In this document: piece by piece, positions 1-64,000 of the stretch | Position numbering within the stretch: position 1 is the first letter of the stretch | How the letters are laid out: each line of letters starts with the position of its first letter | NCBI RefSeq assembly: GCF_913063425.1 | Contig: NZ_CAJXYK010000004.1 | Location: 120,370 to 184,369, forward strand | Length of the DNA stretch: 64,000 nucleotides | Reading direction: 5' to 3' | Source of the DNA: an uncultured Thiohalocapsa sp. | Lineage (GTDB): Bacteria > Pseudomonadota > Gammaproteobacteria > Chromatiales > Chromatiaceae | Translations under genes and position numbers: made by a program | The notes under the pieces: model-generated | Told to the model about the DNA's origin: nothing | Database searches by the model: none | Seen by the model: only the letters and a program-made list of their open reading frames with translations

Positions 1-325
1 GCGTTCCGAGCCCGAGCCGGACCTGATGCTGCTGCGCCCGCGCGAGGATTTCTACGAAGGCGCCAACCCGACGCCGGCGGACACGCTCCTGGTGATCGAG
101 ATCGGCGACAGCTCGTTGCGCTACGACCGGGAGGTGAAGGTGCCGCTGTATGCCGGCCACGGAGTACCGGAGGTTTGGCTGGTGGATCTGCGGCAACGGC
201 GCCTGGAGATCTATCGGGAGCCCGGTCCCGACGGCTACCGGCTGATGCTGCGGCCCGACGCCAGCGAGGTCATCACGCCGGCGCTGTTGCCGGGCCTGCG
301 CATCGCCGTCGCGGACATCTGGTAG
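1..325 (+). CDS. Uma2 family endonuclease (DUF820), C-terminal part, truncated by window start
   Basis: Frame is open to the window edge; LLVIEIGDSSLRYDREVKVPLYAGHGVPEVWLVDL is typical of the Uma2/DUF820 core. Confidence 0.8.
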   Translation, partial: RSEPEPDLMLLRPREDFYEGANPTPADTLLVIEIGDSSLRYDREVKVPLYAGHGVPEVWLVDLRQRRLEIYREPGPDGYRLMLRPDASEVITPALLPGLRIAVADIW

Positions 326-474
326 CGGGGCGCGCGGCCGGCCGAGTCGGGTAAGGACCCGTTCATCCATTGATCAGCGAGCCCGGGGCACGCAGGGGCA
401 ACTGGGGTGAATCAGCGAAGCGCCTCCACCACAAGCAACTGGGCGCGCCAGCGCCCTGAGCAGGTGTTACGCAG

Positions 475-1323
475 TCAACCCCGTCCCCCGCGGCTGATGC
501 GCGCGAGCGCCCAGTCCAGCGCCCGGGTGTTGAGCAGGCGCCTGAGTGTGCCCATGAGATGGGTCGGAAAGGTCACGTAGTAGCGCGGGCGTGGCCGCGG
601 ACTCTCCAGCGCATGCACCAGCTTCTTCAGCACCGCCTCCGGCGGCAGCGTGAAGGGCTGGGCCGGGCCCTCGGTGGTGAGCCGCGCCTCCATGCGCCGA
701 TAGGTGGCCCGGTGCACGCTGTGCTCGGCGTCGATGGTGCGCCGGTAGACCGCATGGGCATTGTCGCGGAAGCGGCTCAGGATGGGGCCGGGCTCGATCA
801 GGCTCACGTGGATGCCGCTGCCCGCCAGCTCCAGCCGCAGGGTGTCCGTGAGCCCTTCCAGCGCGAATTTGCTCGCCACATAGGCGCCGCGGTATGGCAG
901 CGCGATGAGCCCGAGCACGGAGCTGTTCTGCACGATGCGCCCGTGCCCCTCGGCGCGCATGAGCGGGATCACGCGCCGGGTCAGGTCGTGCCAGCCGAGC
1001 AGATTGGTCTCGAGCTGAGCGCGCAGGACCTCGCGCGTCAGGTCCTCCACCGCACCCGGCTGGCCATAGGCGCCGTTGTTGAAGAGTGCATCCAGACGCC
1101 CGCCCGTCAGCGCCAGGGCCGCATCCAGCCCGGAGCGGATGCTCGCGGGGTCGTCCAGGTCCAGCTGGACGGCGTCGAGGCCCTCGCCCTGAAGCCGGGC
1201 GACATCCGCCGCCCGCCGTGCCGAGGCGATGACCCGCCAGCCGCGCGCCGCAAGCCCGTGCGCGCAGCTGTAGCCGATGCCGCTGGAGCAGCCGGTGATG
1301 AGAATTGTCGGTGCTGTGGTCAT
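475..1323 (-). CDS. SDR family oxidoreductase
   Basis: ITGCSSGIGYSCAHGLAARGW nucleotide-binding motif, NNGAYG, YRGAYVASKFALEGLTDTLRLEL catalytic YxxxK. Confidence 0.88.
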   Translation of the reverse strand: MTTAPTILITGCSSGIGYSCAHGLAARGWRVIASARRAADVARLQGEGLDAVQLDLDDPASIRSGLDAALALTGGRLDALFNNGAYGQPGAVEDLTREVLRAQLETNLLGWHDLTRRVIPLMRAEGHGRIVQNSSVLGLIALPYRGAYVASKFALEGLTDTLRLELAGSGIHVSLIEPGPILSRFRDNAHAVYRRTIDAEHSVHRATYRRMEARLTTEGPAQPFTLPPEAVLKKLVHALESPRPRPRYYVTFPTHLMGTLRRLLNTRALDWALARISRGGRG

Positions 1324-1456
1324 GAATGCGCTCTTGTGCCGTGCCGGACTGCCGCGTAGCATTTCCACTCGACTTGGGCGATTTTGGTTGCGGGCTCAGG
1401 TAGCCGAAGAGATCAGCCCACTGGCGGCGCGGTCTGTGCTGCATCATGGTGGCACA

Positions 1457-1474
1457 GCCCACTCTCGGGTGGGC
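1457..1474. other. Small hairpin GCCCAC-TCTCGG-GTGGGC in the leader of the KAP NTPase operon
   Basis: Perfect 6-bp inverted repeat read directly, about 25 nt before the proposed ATG at 1500. Confidence 0.45.
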
Positions 1475-1499
1475 AGCGAAAGAAAGGGAACCTGATGGA

Positions 1500-4400
1500 A
1501 TGAGTGAGTCACGGGAATTGCTCGCCGGGCGCCTGAACGAGGCGCCGGTCGACGAAGCCCTGCTTTGGAAGCTGTACTGGGGCATGGACGGCGAGGAGCC
1601 TCAGGTGCTGACGCGCTTGGCAGCGGCTGTGGTAGGGAGCGAGCACAGCGGCCATGCCCTGATCTCCGGTCGCTATGGTGTCGGTAAGACCAGCTTCCTG
1701 CGTGCTCTGCTGACTCACCTTGAAAACCATCCGCTGGAGCCCCTTCAGCTCTGGCTCACCATGCCGCTCATCACGAGCTACACCAGCTCCTCGGCGGTGG
1801 CGGCCGTGATCGGTGCCATGGTCGAGAATCTCTGTGCGGACGCGCCGTTGGTCCACCCGGACGGCTGGCACCCTGACCGCGTCCCCGAGGACAATAAAGG
1901 ACTGGACCCAATGATCCTGCAGGCCCTGGAGGACCTGTGGCGCAGTGAAGGTCCCTTCGAGCCGGCGTGTGACGGCGGCAGCGGCAACGAGCCCCTGCGG
2001 CCGAACCGCATGGCCGGGGCCGCATCGGCCGTCAGCCGTGTCTACCGCAGCAACACCATCGAGCAGATGATCGACCGGCGCCTGGGCTGGGCACCGGACC
2101 GGCTGGGCACGCCGCTGGTGGTCTATCTGGACGACCTCGACCGCTGCAAGCTGGATGTTGCCGAGGCGGTAATCCAGCTGCTGCTGCGCTTTCGCAGCAG
2201 TCGCGCCGTGCGCTTCGTCATCGCCTGCGACCGCGAGCTGATGGAGCGGGGCGTCCTCGCATGGATGGACAAGAATGGTACCCATGCGGACGGTCATGTC
2301 TATGTCACGGCCAATTCGGCGCTAGAGAAATACCTGGACGTCATTCTGCGCCTGCCCAGGTTGAGTGAGCCCGCGGCTGAGGCCGCCGCGGGGGCGGGGT
2401 TTCTCGGTCTCCGCCCCGGCCTTCTGGAACTGCTGAGGGTGCCGCGAAAGGACTTCGGCACTGTGCCGGAGTCCGTCCTGGAGCGCTGCGCCGAGCCCGG
2501 TGGCGAGCGGCGAGCGCCCGATCCTGATCCCATACTCGCTGAGTACCTGCTGACCTGGCTCCTGGACGGGCTGGACGAGGATCGCCTGGTGTGGCGCCGG
2601 TCCGACCCCGACGACCCGCCGCCTCCGCCCGGCGCTCCAGCTCCGCTTCAAGCCCCTGAGGTGGCGGGCCTCGATGACGACGCGCAGGCTGCACCTGACA
2701 ATGAGGAGCCGCCGACGCCGTCGGTAGCGCACGGGGCCGACCACCCCGGTACCCCGGCTGGAGCGCCGCCGGCATCGAAAGAAGGCACATTCGAGGACCC
2801 GGCCAGTTTTCAGGATCCGAACAAGGCGCGGCCCGCGGAGAAAATCTTCCTGGCCAAGCTGACCCCCCTCGCCGAGGGGCTGCGCCAGCTCGTCTGTCTC
2901 GATGAGCGCCGTGGGCTGCTGCGTTTGCGGCCAGCCTATCGAGCCCTGGCCTCAGCGCTCACCCCGCGCCAGCTCAAGGCCTACCTGCGGGCACGGCTGG
3001 TCCAGAGCGGCGGCACTCAGGGCGGTCCGGCGGAGACGCTGCTGGAGCAGGAGTTCCATCTGTTCTGGCGCGTCAAGCGGGAAGAGCCTGAGATTTTCCG
3101 GTTCATTGCCGCCGCAGCCAATGCAGCGGGCTCGCAGACGCAGGTCGGCTTTCGGCAGCTGGCCTTGTTCTTCGATCAGCTACGCGCATTGATCGAGTCC
3201 TCGACCATTCTGACCGAAGACCGGCTGCGCGAGGTCTGGCCGGAGAACCACGAGGAGCGTGTCCTGCTGCTGCGGCTGCTCGATGCCCTGCACGCCGAGC
3301 AGCGCGGTGCGCAGGCACCGCGCGTCTCTGCACGAGGCACCGTCGCGCCGGCGCTGGAAGGCGGGCGCGACCCCGAGTTCGCGGACTGGGTGCGCGGCCA
3401 CTTCGGTCGTATGCCCCAGGGTGCCACCGTCGCGGAGCAGGTCTCGAGCTTTCAGGACTATGCACTCGCCAGACATCGAAACGGCGTCCGGGATGTCTTC
3501 CCCATCGTCGGTGAGTACGCGGATCGCTATCTGGAGCGTCACCTGCCGTACTTCGCCCAGTCCACCGCCACCAGTCTGTCGAACCTGGCGGTGCTCATCG
3601 ACGATCAGGCGCCGTTCGAGGCCGAGTGCGATGCCCTGTTCGATGCCGCCGTGCACCTCAATCCTCAGCACGGCTCGATCCCGCTCTACTACGCGGATTT
3701 CCTGACCAAGGCGTATGTCGAGGAGCCCAGGCGTGGGCGGCTGATTCCGGCGCGCTTCCCCGATGACGGTGTCATGCTCGATCGGTGCGAGGCGCTGCTT
3801 GCGACGGTGAGCGCCGAGGACGGTGCCACACGCCTGCACCTGGCTACCCTGCGGCTGCAACTGGACAAAGCGCGGGGTCTGCCGGATGCCGAGCTGATAC
3901 CAAAAGTGCAGGATGTCGTGGATGCGCACATGGGCCGGCTGCTGGTGGAGGCCCGGATTGCGCAATATGCCTCCCTGACCAGATTCGACAGCATGTTGGA
4001 CATGGTCATCGGCCGCGATTCCACCAACCTGCCGCGCAAGGGGACCATCCTGGGCGTCATCTGGGCCGTGCTGGAGACCTGCCGGGCCTCGCCCTGGGTC
4101 GCCGCCATGTTCGTCGCCAACAATTATGTGGGGCAGAGCCGGAGTAACAGCTCCGAAGAGCGGCTCGGGCTCAGGGTCAACCTCGGGCTCCTTGCGGACC
4201 TGGACATGCTCGCCGCGGCGCCGGACCGCACCGCTGAGATCTGGACCCAGACCCTGTTGACCTGGGCCGGGAACGCATCGGAGCGCGGCTCCTCGATCGC
4301 ATCCCGTGTGGCGCTCGGCCTGCTTGCGGCGCAGGTCTATGGCCGTGGAGGCGGGGCATATGCCGCCCGTGCCGCCGTCATCTGGCAGCGGATACAGGCA

Positions 4401-4670
4401 GACGGGGAGCCGGATAATAGGCGCCTCCTCGCTGCGCTGTCGGACAAGCATAAAGACGCGTTGGCAGCGCTGAGTGAGAAGCCGACGAAGCCCGCGGTGA
4501 TCGAGCAGGCTCGCGACGCCGTATTCCAGGACGATATTGGCACCCCGGTGACCGACAGCGATACCTTCGCCAAGCTGGCGAGTTGGCCCGCTTGGGCCGA
4601 CCAGCAGCCGCGGATCATGGCGCTGGCCGCCGAGCTTTGTGGCGCCCCCGGGGAGGCGGGCCATGACTGA
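1500..4670 (+). CDS. KAP family P-loop NTPase with proline-rich linker and long helical/TPR-like C-terminal region
   Basis: Walker A GRYGVGKTSFL, Walker B LVVYLDDLDRC, FVIACDRELMERG and ALEKYLDVILRLP as in KAP NTPases. The ORF track begins at 1446; ATG at 1500 is preferred. Confidence 0.8.
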   Translation: MSESRELLAGRLNEAPVDEALLWKLYWGMDGEEPQVLTRLAAAVVGSEHSGHALISGRYGVGKTSFLRALLTHLENHPLEPLQLWLTMPLITSYTSSSAVAAVIGAMVENLCADAPLVHPDGWHPDRVPEDNKGLDPMILQALEDLWRSEGPFEPACDGGSGNEPLRPNRMAGAASAVSRVYRSNTIEQMIDRRLGWAPDRLGTPLVVYLDDLDRCKLDVAEAVIQLLLRFRSSRAVRFVIACDRELMERGVLAWMDKNGTHADGHVYVTANSALEKYLDVILRLPRLSEPAAEAAAGAGFLGLRPGLLELLRVPRKDFGTVPESVLERCAEPGGERRAPDPDPILAEYLLTWLLDGLDEDRLVWRRSDPDDPPPPPGAPAPLQAPEVAGLDDDAQAAPDNEEPPTPSVAHGADHPGTPAGAPPASKEGTFEDPASFQDPNKARPAEKIFLAKLTPLAEGLRQLVCLDERRGLLRLRPAYRALASALTPRQLKAYLRARLVQSGGTQGGPAETLLEQEFHLFWRVKREEPEIFRFIAAAANAAGSQTQVGFRQLALFFDQLRALIESSTILTEDRLREVWPENHEERVLLLRLLDALHAEQRGAQAPRVSARGTVAPALEGGRDPEFADWVRGHFGRMPQGATVAEQVSSFQDYALARHRNGVRDVFPIVGEYADRYLERHLPYFAQSTATSLSNLAVLIDDQAPFEAECDALFDAAVHLNPQHGSIPLYYADFLTKAYVEEPRRGRLIPARFPDDGVMLDRCEALLATVSAEDGATRLHLATLRLQLDKARGLPDAELIPKVQDVVDAHMGRLLVEARIAQYASLTRFDSMLDMVIGRDSTNLPRKGTILGVIWAVLETCRASPWVAAMFVANNYVGQSRSNSSEERLGLRVNLGLLADLDMLAAAPDRTAEIWTQTLLTWAGNASERGSSIASRVALGLLAAQVYGRGGGAYAARAAVIWQRIQADGEPDNRRLLAALSDKHKDALAALSEKPTKPAVIEQARDAVFQDDIGTPVTDSDTFAKLASWPAWADQQPRIMALAAELCGAPGEAGHD

Positions 4671-6345
4671 CGCGGCGGACCATCCGACGCAGTCCGATAG
4701 TCTTCTCTGTCGGCATGAGATCGTCGCGCGGCTCGGCGGTGCGCTGAGGAAGGAGTCGCGGAACATCCTGCTGGCGGGGCCCTGGGGCTCGGGCAAGACG
4801 ACCCTGCTTGAGGGAGAGGATTTTGAGCGCGAGCTTGAAGAGCATGTCGCGGCAGGCCAGCGCAGGCCGTGGAAGGTGCTCACCTTCTCCCCCTGGGAGG
4901 AGACGGCACACCAGGACTGTGCCGCGGGCTTTCTGCGCTTCCTCGCCTTGGAGGTGGCGAAGGCGGAGGCGGCTTCAGACGTATCCCAGCCGCTCCCCGA
5001 GCGATTGGTCGCCGAGTCCAAGTACGTCTGGCAGGCCTTCCTCGATCTCGGCGTTGAGGCCATGCCGTACCTCAAAGACGCCGTCGCTGCTGTACCCGGC
5101 GGCACCCTCGCCTTCTGGCTGGCGCGGCTCACGGCAAAGCTGTACGCGCAGCGCGAGAATTCCCGGGCCGATGCGGAGGGGGCTCTGCCGCCACTGCAGA
5201 TGCGCGTATTGCGAGGGCAGATGCGGCTGCTGCTCGAGCGCCTGGCGGCCACCCACGGTGCGGAGCGGATTCTGCTGATCGTCGATGACCTGGACCGAGC
5301 CCGGCCCGACGAAGCGGTGGCCGTGCTGGACAGCCTCTATCACCTGTTCCTGCCCCAGCCCAAGCGTAAGCAGTCAGCGGGCAACGCCGAGGAGGCCTGG
5401 CCGGCCGGGCGTGAAGCGAAGATCGACAAGCGCTCTTGGCCGCGGCGGCTGCGCTCATGGCTCCGGCGGCTGTTCGTGCGCGGGCGATCCGCGGCTCGAG
5501 ATGGTCATCCGTTGGCATTGGACGACGCTGAAGCTGCTTCAGTTTCATCGCAGGATCCGGCGAAATGGCCGCTCAGCAGCATCTGGGCAGTGAACATCGC
5601 GATGCTGGAGGAATTTCTCTACGAGCACTACCGGCGGCAGCCTAGCTTCGACCCTACCGCCTATCTGGAGAAACTCTTCCACTGCCGAGTCAATGTGCCG
5701 CCACTGTTTCAGAGCGCTGTCTCCCAGGAGCCGGCCAGTCTATGGTCCGGGTCCTTGAGTGAGGTGAAGAAGTCCTTGATTGAGGCGAAGAAGAGGATTC
5801 AGGGTGAAGCGCCCACAGAGTGCTTGGACGACCCGCCGGTAGCGCTGCGCCAGGCCGAGGCGCTCACCGAGTGCTTGGACAACCCGGAGATGGCGTTGCA
5901 CCTGGCCAATGGGCTCAGCTACGCCGTGCTCGGCAACCTCCGGCTTTATGAGAGCGTACGCGGCGCTTGCCGTGACTACTGGCTGTTTCTCATCGAGCAC
6001 GGCAACCCGCCCGACCCGGCGCGACTGACGCCCGATCAGCTGCTGCGGGACGCGCAGGCGCTGACTCTGGTGCAGGCCTATCCGGGTTTCCGCGAAGCCA
6101 TCGCACTGTACGACGGCATGTGGCCGCATTTTATGAATCGAGTCAACGCACGGCTGCGGCAGGCGAGCTTCGAGATGGTCGAGAATCCGGCCTACCGCCA
6201 TATCGACGACCCTAACTTGCTGACGCTGCTGATGGACCTGGGCGCCGTTCGCTACGATCAGGCGTCTGATCGCTATGTCTCGATCCGCGACGGTCAGCAG
6301 CGGCTCACCCGCGAGCTGGGGGAGCTGCTGCGCGCGGGCTTCTGA
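4663..6345 (+). CDS. Second KAP family P-loop NTPase
   Basis: Walker A GPWGSGKTTLL, Walker B ILLIVDDLDRARPDEAVAVLD, WAVNIAMLEEFLYEHY and AYLEKLFHCRVNVPP. ATGACTGA overlap with the upstream gene. Confidence 0.8.
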   Translation: MTDAADHPTQSDSLLCRHEIVARLGGALRKESRNILLAGPWGSGKTTLLEGEDFERELEEHVAAGQRRPWKVLTFSPWEETAHQDCAAGFLRFLALEVAKAEAASDVSQPLPERLVAESKYVWQAFLDLGVEAMPYLKDAVAAVPGGTLAFWLARLTAKLYAQRENSRADAEGALPPLQMRVLRGQMRLLLERLAATHGAERILLIVDDLDRARPDEAVAVLDSLYHLFLPQPKRKQSAGNAEEAWPAGREAKIDKRSWPRRLRSWLRRLFVRGRSAARDGHPLALDDAEAASVSSQDPAKWPLSSIWAVNIAMLEEFLYEHYRRQPSFDPTAYLEKLFHCRVNVPPLFQSAVSQEPASLWSGSLSEVKKSLIEAKKRIQGEAPTECLDDPPVALRQAEALTECLDNPEMALHLANGLSYAVLGNLRLYESVRGACRDYWLFLIEHGNPPDPARLTPDQLLRDAQALTLVQAYPGFREAIALYDGMWPHFMNRVNARLRQASFEMVENPAYRHIDDPNLLTLLMDLGAVRYDQASDRYVSIRDGQQRLTRELGELLRAGF

Positions 6346-6443
6346 GACGTGGCCGACGAGGCGCTGCACGGGGATCGACACGTACTCGGGAAGCCTGCGG
6401 CAAATGCCCCTCGGCAAAGCTACGTGGCGGTTTTCAGCGATGC

Positions 6444-6467
6444 GGTGCGCCTGGGGCCAGGCGCACC
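6444..6467. terminator. Putative bidirectional terminator hairpin between convergent genes
   Basis: Perfect 11-bp inverted repeat GGTGCGCCTGG-gg-CCAGGCGCACC; no strong U tract. Confidence 0.5.
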
Positions 6468-6471
6468 CGGC

Positions 6472-6954
6472 TCAGGCTGAATCACCTTTCTGGTAGGTAC
6501 CTACCAGCAGCGCCTCCGCCAGCACATGGCCCGCCATGGCGGCCTCGAGCTGCGCCTTGGTGGGCTGGTCCAGGCCGCTCAGCACGGTGTCCAGCGCATA
6601 GAGCTTGTGGAAATAGCGATGCCGGCCGATGGGCGGGCAGGGTCCGCCGTAGGCCGGCTGGCCCCAGTCGTTGAGGCCGGCCTTGGCGCCGGGCAGGAGC
6701 TGGTCACCGCGAACCCCCGGGGGCAGGCCGGTGCTGTCCGGCGGCAGATTGTAGAGCACCCAGTGGACATAGGTCATGCGCGGCGCCGCCGGGTCCGGTG
6801 CGTCCGGGTCGTCGACGATCAGGGCCAGGCTTTGGGTGCCGTCCGGTACGCCCTGCCAGTCGAGCCGCGGCGAGGTGTCCGCACCCTCGCAGGTGTGCTC
6901 GCGGGGGATACGCCCGCCCTCGGCGAAGGCGGGCGAGGTCAGTTGCAGTGTCAT
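6472..6954 (-). CDS. YbhB/YbcL family Raf kinase inhibitor-like protein (PEBP)
   Basis: LTSPAFAEGGRIPREHTCEGADTSPRLDWQGVP, LIVDDPDAPD, YVHWVLYNLPPD, YGGPCPPIGRHRYFHKLYALD. Confidence 0.92.
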   Translation of the reverse strand: MTLQLTSPAFAEGGRIPREHTCEGADTSPRLDWQGVPDGTQSLALIVDDPDAPDPAAPRMTYVHWVLYNLPPDSTGLPPGVRGDQLLPGAKAGLNDWGQPAYGGPCPPIGRHRYFHKLYALDTVLSGLDQPTKAQLEAAMAGHVLAEALLVGTYQKGDSA

Positions 6955-7055
6955 GCTTGCCTCCGGTGGTGGCTCGGGGACGACGTAGTTTGAATCACCA
7001 CGCGCAAACCCTACCATGGGCGGGTTGATCGATTTCCCCCGGTGAGGACCCGACG

Positions 7056-7424
7056 ATGCCCATCTACGCCTATCGCTGCGAGGCCTGTGGCCACGAACTG
7101 GACGCGCTGCAGAAGATCAGCGATGCCCCCCTGACCGACTGCCCTGCCTGCGGTGCCGCCGCGCTGAAGAAACAGCTCACCGCCGCCGCGTTCCGTCTCA
7201 AGGGCGCCGGCTGGTACGAGACCGACTTCAAGAAGGACGGCAAGAAGAACCTGCACCAGGCCGACGACAAGCCCAAGGAGAAGGCCGCGGATGCCGGCAA
7301 GTCCGGCGACAAGGCCGGGGATAGCGGCCAGGGCAAGACCGGCGGCGACAAGCAGACCGCCGCGAAGCCGGCTGCCGACAGCAAGCCCGCCCAGCCCAAG
7401 CCCAAACCGGCGGCCGCGGGCTGA
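7056..7424 (+). CDS. FmdB family zinc ribbon protein
   Basis: MPIYAYRCEACGHELDALQKISDAPLTDCPACG; Lys/Ala/Pro-rich tail; directly upstream of aspS. Confidence 0.9.
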   Translation: MPIYAYRCEACGHELDALQKISDAPLTDCPACGAAALKKQLTAAAFRLKGAGWYETDFKKDGKKNLHQADDKPKEKAADAGKSGDKAGDSGQGKTGGDKQTAAKPAADSKPAQPKPKPAAAG

Positions 7425-7441
7425 GGCCCGGCGGTCAGCTT

Positions 7442-7462
7442 GCGCCGCCTCGGGGGCGGCGC
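7442..7462. terminator. GC hairpin between fmdB and aspS
   Basis: Perfect 8-bp stem GCGCCGCC-tcggg-GGCGGCGC followed by TATCTTGACGTGTTATTTT. Confidence 0.4.
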
Positions 7463-7557
7463 TATCTTGACGTGTTATTTTGGGCGGCGAGCAGCCGCCC
7501 GAAGCATTTTCCACAGGTCGACACGGCAGCCGTCGACGGTAAAGGGGACCGACCACC

Positions 7558-9336
<1,779 letters not shown>

Positions 9337-9369
9337 GGGGCTTGAGGCTGAGGGCTGGGGCGTGTCCCA

Positions 9370-9840
9370 GTGACTTCCGGCCATCTTCTGCAATCAGCAC
9401 CTGCAAAGCGCCCGGTCTCGGTCCTGGTCGTGGTGTACACCGAGGCCGGTGAGTTTCTGCTCCTGAACCGCGTGCGACCGCCGCACTTCTGGCAATCCGT
9501 CACCGGCAGCCTGCTCCCGGGGGAGTCGCCGCGGGCCGCGGCGCTCCGGGAGCTGCGGGAGGAGACGGGGCTGATCGGGACCGCGGCCATTGTCGACCTG
9601 CACCAGAGTCGGCTCTTTCCCATCAAGCCGGCCTGGCGCGCCCGTTATCGCCCTGGGGTCTGCTTCAACCGCGAGCACTGGTTCTCGCTGCGGCTTCCGG
9701 GGCGCCGCCGCATCCGCCTGGCCGCTGATGAGCACAGCGGCTGCCGCTGGCTGCCCGCTGAGGCCGCCGCGCGCCTCACGGGCTCCTGGACCAACCGCGA
9801 TGCCATCCGCCTGCTTGCGGGTGGATACGCTTGCGGATAA
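9370..9840 (+). CDS. nudB: Nudix hydrolase, dihydroneopterin triphosphate diphosphatase-like
   Basis: Nudix box GESPRAAALRELREETGL; position directly after aspS. Start codon uncertain. Confidence 0.8.
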   Translation: MTSGHLLQSAPAKRPVSVLVVVYTEAGEFLLLNRVRPPHFWQSVTGSLLPGESPRAAALRELREETGLIGTAAIVDLHQSRLFPIKPAWRARYRPGVCFNREHWFSLRLPGRRRIRLAADEHSGCRWLPAEAAARLTGSWTNRDAIRLLAGGYACG

Positions 9841-9856
9841 TGCGATTGTCCACCCC

Positions 9857-11023
9857 ATGCGCCTGCCCATCGGCCCCCTGCTGATCCTGGGCCTCGCCGC
9901 CGGGGGCGCCGCCGCCTGGTGGTATGTGGCAAGGCCCCTGCAGGTGGAGGTCCGTGTGGCCGAGGTGGAGCGCGGCCGGGTGGAGGAGCTGGTTGCCAAC
10001 ACCCGCGCCGGCACCGTCAAGGCCTGCCGGCGGGCGCGGCTGGCGCCGGCCATGGGTGGTCAGATCGCGGCGCTGGACGTGCACGAGGGCGATCGCGTCG
10101 AGGCCGGGCAGCTGCTGTTGGCGCTCTGGAATGAAGACCTCATCGCCCGCCTTGAGCTGGCCGAGCGCGAGGCCGAGGCCGGCGGCGCCCGCGCCCGCGC
10201 CGTCTGCCTGAATGCCGACCAGGCGGAGCGGGAGGCAGCGCGCCAGGAGAAGCTGATGGCGCGGCGCATGACCAGCGAGGAGGCCGTGGACCGGGCGCAG
10301 ACCGCCGCCGCCGCCGGCCGTGCCGAGTGCGAGGCCGCCCGCGCCTCCTCGCGGGTGGCCGCGGCACAGGTGGGTGTCGCCCGGGCGGAGCTGGCGCGGA
10401 CCCGGCTCACGGCGCCCTTCGCCGGCGTTGTCGCGGAGGTGTCCGGCGAGCTGAACGAGTATGTCACGCCCTCGCCGCCGGGCATCCCGACCCCGCCTGC
10501 GGTGGACCTCATCGACGACAGCTGCTTCTACATCTCTGCCCCCATCGACGAGGTGGACGCCGCCCGGGTGCGCCTCGGCGATGACGCCCGGGTGACGCTG
10601 GATGCCTACCAGGACCGCGAGTTTCCGGGCGTCGTCCGGCGCATTGCGCCCTATGTGCTGGATCAGGAGAAGCAGGCCCGTACCGTGGAGGTGGAGGTGG
10701 TCATCGCCGATCCGCCTGAGGACCCACCGTTGCTCGCGGGCTACAGCGCCGATGTGGAGATCGTCACCGCCGTCGCCGACGACACCCTGGTGATCCCGAC
10801 CGCCGCCATTGCGCCGGGATTCGGGGACGTTCCCGACGCCGTGCTGGTGGTGGGCGCGGACGGCGTCCTCGTCGCCCGCGACATCGGGGCGGGCCTCGCC
10901 AACTGGGAGCGCACCGAGGTGACCGCCGGGCTCAGGGCAGGCGAGCACGTGGTGCTCTCCGTGGACCGTGACGGCGTCGAGGCCGGCGCGCTCGCGGTGG
11001 CGGAGGACGCCGACGGTGACTGA
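9857..11023 (+). CDS. HlyD family efflux transporter periplasmic adaptor subunit
   Basis: N-terminal TM/signal anchor, VAEVERGRVEELVANTRAGTV, coiled-coil hairpin, ARTRLTAPFAGVVAEV lipoyl half-motif. Confidence 0.9.
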   Translation: MRLPIGPLLILGLAAGGAAAWWYVARPLQVEVRVAEVERGRVEELVANTRAGTVKACRRARLAPAMGGQIAALDVHEGDRVEAGQLLLALWNEDLIARLELAEREAEAGGARARAVCLNADQAEREAARQEKLMARRMTSEEAVDRAQTAAAAGRAECEAARASSRVAAAQVGVARAELARTRLTAPFAGVVAEVSGELNEYVTPSPPGIPTPPAVDLIDDSCFYISAPIDEVDAARVRLGDDARVTLDAYQDREFPGVVRRIAPYVLDQEKQARTVEVEVVIADPPEDPPLLAGYSADVEIVTAVADDTLVIPTAAIAPGFGDVPDAVLVVGADGVLVARDIGAGLANWERTEVTAGLRAGEHVVLSVDRDGVEAGALAVAEDADGD

Positions 11024-11082
11024 GCCGCCTCGCCCCACGCGGCCTGTGTCGGCATGATCCGCGGACGACTCGCGCAGCAGCC

Positions 11083-11760
<678 letters not shown>

Positions 11761-11861
11761 CGGCAGATGCCCGTCGAGGGGATGCGTGGAGGGGCTGCTG
11801 CGAACGCCGTGCGCGGTGCTGTGGCATGCTGCGGCGACGATGCAACGCGGCGCCCGGCCCC

Positions 11862-13067
11862 ATGCAGCCCACGGACACCCTCACCAGCGCTGCCCGCGCG
11901 CTGACGGCACACCCGACGCGCACCTGGCTCACACTGGCGGCCATGGCCTTCGCCACGGCCGCGGTGGTGCTCCTGTCGGCGCTGGGGGAGGGGGCCCGTC
12001 GCTATGTGCTGGACGAATTCATGCAGCTCGGCACGCATCTGCTCATCATCGTCCCCGGCCGTCACGAGACCACCGGTGGCATGCCGCCGCTGTTCGGCGA
12101 GACGCCGCGGGACCTGACCCTGGGCGACGCCCAGGCGCTGCTGCGCTCGCGGCATGTGGAGCGTGTGGCGCCCATCACCGTCGGCGCGGCGGAGGTCTCC
12201 GTCGGCGCGCTCTCGCGTGAGGTGACCATTCTCGGCTCCACGGCGGATTTCATCGATGTGCGCCGCCTCACACTCGCCGCCGGGCGCTTCCTGCCGCCCG
12301 GCGACCCGGATCGGGCGCTGCCGGTGGCTGTGCTCGGGCAGACCCTGGCAGAGGCGCTTTTCCGGGGTGAGAGCCCCATCGGCCGGCGGCTGCGCATCGG
12401 CGACCGCCGTTTCCGCGTCATCGGGCTGCTGTCGGCGGGCGGTGTGTCGCTCGGGAGTAATCTCGCCGACGCCGCCATCATCCCCGTCGCCAGCGCCCAG
12501 GCGCTGTTCGACGATCCCGGCCTGTTCCGGGTGCTGGTGCAGGCGGGCGGGCGCGAGTCCCTGGACACCGCCGCAGACGACATCCGTGCCATCATCCGCG
12601 CCCGGCACGAGGGCGAAGACGACGTCACCGTCATCACCCAGGATGCGCTGCTCGGCACCTTTGATCGCATCCTCGGGGCGCTGACCCTCGCCGTGGCCGG
12701 CATTGCCGCCATCAGCCTCGCGGTGGCCGGCGTGCTGATCATGAACGTCATGCTGGTGTCCGTGTCCCAGCGCACCCCCGAGGTGGGGTTGCTCAAGGCT
12801 TTGGGTGCAAGGCAGCGAGACGTGCTCGGGCTCTTCCTCACCGAGGCGCTCCTGCTCGCCTGCGCCGGCACCGTCGCCGGCATCGCGCTGGCCTACGCCG
12901 GTGTCTGGCTGTTCAATGCCCAATTTCCGGCCTTTCAGCTGGTGGTGCCGGTGTGGGCGCCGCTCGCTGCAGCCCTGGTCTCCATCGGCACTGGGCTGTT
13001 GTTCGGGCTGTTGCCGGCGCGGCGCGCCGCGCGGCTCGATCCGGTGCGGGCGCTGAATGAAGCTTGA
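11862..13067 (+). CDS. ABC transporter permease (FtsX/MacB type)
   Basis: MacB_PCD plus FtsX architecture: N-terminal TM, VGLLKALGARQRDVLGLFLTEALLL, RRAARLDPVRALNEA. Confidence 0.9.
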   Translation: MQPTDTLTSAARALTAHPTRTWLTLAAMAFATAAVVLLSALGEGARRYVLDEFMQLGTHLLIIVPGRHETTGGMPPLFGETPRDLTLGDAQALLRSRHVERVAPITVGAAEVSVGALSREVTILGSTADFIDVRRLTLAAGRFLPPGDPDRALPVAVLGQTLAEALFRGESPIGRRLRIGDRRFRVIGLLSAGGVSLGSNLADAAIIPVASAQALFDDPGLFRVLVQAGGRESLDTAADDIRAIIRARHEGEDDVTVITQDALLGTFDRILGALTLAVAGIAAISLAVAGVLIMNVMLVSVSQRTPEVGLLKALGARQRDVLGLFLTEALLLACAGTVAGIALAYAGVWLFNAQFPAFQLVVPVWAPLAAALVSIGTGLLFGLLPARRAARLDPVRALNEA

Positions 13068-13128
13068 GGGGTGAGGGGCGAGGCGCGAGGTTTCATCTGA
13101 GCATTGCCCGAGCAATGAAAGCATGATC

Positions 13129-13184
13129 CTCAGCCCTCAGCCCTCAGCCCTCAGCCCTCAGCCCTCAGCCCTCAGCCCTCAGCC
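13129..13184. repeat. Tandem heptamer repeat (CTCAGCC) x8
   Basis: Eight uninterrupted copies counted in the sequence, lying just before the second permease gene. Confidence 0.97.
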
Positions 13185-13227
13185 CGCCTGTGCATCACCG
13201 AGAGGAAATGGCCGACTCGCACCGATC

Positions 13228-14436
13228 ATGCGTGCAAGCGACATCCTGAGCTACACCACAGGCGCCGTGCTCGCGCGTCGCGGCCGCAGCCTGCTGACGC
13301 TGTCCGGCATCGGCATCGGGGTGGCGGCGGTGGTGCTGCTGACGGCCATCGGCGAGGGGGTGCACCGCTTCGTGCTCGCCGAGTTCACCCAGTTCGGCAC
13401 CAACCTCATCGCCGTGACCCCGGGCCGCACCACCACCATGGGCATGTCCGGCGCCATGATCGCGAGCGTGCGGCCCCTGTCCATGGACGACGTGGCGGCG
13501 CTTGCGCGGGTGCCGGACGTGGAGGCCGTGGTGGGTGTGGTGACCGGCAACGCTGCGGTGGAGGCGGGCCGGCGCAGCCGGCGCACCTTGGTGTTCGGTG
13601 CCGGGCCGGAGGTGCCGGCCATCTGGGGCATGCGCCCGGTCCAGGGGCGCTTCCTGCCGGAGGATGGGGCCGCGCGGCCGGTGGCGGTGCTCGGCGCCAA
13701 GCTGCACCGGGAGCTGTTCCAGCGAAGCGCGTCTGGTGGTGCGGCGGCGCTCGGCGCGCGCATCCGCATCGGCGGTGAGCCCTTCCGGGTCATCGGCGTG
13801 ATGGCGCCCAAGGGCCAGATGCTGGGCTTCGACCTCGACGACAGTGTCTACATCCCCGTGCAGCGGGCGCTCGCCATGTTCGACCGCGAGGGGCTGATGG
13901 AGATCGACCTGCTCTACGACCGCGCCGCGGACAGCGCCGTCGTCGCCGAGCGGGTGAAGGCACTCTTGGTGCAGCGACACGGCCGCGAGGATTTCACCAT
14001 CACCACCCAGGACCAGATGCTGGAGGTGCTGGGCTCGGTGCTGGACGTGCTGACCGCGGTGGTCGCCGCCCTGGGCGCCATTTCCCTGGTGGTGGGCGGC
14101 ATCGGCATCCTCACCATCATGACCATCGCCGTCGCCGAGCGTCGCGCCGAGATCGGCCTGCTGCGGGCGCTCGGCGCCGGCCGCGGCCAGATCCTGGCGC
14201 TTTTCCTGCTTGAGGCGACGCTGCTGGCGCTCGCCGGCGGCGCCCTGGGCTTCGGCGTCGGTGCCGGCGGCGCCTGGCTCATCGGCGTGCTGGTGCCGGC
14301 GCTGCCGACACGATTAGCCTGGGACTTCGTGCTGCTCGCGGAGCTCGCCGCCGGCGCCATCGGCCTCGCCGCCGGCGTCTTGCCCGCGCTGCGCGCCGCC
14401 GCGCTGGACCCGGTGGCCGCCCTGCACGACGAGTAG
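13228..14436 (+). CDS. ABC transporter permease (FtsX/MacB type), second copy
   Basis: MRASDILSYTTGAVLARRGRSLLTLSGIGIGVAAVVLLTAIGEG; AEIGLLRALGAGRGQILALFLLEATLL. The track start at 13123 reads through the heptamer repeat; ATG at 13228 is preferred. Confidence 0.88.
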   Translation: MRASDILSYTTGAVLARRGRSLLTLSGIGIGVAAVVLLTAIGEGVHRFVLAEFTQFGTNLIAVTPGRTTTMGMSGAMIASVRPLSMDDVAALARVPDVEAVVGVVTGNAAVEAGRRSRRTLVFGAGPEVPAIWGMRPVQGRFLPEDGAARPVAVLGAKLHRELFQRSASGGAAALGARIRIGGEPFRVIGVMAPKGQMLGFDLDDSVYIPVQRALAMFDREGLMEIDLLYDRAADSAVVAERVKALLVQRHGREDFTITTQDQMLEVLGSVLDVLTAVVAALGAISLVVGGIGILTIMTIAVAERRAEIGLLRALGAGRGQILALFLLEATLLALAGGALGFGVGAGGAWLIGVLVPALPTRLAWDFVLLAELAAGAIGLAAGVLPALRAAALDPVAALHDE

Positions 14437-14458
14437 CCCTGCGGGCGCCTGGGAGCGC

Positions 14459-14722
14459 CTGGGAGCGCCGACTTCCAGTCGGCCGCACCCACCGCGAGCC
14501 CCCTGGGAGCGCCGACTTCCAGTCGGCCGCACCCGCCGCGGGCTCCCTGGGAGCGCCGACTTCCAGTCGGCTGCCCCCGCCGCGGGCTCCCTGGGAGCGC
14601 CGACTTCCAGTCGGCCGCACCCGCCGCAGGCTCCCTGGGAGCGCCGACTTCCAGTCGGCTGCCCCCGCCGCGAGCCCCCTGGGAGCGCCGACTTCCAGTC
14701 GGCTGCCCCCGCCGCGGGCTCA
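14459..14722. repeat. Six tandem copies of a 44-bp unit carrying the hairpin CCGACT-tcc-AGTCGG
   Basis: CTGGGAGCGCCGACTTCCAGTCGGC begins at 14459, 14503, 14547, 14591, 14635 and 14679, an exact 44-bp period. Confidence 0.97.
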
Positions 14723-14783
14723 ATGCCCGCGGCGGGCGCTCCGAGACAGGCGACCAACACCTCGCTCCCCCACCACCCAAAGA

Positions 14784-16229
14784 TCAACCCAACGACAACC
14801 GCCCCAGCCCAGACGCCAAATCCCGCACATCCAACCCTATGACCTCGCCGTCGTCCGGCTCGGGCTCATCCGCACCATCCACCACCACCACCGTCACCGG
14901 CAGCCCAACGCGCCGCAGCTGCTCCACCAGCGCACGGCGCTCCGCATCCCACCCCAGCAGCACGCACAGACAGGCACTCTGCCGGGTCGCGCGGACGGTC
15001 AATGTTTCGGCCAGCGCGGCGAAGGCCGCCGGCGGCTGCGGCGCCACACAGGCCAGCACCTCCAGCATGGCCGCGGTGGACATGAGTCCGCGACCGGCGG
15101 TGAGGATGCGGGGGCCGTCCGCGCAGAGCACCAGGTCCAGCAGGCCGTCCGGGCCGTTCGGGCGCTCCCCCAGCGGAGCGATGAGCGAGGCGGCCGCGCT
15201 GACCGCCGCCTCGAAGCGCCCGGGGTCGTCACCCGCCGCCGGGCAGGTGTCCAGCACCAGCGCCTGACGACTGAAGAACTCGTCCCGGTACTCCTTCACC
15301 ACCGGCTCCCCGCAGCGCGCCCAGGCGGCCCAATGGATGTGGCGGGGCGAGTCGCCGGGCAGGTAGTCGCGCAGGCCCATGAATTCCTGCGAGTCGCCGA
15401 CGCGCGACGCCTGCTCGACGCCGCCCGGCTGCAGCCGCCGGCGCCCGGGCGGGCGCAGCGCCGGCACCGGATGCCGCACGGGCAGCACCAGGCAGCGGGC
15501 TTCGCCGGCGACGCGCCGCTCCCGGCGCATGAGCCCGAGTGGGTCCTCCCGCCCCAGCACCAATGCATCCAGCGACAGCCAGCCCCGGCGCGTAGGCGTG
15601 AGCGTCAGCTCCAGCACCGCGCTGCTGCCGGGTGAGAGCAACGGCAGGGCCGCGGGCGGCGCCGCCTCGGCACGGCGGGCCTGCTGCAACAGCCATTCCC
15701 AGCGCGGATAGCCGAGCAGGCGCTCGAAGGGATTCAGCGTCGCCTCCACCGGTGCGCGGCGGTCAAGAAAGGTGGCCAGGCCGGGGCGCGGGTCCGGCAG
15801 ACGCTCGTGCAGGGTCAGGCCGCGGGCGGGCCGGCGCCCGGCGTGCTGCACCTCGACGCGATAACGGCAGGGCTGCCCGGCCGCGGCACGGGACGGCGCC
15901 CGGCGCCGCAGCGCGAGCGGCGGCATAGGCGCCCGGGTGCCGAGCCAGGCGATGGCGAGCAGCGCGAGCCCGAAGGCGAAGACCTGGTGCGCCGCCGTGA
16001 GCCGGGTGTCGAGTCCGAACAGGCCGGCGGCCAAGGTCGCCGCGAGCACCCCCTGACCGGCCGGGGTGAAGTGCCGGCGCAGCCACTCCTGCGTACTGCT
16101 GGCGAGCCGCAGGTTGAGCCAGCTCCAGGCCTTGAGCCAGCGCCCGGCGCGGGCGGCGAGGCCGTGCCGGCGGGCCGGCGGGCGGCCTGCCGGTGTGCTG
16201 GTGGCGGGCTCGGTGGCGCGCTGCTGCAT
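14784..16229 (-). CDS. DUF58 domain-containing protein
   Basis: QEFMGLRDYLPGDSPRHIHWAAWARCGEPVVKEYRDEF DUF58 core; paired with MoxR ATPase. Confidence 0.9.
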   Translation of the reverse strand: MQQRATEPATSTPAGRPPARRHGLAARAGRWLKAWSWLNLRLASSTQEWLRRHFTPAGQGVLAATLAAGLFGLDTRLTAAHQVFAFGLALLAIAWLGTRAPMPPLALRRRAPSRAAAGQPCRYRVEVQHAGRRPARGLTLHERLPDPRPGLATFLDRRAPVEATLNPFERLLGYPRWEWLLQQARRAEAAPPAALPLLSPGSSAVLELTLTPTRRGWLSLDALVLGREDPLGLMRRERRVAGEARCLVLPVRHPVPALRPPGRRRLQPGGVEQASRVGDSQEFMGLRDYLPGDSPRHIHWAAWARCGEPVVKEYRDEFFSRQALVLDTCPAAGDDPGRFEAAVSAAASLIAPLGERPNGPDGLLDLVLCADGPRILTAGRGLMSTAAMLEVLACVAPQPPAAFAALAETLTVRATRQSACLCVLLGWDAERRALVEQLRRVGLPVTVVVVDGADEPEPDDGEVIGLDVRDLASGLGRLSLG

Positions 16230-17233
16230 CAGGCCGGCGGCGGCACCTCGGCGAGGCACTCCTGCACCACGTCGGCGGCCTGGCGCCCGGCATAGCGGGC
16301 GGCGGGGTCGAGGCCGAGGCGATGGGCGATGACTGGCACCGCCGCCTCGCGCACCGGCTCCGGCGGCAGGTAGTCGAGGCCGTCGAACAGCGCCAGCGCC
16401 TGGCCGATCTTCATCAGGGTCAGCGAGGCCCGCGGGCTCGCGCCCAGGGCCACGCCCTCGCGCTCGCGGGTGGCGGCCACCAGCGCCACGATGTAGCGGC
16501 GCAGAGGCTCGGCGACGCGCACCCGCTGCACCGCCGCCCGCAGCGCCAGGATGTCATCGGCGCTCGCGCAGGGCAGGAGCTGCTCCAGGGGATGGCCGCT
16601 GCGCTGGTCGTGCAGCAGGGCGGCCTCGGCCTCGGCGCCGATGTAGCCGAGCCCGAAGCGCAGGGCGAAGCGGTCCATCTGCGCCTCCGGCAGCGGATAG
16701 GTGCCGTGCAGCTCGATGGGATTCTGCGTGGCGATGACGAAGAAGAGCGCGTCCAGCGGGCGCAGCTCGCCGTCCACGCTCACCTGTGCCTCGCCCATGG
16801 CCTCCAGCAGCGCCGCCTGGGTGCGCGGCGAGGCGCGGTTGATCTCGTCGGCGAGCAGGATCTGCGTGAACACCGGGCCGGGACGGAAGTGGAAGGCGTG
16901 CTCGGCGGGGTCGTACACCGACACGCCCAGGATGTCCGAGGGCATCAGGTCCGGCGTGAACTGCACCCGCTTGAACCGCCCGTGGATGGAGCGCGCCAGG
17001 GCCTTGGCCAGCGTGGTCTTGCCGGTGCCGGGCACGTCCTCCAGCAGCACATGGCCACCGACGGCCAGCGCCGCCAGCAGCCAGCGGATGGCCTGGTCCT
17101 GGCCGCGCAGCACAGCGGCGAGGTTGTCCCGCAGCCGGGCATGCACGGCGCGGCCGGCGCTGAGGAGCGCCTCCGCGTCTGCGGCAGCGGGCGCATCCTG
17201 CGGGGCGGCTTGACGGACGGCGGGGCTGCGCAT
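16229..17233 (-). CDS. MoxR family AAA ATPase
   Basis: DVPGTGKTTLAKALA, ILLADEINRASPRTQAALLEAMGEAQVS, FFVIATQNPIELHGTYPLPEAQMDRF. Confidence 0.95.
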   Translation of the reverse strand: MRSPAVRQAAPQDAPAAADAEALLSAGRAVHARLRDNLAAVLRGQDQAIRWLLAALAVGGHVLLEDVPGTGKTTLAKALARSIHGRFKRVQFTPDLMPSDILGVSVYDPAEHAFHFRPGPVFTQILLADEINRASPRTQAALLEAMGEAQVSVDGELRPLDALFFVIATQNPIELHGTYPLPEAQMDRFALRFGLGYIGAEAEAALLHDQRSGHPLEQLLPCASADDILALRAAVQRVRVAEPLRRYIVALVAATREREGVALGASPRASLTLMKIGQALALFDGLDYLPPEPVREAAVPVIAHRLGLDPAARYAGRQAADVVQECLAEVPPPA

Positions 17234-17385
17234 GCTGCGGGGCTCTCTGCTGGCGACCGCAGCAGTATAGCGGTCTGCTCCGTCGGCGATTGTGCGGCTG
17301 TTGTCGGAAGTCGGGGGCGGGAGGCGGTGGTGGGGCGATTGTCGGGTGCTGGGGCATTGGCGGTGGTGACGGGATAAAGTGCGTA

Positions 17386-17580
17386 AGAGTCCGGAGTACG
17401 GAGTACGGGGGCTCGGTGCGGGGTCTCACGCTCACCAGGGGATCGATTCGCGTCAGCTCGATCGGTACGGCGCCCCTCGCGCCTCGCTCCTCGTACCTCG
17501 CACTGGACATTCCGGACTCCGTACCGCGTACGCCGTACTAACTACTTCGTACCCCGTACTTCGTACACCATACTTCCTCA
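17386..17580. repeat. GTAC-rich intergenic repeat region with inverted GTACGGAGT / ACTCCGTAC arms
   Basis: Arms at 17396-17404 and 17516-17524, followed by CGTAC-containing short repeats up to about 17575. Confidence 0.75.
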
Positions 17581-17601
17581 TCCCAACCACCGGAGGTCAC
17601 C

Positions 17602-18483
17602 ATGTCCCAAACCCCAGGCGCCCTGCTGCGGCGCGCCGTGCAGGAAGAGCGCCCGCTGCAGGTGATGGGCGCCATCAACGCCTACCACGCCCTGCTTGCG
17701 GCGCACACGGGCTATCGCGCGCTGTACGTCTCCGGCGGCGGCGTCGCCGCGGGCTCCCTCGGCGTGCCGGACCTCGGCATCACCGGCCTGGAGGACGTGC
17801 TGGTGGACGTGCGCCGCATCACCTACGCCTGTGATCTGCCGGTGCTGGTGGACGCGGACACGGGCTTCGGCGGCGCCTTCAACATCGCCCGTACGGTGCG
17901 CGAGCTGACCCGCGCCGGCGCCGCCGGCTGCCACATCGAGGATCAGGTGGCCGCCAAGCGCTGCGGCCATCGGCCGAACAAGGCCATCGTGCCGCTCACG
18001 GAGATGGTGGACCGCATCAAGGCGGCCGTGGATGCGCGCAGCAATGACTTCGTGATCATGGCCCGCACGGATGCGCTCGCGGTGGAGGGCATGGATGCGG
18101 CGCTCGAGCGCGCGGCGGCCTGCGTCGAGGCGGGCGCTGACATGGTCTTCCCGGAGGCGCTGACGGCGCTTGAGCAATACCAGCGCTTCACGACCGCCCT
18201 GGACGTGCCCGTGCTCGCCAACATTACCGAGTTCGGTGCCACGCCGCTGTTCACCACCGAGGAGCTGGCGGGCGTCGGTGTCGGCCTGGTGCTCTATCCG
18301 CTCTCCGCCTTCCGCGCCATGAATCAGGCGGCGCTGAACGTCTACGAGGCCATCCGCCGCGACGGCACCCAGGCGGGCGTCGTGGACAGCATGCAGACCC
18401 GCGCCGCCCTCTACGAGCACCTGGACTACCACGGCTTCGAGCAGAAGCTGGACGCGCTCTTTGCCGCGGACGCCGAGCGCTGA
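17602..18483 (+). CDS. prpB: Isocitrate lyase/PEP mutase family protein, methylisocitrate lyase-like
   Basis: [63 protein letters not shown]. Confidence 0.85.
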
Positions 18484-18805
18484 GCTCAGCCTCAAGCCGG
18501 GCCGGCGGCGGCGCCGGCCTGGGCCTCAGGCTGCTTGGAGTGGCTCTGACCGGCCGGCATCCGTTGCCTTGGCTCAAATACATCGGGAAACCTTCACATT
18601 CGACGGATTTTTCGAAGTGACGGAGGCTGTCAGGGCCGTTCCAGCGGATATGATCGACCCATGGCCGCTGCGCAAGCGGCCTGACACCATCCGCTTCCAC
18701 CCCCGCGCAACCCTGCGCCGCCCCGCCGTCCAACCGAACCAGCGCACGGGCGGGGCACGCCTCATCCACCCCTTGTTTTTCCGTTCACCGGAGCTGTTTT
18801 CAGTG

Positions 18806-20710
18806 ATGAGTCTGTCACCGCGCCGCCTGCTCGATCTCGATCTGCCCCCGGAAACCATCGACCTGCTGACCGCCGCGCCCAGTGTGACCGTGGCCGGAAC
18901 GCACGCCGAGCTGCTGGAGCTCGCCGTCCGCGATGCGCCTGACGGGGTGCACGAGGTCGCCTACGATGTGCCCGGCATCGGCCCTGTGGTCGAGGCCACG
19001 GTCTGCCGCACCCGCAACGGCATCTGCGCCAACTACACCGAGCCCTACATGCGCCGGCGCGACCCGGACTGCATGGTCATCGGGGACGAGCGCCCCACCG
19101 ACAAGCCGACCTATGTGGAGCGCTTCGGCGAGTCCTTCGAGCCGGTGCGCGAGGCGAGCCTCGCCTGGCTCAAGACCCAGCCGCTCGCCGTGTTCGCCTT
19201 CTACGCCGGGCTGTCCAGCGGGGCGACCCAGGCGCTGGTGATCGCCCCGGACAACGCCGGCTTCTTCGCGCTGGGGCTCGCGCTGCTGCAGGGCATCGTG
19301 CCGGTGGAGGACCTGCCGGACGACTTCCGGCCCAAGGCGATCATCTATGTCGCGCCGCCCTTCCGGCACACCCACTTCGACGGTCGCCAGGTGGTGGTGC
19401 ACAACCGCCGCGACGGCCTGCACGAGCTGTTCAGCTACAACCTCTATCCCGGGCCCAGCGCCAAGAAGGGCGTCTACGGCGTGCTGCTCAACATCGGCGA
19501 GGAGGAGCGCTGGGTGACCATGCACTGCTCCACGGTGCAGGTTGTGACGCCGTACGAGAACAAGGTCGTGATCTCCCACGAGGGCGCCAGCGGCGGCGGC
19601 AAGAGCGAGATGCTGGAGTACGCCCACCGCCAGCCGGACGGCACACTGCTCATCGGCCGCAACCTGGAGACCGGCGAGGAGCGCACCCTGACCCTGCCCC
19701 AGGGCTGCGAGCTGCGCCCGGTGACGGACGACATGGCCCTGTGCCACCCGTCGCTCGAGAAGGGTAACGGCAAGCTGACCCTGATGGACGCGGAAGAGGC
19801 CTGGTTCGTGCGCTGCAACCATATCGAGCGCTACGGCACGGACCCGCACATCGAGGCTCTGACGGTCCATCCCCCCGAGCCGCTGCTGTTCCTGAATATC
19901 CAGGGACGCCCAGGTGCCACCACGCTTCTGTGGGAGCACATCGAGGACGCCCCCGGCGAGCCCTGCCCGAACCCGCGGGTGATCATTCCGCGCAACATCA
20001 TCCCCGAAGTCATCCGCGGCGGCGTGGACGTGGATGTGCGCAGCATGGGCGTGCGCACACCGCCCTGCACGGCGGCGCGGCCGAGCTACGGCATCGTCGG
20101 GCTGTTCCATGTGCTGCCGCCGGCGCTCGGCTGGCTGTGGCGGCTGGTGGCGCCGCGTGGGCATGCCAATCCGAGCATCGTCGAGACCGCCGGCATGACC
20201 GCCGAGGGCGTCGGCTCCTACTGGCCCTTCGCCACCGGGCGCATGGTGGACCACGCGAACCTGCTGCTGAACCAGATCATCGAGACGCCGGAGGTGCGCT
20301 ATGTGCTGATTCCCAACCAGCACATCGGCGCCTGGGACGTGGGCTTCATGCCGCAGTGGATCACCCGCGAGTATCTCGCGCGCCGCGGCGGCGCCCGCTT
20401 CGCCGGCAATCGCCTGCGCCCGTCCCGCTGCCCGCTGCTGGGCTATACGCCGAGCAAGATCATCATGGAGGGCAGCACCATCGGGCATTGGTTCTTCGAG
20501 GTGGACCAGCAGCCCGAGGTGGGTCCGGACGCCTACGACCAGGGTGCCGCCATGCTGACCGAGTTCTTCCAAAAGGAGCTCCGGGCCTTCCTGGGCTCGG
20601 ACCTGCTGCCCACCGGGCAGCGGATCATCGAGTGCTGCCTGGACGGCGGCGGCCTGGAGGACTACGGCCGGCTCCTGGAGCAGCCGTTCCTGGAGCCGGA
20701 CGACGCCTGA
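18806..20710 (+). CDS. DUF4914-like P-loop protein (HPr kinase/PEPCK-like nucleotide-binding motif)
   Basis: P-loop ISHEGASGGGKSEMLEYAHR; family assigned from memory of DUF4914. ATG at 18806 (MSLSPRRLLDLDLPPE) preferred to the longer track ORF. Confidence 0.6.
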   Translation: MSLSPRRLLDLDLPPETIDLLTAAPSVTVAGTHAELLELAVRDAPDGVHEVAYDVPGIGPVVEATVCRTRNGICANYTEPYMRRRDPDCMVIGDERPTDKPTYVERFGESFEPVREASLAWLKTQPLAVFAFYAGLSSGATQALVIAPDNAGFFALGLALLQGIVPVEDLPDDFRPKAIIYVAPPFRHTHFDGRQVVVHNRRDGLHELFSYNLYPGPSAKKGVYGVLLNIGEEERWVTMHCSTVQVVTPYENKVVISHEGASGGGKSEMLEYAHRQPDGTLLIGRNLETGEERTLTLPQGCELRPVTDDMALCHPSLEKGNGKLTLMDAEEAWFVRCNHIERYGTDPHIEALTVHPPEPLLFLNIQGRPGATTLLWEHIEDAPGEPCPNPRVIIPRNIIPEVIRGGVDVDVRSMGVRTPPCTAARPSYGIVGLFHVLPPALGWLWRLVAPRGHANPSIVETAGMTAEGVGSYWPFATGRMVDHANLLLNQIIETPEVRYVLIPNQHIGAWDVGFMPQWITREYLARRGGARFAGNRLRPSRCPLLGYTPSKIIMEGSTIGHWFFEVDQQPEVGPDAYDQGAAMLTEFFQKELRAFLGSDLLPTGQRIIECCLDGGGLEDYGRLLEQPFLEPDDA

Positions 20711-20722
20711 CGGGGCCGGCCG

Positions 20723-21643
20723 GTGGAGCGGTTCGAGCACGGTGCCCACCTGTACCGGCACCGGCCCTTCGACGCCGTGCCCGCCCCGCTGCGGCGGCGG
20801 GTCTTCGGCGTCGATTATCTGCAGCTGCGGGGCAAGCAGGCGGGGGACCTCTACGTCACCCGCCACGGCTGGCCGGTGCTCGCCTCCATCCTGCCCTCGC
20901 AGTGGTTCGTGGGTGAGCGCCTGAGCCGCATCGGCCGCCAGCTTGCGGGTGCCACCGGCGCCGTCTACCGGGTGCCGGTGCCGCACCCGGTGTGCCCGCG
21001 CTTCGCGCTGGTGGCGAAGTTCAGCCGCTTCGCACAGGATGCGCTCGTGTCCATCGCCGCCGGCGAGGCGGTGGACTGGGGCGAGCATGACCGCATCGCT
21101 GCCAGCGAATTCCTTTCGCCCTTCGCAGAGGTCGCCCACCTGGAGCGCCTGCGCGCCAGTGCCGGCGCCGGCATCCCCACCAAGGCGCCGCTGGCCATCT
21201 ACTCCCCGGCCACCCGCTACCTGGACTGGGAGCTCGGCCGCGTCAGCCATCGCCGCTGGTGGTACGACCGGGTGCTGGCGGAGGACCAGGCCATGCAGGC
21301 GGAAGGCGCGCGCGTGGCCTACGACTGGGAGCGGTTGTACATCCTGCTGTATCGCTGGATCGACGGCATGGACGCCGAAGAGGCCCATCGGCAGGGCTAT
21401 CTCAGCGATGCCGAGCTGCGCGACCTCACCTTCGGCGCCCGGGACGACCTGCACCGGCTGGGCTGGGAGGTGCTGGACCACAAGCCCCGGCACCTGATCG
21501 TGCGCCCGACGCCGGACGCCAGGGGGCTCGTCCAGCGCCGCGGCCGCACCCTATGGGCGCTGGTGGACTACGAGCTGCTGGTGCCGTACCAGCCGGAAGG
21601 CGCAAACACCCCGGGCACGCAGGCCGGCGAGGGCGCGGCCTGA
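20723..21643 (+). CDS. Uncharacterised protein with degenerate protein-kinase-like motifs
   Basis: FALVAKFSR (beta3 Lys-like), VLDHKPRHLIV (catalytic loop-like), LVDYELL (DFG-like). GTG start, 12 nt after the DUF4914-like gene. Confidence 0.5.
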   Translation: MERFEHGAHLYRHRPFDAVPAPLRRRVFGVDYLQLRGKQAGDLYVTRHGWPVLASILPSQWFVGERLSRIGRQLAGATGAVYRVPVPHPVCPRFALVAKFSRFAQDALVSIAAGEAVDWGEHDRIAASEFLSPFAEVAHLERLRASAGAGIPTKAPLAIYSPATRYLDWELGRVSHRRWWYDRVLAEDQAMQAEGARVAYDWERLYILLYRWIDGMDAEEAHRQGYLSDAELRDLTFGARDDLHRLGWEVLDHKPRHLIVRPTPDARGLVQRRGRTLWALVDYELLVPYQPEGANTPGTQAGEGAA

Positions 21644-21648
21644 CAACC

Positions 21649-21706
21649 CGGGGCCGCCGACGTCCAGTCGGCCCACGCCTGGGGCCGCCGACTTCCAGTC
21701 GGCCCA
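21649..21706. repeat. Two further copies of the CCGAC(T/G)TCCAGTCGG hairpin element
   Basis: GGGCCGCCGACGTCCAGTCGGCC and GGGGCCGCCGACTTCCAGTCGGCCC, same core as the 14459-14722 array. Confidence 0.85.
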
Positions 21707-22049
21707 GCTCCGATCCAAGATATCCCGCAGGTACCGCGCTCACGTCCCCGCCCAAAGGCACATCGGACTGACCCGGGCAGACACCACACCCGCTCCGCGC
21801 TGCCGTCCGAGGCCGCCCAAGCGCTCAAAGGCCGTGCTGTGCACCGCCATCCTGATGGCCCACAGCAGCTCAGGCGCGTACCGCACCTCCTCGAACAGCG
21901 CAGGCGGCGGCTGACGCCGCAGGAAGAGTTGCCTGGTGAGCGCGGGGCATTCGGCCCTTGCGTCTCAAGCTCCGGCGCTTTTCCGACAGCGCCGCGCCCG
22001 GCGTTATCCTAGAAGGAGCGGTTGAACGGTCGTCAGGGTGCGTCCCGCG

Positions 22050-22150
22050 GGGTGCCTGGCAAGGCACAACGACGAGGAATAGTCGTTCTATTCCGAGGAG
22101 TTGTAACGCAGCCAGGCGCCGCGCGGGGCGTGCCATGGCGGCCGTAGCGG
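22050..22150. repeat. Intergenic palindromic element (TGCCTGGCAAGGCA ... GGAATAGtcgttCTATTCC)
   Basis: Inverted repeat GGAATAG (22076-22082) / CTATTCC (22088-22094), and TGCCT/AGGCA at 22053-22066. Confidence 0.6.
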
Positions 22151-22285
22151 CTTTCAGCCGGCAGGTGACGCAGCAAGTACTCCTGAAGTCCCCGGGGCTA
22201 AGGCATTTGCAAGTGCTTGAAAGCGGTCAACTGCTCTTTCTAGGATTATTGCCGCACGCACACCGGGTTTCAGGAGAGGGTCCGA

Positions 22286-24409
22286 ATGACGCGGCACAGA
22301 TCGCGGCCCCAGCACTCCGCCGCCGACAACGGAAAGCCGAACGCTCCTGCCAGCGAGCTGGACGCCATGGCTGCGCGCCTCGATGCCCTCGAGGCGCGTG
22401 TCGCTGCGCTGGAGCGCGAGCGCGCTGCCCTGCGACATCGGCCGGAATCTCCTTCTCCGGTGTCCCCTGCCGATGTGCCGCTGCCGGCGGACGACGACCC
22501 GTTCTGGGTCGTCGGCGAGGACGCGCCCTTGCTGACCCCGGCCCGGCGCCGCGCCTGCGCGGGCGCCTGGGCCATCGACCTTGCGGACCAGCGCTGGTTC
22601 TGGTCCGCGTCGTACTACGACCTGTTCGGCCTGCCCCGGAGCATCAAGCCGTCTCACGAGCACTGGATAGCAAGTATCCATCCGGATGACCGCGCCCGCG
22701 TGGAGGCCGAGTACCGACACGCGCTGGCGGCCGACGGCCTGCAGCACATCGAGTTCCGAATCCTCCGCAACGGCGAGGTGCGCTGGCTGCACAGCGAAGG
22801 TCGGGTGCTCCTCGATGCGGGTCGTCCCGTACGCGTGACAGGTATCGTCTGGGATGTGACGGAGCGCAAACAGGCCGAGGATGCGGCCCGCGCCGCCGAG
22901 AGGCTGGCCCAGCAACGGCTGACGGAGCTGGAGAATCTCTACCGGAATGCGCCGGTGGGCCTGTGCCTGCTGGATCGGGACCTGCGGTACCTGCGCATCA
23001 ACGAGCGGCTCGCCGAGATCAACGGCTTCCCGGCGGCTGCACACCTCGGCAAGACCCTGCGCGAGCTGTTGCCGACGGTGGCGGATGCCACAGAGCCGCT
23101 GCTGCGCGAGGTGATCGCCACCGGCAGACCGCTCTACAACCAGGAGGCCCTTGGCGAAACGCCGTCCCGGCCCGGGGTCGAGCGCAGCTGGCAGACGCAC
23201 GCCTTGCCGGTGCGCGACGTCGAGGGCGACATCACCGGCATCAGCATCGTCGTGGAAGAGACCACGGAGCGCCGGCAGGCCGAGCTTGCGCTGCGCGAGT
23301 CGGCCCGGCGCAAGGACGATTTCCTGGCCGCGCTGGCACACGAGCTGCGCAACCCCCTCGCGCCGCTCGGCACGGGGCTCGACATCATGGCGGAGCAGGG
23401 CCGGGGACTGCCCTGGGCGGAGCAGACGGTGGAGAAGATGCAGCGCCAGCTCTCGCAGCTGGTGCGGCTGGTGGATGACCTGCTGGACGTGAGCCGTATC
23501 GACCGCGGGCGCATCGAGCTGCGGCGCGAGCAGGTCGCCATCGCCGAGGTGCTGGAGCAGGCCGTGGACACCAGCCGCCCGCTTCTCGACGCGCGCCGCC
23601 ACCGGCTGACGCTGGAGCTGCCGCCGGCGCCGCTGCTTGTGGACGCCGACCCCGTGCGCCTGGGCCAGGTTTTCACCAACCTGCTGACCAACGCCGCGCA
23701 CTACACCAAGCCCGACGGCGTGCTGGTGGTGCGGATCAACGCCGTCGCGGGCGAGTGCGTCGTGCGGATCGAGGACAACGGCGTCGGCATTGCCCCGGAG
23801 CTGCTGCCGCGGATCTTCGAGCGGTTCGTCTCCGACCACTCCCAGACCGATGCGCGCGGCCTCGGCATCGGCCTGCACCTGGTGCGCTGTCTGGTGCACC
23901 TGCATGGCGGGCAGGTGGAGGCCCACAGCGACGGGCCGGGCCGCGGCAGCACCTTCGTCGTGCGGCTGCCTTGCCTGGTCGATGCTGAGGTCTGCGAGCA
24001 GCGCCACGTCCCGCCGGCACCCGTCCCTGCGTCCGGCGGGGGGCGCCGCGTGCTCATCGTCGACGACAATCGCGACGCCGCCGACTGCCTCGACCTGATG
24101 CTGCGGTTCCGCGGTCACAACACCCGGGTCGTCTACGACGGATTCTCCGCCCTGCGGGTTGGTGCGGACTTCCGCCCGGATGTCGCCCTCATCGACATCG
24201 GCATGCCGGAGATCGACGGCTGCGAGACCGCCGAGCGCCTGCGCGCCACCGACTGGGGTCGGCACGTGCTGCTGATCGCCGTCACCGGTTGGAGCCAGGA
24301 CGAGGTGCGTGCGCGCACCCGCGCTGCGGGCTTCCATCACCATCTGGTGAAGCCTGTCGCCGCGGCCGTCCTGGGCGAGCTGCTGGCCGCGCCGGCCACA
24401 GTGCCCTAG
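22286..24409 (+). CDS. Hybrid PAS sensor histidine kinase with C-terminal receiver domain
   Basis: Two PAS/PAC regions, HisKA FLAALAHELRNPLAPLGTGLDIM, HATPase DNGVGIAPELLPRIFERF, REC VLIVDDNRDAADCLDLMLRFRGH and LIDIGMPEIDG. Confidence 0.93.
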   Translation: MTRHRSRPQHSAADNGKPNAPASELDAMAARLDALEARVAALERERAALRHRPESPSPVSPADVPLPADDDPFWVVGEDAPLLTPARRRACAGAWAIDLADQRWFWSASYYDLFGLPRSIKPSHEHWIASIHPDDRARVEAEYRHALAADGLQHIEFRILRNGEVRWLHSEGRVLLDAGRPVRVTGIVWDVTERKQAEDAARAAERLAQQRLTELENLYRNAPVGLCLLDRDLRYLRINERLAEINGFPAAAHLGKTLRELLPTVADATEPLLREVIATGRPLYNQEALGETPSRPGVERSWQTHALPVRDVEGDITGISIVVEETTERRQAELALRESARRKDDFLAALAHELRNPLAPLGTGLDIMAEQGRGLPWAEQTVEKMQRQLSQLVRLVDDLLDVSRIDRGRIELRREQVAIAEVLEQAVDTSRPLLDARRHRLTLELPPAPLLVDADPVRLGQVFTNLLTNAAHYTKPDGVLVVRINAVAGECVVRIEDNGVGIAPELLPRIFERFVSDHSQTDARGLGIGLHLVRCLVHLHGGQVEAHSDGPGRGSTFVVRLPCLVDAEVCEQRHVPPAPVPASGGGRRVLIVDDNRDAADCLDLMLRFRGHNTRVVYDGFSALRVGADFRPDVALIDIGMPEIDGCETAERLRATDWGRHVLLIAVTGWSQDEVRARTRAAGFHHHLVKPVAAAVLGELLAAPATVP

Positions 24410-24644
24410 TGCTCCAATGCGCAGGTGGCGGGGCGCCCGGATACGCCGCCTTCAGTCGGCATCCCGGGGTAGGCAGACGTCAGTCCACCGCCGGCAGGTG
24501 ATCGCCCAAAAGGCGCACAGCAGCTCGGGTTGAAATACGGCTGCACCACACCAACGCCCCTGCGGCGGCGGCCCCCGCAAGTTGCTGACGCAGCGGTCGC
24601 TGCACCCCGCAACCGCACTAATACCACACCACCGGAGATCCATC

Positions 24645-24809
24645 ATGCAGATGAACGCCCTCATGGCAGCCGAGCTCACCGTATTCGGGACCTTCGCAGT
24701 CTATTTGGTCTTCGCGCAGCTGAACCACATGAGAAAGCTCAAAGCGCGAGACCAGGCCGAGGCGGCGTCCGCCGACCGGCCCGCCTCCGAACCCGTTCGA
24801 GCTGACTGA
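24645..24809 (+). CDS. Small single-TM protein (54 aa), putative
   Basis: MQMNALMAAELTVFGTFAVYLVFAQLNHMRKLKARDQ, one hydrophobic segment then basic residues; GGAG-like RBS upstream. Confidence 0.45.
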   Translation: MQMNALMAAELTVFGTFAVYLVFAQLNHMRKLKARDQAEAASADRPASEPVRAD

Positions 24810-24856
24810 GAAAGCCCACCGACGGCGCGATCTGCCGGGGTGGGCGCCCCGGTGCG

Positions 24857-26143
24857 TCAGTGCACGCCGGCCGTCACGGCCGCGACGGCGGGCAGGGGCC
24901 CCAGGTGCTTGACGGTCTTCACCGCCTTCTCGTCCGTCTGGATGATCTCCAGCGGGTGGCCGTAGAGCTTGAGGCTGGTGCCGGGGTGCGGGATGGTCTC
25001 CAGGTAGTCGATGATGAGCCCGTTCAGGGTCTTGGGGCCGTGCTTGGGCAGGCTCCAGCGCATGGCGCGGTTCAGCTCGCGGACGTTGATGCTGCAGTCG
25101 ATGAGCAGGCTGCCGTCGTCGGCGCGGTGGATCTCGGGATAGGCATCGGCGGGGTCCGTGGTGAACTCGCCGACGATCTCCTCCAGCAGGTCCGCGAGCG
25201 TCACCAGCCCCTGGAAGTCGCCGTATTCGTCCACCACCAGTGCCACGCGCTCCTTGGCGCGCTGAAAGGCGATGAGCTGCTGGTAGAGCCGGGTGCCCTC
25301 GGGCACGTAGTAGGGCTTGCGGGCGATGGCGCGCAGGCGCTCGCGCACGTCCTCGCCGCCGTCGAGCAGGCCGATGGTATGGCGGGTGTGGAAGATGCCG
25401 ATGACGTTGTCGATGCCGCCGTCGAACAGGGGCAGCCGGGTGTAATTGGCGCGCTTGACGGCGGCGACGATTTCGTCGGTGGGGTCCTGAAGGTCGATAC
25501 CCTCCACCTCGTTGCGGGGGACCATGATGTCCTCCACCACGGCGTTCTCCAGGTCCAGGATGCCGAGCAGCATGTCCCGGGAGCGCTCCGGGATCATGGC
25601 GCCGGCTTCGTTGACCACGGTGCGCAGCTCCTCGCGGCTCAGGGCGGAGCCCTGCTGCGCATCCGGCTGCACGCCGAGCAGGCGCAGCAGGTTGTTGGTG
25701 ACGATGTTCACGGACCACACCACCGGCTGCATCACCTTGAGCAGGGGCGTATAGACATAGGCGGCGGGGTAGGCCAGCACCTCCGGGTGCAGGGCGGCCA
25801 GGGTCTTGGGCGTCACCTCGGCAAAGATCAGGATCACCAGCGTCAGCAGCCCGGCCGCGATGGCGATGGCGCCCTCGCCGCCGAGCTTCAGCGCGATGAC
25901 CGTGGCCAGCGACGACGCCAGGATGTTGACGAAATTGTTGCCGAGCAGGATCAGGCCGATGAGCCGGTCCGGGCGGTCCAGCAGGGCGCGCGCGAGCTTG
26001 GCACCGCGGTGGCCGCTGTCGGCGCGGTGGCGCAGCCGGTAGCGGTTCAGGGTCATCAGCGCCGTCTCGGAGCCCGAGAAGAACCCGGACAGCACCAGCA
26101 GGACCACCAATGAGATCAGCTCGGTGAGGGGCAGTTGGTCCAC
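24857..26143 (-). CDS. HlyC/CorC family (CNNM, CBS, CorC_HlyC) transporter-like protein
   Basis: LVLSGFFSGSETALMTLNRYRLRHRA, LLGNNFVNILASSLAT, IFAEVTPKTLAA, VDEYGDFQGLVTLADLLEEIVGEF. Confidence 0.95.
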   Translation of the reverse strand: MDQLPLTELISLVVLLVLSGFFSGSETALMTLNRYRLRHRADSGHRGAKLARALLDRPDRLIGLILLGNNFVNILASSLATVIALKLGGEGAIAIAAGLLTLVILIFAEVTPKTLAALHPEVLAYPAAYVYTPLLKVMQPVVWSVNIVTNNLLRLLGVQPDAQQGSALSREELRTVVNEAGAMIPERSRDMLLGILDLENAVVEDIMVPRNEVEGIDLQDPTDEIVAAVKRANYTRLPLFDGGIDNVIGIFHTRHTIGLLDGGEDVRERLRAIARKPYYVPEGTRLYQQLIAFQRAKERVALVVDEYGDFQGLVTLADLLEEIVGEFTTDPADAYPEIHRADDGSLLIDCSINVRELNRAMRWSLPKHGPKTLNGLIIDYLETIPHPGTSLKLYGHPLEIIQTDEKAVKTVKHLGPLPAVAAVTAGVH

Positions 26144-26281
26144 GGTGGGGCTGTCGGTGGGTTGTGCAGTGGAAGCAGCGGACGCGGGCGCCTGGGCCCG
26201 GTGCCGGAGCTGCGTGGTCTTGGGGTGCCGTCGGCGTCGCTGATGCGCTCGGCTGGTGCTGTACTGCGTGGGCGCAGGCGG

Positions 26282-26956
26282 CTATTCGCCGAAGGATTCG
26301 GTGCGGTAGCGCCAGACCCGCAGCCTGTCGCTCCAATGATCCGGCGGCAGGCCTGCCTTTTCCTTGAGCCGGCGCAGGAAGTCCCTTGGTGTCGGTAATT
26401 GCTCCCACACCGAGGGCAGGAAGGTGCCGCGGCGCCCGGCGTCCGCGAGTATCAGCCCGTCATGGCCGGGCACGAGCTGGGCCAGCAGCGCGTCTTCGCC
26501 CGCGAACCGCAGCTCCACCGCCGGGGTCAGCACCGAGACCTTGATGCACAGTGGGTCCAGCTCGGTGGCCCTCAGCGGCGGAAAGCGCGGGTCCTGGAAG
26601 GCGGCGGCGAAGGCGTTGTCGCAGACATCCAGCGCCAGCGGCTGTGTTGCCTCCAGGTGGCCGATGCAGCCGCGCAGGCGGCGTTGCAGCTCCAGGGTCA
26701 CGAAGGCCGCCCGCGGCAGCGTCAGTGCCGGCGGCTCGGCGGCGAGGTCGAGTGCCGGTGGCCGGCCCGTGTCCAGGCCATGGCGGATGGACCCACGCGC
26801 GATGCTGAGCAGGCGCCGGCGTTGGCTGTCGTCCAGCAGCCGTGCGGGCGCGTTGGCATCGCCGGGGGTGCCGTTGCCTGCGGTGGGCGCGGCGTCGGCA
26901 CCCGGCGGCTGCCCCTGTGCGCGCGCGCTGTCGTCAGCCGAAGGCATAGGCACCAT
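26282..26956 (-). CDS. amrA: AmmeMemoRadiSam system protein A (AMMECR1 domain)
   Basis: FVTLELQRRLRGCIGHLEATQPLALDVCDNAFAAAFQDPRFPPL. Confidence 0.92.
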   Translation of the reverse strand: MVPMPSADDSARAQGQPPGADAAPTAGNGTPGDANAPARLLDDSQRRRLLSIARGSIRHGLDTGRPPALDLAAEPPALTLPRAAFVTLELQRRLRGCIGHLEATQPLALDVCDNAFAAAFQDPRFPPLRATELDPLCIKVSVLTPAVELRFAGEDALLAQLVPGHDGLILADAGRRGTFLPSVWEQLPTPRDFLRRLKEKAGLPPDHWSDRLRVWRYRTESFGE

Positions 26957-27719
26957 AGCCCACCACCCGGTCCCTGGGGCCTGCGGTGTCGCCGGAGTTG
27001 CGCAGATCGAGCTGCTCGCCGTGCAGCGCGTGGTGCTGCGCCGCCGTCAGCAGGCCGGCGATGGGATGGCGACCGCAGGCCTGATGGGTGGAGATGGCCT
27101 CGGGGCGCAGGGCGCAGATGGCGGCGGAGGTGCGCGCGTCGATGCTGCGGGCGCTGTCGTAGTCCAGGTAGTGGCTCAGGTCGGAGCTGATGACGATGAG
27201 CGTCTCCGGGCCGCCCCACAGACGTTCCAGCACCTCGGCCACGGCGTCGGCGTCGGCATCGCCCACCAGCAGCGGCACGACGCTGAAGTCCGTCAGGCGC
27301 TCCTGCAGGAAGGGCAGCTGCACCTCCAGGCAATGCTCGCCGTCGAAGGCCCTGTCTAGTGCATGCACCTGTGGCAGGTCAGCGATGTGGGCGAGCGCTG
27401 CGCGGTCCACCGGCACCTCGCCGAGAGGGGTGGCGAGCGCGGCGGCTTCGGGGACCGCAATGCCGCGGAAGGGCAGCCGGTGGGCCGGCCCCAGCAGGAG
27501 CACCCGGCGGATGCGCTCGGGCTCCGTCAGCCGGGCATAGGCGCTGGCGGCGATGGCGCCCGAGTAGACATAGCCGGCGTGGGGTGCGATGAGCGCCTTG
27601 GGCTGCGTCGCGGTGGACGGCTTGGCGGCGGCGAGCAGCTCCGTCACGGTGCGGTGCAGCTCAGCTGCGTCGCCCGGATAGAAGAGGCCTGCAACCGCGG
27701 GTCGGCGAATGTTCGACAT
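26934..27719 (-). CDS. amrB: AmmeMemoRadiSam system protein B (MEMO1-like)
   Basis: RRPAVAGLFYPGDAAEL, LIAPHAGYVYSGAIAASAY, SSDLSHYLDYDSARSID. Confidence 0.93.
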   Translation of the reverse strand: MSNIRRPAVAGLFYPGDAAELHRTVTELLAAAKPSTATQPKALIAPHAGYVYSGAIAASAYARLTEPERIRRVLLLGPAHRLPFRGIAVPEAAALATPLGEVPVDRAALAHIADLPQVHALDRAFDGEHCLEVQLPFLQERLTDFSVVPLLVGDADADAVAEVLERLWGGPETLIVISSDLSHYLDYDSARSIDARTSAAICALRPEAISTHQACGRHPIAGLLTAAQHHALHGEQLDLRNSGDTAGPRDRVVGYGAYAFG

Positions 27720-27899
27720 GGCTGGATGTCCGCTGCGGACAGGATTTGTGACTACCATACTTAGGGTAAGTCCGGGCACCCGCTGTTCAATACCAGCATG
27801 GTCATCGGGGTAAAGCGGCTGATGCCGGACGCCTGACCTGAATTCTAGCGCGCGCGGCAGCCCTTGCAGCGCCGCGTGCCCGATCTCCGGAGAGCCTCC

Positions 27900-28994
27900 A
27901 TGCGCGCGACATCCGCCCACCCCACGGCATTCTGGCACCGGCTCGACGATGGCCGGGTGCAATGCGACGTCTGTCCACGTGCCTGCGTGCTGAAGGAGGG
28001 CCAGCGCGGGCTCTGCTTCGTGCGCGGCTGCGAGGACGGCGCCGTCGTGCTGTACACCTACGGGCGCTCCAGCGGCTTCTGCATCGACCCCATCGAAAAG
28101 AAGCCGCTCAACCATTTCCTGCCCGGCACCCCGGTGCTGTCCTTCGGCACCGCCGGCTGCAACCTCACCTGCCGCTTCTGCCAGAACTGGGACGTGTCGA
28201 AGTCCCGGCAGATGGATACGCTCGCGGCGGAGGCCTCGCCGGCGGGCATCGCCCACGCCGCCGCCAGCCACGGCTGCCGCAGTGTCGCCTACACCTACAA
28301 CGACCCGGTGATCTTTCTGGAGTATGCCTGTGACACGGCCGAGGCCTGCCGGGCGCTCGGCATCCGCAACGTGGCGGTGACGGCGGGCTATGTATCCCCG
28401 GGGGCCCGGGAGAAGTTCTTCTCCTGCATGGACGCCGCCAACATCGACCTGAAGGCCTTCACCGACGACTTCTACAAGCAGCTCTGCAGCGCACACCTTG
28501 ACCCGGTGCTGGAGACCATCGAGTACGTCCACAAGGAAACCGACGTCTGGCTGGAGCTCACCACGCTCATCATACCGGGCCACAACGACAGCGACGCCGA
28601 GCTCGCGCGCATGGCGGACTGGGTGGTGGAGCATGTCGGCCCCGACGTGCCCATGCACTTCAGCGCCTTCCATCCGGACTACCGCATGCAGGATGTCCCG
28701 GCCACGCCGGCGGTCACCCTCAGCCGCGCCCGGCAGATCGCCATGGATCATGGCGTGCGCTACGCCTACACCGGCAATGTGCACGACGGCGCTGGCGGCA
28801 GCACCTATTGCCACGCCTGCGGCGAGCTGCTGATCGAGCGCGACTGGTACCGGCTCGGGCACTGGGGGCTCACCGCAGATGGCCGTTGCGGCCACTGCGG
28901 CACCCCATGTGCGGGCGTCTTCGAGGCCGAGCCCGGGCACTGGGGCTCGCGGCGGCTGCCGCTGGCGCCGTCCGTGATGGCCGAGGTTGCCTGA
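27900..28994 (+). CDS. amrS: AmmeMemoRadiSam system radical SAM enzyme
   Basis: CPRACVLKEGQRGLCFVR, SFGTAGCNLTCRFCQNWDVSKSRQ (CxxxCxxC), YTYNDPVIFLEY. Confidence 0.93.
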   Translation: MRATSAHPTAFWHRLDDGRVQCDVCPRACVLKEGQRGLCFVRGCEDGAVVLYTYGRSSGFCIDPIEKKPLNHFLPGTPVLSFGTAGCNLTCRFCQNWDVSKSRQMDTLAAEASPAGIAHAAASHGCRSVAYTYNDPVIFLEYACDTAEACRALGIRNVAVTAGYVSPGAREKFFSCMDAANIDLKAFTDDFYKQLCSAHLDPVLETIEYVHKETDVWLELTTLIIPGHNDSDAELARMADWVVEHVGPDVPMHFSAFHPDYRMQDVPATPAVTLSRARQIAMDHGVRYAYTGNVHDGAGGSTYCHACGELLIERDWYRLGHWGLTADGRCGHCGTPCAGVFEAEPGHWGSRRLPLAPSVMAEVA

Positions 28995-29107
28995 ACCTGT
29001 TTTCTCGACTCGTGGTGCCACGGCTCAGACAGGTTCACGCAACGACGCCATGCCGCAACCATTGCAACGAGGTCGGCGCTTTGCGTTGCATCGTTGCCCG
29101 TTGCGTG
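28993..29107. other. Intergenic region with nested inverted repeats between amrS and rdgC
   Basis: GAACCTGT (28993-29000)/ACAGGTTC (29029-29036) and CACGCAACG (29036-29044)/CGTTGCGTG (29099-29107). Confidence 0.6.
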
Positions 29108-29213
29108 CGAATCCTGATGCGCGACAACCAGCAACCCTGCTGTCAACGCGATGTGGGTTTGCCCGCCTGTGCCTGGAGCCGGATAATCCGCCGCTTTTGC
29201 GCGGGAGCAGCGG

Positions 29214-30185
29214 ATGTTCAAGAACGCTCGGGCCTATCGGCTCAACACCCCCTTCGAGCTGGACCAGCTCGCCCTGCACGAGCAGCTGGCGGAGAAGACC
29301 TTCCGTGGCTGCGGGCCGCTGGAGGCCATGACCCTCGGCTGGGCGCCGCCGCTCGGGCCGCAGGCGGAGATGCTGGTGCACGCCGCCAACGGCTGCCTGC
29401 TGGTGACCGCGCGCCGGCAGGAGCGGCTGTTGCCGGCGGCCGTGGTCAGCGAGGCGGTGGCGGAGCGCGTCGCCGAATTGGAGCAGGCCGAGGGCCGGGA
29501 CGTGTCGCGTCGCGAGAAATCGCAGCTGCGCGATGCCCTGCTGGCGGAGATGCTGCCGCAGGCCTTCACCCGCTCGCGGCTCATCCCGGCGCTGATCGAC
29601 CCGCAGGCCGGGCGCGTGGTGGTGGATGCGGCCTCCGACAAGCTGGCCGAGGAGGTCCTGTCCCTGCTGCGCGAGAGCCTCGGCTCGCTGCCGGTGACGC
29701 CGCTCGCCGCGCCGGCGGCCGCCGAGCGCTTCACCGCCTGGGTGCTGTCCGGTGAGCCGCCCGCTGGGCTGATGTTGGAAGATCAGTGTGAGCTGCGCGA
29801 CCCCGCCGACAAGGGCAGCGTCGTGCGCTGCCGCGGGGTGGACTTGGGCTCGCCGGAGGTCCGCGCGCACATCGACACGGGCATGCGCGTGGCGGCCGTC
29901 GGGCTCAACTGGCAGGACGCGCTGTCCCTGGTGCTTGCCGACGATCTGTCGCTCAAGCGCCTGAAATTCCAGGACGAGCTTATCGAGCAGGCCCTGGACG
30001 GGGCCGAGGACGAGGACCCGGCGCTGCGCTTCGAGGCGGAGATGACGCTGATGAGCGAGCAGCTGCGGGGGCTCCTGGGCTGCCTGGAGGCCGAGCTGGT
30101 GCCCGCAGGCGAGGCTGCACCTCCGCGGCAGGGCGCGGCTGCGACCGCCGACACCGGCGTCGAGGATGCGGCGCCCCCGTTCTGA
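29214..30185 (+). CDS. rdgC: Recombination-associated protein RdgC
   Basis: MFKNARAYRLNTPFELDQLALHEQLAEKTFRGCGPLEAMTLGWAPPLG; FTAWVLSGEPPAGLMLEDQCELRD. Confidence 0.96.
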   Translation: MFKNARAYRLNTPFELDQLALHEQLAEKTFRGCGPLEAMTLGWAPPLGPQAEMLVHAANGCLLVTARRQERLLPAAVVSEAVAERVAELEQAEGRDVSRREKSQLRDALLAEMLPQAFTRSRLIPALIDPQAGRVVVDAASDKLAEEVLSLLRESLGSLPVTPLAAPAAAERFTAWVLSGEPPAGLMLEDQCELRDPADKGSVVRCRGVDLGSPEVRAHIDTGMRVAAVGLNWQDALSLVLADDLSLKRLKFQDELIEQALDGAEDEDPALRFEAEMTLMSEQLRGLLGCLEAELVPAGEAAPPRQGAAATADTGVEDAAPPF

Positions 30186-30188
30186 GGC

Positions 30189-30998
30189 CTACTGTTTCGA
30201 TGCATCGATCTCCGCGCGCAGCCGGGCCAGCTCCGCTTCCGCCTGCCGGCGCGCGGCGGCCTCGGCCTCGGCGCGCTGCTCGGCCGCGGTCCAGCCGGAC
30301 AGCACAAAGCCGGCGTACACCGGGTCGGCGCGCAGGCTGTCCCAGTCCGGCTGCGCGCACAGGTCGCGCGGGCGGAACTGGAAGCCGGGCAGGACCCGTG
30401 AGCGCACCACGCCGTCGGTGAGCGGCAGCGGCACATAGTGGCCGGCTGTATCCAGCGTATAGAACGCCTGGTGCTCGACGCGGTGGGAGAGGATGTAGTA
30501 TTCGGGTACGCCGCCCGCGGCGTACTCGCCGTGCTGCGTGACCGTGTCACGGCGAATGTCCTGCTGGCTCAGGTCGGACAGGGCCTCGATGCACACATCG
30601 AAAATGCCCGGGTAGGACGCCATGCCGGGGCCGAGCGGCTGGGGATTGTCGCGGCGGACGACGCCCAGATCGGGACGGCGGATGATGGTCTTGTCGGCCA
30701 GCGCCAGGCGAAACCCCATCTCCAGCACCACCCAATCGGCGATGGGGTGGACCTTCAGAAAGTGCTCCAGCAGGCCCATGAGCCACTTGTAGACGGCAAT
30801 GGTCTCCCAGCGCGACACCGGCTTCTCCTCCAGGCGACCGTCGTTCCATTCGTAGCAGATGTCTGCGGCGTGGTAGTACTCGGCCCAGTAGGTCGCCTCC
30901 GGGACGCGGCGGCCGTTCTCGGAACGCGGCGAGACGGCATCATCGGCTGCATACGCCTTGGTACGCACCGGTGCATCGGGCGTTGCGCTGTGGGTCAT
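30189..30998 (-). CDS. Uma2 family endonuclease (DUF820) with C-terminal coiled-coil
   Basis: IRRPDLGVVRRDN, CIEALSDLSQQDIRRDTVTQHGEYAAGGVPEYYIL; Ala/Glu/Arg coiled-coil tail. Confidence 0.85.
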   Translation of the reverse strand: MTHSATPDAPVRTKAYAADDAVSPRSENGRRVPEATYWAEYYHAADICYEWNDGRLEEKPVSRWETIAVYKWLMGLLEHFLKVHPIADWVVLEMGFRLALADKTIIRRPDLGVVRRDNPQPLGPGMASYPGIFDVCIEALSDLSQQDIRRDTVTQHGEYAAGGVPEYYILSHRVEHQAFYTLDTAGHYVPLPLTDGVVRSRVLPGFQFRPRDLCAQPDWDSLRADPVYAGFVLSGWTAAEQRAEAEAAARRQAEAELARLRAEIDASKQ

Positions 30999-31378
30999 GG
31001 CAATACGAGAGCGGAAGAGCGTTCAATTCGGCGTAGCACAGGCCATCGCGGCGGATCATCGCGTGTGCGGAGGCGATCCGCAGCCCGCCTATCGAGGTGG
31101 GAGCAGCCTACTCGGCGTGATGGGCGCCCCATGGCAGACCCGAGCATCCCCGGGGTGCGGGACTCGGCCGTTGGTCGCGGCAGTGGGGCGTGCGGGCGCG
31201 CGACACCGCTCTCCAACGCATATCGGCTGCTGGCAAAGCCTTTTCTGCAAGCGCGTTGCGAAGGATGAGCGAGCCAGGCCACGGTGCCGCTCAGCGCCCT
31301 CTTGGGACGTTCTGTCGGCCCGGGCAGTCAAGGAAGCTGGCGCTTGCGCCCGCTTTGCAGGCGCGGTCGCGGGCGGGC

Positions 31379-32386
31379 TCAGACCCCGTAGTAGCCCCGG
31401 TACCAGTCCACGAACCGCGCCACGCCGTCCTCGACGCTGGTGGCGGGCTTATAGCCGAGCTGCTCCACCAGGTCCGTGACATCGGCATAGGTGTCCGGCA
31501 CGTCGCCCGGCTGCAGCGGCAGCAGGTTCTTCTCGGCCTCGCGTCCCAGGCAGCGCTCCAACACTTCGATGTAGTGCATCAGCTCCACGGGCTGGTTGTT
31601 GCCGATGTTGTACAGCCGGTAGGGCGCCGAGCTGGTGGCGGAGTCGGGGGCGTCGCCGGACCAGTCGGGGTTCGGCTCCGGGATCTTGTCCAGCACCCGG
31701 ATCACGCCCTCGACGATGTCGTCGATGTAGGTGAAGTCGCGGCGGTGCCTGCCGTAATTGAACACCTCGATGGGCTCCCCTGCGAGGATGGCGCGGGTGA
31801 ACTTGAACAGCGCCATGTCGGGCCGGCCCCAGGGGCCGTACACGGTGAAGAAGCGCAGGCCCGTGGTCGGGAGCTGGTAGAGATGGCTGTAGGTGTGGGC
31901 CATCAGCTCGTTGGCCTTCTTGCTGGCGGCGTAGAGGCTCAGCGGATGGTCCACGTTGTCGTGCACCGAGAAGGGCATGCTGGTGTTGGCGCCGTAGACG
32001 GAGCTGGAGGACGCATACACCAGGTGCTCGACGGCGTTGTGCCGGCACCCCTCCAGGATGTGCGCGAAGCCCACCAGGTTGGTATCCACGTAGGCGAGCG
32101 GGTTCTCGATGGAGTAGCGCACGCCGGCCTGGGCGGCGAGGTTGACCACGCGGTCCGGGCGGTGCTCGGCGAAGGCCGCGGCGACGCCGTTGCGGTCCTC
32201 CAGGCTGAGGCGCAGGTCTTTGAAGCCGGCATGGGCGCGCACGCGATCAAGGCGCGCCTGCTTGAGGCTCACGTCGTAGTAATCGTTCAGGTTGTCGATG
32301 CCGATGACCCTGTCGCCGCGCTCCAGCAGCCGCAGGGACAGGGCGGAGCCGATGAAGCCGGCGCTGCCGGTGACGAGGACTTTCAT
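31379..32386 (-). CDS. NAD-dependent epimerase, UDP-glucuronate 4-epimerase-like
   Basis: [73 protein letters not shown]. Confidence 0.93.
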
Positions 32387-32452
32387 GATGCTGAGCTGTG
32401 CGGGGTCAGGGTTGCGGTTGGCTGCTGGTGGGGGCGGCGTCGCCCCGCGTCC

Positions 32453-33739
32453 TCAGAGCCGGCCGTCCACGGCTGCTGCCGGGAAGAGGTGCTTCACGTC
32501 GTAGACAATGGCGCCGGGCTTGGCGAGTGCCCGCACGGCGTCGATGCCCATCGCGGCGAACTGGCGGTGGGCCACCGCGAGCACCACGGCATCATAGCCG
32601 TCGCCGGCTGTGGGCGTGATGAGCTGGATGCCGTATTCCTGCTGCGCTTCGTCAGCGCTGGCCCAGGGGTCGTGCACGTCGCAGTGGACGCCGTAGCGCT
32701 TCAGCTCCGCGGCGATGTCCACCACCCGCGTGTTGCGCAGGTCCGGGCAGTTCTCTTTGAAAGTGAGCCCCAGCAGCAGCACCCGGGCATCGTGCGGGAA
32801 GCCGTTGCGCGCGGCCATGAGCTTCACCACCTGGCTCGCGACGAAGGCGCCCATGCTGTCGTTGAGCCGCCGCCCGGCGAGGATGATCTCCGGGTGATAG
32901 CCGATCTGCTGCGCCTTGTGGGTGAGGTAGTAGGGGTCCACGCCGATGCAGTGGCCGCCCACCAGGCCTGGGCGGAAGGGCAGGAAGTTCCACTTGCTGC
33001 CGGCGGCGGCGAGGACCTCGTCGGTGTCGATGCCGAGCCGGTTGAAAATCAGCGCCAGCTCGTTGATGAGCGCGATGTTCACATCGCGCTGGGTGTTCTC
33101 GATCACCTTGGCCGCCTCGGCGACGCGGATGCTGCTCGCGCGGTGGGTGCCGGCGGTGATGATGCTCGCGTAGAGCGCATCCACGAAGTCCGCCGCCTCT
33201 GGCGTGGAGCCCGAGGTGACCTTCTTGATGGTGGTGAGCCGGTGCTCCTTGTCGCCCGGGTTGATGCGCTCCGGGCTGTAGCCGACGAAGAAGTCCGTGT
33301 TGAGCTTGAGCCCCGAGCCCGCCTCCAGCAAGGGCACGCAAACCTCTTCCGTGGCGCCCGGGTAGACGGTGGACTCATAGATCACCACATTGCCGGGCGC
33401 GAGCACGCCGCCGAGGAGCTCGCTGGCGGAGGTGAGCGGCCTCAGGTCCGGTGTCTTCGCCTCTGTGATGGGGGTCGGTACGGTGACGATGTAGACATCG
33501 CAGGGGGCCAGGTCCGCCGCCGCCGTGGTGAAGCTCAGGTGCTCGGCGGCCGCGAGCTCTTCGGGCTCCACTTCCAGCGAGCTGTCGCGGCCGGCACGCA
33601 GCTCCGCGATGCGGGCCGCATTGATGTCGAGACCGATGGTCCGGTAGCGCCGGCCCAGGGCGACGGCGAGCGGCAAGCCCACGTAGCCCAGGCCGACGAC
33701 ACCGATGGTGGTGGTGCTCGCGTCGAGTCGAAGGGACAT
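32453..33739 (-). CDS. Nucleotide sugar dehydrogenase, TviB-like
   Basis: [62 protein letters not shown]. Confidence 0.93.
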
Positions 33740-34005
33740 GATCCTGGCTCCAGCAGGGTGGCGATCAGGCTGTGTGAGGGGGATGCGTCTTGCGTCCTGT
33801 GGCCGGGGCGCCTTGCAGCAGCCCTTGTTGCGTCGGCGCAGCCGGTCGCCGGCTCATGGCGTCAGGCTCCGGGGCTGCTCCCGCACCACCCGCCGACAGG
33901 ACGGCCCTCGGGGTGTTCGCCGGCAGTGCGGCATGTCGTTATCCCTTGGCATCCCCGCGGGACCCCGGACCAATTAAGCGACACCTTGGGGCGACGCGGC
34001 GTCCG

Positions 34006-34029
34006 AGGCAGACCTCCTGCGGTCTGCCT
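34006..34029. other. Perfect hairpin in the divergent EPS intergenic region
   Basis: AGGCAGACC-tcctgc-GGTCTGCCT, 9-bp stem and 6-nt loop. Confidence 0.55.
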
Positions 34030-34290
34030 GGGCGGCGCCTATGCTACCATGGGCGGCGGTATCGGGTGCGGGCGCTCCCCGTGCGGGCGCCGCCGTGATT
34101 CCACCGTCTCGCCGTGCCCCGGATGGGCTCCCGCCGAAGCTGTGCACCGGGCGTCGCACGCGGCTTCTCTGGGGCGGTGACGGGGCGTGTTGCTCCGTTT
34201 CCGGCGCGGGCACGTGAACCCACCCTCCACCGCCGCGGGGCGCCTCTGCATGGGGCCACAGGCGGGTGCTGTTGCGAAAACACCTGAACC

Positions 34291-35685
34291 ATGCGGCTCT
34301 TCGGCCACCACGTCTCCGGGCTCAACCTCGTCCTCGGCCTGCTTGAGTTTGCGCTCTTCGTCGCTGCCCTGCAGCTCGGCGTCGGCGTGCGCTTCGATTG
34401 GACGCTGCCGCACGACATCGCCCCCGGCGACCCCTGGATCACGGGACTCATCTTCGCATTGGTGATGTCGTTGTCCGTGGCGTCTATGGGCCTCTATCAG
34501 CGTCGTTCCACGGATGGCGACGCGGGCTTCATCGTGCGCCTCGCCATCGCCTTCGCCATCGGCACCGCCATCCTCGCGCTGCTGTTCTACCTGTTCCCGG
34601 TCATCTTCATGGGCCGCGGCATCCTGGCGCTGTCGCTGCTCTTTTCCTTCGCCGGCACCGTCGCCCTGCGCGTGGCGATCGATCGGATCGCCGGGGCGGA
34701 GTCACAGAAGCGCCGCGTGCTGGTCCTCGGTGCCGGCGTCAATGCCGAGCGCATCGCCGAGCTCGTGGGCAGCGACACCACGCTCGGGTTCAACGTGGTC
34801 GGCTATGTGCCGTTGCCCCGCAGTCAGCGGCTGCTGGCGGATGACAGGATCCTGGTGCAGCGGGGCTCGCTGCTGGAGCTCGCCATCGCCAACAATGTCG
34901 ACGAGATCGTCGTCGCCGCGGACGACCGTCGCCGCAAGCTGCCCGTGGGCGAGCTGCTTGACTGCAAGCTGAGCGGCTTCGCCGTGCTCGATCTGCTGAG
35001 CTTCTTCGAGAAGGAGCTCGCCTGCGTCAAGATCGATCTGCTGCACCCGAGCTGGATCTTCTTCTCCCGCGACGGCTTCAACATGGGCGTCACCGGGCTC
35101 TACGGAAAGCGGCTCCTGGATTTGGTCCTGGGCTCGCTGATGCTGCTCTTGGCTGCCCCCCTGATGCTGCTGGTGGCGGCTGCTTCCCTGGTGGAATCCC
35201 GCGGCCGGGACCCGATTCTCTACCACCAGATCCGCATCGGTCAGGGTGGACTGCCGTTTCGGCTGCACAAGTTCCGCAGCATGCGGGTGGACGCCGAGGC
35301 GGACGGCCGCGCGCGCTGGGCGGCGAAGAACGACAGCCGCATCACAGCGCTCGGCGCCTTTCTGCGGCGGACCCGGCTCGACGAGCTGCCGCAGCTCTTC
35401 AACGTGCTGAAGGGGCAGATGAGTCTGGTGGGTCCGCGCCCGGAGCGCCCGGAGTTCGTGGAGCGCCTGGCGACCGGCATCCCGTACTACGCCGAGCGCC
35501 ACCGCGTGAAGCCGGGGCTGACGGGCTGGGCGCAGCTGCTCTACCCCTATGGCTCCGACGAAGAAGACGCCAAGCGTAAGCTGGAATACGACCTTTACTA
35601 CGTGAAGCATGCCGGCGTTTTCCTGGACCTGGTGATCCTGCTGCAGACCGTCGAGGTGGTGCTGCTCGGCAAGGGGGCCCGCTGA
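34291..35685 (+). CDS. XrtA/PEP-CTERM-type exopolysaccharide sugar transferase (TIGR03013-like)
   Basis: Multi-TM N-terminus, then [59 protein letters not shown]. Confidence 0.9.
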
Positions 35686-35715
35686 GGGCCCGAGTGGGGC
35701 TGGGCGGGGTGAGAC

Positions 35716-37806
35716 GTGCCCACCGGCGTGACACCGGAGCTGATCGGCTTCCTCGGCTATGCGGCCGATGCCGTGGCCATGGCCGTGCTTGCACTGCTGC
35801 TGGTCACCAGCTGGCGTGGTCGCCTGCAGGGCGGGCTGTTGCTGCTGGCGGTGCTGGCGAGTGTCGTCTGGGCCGTGCTGCTCGCGCTGCAGGCGCAGTG
35901 GCAGGTGGTGCCGGTACAGGCGACCTGGGCCGCGGAGGCCGCCCGCATGGTGGCCTGGTGCCTGTTCCTGCTGCGGGTGCTGAGCCAGCTGCGTGAGGGG
36001 CTCGCGGAGCGCCTGCGGCTGTTTCGCTGGGCCATGCTCGTGGGCGGCGGCCTGCTGCTGCTGCCGTTCGAGGATTTGCTGCCCGGCGCGGGCGGGTGGC
36101 TGGCGAATGTGCGGCTCATCGGCCAATTGCTGCTGACCGTCGGTGGGCTGTTCCTCGTCGAGCAGCTCTACCGCAACACGCCCTGGCAGCACCGCTGGGG
36201 TATCAAGTTCCTGTGCTTCGGGCTCGGTGCCGTCTTCGTTTACGACTTCTATTTCTTCGCCGACGCGCTGCTGTTCGGCCGCCTGGATAGGGGCGTCTGG
36301 CTCGCCCGCGGCGGCGTCAATGCGGTGATCATGCCCCTGCTGGCGGTTTCGGTGGCACGCAACCCGCAGTGGTCCTTCGATCTTGCCGTCTCCCGCAGCG
36401 TCGTCATCCACTCCACGACGCTCATGGCGGCGGGCATCTATCTGCTGTTCATGGCCCTGGCCGGCTACTACATCCGGGCCTACGGCGGGGAGTGGAGCCT
36501 TGTCTTCCAGCCCCTGTTCTTCTTCGGTGCGGCGCTCCTGCTCCTGGTGCTGCTGTTCTCCGGGCAGCTGCGCTCGCGGCTCAAGCTGTTCGTGAGCCGG
36601 CACTTCTACAGTTATCGCTACGATTACCGTGAGGAATGGCTCAGACTCATCCGGGTGCTGTCCGGCAAGGTGTTGCAGGCGACCCTGCCGGAACGCATCA
36701 TCTTCGCCCTCGCCGAGCTGGTGGACAGCCCGGGCGGCGCCATCTGGGTGCGGGACGCGGACGGCAACTGCGCCTTCCGGCGCTGCTGGAACCTGCCGCC
36801 GTCTGAGCTGGACACGCGCTGGCAGCCGACTCGGCTGTGCGCGGCCCTGGAGCCCGGCGGGCCGGTGGTGGATCTCGCCGGGCCTGCGGTCGGTGTGGAG
36901 GTTGCTGCGGCGCTGCCGACCTGGCTGCGCGCCAACGAGCGGCTCTGGCTGCTGGTGCCGCTGATGCACGAGACCAACGTCCTCGGGTTCGTGCTGCTCG
37001 CCCGTCCGCGCGCGCCCCAGGAGCTTGGCTGGGAGAATGTGCAGCTGCTGCAGACCGCGGCGCGTCAGGCGGCGAGCTATCTGGCACTGGAGGAAGCGGC
37101 CGCCGCGCTCGCCGAGGCCCAGCAGTTCGAGGGCTTCAACCGCTTGTCCGCCTTCGTCGTGCACGACCTGAAGAATCTGGTTGCACAACTGTCATTGGTC
37201 AGTCGCAATGCGGAGCGTTACCGTGATAAGCCGGAGTTCGTGGACGACGCGCTGCAGACGGTGAGCGACTCCGTCGAGCGCATGAACCGACTGCTCCTGC
37301 AGTTGCGGACGGCGGTGCCCACGGGTGCGCAGCAGCACGTTGCACTTCGACCACTGCTGGAGCGGGCCGTCAAGGCGCGGGCCGTGCAGGCGCCCGCACC
37401 ACAGCTGCGGGTTGCCGATGCTGCGGCACCCGAGGTCTGCGCGGACGCCGAGCGCCTGGAGGCCGTGCTGCGCAATGTCATGCAGAACGCCCAGGATGCC
37501 ACCGACAAGCACGGGCAGGTGCAGGTGACCCTGCGTATGGCGGACGGCATGGCGGTGGTCGACATCGAAGACGACGGTTGCGGCATGGACGAGGAGTTCA
37601 TCCGCGAGCGGCTGTTTCGGCCCTTCGATTCGACCAAAGGCCTCGCCGGCATGGGCATCGGCGCGTATGAATGTAAGGCCCTCGTCGCCCTGGCCGGCGG
37701 GCGCGTGGACGTGGACAGTGAGCCGGGGCGCGGCACCTGCTTCTCCATCCGCCTGCCGTTGGCGGGTGCAGCGCAGGCGCAGACGCCCGTGGTCGCAGTG
37801 GTATGA
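35716..37806 (+). CDS. prsK: PEP-CTERM system histidine kinase PrsK
   Basis: Multi-TM N-terminus, GAF-like middle, FVVHDLKNLVAQLSLVSRNAERY and GMGIGAYECKALV HATPase; gene order with prsR and prsT. GTG start. Confidence 0.88.
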   Translation: MPTGVTPELIGFLGYAADAVAMAVLALLLVTSWRGRLQGGLLLLAVLASVVWAVLLALQAQWQVVPVQATWAAEAARMVAWCLFLLRVLSQLREGLAERLRLFRWAMLVGGGLLLLPFEDLLPGAGGWLANVRLIGQLLLTVGGLFLVEQLYRNTPWQHRWGIKFLCFGLGAVFVYDFYFFADALLFGRLDRGVWLARGGVNAVIMPLLAVSVARNPQWSFDLAVSRSVVIHSTTLMAAGIYLLFMALAGYYIRAYGGEWSLVFQPLFFFGAALLLLVLLFSGQLRSRLKLFVSRHFYSYRYDYREEWLRLIRVLSGKVLQATLPERIIFALAELVDSPGGAIWVRDADGNCAFRRCWNLPPSELDTRWQPTRLCAALEPGGPVVDLAGPAVGVEVAAALPTWLRANERLWLLVPLMHETNVLGFVLLARPRAPQELGWENVQLLQTAARQAASYLALEEAAAALAEAQQFEGFNRLSAFVVHDLKNLVAQLSLVSRNAERYRDKPEFVDDALQTVSDSVERMNRLLLQLRTAVPTGAQQHVALRPLLERAVKARAVQAPAPQLRVADAAAPEVCADAERLEAVLRNVMQNAQDATDKHGQVQVTLRMADGMAVVDIEDDGCGMDEEFIRERLFRPFDSTKGLAGMGIGAYECKALVALAGGRVDVDSEPGRGTCFSIRLPLAGAAQAQTPVVAVV

Positions 37807-39167
37807 CTTCAGTGCAAGAAGACAACATCAGACTTCTCATCGTCGAGGATGATCCGGGCCTGCAGCGGCAGCTGCGCTGGAGCTTCGAGGGCTGCGATGT
37901 CGCCCTCGCCTCCGACGCCGAAACTGCACTCAAGGCGCTCGAGCAGGCCGCGCCCACGGTGGTGACCCTGGACCTCGGGCTGCCGCCGGACCCGGGCGGC
38001 ACCAGCGAGGGCTTTCGCCTGCTGGACGAGATCCTGACCCGGGCGCCGGACACCAAAATCATCGTCGTCACAGGCCACAACGACCGCGACAACGCCGTGC
38101 GCGCGGTGGGCCGCGGCGCCTATGACTTCTTCGAGAAGCCCATCGACCCCGATCTGCTCTCGCTGACCGTGCAGCGTGCCGCGAAGCTTGCGCGCCTGGA
38201 AGGCGAATACCGCAGGCTCGCCACCGCCGTGCCCGAGTCGCCCTTCGGTGAGCTCATCGCCGTGAGCCCGCAGATGCTGGAGGTGTGTCGCAGCATCGAG
38301 AAGCTCGCGCCGACGGACGTGACCACGCTCATCCTTGGCGAGAGCGGCACCGGCAAGGAGGTGCTGGTGCGCATCCTGCACTCGCTGAGCAGCCGCAGCA
38401 GCCGTCGGTTGGTGGCCATCAACTGCGCCGCGATTCCGGACGCCCTGCTGGAGAGCGAGCTGTTCGGCTACGAGAAGGGCGCCTTCACCGGCGCGGTCAA
38501 GACCACCCGCGGCAAGATCGAGACCGCGGACCGCGGCATCCTGTTCCTGGACGAGATCGGCGACCTGCCCATGTCGTTGCAGGCCAAGCTGCTGCGCTTC
38601 CTGCAGGAGCGGGTCATCGAGCGCATCGGTGGTCGCCAGGAGATCCCGGTGGACGTGCGGGTCATCTGTGCGACGCATCAGGAGCTGCCGAAGCTCATCG
38701 AGGAAGGGCGATTCCGCGAGGATCTTTACTACCGCATCAACGAGGCCACCATCAACGTACCGCCGCTGCGGGAGCGCCAGGATGACGCCGTGGTGCTCGC
38801 CCGGGCCTTTCTTACGCGGTTCGCGGCACGGCATCGCAAGCCGGTGAAAACCTTCACCCGGCAGGCGCTGTCGGTGATCGAGTCCTACAACTGGCCGGGC
38901 AACGTCCGCGAGCTGGAAAACCGCGTCAAGCGCGCTGTGGTGATGGCCGATGGCCGGGAAGTCACCGCCGATGACCTGGAGCTTGCGGACGTGGAGGTGC
39001 GCGAGACGCCCTTCGACCTGCGCGCGGTGCGCGAGCTTGCCGAGATGCAGGCCATCAACCGGGCCGTCCACCACGCCGACCGCAATCTGTCCCGGGCTGC
39101 GGAGCTGCTCGGCATCACCCGGCCGACGCTCTACAACCTGATGAAGAAATACAAGATTCCGAATTGA
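37803..39167 (+). CDS. prsR: PEP-CTERM-box sigma-54-dependent response regulator PrsR
   Basis: Receiver domain; AAA+ GESGTGKEVLVRILH and GAFTGAVKTTRGKIETA; C-terminal Fis HTH. ATGA overlap with prsK. Confidence 0.92.
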   Translation: MTSVQEDNIRLLIVEDDPGLQRQLRWSFEGCDVALASDAETALKALEQAAPTVVTLDLGLPPDPGGTSEGFRLLDEILTRAPDTKIIVVTGHNDRDNAVRAVGRGAYDFFEKPIDPDLLSLTVQRAAKLARLEGEYRRLATAVPESPFGELIAVSPQMLEVCRSIEKLAPTDVTTLILGESGTGKEVLVRILHSLSSRSSRRLVAINCAAIPDALLESELFGYEKGAFTGAVKTTRGKIETADRGILFLDEIGDLPMSLQAKLLRFLQERVIERIGGRQEIPVDVRVICATHQELPKLIEEGRFREDLYYRINEATINVPPLRERQDDAVVLARAFLTRFAARHRKPVKTFTRQALSVIESYNWPGNVRELENRVKRAVVMADGREVTADDLELADVEVRETPFDLRAVRELAEMQAINRAVHHADRNLSRAAELLGITRPTLYNLMKKYKIPN

Positions 39168-39242
39168 CAAGTGGCGTCGGTGGCGGCCGAATGCGCCGCG
39201 TTTCGTCATCCCGCATCCGTAAACCATCCACCGGAGGTCGTC

Positions 39243-42026
39243 ATGACCAAACGCCCATGTCTCGCGCTGCGCCGTGCATTTCGTCTGCCGATACTGCTGT
39301 GTGCCCTCGCGGCTCCGCCGCTGTGGGCCGACGATGCCCAGCTCGGCAAGGCGCAGGCGTTTTTCGATGAGGGTAACTACAGCGCCGCCGAGATCGAGCT
39401 CAAGAACCTGCTCCAGGCGGACCCCAACCAGGTCGAGGCCCGCGTCCTGCTCGGTCAGGTCTATCTGCGCGGCGGCAATGGTGCCGCGGCCGAAAAGGAG
39501 CTGCGCCGCGCGCTCGACATCGGCGCGGACCTGGCGGCGCTGCGCTTCGACCTGATCGAGGCGAAGCTGCAGCAGCAGCGCTTCGCCGAGGTGCTGGAGT
39601 CCCTCGACGTGGACGCGCTGCCGGCGGATGCCCGCGCTCGGGCGCTGGCGTTGCGGGGGCGTGCGCACCTCGGGCTCGAGGAGATCGATGCGGCCAAGCA
39701 GGCCTTCGCGGACGCGGTGGCGCTGGACCCGGGCGACCGCGAGGCGGGCGCGGGCCTGGTGCAGCTGGCCCTGCTCGACGGCGACATCGACACCGCCGAC
39801 GCCACCTCCGCCCGCCTGCTGGAGCAGTACCCGAGCGAGCCGGACGTCATGCTGCTGCGCGCCGAGGTGGAGCGCCGCGCCGAGCGGCCCGAGGCCGCCG
39901 TCGCGTTGTTCGGCGAGGTGCTGGCGCTGGAGCCCGAGAACCTGCGCGCGCTGCTGGGCCGCGCCACCACCCAGGTCAGCCTGCAGCGCTTCGAGGAGGC
40001 CCGGGCAGACCTGGAGCGCGTGGACGCCATCCAGCCGAATATCGTCGTCGCGAGCTACCTGCGCGGCGTCATGGCCTTCTACGAGCGGGACTGGGCTCAG
40101 GCCGGCGAGCATCTGCAGCTGGTGCTGAGCGCCCAGCCCGCGCACGTGCAGAGCCAGTTGCTGATGGGCATCGTGAGCTACGCCCGCAATGACCTGCAGC
40201 TCGCAGAGGAGTATCTGTCCCGCATCAATGCGGCGATGCCGGGCAATCTTCAGGCGGCGAAGGTGCTGGCTGCCACCCGCCTCAAGCTGCGTGAGCCGGA
40301 TCGCGCCGCGGAGGTGCTGGAGCCCATCGCCGGCGACAGCGACCCGCAGGTCATGGCACTGCTGGGCAGTGCCTACATGCTGGCGGGCGATCAGGAGCAG
40401 GGTCAGGCGTGGCTGAGCCGGGCCGTCGAGACGGCGCCCGACGTGGCCGCGCTGCGCACGCAGCTGGCACTGACGCTCATCGCCGGCGGCGACATGGGCG
40501 GCGCCATCGATGAGCTGGAAAGCGCCGTGGATCTCGGACAGGAGGTGCTGCAGGCGGATGTGCTGCTGGTGCTCGCCAAGCTCAAGGAGCAGCGCTATGA
40601 CGACGCCATTGCCGCCAGCGAGGCGCTCGAAGCGCGCCGCCCGGAGAGTCCGGTGGCGTTCAATCTCACTGGCCTCGCGCTGCTCGCCCAGGGCAAGCTG
40701 GACGCCGCCCGCGGCAGGTTCGAGAAGGCGCTGGAGCTGGATCCCGAGTTCTCGACGGCACTGATCAATCTGGCCCGGGTCGAGGTGGCAAGCGAAGACC
40801 TGGATGCCGCCGAAGGCCAGTACCGCCGTGCCCTGGAAGGCGACCCCAAGAACCTCGCCGCACTGCTGGGCATGGCCGCCATCGCCGAGCTGCGCGGCGA
40901 CGACGCCGGTATCCTGGAGTGGCTCAACAAGGCCCAGGACGCCAACCCCACGGCCGCCCAGCCGGGGCTGCTGATGAGCCGTTACTACATCGACCGGCAG
41001 GAGTATCTGAAGGCGCTCACGGCCGCCAGCGACCTCGCCGCGCGCTTCCCGGACAATGCGGACGCGCTGGAGATGCTGGGCCGTGCGCAGACCCTGGCGG
41101 ACGAGCCGGCGAGCGCCATCCGCACCTTCGATCAGATCCTGGAGCAGCGCCCCGATGACCCGCGCATTCACTATCTCAAGGGCGGTGCCGAGTGGAAGAG
41201 CGAGGCCCTGGATGCCGCCCGCGGCTCCTTCGAGCGGGCGGTGGCGCTGAAGCCCGACTTTGTGGACGCCCGCGTGGCGCTGGCCTCGGTGCTGGTGGCG
41301 GCCGAAGACTACGCCGCCGCCGAGACCGTGGCCCGGGAGCTGCAGCGGGACTATCCCGACCAGGCCCTGGGCTACCGTATCGAGGGCACGGTGCAGACGG
41401 CCGCGCGCAAGCACGGTGCCGCCATCGAGCCGCTGCGCAAGGCGCTGGATCTGGCACCGTCCGCCGCGCTGGCGCGCCAGCTCGCCGAGGCCTATACCCG
41501 CGCTCAGCGCACCGACGAGGCCATTGCGCTGCTGGAGGACTGGGCCCGGCAGCAGCCGCAGGACCTGGGCAGCCAGGCCATGCTGGCGATGCTCATGCAC
41601 GGGGAGGGCATGGAAGACCGGGCGCTGCCCATCTACGAGCGGCTCTATGCTGCGGGGCAGAACAATATTCTGATCCTCAACAACCTCGCCTGGATCCTGC
41701 ACGAGCGCGGCGACCAGCGCGCGCTGGAGATCGCGGGCAAGGCCTATGAGCTGGACCCGAACCGCCCGGAGGTGGCCGACACCTACGGCTGGATCCTGTT
41801 CAACACGGGTGAGCGCGACAAGGGCCTGAGCATCCTGCAGCAGGCGCACCTGGCCTATCCGACGCAGACGGAGATCGCCTATCACACCGCCGTCGCCCTG
41901 AGCGATGTGGGCCGCGGCAGCGAGGCCCTGCCCATCCTGCGTCGGCTGCTGCGCGAGCACCCCAACTCCGATCAGGCGGACGACGCCCAGGCGCTGCTGG
42001 ACAAGCTGGGCGGCGGGGCCGGCTGA
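39243..42026 (+). CDS. prsT: PEP-CTERM system TPR-repeat protein PrsT
   Basis: Signal peptide; repeated TPR units over about 900 aa; RBS GGAGG before ATG at 39243. Confidence 0.88.
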   Translation: MTKRPCLALRRAFRLPILLCALAAPPLWADDAQLGKAQAFFDEGNYSAAEIELKNLLQADPNQVEARVLLGQVYLRGGNGAAAEKELRRALDIGADLAALRFDLIEAKLQQQRFAEVLESLDVDALPADARARALALRGRAHLGLEEIDAAKQAFADAVALDPGDREAGAGLVQLALLDGDIDTADATSARLLEQYPSEPDVMLLRAEVERRAERPEAAVALFGEVLALEPENLRALLGRATTQVSLQRFEEARADLERVDAIQPNIVVASYLRGVMAFYERDWAQAGEHLQLVLSAQPAHVQSQLLMGIVSYARNDLQLAEEYLSRINAAMPGNLQAAKVLAATRLKLREPDRAAEVLEPIAGDSDPQVMALLGSAYMLAGDQEQGQAWLSRAVETAPDVAALRTQLALTLIAGGDMGGAIDELESAVDLGQEVLQADVLLVLAKLKEQRYDDAIAASEALEARRPESPVAFNLTGLALLAQGKLDAARGRFEKALELDPEFSTALINLARVEVASEDLDAAEGQYRRALEGDPKNLAALLGMAAIAELRGDDAGILEWLNKAQDANPTAAQPGLLMSRYYIDRQEYLKALTAASDLAARFPDNADALEMLGRAQTLADEPASAIRTFDQILEQRPDDPRIHYLKGGAEWKSEALDAARGSFERAVALKPDFVDARVALASVLVAAEDYAAAETVARELQRDYPDQALGYRIEGTVQTAARKHGAAIEPLRKALDLAPSAALARQLAEAYTRAQRTDEAIALLEDWARQQPQDLGSQAMLAMLMHGEGMEDRALPIYERLYAAGQNNILILNNLAWILHERGDQRALEIAGKAYELDPNRPEVADTYGWILFNTGERDKGLSILQQAHLAYPTQTEIAYHTAVALSDVGRGSEALPILRRLLREHPNSDQADDAQALLDKLGGGAG

Positions 42027-42090
42027 GGCGCCGGCCGGACCAGCGGTGCGCGGCGGCCGGCGCGGCTCCGGGCAGCGCGCCGCCGCCGGA

Positions 42091-43440
42091 CTACTCGCCG
42101 GCCGCCGCCGCCAGTGCGAGCCGGGCCACACCCGCCGCGGCTTCCTGCTCCGCGGCGGTTACCACCTCGATGCCGAGGAGCCGCCGCCGCATGGCGGTCC
42201 AGACGAAGTTGGCGGCGCCGCCGCCGATGCTGAGCACCCGCCGCGGCGCGGGCGCGCCGAGCCGGGTGAGCAGCCGGTAGCCGTCGCGCTCGATGCGGGC
42301 GATGCCCTCCAGCAGGCCGTGCAGGAAGCGGGCGTCATCGTCCGGACGCGGTGTGAGCCTTGGCGCCATGTGCGGGTCCTGCACCGGGAAGCGCTCACCC
42401 GGCCCCGGCAGCGGATAGTAGTCGAGTCCGCTGTCACGGCCCGGGTCGATGCGGGTGCTGAGCCGCGCCAGCGCCGCGTCGTCGAAGTGGGCGCGCAGCG
42501 CCGCACCACCGCTGTTGGACGCCCCGCCCACCAGCCAGCCGTCCCGCAGGCGGTGGCTGTAGACGCCGTATGCCGGCGCGGTCACCGGCCGCTCGGCGAG
42601 GATCTTCAGCACCAGCGTACTGCCGAGGCTGGTCACCGCATCGCCCACCGCGTCGGCGCCGGTGGCGAGTACGGCGGCGGTGCTGTCGGTGGTGCCTGCG
42701 CAGAGACGGGTGTCCGTGGGCAGCCCCGTCTCGGCGGCGGCCGCGGCTGCAATCCTGCCCAGCACCGTGCCCGGGGCGTGCACCCGCGGTAAGGTCCCGA
42801 CCGGCAGCAGCGCCGAGAGCCAATCCGGCCAACGCTCGGCCACCGGGTCGAAGCCGAGCTTCAGCGCGTTGTTCCAGTCACTGTCGCCGAAGCGCCCGAG
42901 CAGCCGCCCCAGCAGCCAGTCCGCCTGATGCAGGATGCGTACAGCGCCCCCGTCGGCGCCCTGGCCGGCGCTCGGATCGGTATGCGTCGCGCCCAGCAGG
43001 TGCAAGGCCTTGGCCAGGCTGGCCCCTGCGCCGAGGGCCGGTGCATCGGGCGGTGCCACTGCGGCCACCGTTGCCGCGGCCTGGACCGCGCTGCGGTCGT
43101 TGTACATGAGCGCAGGGCCCAGTGGACGCCCGCCGCCGTCGGCGATGAGCACGCTGGCGGAGGTGGCGTCCAGGCACAGCGCTGTGCGGCGGCCATCCAG
43201 GTCCAGCGCCCGGGTGAGGCGCCGCAGCACCGCCACCAGGGCCGCCCACCAAAGCTCAGGCGCCTGCCGCACGCCGCCGGCGGCGCTGTGCTGCGGTGGC
43301 GGCAGCGGCTCGGTGGCTGTCCCCAGACGGTTGCCGGCGGCGTCCAACGCCAGCGCGCGCACGCCGCTGGTGCCCACATCCACGCCGATGCCGACGCCCA
43401 TTCCGTTGCGGGGCTCGCCGCCGGCGGGGCCGATGCCCAT
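42091..43440 (-). CDS. FGGY-family carbohydrate kinase
   Basis: GVDVGTSGVRALALDAAGN, LCLDATSASVLIAD, CAGTTDSTAAVLATGADAVGDAVTSLGSTLVLK, SIGGGAANFVWTAM. Start codon uncertain. Confidence 0.85.
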   Translation of the reverse strand: MGIGPAGGEPRNGMGVGIGVDVGTSGVRALALDAAGNRLGTATEPLPPPQHSAAGGVRQAPELWWAALVAVLRRLTRALDLDGRRTALCLDATSASVLIADGGGRPLGPALMYNDRSAVQAAATVAAVAPPDAPALGAGASLAKALHLLGATHTDPSAGQGADGGAVRILHQADWLLGRLLGRFGDSDWNNALKLGFDPVAERWPDWLSALLPVGTLPRVHAPGTVLGRIAAAAAAETGLPTDTRLCAGTTDSTAAVLATGADAVGDAVTSLGSTLVLKILAERPVTAPAYGVYSHRLRDGWLVGGASNSGGAALRAHFDDAALARLSTRIDPGRDSGLDYYPLPGPGERFPVQDPHMAPRLTPRPDDDARFLHGLLEGIARIERDGYRLLTRLGAPAPRRVLSIGGGAANFVWTAMRRRLLGIEVVTAAEQEAAAGVARLALAAAAGE

Positions 43441-43454
43441 GGCCCAGGCGGCGC

Positions 43455-43844
43455 TCACGGCAGCTGTACGGGCGCCGCCGCCTGCCACCCCGGTGCACGG
43501 TGCTCCGCCACCACTTTGGTGTAGATGCCGCCGCGGACATTGAAGTCCGCCGTCAGGCGCATGAAGCGCGGCTGGGTCGCCGCCACCAGGTCGCCCAGGA
43601 TGCGGTTGGTCATGGCCTCGTGGAAGCCGCCCTCGTCGCGGAAGGACCAGACGTAGAGCTTCAGGCTCTTCAGCTCCACGCACTTGGCTTCGGGAATGTA
43701 CTCGATGGTGAGCTCTGCGAAGTCTGGCTGGCCGGTCTTGGGGCACAGACAGGTGAACTCCGGGACGCGGATGCGGATGACATAGTCGCGGCCGGGCTCG
43801 GGGTTGTCGAAGGTTTCGAGGGTTTTGGTGGGTTGGGACGGCAT
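43455..43844 (-). CDS. queF: NADPH-dependent 7-cyano-7-deazaguanine reductase, type I
   Basis: [60 protein letters not shown]. Confidence 0.95.
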
Positions 43845-43906
43845 CGGCGGTCGAGCTCTGGCGGTGGCGGAGATCTGCAAAGAGGTTCTTGAAGAGGTGC
43901 GGAGTC

Positions 43907-43982
43907 CGGAGTACGAAATACGGGCAGGGACTCGCCGGCCCCGGCCGCCTCCATACTCCGTACGCCTTCACTTCGTACTCCG
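43907..43982. repeat. GTAC-type inverted repeat, same family as 17386-17580
   Basis: CGGAGTACGAA (43907-43917) and TTCGTACTCCG (43972-43982), perfect 11-bp arms. Confidence 0.8.
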
Positions 43983-44063
43983 ACAAACCCCGCAGTCTAC
44001 CAGCGCCGCGGCATCGGTCGGCGGACGCTTGTGGGGGCCACCCCCGTTCAGTATCTTTCCGCG

Positions 44064-47000
44064 ATGCGGCTGGAAAAGATCAAGCTGACGGGCTTCAAGT
44101 CCTTTGTCGATGCGACGACGGTGCAGTTTCCGAGCAACCTCGTCGGCGTCGTCGGCCCCAACGGCTGCGGCAAGTCCAATGTCATCGACGCCGTGCGCTG
44201 GGTCATGGGCGAGAGCTCCGCGAAGATGCTGCGCGGCGAGTCCATGGCGGACGTCATCTTCAACGGCAGCACCAGCCGCAAGCCCGTGGGTGTCGCCGGC
44301 ATCGAGCTGACCTTCGACAACAGCGCCGGGCGCGCCGGTGGCGAATTCGCCCGCTTCAATCAGATCGCCGTGAAGCGCCAGGTGTCCCGCGACGGCCAGT
44401 CCACCTATTTCATGAACGGTGCCCGCTGCCGCCGCCGCGACATCCAGGACCTGTTCCTGGGCACGGGCCTGGGGCCGCGCAGCTACGCCATCATCGAGCA
44501 GGGCATGATCTCGCGCTTCATCGAGGCCAAGCCCGATGAGCTGCGGCTGTTCATCGAAGAGGCCGCCGGCATCTCCAAGTACAAGGAGCGCCGCCGCGAG
44601 ACCGAGAACCGCATCCGCCACACCCGCGAGAACCTGGACCGCCTCAACGATCTGCGCGACGAGGTGGGCAAGCAGCTGAAACACCTGGAGCGCCAGGCGG
44701 AGACCGCCGAGAAGTACCGCCGGCTCAAAGAGGAGGAGCACGGCCTGGAGGATCAGCTCATCGCGCTGCGCTGGCGGGAGCTGGATGCGGATCTCAGCGG
44801 GCGCGAGCGCGCCCTGGCGGAGCTGGAGGTGGAGCTTGAGCGCCGGCGAGCGGAGCAGCGCCGGCTGGAGGCGCAGATCGAGGCGGACCGCGACGCCCAC
44901 ACCGAGGCCTCCGATGCCTTCAACGCCGTGCAGGGCCGCTGGTACGCCGTGGGCGCGGAGATCGCACGGCTGGAGCAGGCCATCCGCTTTGCCGAAGAAA
45001 ACCGCACCCGCCAGGAAGGCGAGCTTACGCGGGTACGCGAGGAGCTGGCCGCCGCCGAGGGCCATCGCGAGCGCGACGACGCGCGCATCGCGGAGCTGAA
45101 TGCGGAGCAGGCGCACGACGAGCCGGCGCTCGCGGAGGTCGGCGAGCGCCTCGGCGCCGCGGGCGAGGCGCTCGCCGAGGCCGAGTCACAGCTCGACGCC
45201 TGGCAGGCGGCCTGGGATGCGCTGCAGGAGGGGCCCGGCGGGCCGACCGAGCGCGCCCAGACCGAGCGTGGCCGCATCAACGACCTGGAGCAGCGCATCA
45301 CCCGCGCCGAGCAACGCGCCGCGCGCATCGCCGACGACCGGGAGAAGCTCGACACCACGGAGCTCGCGGCCAAGCTTGAGCAGCTGGAGGCGCGCTCCGC
45401 GGCGCTGGACGAGCAGATCGCCGCCGCCGCCGACGACCAGGCCCGGAGCGTCGAGGCCCTGCGCCGGCTGGAGGAGGAGCGCAGCGCCGTCGCCGGCCGG
45501 CTCGATGCCGCCCGCACGGAGCTGCAGACCTGCCGCGGCCGGCAGGCGTCGCTGGAGGCCCTGCAGGATGCCGCACTGGAGCAGGGCGACGATGCCGTCG
45601 GTGTCTGGATCGAGACCCAGGGCCTCGGCGACGTGCCGCGGCTGGTGGACAGCATCGAGGTGGATGCGGGCTGGGAGCCGGCCGTGGAGTCCGTGCTCGA
45701 CGACCTGCTGGCGGCGCTCTGCGTGGCGGATCTCGACGCCCATGGCACGCAGCTCGACTGCGGCCCCCTAGGCCTGCTGGGACCCGGCCTGAAGAGCGAC
45801 CCGGACCAGGCGTCGCCGGCCCCGGACAGCCTCGCGGCGCGGGTGCGCTGCCCCTGGCCGCTGCACGGGCTGCTGCACGGCATCCGCACCACCAACACCC
45901 TGGGCGAGGCACTGTCGCGGCGGGCCGAGCTCGCCCCCGGCGAGCGCATCGTCACCCGCGACGGCGCCCAGGTGGGGCGCGACTGGCTGACCCGCCCCGG
46001 CGACGGCCCCAAGGTTGCCGGCACCCTGGCCCGGGCCGAGGCGCTGCGCGCCCTGCAGGCGGAAAGCGAAGAGCTGGACGGCGTCATCGAAGCGCTGGTG
46101 GAGCAGCACGACGGCCTCGCCGAGCGCCGCCAGACCCTGGAGCAGGCCCGCGACGATGCGCTGGACAGCGTGAGCCGCCTGAGCCGGGACCGGGCCGCCC
46201 TGGATGCCGAACTCGGCGCCGGGCGCTCGCGACTGGAGCACATGCGCGAGCGTCATGCCGCGCTGGACGACGAGCTGCGCGAGCTCACCGAGGCCCGCGC
46301 GGAGGCCGCCGAGGACATTGAGGCCGCCCGCGAGCGCCTGCACCAGGCCCTGGAAGAGACCGAGCGCCTGAGCGCCGAGCGTGAGGCCCTGGGCGCCCGG
46401 CGCGATGCCCTGCGCGCACGGGTCGCCGAGGCCAGGGCCGCCGAGACCGCGCTGCGCGACCAGCGTCAGCGCCTGGAGGTGGCGATTCAGACCCGGCGGG
46501 CGTCGCTTGACGCACTGACGGCCCAGCTCGCCCGCGCCGGCGAGCAGCTGATCACCCTCACCAGCCGCCGCGACGAGCTGCTTGCAGCCCTGAGCGAGGC
46601 GGCCGAGCCCGTCGCCGAGCAGCGCGAGCAGCTGGAGGCCCAGCTGGAGGCGCGCATCGCGGTGGAGGACGAGCTGGGCGAGGCCCGTGCGCGCATGGAG
46701 GCGCTGGATCAATCCGTGCGGGAGGCCGAGCAGCGCCGGCAGACGCTGGAGCAAGGCATCGCGTCCGTCCAGCAGGAGCTGGATGCCAAGCGCCTGGAGC
46801 GCCAGGAGCGGCTGGTGCGCCGGCGCACCCTCGAAGAGCAGCTGGCCGAGCGCGGCAGGGTGATGGCCGACATCATCGCCGCCCTCGACGCCGCCGCCAC
46901 CAGCGAGGCGCACGAAGCGGCCCTGGCGCAGGTCAAGGGCCGCGTCGAGCGGCTCGGCAACATCAACCTCGCCGCCATCGACGAGTTCCGCGAGCAGTCC

Positions 47001-47570
47001 GAGCGCATGCGCTATCTGGACGAGCAGCACGCGGACATCAGCGAGTCACTGGAGACGCTGGAGGCGGCCATCCGCAAGATCGACCGCGAGACCCGGGCGC
47101 GCTTTCAGGACACCTTCGAGCGCGTCAACCAGGGCCTTCAGCAGCTCTTCCCGCGGGTGTTCGGCGGCGGTCACGCCTACCTGGAGCTCACCGGCGACGA
47201 CCTGCTGGACACCGGCGTGGCCATCATGGCGCGCCCGCCGGGCAAGCGGAACGCGAGCATTCACCTGCTCTCCGGCGGCGAGAAGGCGCTGACGGCGGTG
47301 GCCCTGGTGTTCGCCATCTTCCAGCTCAACCCGGCGCCCTTCTGCATGCTGGACGAGGTGGACGCGCCGCTGGACGACGCCAATGTCGGGCGCTTCTGCG
47401 AGCTGGTACGCTCCCTCTCGAACCAGGTGCAGTTCATCTTCATCACCCACAACAAGGTGACCATGGAGATCGCCGACCACCTCATCGGCGTCACCATGCA
47501 CGAGCCCGGGGTGTCGCGACTGGTGGCCGTGGACGTGGACGAGGCCGCGCGCCTGGCCGCGGTGTCCTGA
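44064..47570 (+). CDS. smc: Chromosome segregation protein SMC
   Basis: MRLEKIKLTGFKSFVDATTV, GPNGCGKSNVIDAVRWVMGESSAKMLRG, LLSGGEKALTAVALVFAIF, LDEVDAPLDDANV. Confidence 0.97.
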   Translation: MRLEKIKLTGFKSFVDATTVQFPSNLVGVVGPNGCGKSNVIDAVRWVMGESSAKMLRGESMADVIFNGSTSRKPVGVAGIELTFDNSAGRAGGEFARFNQIAVKRQVSRDGQSTYFMNGARCRRRDIQDLFLGTGLGPRSYAIIEQGMISRFIEAKPDELRLFIEEAAGISKYKERRRETENRIRHTRENLDRLNDLRDEVGKQLKHLERQAETAEKYRRLKEEEHGLEDQLIALRWRELDADLSGRERALAELEVELERRRAEQRRLEAQIEADRDAHTEASDAFNAVQGRWYAVGAEIARLEQAIRFAEENRTRQEGELTRVREELAAAEGHRERDDARIAELNAEQAHDEPALAEVGERLGAAGEALAEAESQLDAWQAAWDALQEGPGGPTERAQTERGRINDLEQRITRAEQRAARIADDREKLDTTELAAKLEQLEARSAALDEQIAAAADDQARSVEALRRLEEERSAVAGRLDAARTELQTCRGRQASLEALQDAALEQGDDAVGVWIETQGLGDVPRLVDSIEVDAGWEPAVESVLDDLLAALCVADLDAHGTQLDCGPLGLLGPGLKSDPDQASPAPDSLAARVRCPWPLHGLLHGIRTTNTLGEALSRRAELAPGERIVTRDGAQVGRDWLTRPGDGPKVAGTLARAEALRALQAESEELDGVIEALVEQHDGLAERRQTLEQARDDALDSVSRLSRDRAALDAELGAGRSRLEHMRERHAALDDELRELTEARAEAAEDIEAARERLHQALEETERLSAEREALGARRDALRARVAEARAAETALRDQRQRLEVAIQTRRASLDALTAQLARAGEQLITLTSRRDELLAALSEAAEPVAEQREQLEAQLEARIAVEDELGEARARMEALDQSVREAEQRRQTLEQGIASVQQELDAKRLERQERLVRRRTLEEQLAERGRVMADIIAALDAAATSEAHEAALAQVKGRVERLGNINLAAIDEFREQSERMRYLDEQHADISESLETLEAAIRKIDRETRARFQDTFERVNQGLQQLFPRVFGGGHAYLELTGDDLLDTGVAIMARPPGKRNASIHLLSGGEKALTAVALVFAIFQLNPAPFCMLDEVDAPLDDANVGRFCELVRSLSNQVQFIFITHNKVTMEIADHLIGVTMHEPGVSRLVAVDVDEAARLAAVS

Positions 47571-47633
47571 AGCCGCGCCGCTGCCGCGCATCCCGGTCCG
47601 CAGTGCCGGCACCTGCGGCCCGGCTGGCCCGAA

Positions 47634-47649
47634 TCCGCCGGCCGGCGGA
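47634..47649. other. Perfect 16-bp palindrome TCCGCCGGCCGGCGGA in the smc-zipA intergenic region
   Basis: Self-reverse-complementary 16-mer read directly. Confidence 0.6.
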
Positions 47650-47743
47650 CACCGACCGGCGGCGGGTGCGCTGCTATACTGCCGCCGCCGATGCGCAGCC
47701 GCGCATCCACACATAAGCGAGCATGAGAGGGGGCGAGCACCGA

Positions 47744-50790
<3,047 letters not shown>

Positions 50791-50982
50791 GGGCCGCTGT
50801 CCGCGTGGCTGCGTCGGTCGGCGTTTGCCTGCCGTGGCATGGCAGGTGAATAATGCACCGCTCGCCCCGACCCTGACGCCCGGGGCGATAGAGTCGCTCC
50901 GGCCGGTCGGGGCGCCCTTTGGCGCCATGTCCCGACCCGCTCCCGTCAAGCTGTGAAGGCCCGATCCGAACGGAGGAGTCAG

Positions 50983-51261
50983 ATGCCCGAGCTCAGTCAA
51001 GAGCAGCAGATCCTGGTGGCCATGCGCAAGACGCTCGCCGCCATCATCAAGGACGTGACGCCGCCCCCCGGCATGAAGCATCCGCTGTCCGATAACACCA
51101 TCCAGGACGTGCGCCAGTGCCTGGCACTGATCTCCGCCCGGGAGAAGGCGCTGGCGGACGCCGAGGGCCGCGGTGGTGAGCGTCCGTACTATGCGGACGA
51201 GCCGCCGTCCACGACCGTGGTGCCCATCGCCGGGCTCAAGCGCAAGCCCGGCGACGACTGA
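50983..51261 (+). CDS. Conserved hypothetical protein (92 aa)
   Basis: RBS GGAGGAG before ATG; MPELSQEQQILVAMRKTLAAIIKDVTPPPGMKHPLSDNTIQDVRQCLALISAREKALAD. Confidence 0.7.
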   Translation: MPELSQEQQILVAMRKTLAAIIKDVTPPPGMKHPLSDNTIQDVRQCLALISAREKALADAEGRGGERPYYADEPPSTTVVPIAGLKRKPGDD

Positions 51262-51274
51262 GGGCCGCGGGTCC

Positions 51275-52114
51275 ATGTCGCAGGCGCTGCACAGCCATGC
51301 TCAGTCCGCTGGGGCCGCTCGGGCGCGTCCCGCGGCGGCCATCAGCCTGGTGGCGCTGGGGTTGGTGTCGTTGCCGGGGGCTGCCTGGGAGACGGGCATT
51401 GCCCTGCCGGACCCTGATGCCATGCCCCGCTGGGCCTACAGCGGCGAGCAGGGGCCGGAGCATTGGGCGCAGCTGGACTCCGCCTACGACGCCTGCGCCC
51501 GTACCGAGACCCAGTCGCCGGTGGCGCTCACCGAGTCCATGGCGGTGGCGGCGCCCTGCGAGCCGCTGCGTTTTCGCTACCGCAGCAGCCCGCTCTATGT
51601 CACCAACGACGGCCGGGCGTTGCGTCTCGGCTACGACCGCGGCAGCCATCTGCTCATCGAGGGCCTGAGCTACGAGCTGGTGGAGCTGCGCTTCCACGTG
51701 CCCTCGGAGCACGTCATCAACGGCGCGCGTGCGGCGGCGGAAGTCCAGCTCATCCACGCCAACAATCGCGGCGATATCGCCGTCGTGGCGGTGCCGATCA
51801 TCGCGGGGCCACGGGTCAACAGCATGCTGCGGCGGGTGCTGGAGCATGCGCCGATGGTGCCGGGAAAGTCCTACTACGGGCGCAACGTCGGCGTGAACCC
51901 GCTGTTCCTGCTGCCGGGGCGCAAGGACTACTTCGCCTACATGGGCTCACTGACGCGCCCGCCCTGCACCGAGGGCGTGCACTGGTATGTGCTGCGCACG
52001 CCGCTTGAGGTGGCGCAGGCGGATCTCGAGCGCCTGGCGGCGCTGGTGGGGACCAATGCGCGTCCGCTGCAGCAACTCGGCGACCGGCGGGTGACCAAAG
52101 CATGCGGGCCCTGA
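51275..52114 (+). CDS. Alpha-carbonic anhydrase-like protein with degenerate zinc site
   Basis: WAYSGEQGPEHWAQL, TQSPVAL, RFHVPSEHVINGARAAAEVQLIHANN, YMGSLTRPPCTEGVHWYVL; signal peptide. Confidence 0.85.
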   Translation: MSQALHSHAQSAGAARARPAAAISLVALGLVSLPGAAWETGIALPDPDAMPRWAYSGEQGPEHWAQLDSAYDACARTETQSPVALTESMAVAAPCEPLRFRYRSSPLYVTNDGRALRLGYDRGSHLLIEGLSYELVELRFHVPSEHVINGARAAAEVQLIHANNRGDIAVVAVPIIAGPRVNSMLRRVLEHAPMVPGKSYYGRNVGVNPLFLLPGRKDYFAYMGSLTRPPCTEGVHWYVLRTPLEVAQADLERLAALVGTNARPLQQLGDRRVTKACGP

Positions 52115-52194
52115 CGAGGGGGCGGCCTTTCCCGCCGCGACGGCTTTCGGCGCCACCGGCGCGGGCAAACCGCGCCGACACCCAGGCCTGATGC

Positions 52195-53055
52195 TTACTC
52201 GGACGGCTCCTCGACCTTCACCACGTCCTCGTTCAGGTCCACCATCGCCCCGTTGCGCATCTCGGCGAGCTTGGTTGCGACCTTCTGGCGCTTCACCGCC
52301 GCTTCGAGGTTCGGCTTGGCATCCTCGAAGGAGGGCGGCTCCGCGTCCCGTGTCTCCTCCAGCAGGATGACGTGCCACCCGAACTGGGTCTGCACCGGCT
52401 GCTCCGTCCACTCGCCCGGCTTGAGTTGGGCCACGGCGTCCGCGAAGGGCTTCACCATCTGCCGCGCGTCGAACCAGCCGAGGTCGCCGCCCTTGTCGGC
52501 GGTGGGGCCGAGCGAGTGCTCTTCGGCCAGCTTCTCGAAGTTCCTGGCCTTCTTTTTGCCGACCTGCTTGGCGATGTCCTTGGCCTTGTCCTGGTCGTCC
52601 ACCAGGATGTGGCGGGCCTTGTATTCGGTGCGCTTGGCCTGTTCCTTGAACTGCTCGTAGGCTTGCTTCAGCTCGTCGTCGGTGACCTCGGTCTCCGCGG
52701 CGATGGACTGGAGGGCGGCCTGGGAGAGCACCAGCATGCGCTGGAGCTCAAGCGCCGTCTGCACGTTCGTGCGCTCGGCGAGCTTGCGCTGCTCGGCATC
52801 CTGGGCGGCGACCACCAGATTCATGAATTCGTTGAATGCCCGCTCCTGGAGGTCGGGCGTGTTCTCGCCGCCCGCCTGCTGCAGGCGCTGGGCGTAGAAG
52901 GTGCGGAAGAGGTCCAGGGTGTAGGGCTCGCCGTTGATGGTGGCGATCAGCGTCTCATCGCCGGCGGCGTCGTCCTGCGCGAGCGCAGGCTGGGCCAGCA
53001 TGACGGCCGCCAGGGCGGCGCCCAGGAGGCGTTTCGGGGTGCTTGGAAATGGCAT
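52195..53055 (-). CDS. Parvulin-type (PpiC/SurA-like) peptidylprolyl isomerase
   Basis: Signal peptide; YKARHILVDDQDKAKDI, LGPTADKGGDLGWFDARQMVKPFADAV, VQTQFGWHVILLEETR. Confidence 0.93.
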   Translation of the reverse strand: MPFPSTPKRLLGAALAAVMLAQPALAQDDAAGDETLIATINGEPYTLDLFRTFYAQRLQQAGGENTPDLQERAFNEFMNLVVAAQDAEQRKLAERTNVQTALELQRMLVLSQAALQSIAAETEVTDDELKQAYEQFKEQAKRTEYKARHILVDDQDKAKDIAKQVGKKKARNFEKLAEEHSLGPTADKGGDLGWFDARQMVKPFADAVAQLKPGEWTEQPVQTQFGWHVILLEETRDAEPPSFEDAKPNLEAAVKRQKVATKLAEMRNGAMVDLNEDVVKVEEPSE

Positions 53056-53198
53056 CGGACGTATCCCTCAGGTTGGTGATGGCATGGCGAAGATCTGCGC
53101 CCGGCGGCGATCGCCGCGGCAGGCGTCTTGGGCTGGGTGCTCGGTGCGCGGTGCGGCGTCGCTGCTGCCCCCTGCGACCGCCCGCTTGCACGTTGGCG

Positions 53199-53501
53199 TC
53201 AGCGCGGCAGCACCCGATTGAAGGGCTTGACCTGGACCTCGCGATAGACACCGGCGGCGACATAGGGATCGGCGTCGGCCCAGGCCTGCGCCGCGGCGAG
53301 GTCGTCGAACTCCGCCACCACCAGGGAGCCGGTGAAGCCGGCCTCACCCGGGTCCGCGGCATCCACGGCCGGATGCGGACCGGCGAGCACCAGGCGGCCT
53401 TCCGCCTGCAGGGCCTCCAGCCGCGCGAGGTGTGCGGGGCGGGTGCGCCGCCGCGCCGCGAGGCTGTCCGGATGGTCGGTGGCGATGATGGCATAGAGCA
53501 C
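53199..53501 (-). CDS. YciI family protein
   Basis: [44 protein letters not shown]. Confidence 0.9.
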
Positions 53502-53518
53502 GCGATGGGCCTCCTCGG

Positions 53519-54229
53519 TCAGCGGTTGCCGGCATCGGCTTCCTGTGCTGCGGCGTCCTCCAGGGGCACGGCGGTGCTGTCCGGCTCGATGTGCCGGGCC
53601 AGATAGAACGCCTGCGCGAGCACGAACACGAGCGTCATGCCCATCATACCGAACAGCTTGAAATCGACCCAGGCGGCCTCGGCGGCGTGGGCCTGCTCAC
53701 AGAGTGAGAGCACGCTGCCGGCGAACTGCTCGGCGCAGGTGGCGAGATCCACCTGCGCCTGGCCGCTGGCGGTGATGAGCGCCTCCTTGGCCTCGTAGAA
53801 GCCGCTGCCGACATAGACCACGTACAGGTTGACCAGGCCCGACACCACGAAGAAGGCCACCCAGGCCAGGTTCAGCCGCTGCCACACCTGCGCGGGGGCC
53901 GTCACCGCATGCCCCATGAACCGCTGCACCAGGGGCTTGTCGCCGATGAACTGCCCGCCGAGGAAGACCAGCGCAAAGAGCCAGTTGACGATGCTCGGCT
54001 TCCACATGACGAAGGTGGGGTCGCGCAGCGCGATGGTCATGCCGCCGAACAGCACCAGCAGTCCGAGGGTGGCAAGGTGCATGCGCTCGGTGCGCCCGTG
54101 GCGCAGGCGCACCCAGGCCACCTGCAGCGCGGCGGCGAGGATGGCGACGATGGTGGCGGTGTAGATCCCCTGGACCTTGTAGGCCACGAAGAAGAGGATC
54201 ACCGGAAAGAGGTCGAACAGAAGCTTCAT
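53519..54229 (-). CDS. yciB: Septation protein A homolog (inner membrane protein YciB)
   Basis: [71 protein letters not shown]. Confidence 0.92.
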
Positions 54230-54289
54230 GGGTGTCTCGGGTTGGGCGCGGCGGCACGCTGCCCTGACGATGCGCTGGCGCAGGGGCCG

Positions 54290-55018
54290 TCAGTGCAGGC
54301 GCCCGCGCGCTGCGTCGGCGTCGTGATAACGCTGCATCAGCTCGCGCACCGCGTGCGGATAATCCAGCCGATCCATGCCCTCGCTGAAGAAGGCCGCTGC
54401 GTCCGCCGGCAGCTCCTCCGCCAGCGCGTCGAAGGCGGGCGCCATCAGCTGCGGCTCCAGCGTGCGCGTGGCGATGACGGCGCGGCTCAGGAGCAGCTCC
54501 CGCCAGTGCGCCCAGCGCTCGCTGCCCGGCGATGCGCCGCTGAACTTCGAGGACAGGCCCTGGGCGATGTCGTCGGTCATCTGGTAGAGCACACGGCTCC
54601 GGGCGGGGTCCGGTGCCAGCTCGGCCTGCTCGGCGACGGCATCGGCCACGGGCTTGAGGTGGCTCAGCTCACCGCCGTTGCGAGCCACACAGCAGGCCAG
54701 CGCCAGCAGCAGCCCGCGCAGCTCCTGGGCTGCGCTGGTGGCGCCCGCCTGCTGGGCGCACAGCGCCGTTCGCTCCAGCAGGTCCACGGCGTGGTCGCCG
54801 ACGCGCTCCAGTGTCGGCGCTGCCGCCGTCGCGTCCCCGTGGATGCAGCGCGCGAGGGAGCTCAGGGCCTCGCTCAGCGCGCCGGCGAGGGCGGACAGCG
54901 CAACGGGCACCGGCTCTTGGTCGGGCGGCGCGCTTGCGGGCGGGTCGTGCTCCAGCAGGGCATCGAGGATGCGCTGGAGCTCGTCCCGGATGGCGACGGG
55001 CTCACACGGGGGCAACAT
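54290..55018 (-). CDS. Hypothetical protein (PhoU-like helical character possible)
   Basis: ORF MLPPCEPVAIRDELQRILDALLEHDPP...RGRLH; upstream extension in the track is antisense to the PHP gene and rejected. Confidence 0.55.
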   Translation of the reverse strand: MLPPCEPVAIRDELQRILDALLEHDPPASAPPDQEPVPVALSALAGALSEALSSLARCIHGDATAAAPTLERVGDHAVDLLERTALCAQQAGATSAAQELRGLLLALACCVARNGGELSHLKPVADAVAEQAELAPDPARSRVLYQMTDDIAQGLSSKFSGASPGSERWAHWRELLLSRAVIATRTLEPQLMAPAFDALAEELPADAAAFFSEGMDRLDYPHAVRELMQRYHDADAARGRLH

Positions 55019-55150
55019 GGGCGGCGAGGATAGCAGCCACGCCGCCCGCGTGACAGCGGGCGAGCGCCCATGCAGCCCGGCGCCGCCCTGGTCCAGCGCA
55101 CGCAGGAGACTGTGCGGATGGCGGAAACCGGAATCGGTTAAACTACTGTA

Positions 55151-56011
55151 ATGCTCAAGATCCCAGATTTGCACACCCATTCCACCGCCTCCGACGGCAC
55201 GCTCACGCCCACTGCACTGGTGGAGCGCGCGGCGGCAGCCGGTGTCGAGACCCTCGCGCTCACCGATCACGACACCCTTGCCGGCATCGCCGAGGCACAG
55301 ACCGCCGCCGACGCCGCTGGCCTGCGGCTCATTCCGGGCGTGGAGGTCTCCGTCACCTGGGGCGGGCGCACCGTCCATGTTGTGGGGCTCGCCGTCGATA
55401 CCACCTGCGACACGCTGCTGTCCGGCCTCGCGGGTCTCCAGGCGTATCGCGTCTGGCGCGCCGAGGAGATCGGTCACCGGCTGGCCCGGGCCGGCTGGGA
55501 CGGCGCCCTGGAGGGCGCCCGCCGTTACGCCGCCGGCACGCTCATCGGCCGCACCCACTTTGCACGCTTTCTGGTGGAGCGCGGTGCCGCGGCCGATGTG
55601 CGTGACGTCTTCAAACGCTTCCTGGTCAGTGGCAAGCCCGGCCATGTGCCCGGCGAGTGGACGACGCTGGAAGAGGCCCTGGGGTGGATCCACGCCGCCG
55701 GCGGCATCGCGGTCATCGCCCACCCGGCGCGCTACGGCTTCACCCGCAGCAAGATGCGTCGCCTCCTGGGCGAGCTGAAGGAATGCGGCGGCCGGGGGCT
55801 GGAGGTGGTCTCCGGCAGTCACAGCAAGGACGATTACTACGTCTATGCCCGTCATGCGCGCGACGAAGGACTGCTCGCCTCCGCCGGCTCCGACTACCAC
55901 GGCCCGGAAAAGCCCTGGATCGAGCTCGGCCGGCTGCCGCCGCTGCCGGAGGGCTGCACACCGGTCTGGACCGCACCCGCCTTCGGCACGGTGCGGCGCG
56001 CCGCCGCCTAG
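55151..56011 (+). CDS. rnm: PHP domain protein, RNase AM (YciV/TrpH)-like
   Basis: PDLHTHSTASDGTLTPTALVERAAAAGVETLALTDHDTLAGI; GGIAVIAHPARY; ASAGSDYHGP. Confidence 0.9.
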   Translation: MLKIPDLHTHSTASDGTLTPTALVERAAAAGVETLALTDHDTLAGIAEAQTAADAAGLRLIPGVEVSVTWGGRTVHVVGLAVDTTCDTLLSGLAGLQAYRVWRAEEIGHRLARAGWDGALEGARRYAAGTLIGRTHFARFLVERGAAADVRDVFKRFLVSGKPGHVPGEWTTLEEALGWIHAAGGIAVIAHPARYGFTRSKMRRLLGELKECGGRGLEVVSGSHSKDDYYVYARHARDEGLLASAGSDYHGPEKPWIELGRLPPLPEGCTPVWTAPAFGTVRRAAA

Positions 56012-56071
56012 CCCGCGCCGGGTCGCCGCGGCGCGCAGCGGGCAGCAGGGCGGCACGGAGCCTGCCGATAC

Positions 56072-56695
56072 ATGGCCGATTACCTCGACATCCACCCGCG
56101 CAATCCGCAGCCGCGGCGCATCGCCCGGGCGGCGGAGGTGCTGGGTGCCGGCGGCGTCATCGTCTACCCGACGGATTCCTGCTACGCGCTCGGCTGCCGC
56201 ATCGGCGAGAAGTCCGCGCTGGATCGCATCCGCATGATCCGCCGCGTGGACGACAAGCACCATTTCACGCTGGTGTGTCGGGATCTGTCCGAGATCGCCA
56301 CCTATGCGCGCATCGACAATGTTGCCTACCGCCTACTCAAAACGTTGACGCCGGGGCCCTACACCTTCATCGTGCAGGCCACGAAGCAGGTGCCGCGGCG
56401 CCTGCTGCACCCGAAGCGGCGGGCCATCGGCATCCGGGTGCCGGATACACCCATCGTGCGTGACTTGCTTGCGGCGCTGGATCAGCCCATTCTCAGTACC
56501 ACACTGATCCTGCCCGATGCAGACGAGCCGCTGGCCGACATGTATGACATCCGCGATCACATGGACCACTGTGTGGACCTCATCATCGACGGCGGCTCCT
56601 GCGGCACCGAGCCGACGACCGTGGTGGACATGACCCGCGACCCGCCCGCCGTGCTGCGCCACGGCCGGGGCGATGCATCGCTGTTCGGCGGCTGA
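56072..56695 (+). CDS. yciO: Sua5/YciO/YrdC family threonylcarbamoyl-AMP synthase-like protein
   Basis: GGVIVYPTDSCYALGCRIGEKSALDRIRMIRRVDDKHHFTLVCRDLSEIATYA; TPGPYTFIVQATKQVPRRL. Confidence 0.92.
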   Translation: MADYLDIHPRNPQPRRIARAAEVLGAGGVIVYPTDSCYALGCRIGEKSALDRIRMIRRVDDKHHFTLVCRDLSEIATYARIDNVAYRLLKTLTPGPYTFIVQATKQVPRRLLHPKRRAIGIRVPDTPIVRDLLAALDQPILSTTLILPDADEPLADMYDIRDHMDHCVDLIIDGGSCGTEPTTVVDMTRDPPAVLRHGRGDASLFGG

Positions 56696-56753
56696 TGCCC
56701 CTGTCCGCAAACGCCTTGATGACAACCCCACGCGTGCTGCGGCACGCGCCGCT

Positions 56754-57473
56754 ATGACACAACTGCTGCAAACCCTGCTGCTGCTCCTGCTCATCGCCCC
56801 GCCCGTGCTGCTCGCCATCACGGTGCACGAGGCCGCCCACGGCTGGGTGGCCAACCGCCGTGGCGACCCGACCGCATTCCTGATGGGCCGGGTGACCTTC
56901 AACCCCCTCAAGCACATCGACCCGGTGGGCACGGTGCTGGTGCCGGCGGCCATCTTTTTGACGTCCAAGACCCTGGTGGGGGTGCCCTTCCTGTTCGGCT
57001 GGGCCAAGCCGGTGCCGGTGGACTGGCGCCGCCTGAACGACCCGCGCTGGGACATGGCGCTGGTGGCCGCTGCCGGGCCCGGCGTCAATCTCATCATGGC
57101 CTTCGCCTGGGGACTCGCCATCAAGCTGATGGCGTTGGTGATCATGGTCGTGCCGGTGCCCACCTGGCTGCTTCAGCTATTCGTCGAGATGTGCGTGGTG
57201 GGCATCGTCATCAATCTGGTGCTGATGGCGCTCAACCTCTTCCCGTTGCTGCCGCTGGATGGGGGCCGTATCCTGAACGCCCTGCTGCCGCCACGGCTGG
57301 CGGCAGGCTTCTCGCGCCTGGAGCCCTATGGCATCTTCATTCTGCTGCTGCTGCTGTTCCTGCCCAATGGCAATCCGCCGGGCCTGCTCGGCGCCGCCCT
57401 GCGGCCGGTGGTGAGCGGTGTGCTGACGGCGATGCCGGCACAGGCCCTGGTGCGCGACCGTTTCCCCATTTGA
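56754..57473 (+). CDS. Site-2 protease family protein (M50)
   Basis: LAITVHEAAHGWVANRRGDPTAFLMGRVTFNPLKHIDPVGT; NLFPLLPLDGGRIL. Confidence 0.93.
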   Translation: MTQLLQTLLLLLLIAPPVLLAITVHEAAHGWVANRRGDPTAFLMGRVTFNPLKHIDPVGTVLVPAAIFLTSKTLVGVPFLFGWAKPVPVDWRRLNDPRWDMALVAAAGPGVNLIMAFAWGLAIKLMALVIMVVPVPTWLLQLFVEMCVVGIVINLVLMALNLFPLLPLDGGRILNALLPPRLAAGFSRLEPYGIFILLLLLFLPNGNPPGLLGAALRPVVSGVLTAMPAQALVRDRFPI

Positions 57474-57522
57474 CGCGTCGTCCTGTCACAACGGCGGCGC
57501 GCCGGCGACAAGGCCCTCATCC

Positions 57523-58740
57523 GTGACCCCCGTATCCCCTCAGAATACCCGCGTCCTCTCCGGCATGCGGCCCACCGGGCGCCTGCACCTCGGCCACTAC
57601 CACGGTGTGCTCAAGAACTGGGTCGAGCTCCAGCACGAGCTCGAATGCTTCTTCTTCGTCGCCGACTGGCATGCGCTCACCACGGACTACGAGGACCCGT
57701 CGGGTATCCCGCAGGCGAGCTGGGACATGGTCATCGACTGGCTCGCCGCCGGCGTCAGTGCCGGCTCCTCCACCCTGTTCATCCAGTCGCGGGTGCCGGA
57801 GCACGCGGAGCTGCACCTGCTCCTGTCCATGATCACGCCGCTCGGCTGGCTGGAGCGGGTGCCGAGCTACAAAGACCAGCAGGAGAAACTGAAGGAGAAG
57901 GACCTGGCCACCTACGGCTTCCTCGGGTATCCGCTTCTGCAAAGCGCGGACATCCTCATCTACAAGGCAGGTCAGGTGCCCGTGGGCGAGGACCAGGTGG
58001 CGCATGTGGAGATGACCCGCGAGATCGCCCGGCGCTTCAACCACATCTACGGCCGCGAGCCGGACTTCGAAGAGAAGGCCGAGCAGGCCAAGCGCAAGAT
58101 GGGCAAGAAAAACGCCAAGATGTTCGATCAGTTGCGCCGCAGCTGGACCGAGCAGGGCGATCAGCAGGCGCTCGAGAAGGCCCGCGCGCTGTTGGAGACC
58201 CAGGCCAACATCACCGTCGGTGATCGTGAGCGGCTGTTCGGCTACCTGGAAGGCGGTGGGCGCGTGATCCTGCCGGAGCCGCAGCCGCTGCTGACCCGCG
58301 CCGCGAAGATGCCCGGACTGGACGGGCAGAAGATGTCGAAGTCCTACGGCAACACCATCGCGCTGCGGGACGACCCGGACGAAGTGGCGCAGAAGCTCCG
58401 CACCATGCCCACGGACCCGGCCCGCGTGCGCCGCACCGATCCCGGCAACCCGGATGTCTGCCCGGTGTGGCAGTTCCACGAGGTGTACTCGGACGCGGGC
58501 ATCAAGCAGTGGGTACAGGCCGGCTGCCGCACCGCCGACATCGGCTGCATCGAGTGCAAACAGCCCGTCATCGATGCCGTGCGCGCCGAGCTGACGCCCA
58601 TCCAGCAGCGCGCCGCGGAGCTGGAAGCCCAGCCCGATACGGTGCGCAGCTTCATCAACGAGGGCTGCGAGCGCGCCCGCGACGTGGCCCGGGAGACCAT
58701 GGACGAGGTCCGCCACGCCATGTCGCTGGTGCAGGGCTGA
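57523..58740 (+). CDS. trpS: Tryptophan-tRNA ligase
   Basis: VLSGMRPTGRLHLGHYHGVLKNWVELQ; DGQKMSKSYGNTIAL (KMSKS). Confidence 0.96.
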   Translation: MTPVSPQNTRVLSGMRPTGRLHLGHYHGVLKNWVELQHELECFFFVADWHALTTDYEDPSGIPQASWDMVIDWLAAGVSAGSSTLFIQSRVPEHAELHLLLSMITPLGWLERVPSYKDQQEKLKEKDLATYGFLGYPLLQSADILIYKAGQVPVGEDQVAHVEMTREIARRFNHIYGREPDFEEKAEQAKRKMGKKNAKMFDQLRRSWTEQGDQQALEKARALLETQANITVGDRERLFGYLEGGGRVILPEPQPLLTRAAKMPGLDGQKMSKSYGNTIALRDDPDEVAQKLRTMPTDPARVRRTDPGNPDVCPVWQFHEVYSDAGIKQWVQAGCRTADIGCIECKQPVIDAVRAELTPIQQRAAELEAQPDTVRSFINEGCERARDVARETMDEVRHAMSLVQG

Positions 58741-58745
58741 CGGAT

Positions 58746-59600
58746 TTGAGCACCCCCGAGCAATCGGAGGCCGAGGCCGCCCCCGCGGTGCCGGACGCCG
58801 CCGGCGCGCCGGACATGGATGCGGCACCGCTGGCCATCGTCCGTGGCGCCCCGCTGCTCAAGCTGCCGGAGGACCTGTACATCCCGCCGGATGCGCTGGA
58901 GGTCTTTCTGGACGCCTTCGAGGGACCGCTGGACCTGCTCCTGTATCTGATCCGCAGGCAGAACCTGGATATCCTGGACATCCCCATCGCCCAGATCACC
59001 AGCCAGTACATGGAGTACGTGGAGCTCATGAAGGAGCTGCGCCTGGAGCTGGCGGCGGAGTACCTGGTGATGGCCGCCATGCTCTGCGAGATCAAATCCC
59101 GCATGCTGCTGCCGCGCCCGGAGACCAGCGAAGAAGAGCATGCCGACCCCCGTGCCGAGCTGGTGCGCCGGCTGATGGAGTACGAGCGCTTCAAGCAGGC
59201 GGCGCAGGACCTGGACGGCCTGCCGCGGGAGGGCCGCGACAACTTCCCGGTGGCCGCCGAGGTGTCCTCGGAGCACATCCGCCGCATCCCGCCGACGGTG
59301 GAGCTGGGCGAGGTGCTGGCGGCGCTGCGGGATGTGATGCGCCGGGCGGACCTGTTCACCAGCCACCGTGTGGAGCGTGAGTCCCTGTCGCTGCGCGAGC
59401 GCATGTCCCGGGTGCTGGCGCTGGTGCAGCACGGCGGCTTCTTGCCCTTCGAGGCCCTGTTCGACGTCACCGAGGGCCGCGCCGGCGTGGTGGTGAGCTT
59501 CCTCGCCATCCTGGAGCTGGTGAAGGCGGCGACGCTGGAGCTGGTGCAGGCCGAGGCCTATGCCCCCATCCACGTGCGCCTGCGGAGCGGCGAGGCATGA
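58746..59600 (+). CDS. scpA: Segregation and condensation protein A
   Basis: FLDAFEGPLDLLLYLIRRQNLDILDIPIAQITSQYMEYVELM; FEALFDVTEGRAGVVVSFLAILELVK. Start uncertain (TTG 58746 or an internal ATG). Confidence 0.93.
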   Translation: MSTPEQSEAEAAPAVPDAAGAPDMDAAPLAIVRGAPLLKLPEDLYIPPDALEVFLDAFEGPLDLLLYLIRRQNLDILDIPIAQITSQYMEYVELMKELRLELAAEYLVMAAMLCEIKSRMLLPRPETSEEEHADPRAELVRRLMEYERFKQAAQDLDGLPREGRDNFPVAAEVSSEHIRRIPPTVELGEVLAALRDVMRRADLFTSHRVERESLSLRERMSRVLALVQHGGFLPFEALFDVTEGRAGVVVSFLAILELVKAATLELVQAEAYAPIHVRLRSGEA

Positions 59601-60436
59601 GCGGCGGCGATTGGGAGCAGCCGGATACCGGCGACACGGCCATCGAGGGCGCCGACGTCACTCCCATCAACGCCCTCTCGCTCGCCACGCCACCCGTGAA
59701 GCAGGTGGTGGAAGGGGCGCTCATGGCCGCCGGCGGGCCGCTCACCCTGGACCAGATCCTGGGCCTGTATCCGGAGGAGCGCCGCCCCGCCCGCGACGAG
59801 ATCCGCGCCGCCGTGGCCGATCTCACCGCGGAGTACCAGGAGCGGGGCATCGAGCTGGTGGAAGTCGCCGGCGGCTGGCGCATCCAGGTGCGCCGGGCCG
59901 TGGCGCCCTGGGTGGCGCGGCTGTGGGAGGAGAAGCCCGCGCGCTACTCCCGGGCCCTGCTCGAGACCCTGGCGCTCATCGCCTACCGTCAGCCCATCAC
60001 CCGCGGCGAGATCGAAGACATCCGCGGCGTCGCCGTGAGCACCCAGATCGTCAAGACCCTGACGGAGCGGGAGTGGATTCGCGTCGTCGGCCACCGCGAC
60101 GTGCCCGGCCGCCCCGCGCTCTACGCCACCACCCGCAGGTTCCTGGACTACTTCGGCCTGCGCTCCCTGAATGATCTGCCGCCGCTCGCCGAGCTGCGCG
60201 ACCCCGCCTTCTTCGACGAGCAGCTGAAGGCCGCCGGCGACGCCGCCATGGACGCGGCGGCGCAGGCGGCCGATGCGCTCGCCGCCGGCGTGCAGGCGAC
60301 GGTGCCCACCGCCGCGGTGGACGACGCGTCCGCCGAGCCGCTGGCGACGATCCCGCCCGAGGGCGGTGCCGAGCAGGAGTCAGCGGCGCCGCGCGACCCC
60401 GACCGACCGGAGTCCGATCATGAGCGGCCCGACTAG
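59597..60436 (+). CDS. scpB: Segregation and condensation protein B
   Basis: VVEGALMAAGGPLTLDQILGLYPEE; ETLALIAYRQPITRGEIEDIRGVAVSTQIVKTL. Confidence 0.95.
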   Translation: MSGGDWEQPDTGDTAIEGADVTPINALSLATPPVKQVVEGALMAAGGPLTLDQILGLYPEERRPARDEIRAAVADLTAEYQERGIELVEVAGGWRIQVRRAVAPWVARLWEEKPARYSRALLETLALIAYRQPITRGEIEDIRGVAVSTQIVKTLTEREWIRVVGHRDVPGRPALYATTRRFLDYFGLRSLNDLPPLAELRDPAFFDEQLKAAGDAAMDAAAQAADALAAGVQATVPTAAVDDASAEPLATIPPEGGAEQESAAPRDPDRPESDHERPD

Positions 60437-61445
60437 ACGGCGCCCGCCGCGGCCCAAAGCACCGAGCGGTCAGCGCAGTGACCATGCTCGCGGCGGCGAA
60501 GCCGGGCGTACCGGCGGCGATGCGGACGGCGCAGACCGGCGCCCGGCGCGTCTGCGCACCAAGCGCGCACCCGGCGGGTCCAAGGGCGTGCGGCAGAGCC
60601 TGCCGCAACGCCTGTCTGGCCCGCGCGCCCAGGCACCGGCGGACGCGGCCGTGCGCCTGCAAAAGGTCCTCGCCGAGGCCGGGCTCGGCTCCCGCCGCAC
60701 GCTTGAGGGCTGGATTGCCGACGGCCGCGTGCGCGTCAACGGCCAGCTTGCCAAGCTCGGCGACCGGGTGCTGCCCACCGACCGCATCAGTGTCGACGGC
60801 GAGGCGCTGAAGCGCCGCCCCCCGCGTAAGGCCCGGGTGCGGGTGCTCGCCTACCACAAGCCCGAGGGCGAGGTGGTGACCCGCCGCGACCCGGAAGGCC
60901 GGCCGACCATCTTCCGCCGGCTGCCCGGCATCCGCGACGGGCGCTGGATCACCGTCGGCCGCCTCGACCTCAACACCGCGGGCCTGCTGCTGGTGACCAA
61001 CGACGGCGAGCTCGCCAACCGGCTGATGCACCCATCCCGGCAGGTGGAGCGCGAGTATGCCGTGCGCATCCACGGCGACATCCCCGACGGCGCCCTGGAG
61101 CAGCTGGTGCAGGGCGTGCAGCTGGACGACGGCCCCGCGCGCTTCGAGGAGATCGTCGAATCCGGTGGCAGCGGCGCCAACCGCTGGTTCCACGTGCTGC
61201 TGGTGGAGGGCCGCAACCGCGAGGTGCGCCGGCTGTGGGAGGCCGTTGGCTGCGAGGTGAGCCGCCTGAAGCGCGTGCGCTTCGGCAACATCATCCTCGG
61301 CGCCCGGCCGCTGCCGGGGCAGTGGCGGGAGCTGACCGACGAGGAGCTGGACGAGCTGCTCGCCATCGCCGGGCTGCCGGCCCAACGCGGCGTCACCCGC
61401 CGGCCCGGCCCGCGGCCATCGAAGTCGACCCGGCAACGAAACTGA
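60420..61445 (+). CDS. rluB: 23S rRNA pseudouridine synthase RluB-like
   Basis: S4 RLQKVLAEAGLGSRRTLEGWIADGRVRVNGQ; VGRLDLNTAGLLLVTNDGELANRLMHPS. Confidence 0.93.
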   Translation: MSGPTRRRPPRPKAPSGQRSDHARGGEAGRTGGDADGADRRPARLRTKRAPGGSKGVRQSLPQRLSGPRAQAPADAAVRLQKVLAEAGLGSRRTLEGWIADGRVRVNGQLAKLGDRVLPTDRISVDGEALKRRPPRKARVRVLAYHKPEGEVVTRRDPEGRPTIFRRLPGIRDGRWITVGRLDLNTAGLLLVTNDGELANRLMHPSRQVEREYAVRIHGDIPDGALEQLVQGVQLDDGPARFEEIVESGGSGANRWFHVLLVEGRNREVRRLWEAVGCEVSRLKRVRFGNIILGARPLPGQWRELTDEELDELLAIAGLPAQRGVTRRPGPRPSKSTRQRN

Positions 61446-61523
61446 CCGTCACCCGGCGTGGTGGTTGACGGCGGGCATTGTCCGGTTGCGATGAAAAATC
61501 GATGCCTGATGAGCTTTGCGCGC

Positions 61524-61973
61524 TCAGCGCTGCGCCGCCCGAGCGGTCTCTGCCGCGGGCCCCATCCCCAACCGCAGCCCGATCCAGCAGCCGATGCTCG
61601 CCACCACGGCGGACAGCAGCACCCCCCAGGCGGTGTCCGCGAACACCATGGCCAGCGGCCAGGCCGGCAGCGTGGCGCGGTTGGTGAGCTCGTAGGTCAT
61701 GTAGGTGAAGAATCCGAACAGCCCGCCGTTCAGCGCCGCGTCGGCGATGCGCCCGGACGCGAGCCCCGGCCGCACCCCGAAGTACTGGATGCCGCCGATG
61801 AACAGCAGATAGAAGGTCACCGCCGCCGCCCAGTCCACCTGCGGTGCCAGCAGATGACCGATCTGCGCCTGGTAGAAATCCACGGCGATGACACCGAGCC
61901 AGAGCAGGTCTACGGCGAAGAAGACGGGGACGAGGGCAAGATAGAGCTTCAGGTGTCGGAGTCGCTCGGGCAT
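61524..61973 (-). CDS. DUF2177 family membrane protein
   Basis: YLALVPVFFAVDLLWLGVIAVDFYQAQIGHLL; DAALNGGLFGFFTYMTYELTNRATLPAWPLAMVFADTAWG. Confidence 0.88.
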   Translation of the reverse strand: MPERLRHLKLYLALVPVFFAVDLLWLGVIAVDFYQAQIGHLLAPQVDWAAAVTFYLLFIGGIQYFGVRPGLASGRIADAALNGGLFGFFTYMTYELTNRATLPAWPLAMVFADTAWGVLLSAVVASIGCWIGLRLGMGPAAETARAAQR

Positions 61974-62140
61974 GGCTTTGGGCTCGCTGGCGGATCGGAA
62001 AAGAGGCCGATGATAACCCCGGCGCGACGGGTCGTTGGCCGCGCCTGGAGCCCGTGGCGACCCAATCACGTCCCCGCGCGGCGCGGCAACGCCGGGGAGG
62101 CGTAACGCCGCCGGCGCGGTGTCACGAGCAGGTGACGACC

Positions 62141-62164
62141 CGAAACGGGCGCCAGCCCGTTTCG
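62141..62164. other. Perfect 10-bp hairpin upstream of the TDT-like membrane protein gene
   Basis: CGAAACGGGC-gcca-GCCCGTTTCG. Confidence 0.6.
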
Positions 62165-62169
62165 AGTTG

Positions 62170-62213
62170 TTGACATTTCGCAATGCAGAGTATTAGCGGA
62201 TACTAAAATACTG
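62170..62213 (+). promoter_or_regulatory. Putative promoter/operator: TTGACA plus three AGTAT/ATACT half-sites
   Basis: TTGACA at 62170; AGTATT at 62189-62194, ATACT at 62200-62204, AATACT at 62207-62212; AT-rich in high-GC context. Confidence 0.5.
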
Positions 62214-62246
62214 TCTCCAACGTCAAACCTTCGGTGGAGTCGTAGT

Positions 62247-63446
62247 GTGAAACGGATCGAGACCTCCGAGTATCACCCGCTGTACTTCCTGGCGGCGCTC
62301 GGCGCCGGCGGGCTTACGGTGACCTTCTTCCTGTACTTCCTGTTCCTGGTGCCGCACCCGGGCACGCCCCTGGTGACGGCGGACGATCTGCTGGCGCTCT
62401 GGGCCAGAGGGCCTGAGTGGCTGCGACCGCTGCTGCTGCTCGGTGTCGGTGGGCTCCTGGCTATGGCGGTGCTGCATCTGCGCCTGCTGGTGTGGAATCT
62501 TGCCCATTACCGGCGTTGGCGGCGCAGCGAGGCGTTTCAGCGTCTGCGCGCTGGCAACAAGGACGTGGCGCTGATGGCGCTGCCGCTGACGCTCACCATG
62601 ACCATCAATGTGCTGTTCGTGGTGGGCTCGGTGACGGTGCCGGGGCTCTGGGACTATGCCGAGTACCTGTTCCCGGGGGTGCTGGCGGTGCTGCTGGCGC
62701 TTGGGGTCTGGGCGCTCAGGCTCTACGGTGGCTATCTGGCCCGGCTGATGATGACGGGCACCTTCGATTTCGTCGGCAATGCCAACCTGGGGCAGATGAT
62801 GCCCATCTTCGCCTTCGCGATGATCGCGGTGGCCTTCGCTGCACCCGGCGCCATGAGCCAGAGCCAGGTGGTGAATGCTGTCGGGCTCTTCTTCGCGATC
62901 TTCTTTCTGAGCCTGTCGGCGCTGCTCGGGCTCGTGAAGCTGGTGGTGGGCGTGCAGGCCATGCTGCGCCACGGCATCAGCGCCGCCGCCGCGCCGAGCC
63001 TGTGGATTCTGATCCCCATCCTGACCCTGTCCGGCATCACCCTGGTGCGGCTGATCATGGGGCTGCAGCACGGCTTCGGGCTTGCGGTGCCGAAGCCGGC
63101 GCTGTTCGTGCTGACCTCCGTGATCCTGTCGCTTCAGATCCTGTTCGGGCTTCTGGGCTACGTCGTCATGCGCCGACTCGGCTACTTCCGGGACTATGTG
63201 ATGGGCGACCTGCAGAGCCCGGGGGCCTACAGCCTGATCTGCCCGGGCGTGGCCTTCTTCGTCTTCGGCTGGTTCTGGATCATGTTCGGGCTGGTGGGCA
63301 ACGGGCTGATCACGCCGCTGACGCCGGCCTTCTTCGTGCTGCTGCTGCCGCTGATGGTCGTGCAGTGGAAGAGCCTGGAGACGCTGCTGCGGCTGAACCG
63401 CAAGCTCTTGGGTAAGACGCCTGCGGGTTGCTGCGCCGGCGGCTGA
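62247..63446 (+). CDS. Multi-pass integral membrane protein, TDT/TehA-like (possibly TsoY-like)
   Basis: About 10 hydrophobic segments; YHPLYFLAALGAGGLTVTFFLYFLFLVPHPGTP. GTG start. Family name from memory only. Confidence 0.55.
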   Translation: MKRIETSEYHPLYFLAALGAGGLTVTFFLYFLFLVPHPGTPLVTADDLLALWARGPEWLRPLLLLGVGGLLAMAVLHLRLLVWNLAHYRRWRRSEAFQRLRAGNKDVALMALPLTLTMTINVLFVVGSVTVPGLWDYAEYLFPGVLAVLLALGVWALRLYGGYLARLMMTGTFDFVGNANLGQMMPIFAFAMIAVAFAAPGAMSQSQVVNAVGLFFAIFFLSLSALLGLVKLVVGVQAMLRHGISAAAAPSLWILIPILTLSGITLVRLIMGLQHGFGLAVPKPALFVLTSVILSLQILFGLLGYVVMRRLGYFRDYVMGDLQSPGAYSLICPGVAFFVFGWFWIMFGLVGNGLITPLTPAFFVLLLPLMVVQWKSLETLLRLNRKLLGKTPAGCCAGG

Positions 63447-63566
63447 AGGCCGGCGCTCGCGTCCGCCCCGCGGGGGCGGGCGCTGCCGGTCTCCCGGGCG
63501 GGCCCGGGACCATGCCCGGCGCCCGGCGGGCGCGGACCGGCGCTGCCCCTGTTCGGTCTCGGCGCG

Positions 63567-63850
63567 TTACCCGGCCGTTGCATCGCCCGGGGTCGGAAAC
63601 AGCAGCTCGACGTAGTGCCGATGCTGATGGATCTGCTCGGCCAGGAGCGCGGGGCGGGCGTCCAGGCGGGAGAGGATGACGCCGCCCTCGAAGGCGCTCA
63701 GCAGATTGTCGATCAGCTGCGCCGGGGTGATGTCGCGACGGGTGGAGGATGCCGTCCTCCACTGCTTCCACCACGACGATGGCGTGCCCTGCGAGCGCTG
63801 CGGGCGCTTCCACATGGCCGAGCTGCTCGACGCCGCCTGCGATTGATGCT
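63567..63850 (-). pseudogene. TetR-family regulator C-terminal remnant with apparent frameshift
   Basis: One frame gives DITPAQLIDNLLSAFEGGVILSRLDARPALLAEQIHQHRHYVELLF (TetR_C-like); the adjacent frame gives EQLGHVEAPAALAGHAIVVVEAVEDGILHPSR; no N-terminal HTH. Confidence 0.4.
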
Positions 63851-64000
63851 CGGCACCCAGGTGACGCTGTGGTGGCTGTTGGGAGACGCGCGCCTGCCCA
63901 GGCAATCGGCATCCCCCAGGCGCGCGCTCAGAGGTTGTGAAAAATCTGCCGGCCGTCGCGAGGGCGTCTCCGGGCGTGCCAGGCAAGGCGCAGGGAGCCG

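What the first reader, a model, noticed from the sequence alone, without database searches (positions are those of the whole stretch)
1500..6345. Tandem, translationally coupled pair of divergent KAP P-loop NTPases
Seen directly: two ORFs on the same strand overlapping by ATGACTGA, both with Walker A (GRYGVGKTS; GPWGSGKTT) and the DDLDR Walker B. Established: KAP NTPases include PifA, the F-plasmid phage T7 exclusion protein, and are often implicated in membrane-associated or defence roles. Inference: the two may form a hetero-oligomeric NTPase module. The first carries a long helical C-terminal region, the second is compact, and neither shows an obvious inserted TM pair. I do not recognise this architecture as a named defence system.
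Basis: partly seen in the sequence, partly recalled or inferred. Interest (0 to 1): 0.72.

Follow-up and report, generated by a model that had tools for sequence, protein, structure and literature searches.

The report
Rare mobile paired KAP-NTPase cassette
Two different ATP-driven switch proteins of the KAP family, one with a long helical tail, form a small gene cassette that recurs in distantly related bacteria at unrelated chromosomal sites; it may be an unnamed anti-virus module, but its function has not been shown.

Summary
KAP1 (1500-4670, 1056 aa) and KAP2 (4663-6345, 560 aa) overlap by 8 bases. Each passes the curated Pfam cut-off for KAP_NTPase and has Walker A and DDLDR motifs; neither has a transmembrane segment. 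Three congeneric genomes lack the pair at this locus. In two of them the flanking genes, an SDR and YbhB, lie about 30 bp apart, so the cassette alone was inserted.

The pairing is not an accident of one genome. A Chromatiaceae MAG carries a decayed copy. Two genomes of another class carry distant relatives (24-31% identity); in one, KAP1 is split into a KAP gene and a separate helical-protein gene, followed by KAP2 with a 4-base overlap. All four copies lie beside different housekeeping genes, and all have lower G+C than their flanks (0.49 against 0.69 in one). Every KAP2 ends in Gly-Phe.

I read it as a horizontally moved, soluble, hetero-oligomeric NTPase module. Anti-phage defence is the likeliest role but is undemonstrated: no defence neighbours, no recognisable effector, no match to a named system (QatA 22.6 bits, cut-off 600). 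It is very rare. Structure models were too poor to help.

The parts
1306..6472 (+). Inserted segment: the whole cassette between SDR and ybhB
   Evidence: DNA similarity to congeners G160 (L054) and G158 (L055) stops at window 1296-1305 and resumes at 6473-6476; there SDR and ybhB lie about 30 bp apart. G+C of 1500-6345 is 0.666 against 0.694 in flanking genes.
1500..4670 (+). KAP1, 1056 aa: N-terminal KAP NTPase domain plus long helical C-terminal region
   Evidence: Pfam KAP_NTPase 31.0 bits, cut-off 20; homologues in L020/L022, L065 and L071.
1668..1694 (+). KAP1 Walker A, GRYGVGKTS (residues 57-65)
   Evidence: Sequence.
2127..2144 (+). KAP1 Walker B region, LDDLDR (residues 210-215)
   Evidence: Sequence; conserved in L020 as DDVDR and in L065 as DDLDR.
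2820..4670 (+). Helical C-terminal region of KAP1; a separate gene in L065
   Evidence: 24% identity, E 8e-21, to the 689-aa gene of L065; no Pfam family; AF2 confident only for residues 619-815, all helices.
4663..4670 (+). Overlap of KAP1 stop and KAP2 start, ATGACTGA
   Evidence: Sequence; a 4-base ATGA-type overlap at the same junction in L065.
4663..6345 (+). KAP2, 560 aa, KAP NTPase with a conserved C-terminal region ending in Gly-Phe
   Evidence: Pfam KAP_NTPase 57.9 bits; homologues in L020, L065 and L071, all ending in GF.
4777..4803 (+). KAP2 Walker A, GPWGSGKTT
   Evidence: Sequence; GPAGSGKTT or GPWGSGKTT in relatives.
5272..5298 (+). KAP2 Walker B, LLIVDDLDR
   Evidence: Sequence.
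475..1368 (-). Left flank: short-chain dehydrogenase gene (ancestral neighbour)
   Evidence: Pfam adh_short; syntenic in congeners.
6472..7017 (-). Right flank: ybhB (phosphatidylethanolamine-binding protein), ancestral neighbour
   Evidence: Pfam PBP; adjacent to SDR in L054 and L055.

Best explanation
A small, horizontally moved accessory cassette encoding a soluble complex of two divergent KAP NTPases. Shown: both NTPase sites carry the expected motifs; the two genes, plus the helical region as a KAP1 domain or as its own gene, stay together in four genomes of two classes at four unrelated loci; the cassette differs in composition from its flanks and is absent from this locus in three congeners. 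Inferred: the helical region is a sensor or scaffold; KAP1 and KAP2 co-assemble into a mixed, probably ring-like oligomer in an ATP-dependent way; an invader cue (phage protein or DNA) switches the assembly into a state that stops the infection. Anti-phage defence is the likeliest purpose. The output step is unknown, because no nuclease, NADase, protease or pore domain was recognised; direct action of the NTPase assembly on nucleic acid or on a host process is my guess.
For: Adjacency in 4 of 4 genomes that hold the helical region, in two classes; significant pairwise similarity of every part (KAP2 E 4e-36 and 1e-65; KAP1 N-part E 8e-24; helical E 8e-21); fusion/fission of KAP1 and gene overlaps at the KAP2 junction in two of them; empty site in congeners; lower G+C than flanks in all four, 0.486 against 0.686 in G683; protein-level constraint; conserved Gly-Phe C terminus of KAP2. 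Family precedent from papers: Tmn is a KAP NTPase that inhibits several phages (PMC11846954); QatA, a KAP NTPase, forms heptamers or octamers and binds DNA (PMC13279940).
Against: No phage phenotype; no defence genes beside any of the four copies; no effector domain; no match to a named system; not found in phages, plasmids or viral contigs, where many defence genes travel. Complex formation is not tested and the structure models were unusable.
Confidence: 0.45

Rival explanations
1. An accessory NTPase module with a non-defence role, for example stress, envelope or chromosome maintenance, that happens to be mobile among environmental Proteobacteria.
For: No defence neighbourhood at any of four loci and no effector domain. 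KAP is a broad family found in 93 of 299 sampled genomes, and its members are not all defensive.
Against: Sporadic presence, one other genome in 210 of the order, foreign composition, and decay in one genome suit a conditionally useful conflict gene better than a physiological one.
Confidence: 0.35
2. A part of a mobile element, such as a stabilisation or anti-competitor module of an unseen element, carried along rather than serving the host.
For: Clean insertion and foreign composition.
Against: No integrase, transposase, recombination site or replication gene beside the intact copies, and no terminal repeats beyond one 8-mer; no tRNA-end repeat in L065; no relatives in plasmids or viral contigs.
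Confidence: 0.15
3. Two unrelated KAP genes that are neighbours by chance.
For: KAP genes are common and the two are very divergent.
Against: KAP2 directly follows the helical region in four genomes of two classes at unrelated loci, with gene overlap in two.
Confidence: 0.02

Closest known systems
PifA (F-plasmid phage T7 exclusion protein, KAP family)
   Same: KAP NTPase domain; PADLOC PifA model hits KAP2 (41.6 bits, residues 37-230) and KAP1 (18.9 bits).
   Different: Similarity is confined to the NTPase domain (profile 37-203 of 720). Here there are two paired KAP proteins, a chromosomal locus and no PifC/PifB neighbour.
QatABCD defence system (QatA is the KAP NTPase)
   Same: KAP NTPase within an operon; QatA oligomerises and binds DNA (PMC13279940), a possible model for the assembly.
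   Different: No QatB, QatC (QueC-like) or QatD (TatD nuclease) genes; QatA equivalog score 22.6 and 18.4 bits against a cut-off of 600.
Tmn (KAP NTPase with two transmembrane segments)
   Same: KAP family NTPase linked to phage defence (PMC11846954).
   Different: No transmembrane segment in either protein; two genes instead of one; helical C-terminal region.
PDC-S20 (PADLOC phage-defence candidate, KAP-like, about 450 aa)
   Same: PADLOC models hit KAP2 (35.6 bits) and the L071 KAP2 (48.6 bits).
   Different: Short matches in the NTPase motifs only; a single-gene candidate by its PADLOC label (PDC-S, my reading), whereas this is a conserved pair.
Predicted conflict operons with KAP plus a second P-loop NTPase (Orc/Cdc6 pairs; EAD-KAP)
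   Same: Two P-loop NTPases in one mobile operon, one of them KAP (PMC10853773); KAP replacing a STAND switch (PMC8195603).
   Different: Both NTPases here are KAP; no Orc/Cdc6, EAD or TIR component was seen.

Membership tests
KAP NTPase family (PF07693) | Profile match above the curated cut-off | tested here: met
   31.0 and 57.9 bits against 20.
KAP NTPase family (PF07693) | Walker A and a DDLDR-type Walker B | tested here: met
   GRYGVGKTS / DDLDR and GPWGSGKTT / DDLDR.
KAP NTPase family (PF07693) | Transmembrane segments inserted in the NTPase domain (many members, not all) | tested here: not met
   Highest 19-residue hydropathy 1.57 in KAP1 and 1.27 in KAP2. Not an obligatory feature, to my knowledge.
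QatABCD | QatA equivalog score of at least 600 bits | tested here: not met
   22.6 and 18.4 bits.
QatABCD | Adjacent qatB, qatC and qatD | tested here: not met
   Neighbours are SDR and ybhB.
Tmn | KAP NTPase with two transmembrane segments | tested here: not met
   No transmembrane segment.
PifA | Full-length match to the PifA model | tested here: not met
   Only positions 26-227 or 37-203 of 720 match.
Anti-phage defence system (general) | Protection from phage | not testable with these tools
   Needs an infection assay.
Anti-phage defence system (general) | Co-localisation with other defence genes | tested here: not met
   By reading the ORFs, housekeeping neighbours at all four loci; only the direct neighbours were run against PADLOC, with no hit in the window.
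Anti-phage defence system (general) | Horizontal mobility and patchy distribution | tested here: met
   Empty site, unrelated loci, lower G+C than flanks, rarity.

The most novel reading that the evidence does not exclude
An undescribed anti-phage system made of two obligatorily paired, soluble KAP NTPases and a helical sensor region, in which the NTPase assembly itself is both sensor and effector.
Probability: 0.35. Interest if true: 0.75.

Novelty: new variant of a known kind. Interest (0 to 1): 0.5.

Why it matters
KAP NTPases recur in phage exclusion (PifA, Tmn, QatA), yet how they act is still unclear. A compact two-gene cassette with two different KAP subunits and no recognisable separate enzyme would be a clean test bed: if it protects, the activity should come from the NTPases and the helical region. 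The split-gene homologue gives natural domain boundaries for expression and reconstitution.

Tried and rejected
AlphaFold2 of KAP1 (2-row alignment, mean pLDDT 40) and KAP2 (35) gave no usable NTPase fold; the PDB fold search with the KAP1 model had nothing at E <= 0.001. Sequence search of the PDB: none. A genome-collection scan with the single sequence found nothing; with the two-row alignment it found only the known MAG. Plasmid tblastn: only weak KAP hits. A profile search in a further class (279 genomes) was empty, without a positive control there. A TPR identity for the helical region was not confirmed: a TPR-array profile scored it no better than shuffles, although a 65-position piece of the profile hit a genuine TPR protein at E 1.9e-4. 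A tRNA-end attachment repeat in L065: none. Chance neighbours and recent duplication were rejected. Literature searches found no described paired-KAP system in the open-access library; the DefensePredictor paper does not mention KAP in its main text.

Full report
What is in the window. The window is the last 64 kb of a contig in a 5.9 Mb genome. The only close relative of this locus with a public name is a Chromatiaceae MAG, which the genome search places in the same family as the window's genome, so I take the host to be a member of Chromatiaceae. Two ORFs lie head to tail: KAP1 from ATG 1500 to the stop ending at 4670 (1056 aa; an upstream ATG at 1446 would add 18 residues), and KAP2 from ATG 4663 to 6345 (560 aa). 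They overlap as ATGACTGA. Pfam assigns KAP_NTPase to both above its curated threshold. Walker A and DDLDR motifs are present in both, and no stretch is hydrophobic enough to be a membrane segment. The two proteins are too divergent to be recent duplicates.

The pair is an insertion. In two genomes of the same genus, G160 and G158, the order is gshA, SDR, ybhB, fmdB, aspS, with SDR and ybhB about 30 bp apart. DNA similarity to the window (81-84%) stops at window 1296-1305 and resumes at 6473-6476. A third congener, G154, and several other family members have SDR directly beside fmdB-aspS. So about 5.2 kb carrying just KAP1 and KAP2 lies between SDR and ybhB. The ends share no repeat beyond one 8-mer, and there is no tRNA in the window.

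The pair is conserved, and this is the main new evidence. In the order (210 genomes) only one other genome has it: G146, which is JACDZG010000160.1, the Chromatiaceae MAG. It shows about 50% identity over KAP1 and 40-68% over pieces of KAP2. That copy is decayed: KAP1 is frame-shifted, and KAP2 carries a tandem duplication of about 73 bp and a DDE transposase insertion. A KAP-family survey of 299 phylum-sampled genomes turned up one further pair, in G664. There KAP1 is two genes, a 439-aa KAP protein (31% to the KAP1 N-terminal part, E 8e-24) and a 689-aa helical protein (24% to the KAP1 C-terminal part, E 8e-21). KAP2 follows with a 4-base overlap (30%, E 4e-36). A profile of the helical region then found a fourth copy in the same class as G664: G683, with a helical protein running off the contig edge and a 458-aa KAP2 (30%, E 1e-65). 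In all four, KAP2 is the next gene after the helical region. All four KAP2 proteins end exactly in Gly-Phe, an unexplained conserved terminus that could be a docking tail.

Mobility. The four copies sit at four unrelated places: between SDR and ybhB; beside a pseudouridine-synthase-like gene; between a heavy-metal P-type ATPase gene and tRNA-Gln/ispE; and near leuS and an lptE-like gene (neighbours named from their sequences). G+C of cassette against flank is 0.666/0.694, 0.616/0.664, 0.519/0.594 and 0.486/0.686. This, with the empty site, supports horizontal transfer. No integrase or other element gene was seen beside the copies, apart from the transposase that broke the MAG copy. In G664's congeners the sequence after ispE/tRNA-Gln differs from genome to genome and lacks the cassette in the stretches read. 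Codon-position differences between the two Chromatiaceae copies (0.36, 0.32, 0.58 for KAP1) are typical of protein-level constraint.

How rare. One other genome of 210 in the order; no other of 369 in the class sample at E 1e-8; two others of 299 in the phylum sample, G664 and G683; the same two of 48 in their class; none of 279 in another class, without a positive control there. Nothing in plasmids beyond weak KAP hits or in viral contigs (pattern-based and therefore insensitive to distant copies); phage records were searched with KAP2 only.

How it probably works. Shown: two NTPase motif sets, no membrane anchor, a large helical region that can be fused or separate, constant adjacency, and mobility. 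Inferred: co-assembly of KAP1 and KAP2, with the helical region as sensor or scaffold and ATP-driven switching. QatA, a KAP NTPase, forms heptamers or octamers and binds DNA (PMC13279940), so a DNA-binding mixed ring is a reasonable model. Defence is the most likely role for a patchy foreign cassette of this family, but there is no phenotype, no effector domain and no defence neighbourhood. I give 0.45 to the full statement and about 0.75 to the narrower claim that KAP1 and KAP2 act as one complex.

Relation to known systems. It belongs to the KAP NTPase family by tested criteria. It is not QatABCD (score and partners fail), not Tmn (no membrane segments), and matches PifA and PDC-S20 only within the NTPase domain. 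I found no paired-KAP system in the open-access literature searched; a description in a subscription journal cannot be excluded.

Limits. AlphaFold models were poor because very few related sequences could be used. The TPR-like nature of the helical region is unproven. Prevalence figures come from samples, and sensitivity differs among the searches.

Noticed in passing
L021:11747-12031 into window 1-325: A Uma2-family (putative restriction endonuclease fold) gene lies between gshA and SDR in this genome, where congeners have about 60 bp; a second, separate insertion beside the same SDR. Another Uma2 gene is near the MAG copy (L020:10332-10910).
   Followed up: partly
L071:2996-3640 (-): Next to the fourth copy of the cassette is a coiled-coil protein with DUF3782 and weak PD-(D/E)XK similarity; it is not next to the other copies.
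   Followed up: partly
L020:4487-5674: A DDE transposase element has inserted into KAP2 of the MAG copy, which also carries a tandem duplication of about 73 bp: the system is decaying there.
   Followed up: yes
window 13128-13185: Perfect 7-bp tandem repeat (CCTCAGC, 8.3 copies) within the predicted start of an ABC-transporter permease ORF (13123-14436); a possible phase-variable or mis-called start.
   Followed up: no
window 14458-14721: 44-bp tandem repeat, 6 copies at 93% match, just after the permease gene; G+C-rich with an inverted core (GACTTCCAGTCGG).
   Followed up: no
window 5809-5917: A 51-bp imperfect in-frame repeat (2.1 copies) in the linker part of KAP2; absent from the relatives, so probably a recent expansion.
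   Followed up: partly
L081, L083, L084 and L085, downstream of ispE/tRNA-Gln: In congeners of G664 the region after tRNA-Gln/ispE differs in each genome (for example a 1047-aa response-regulator protein in G651), suggesting a variable insertion hot spot.
   Followed up: partly
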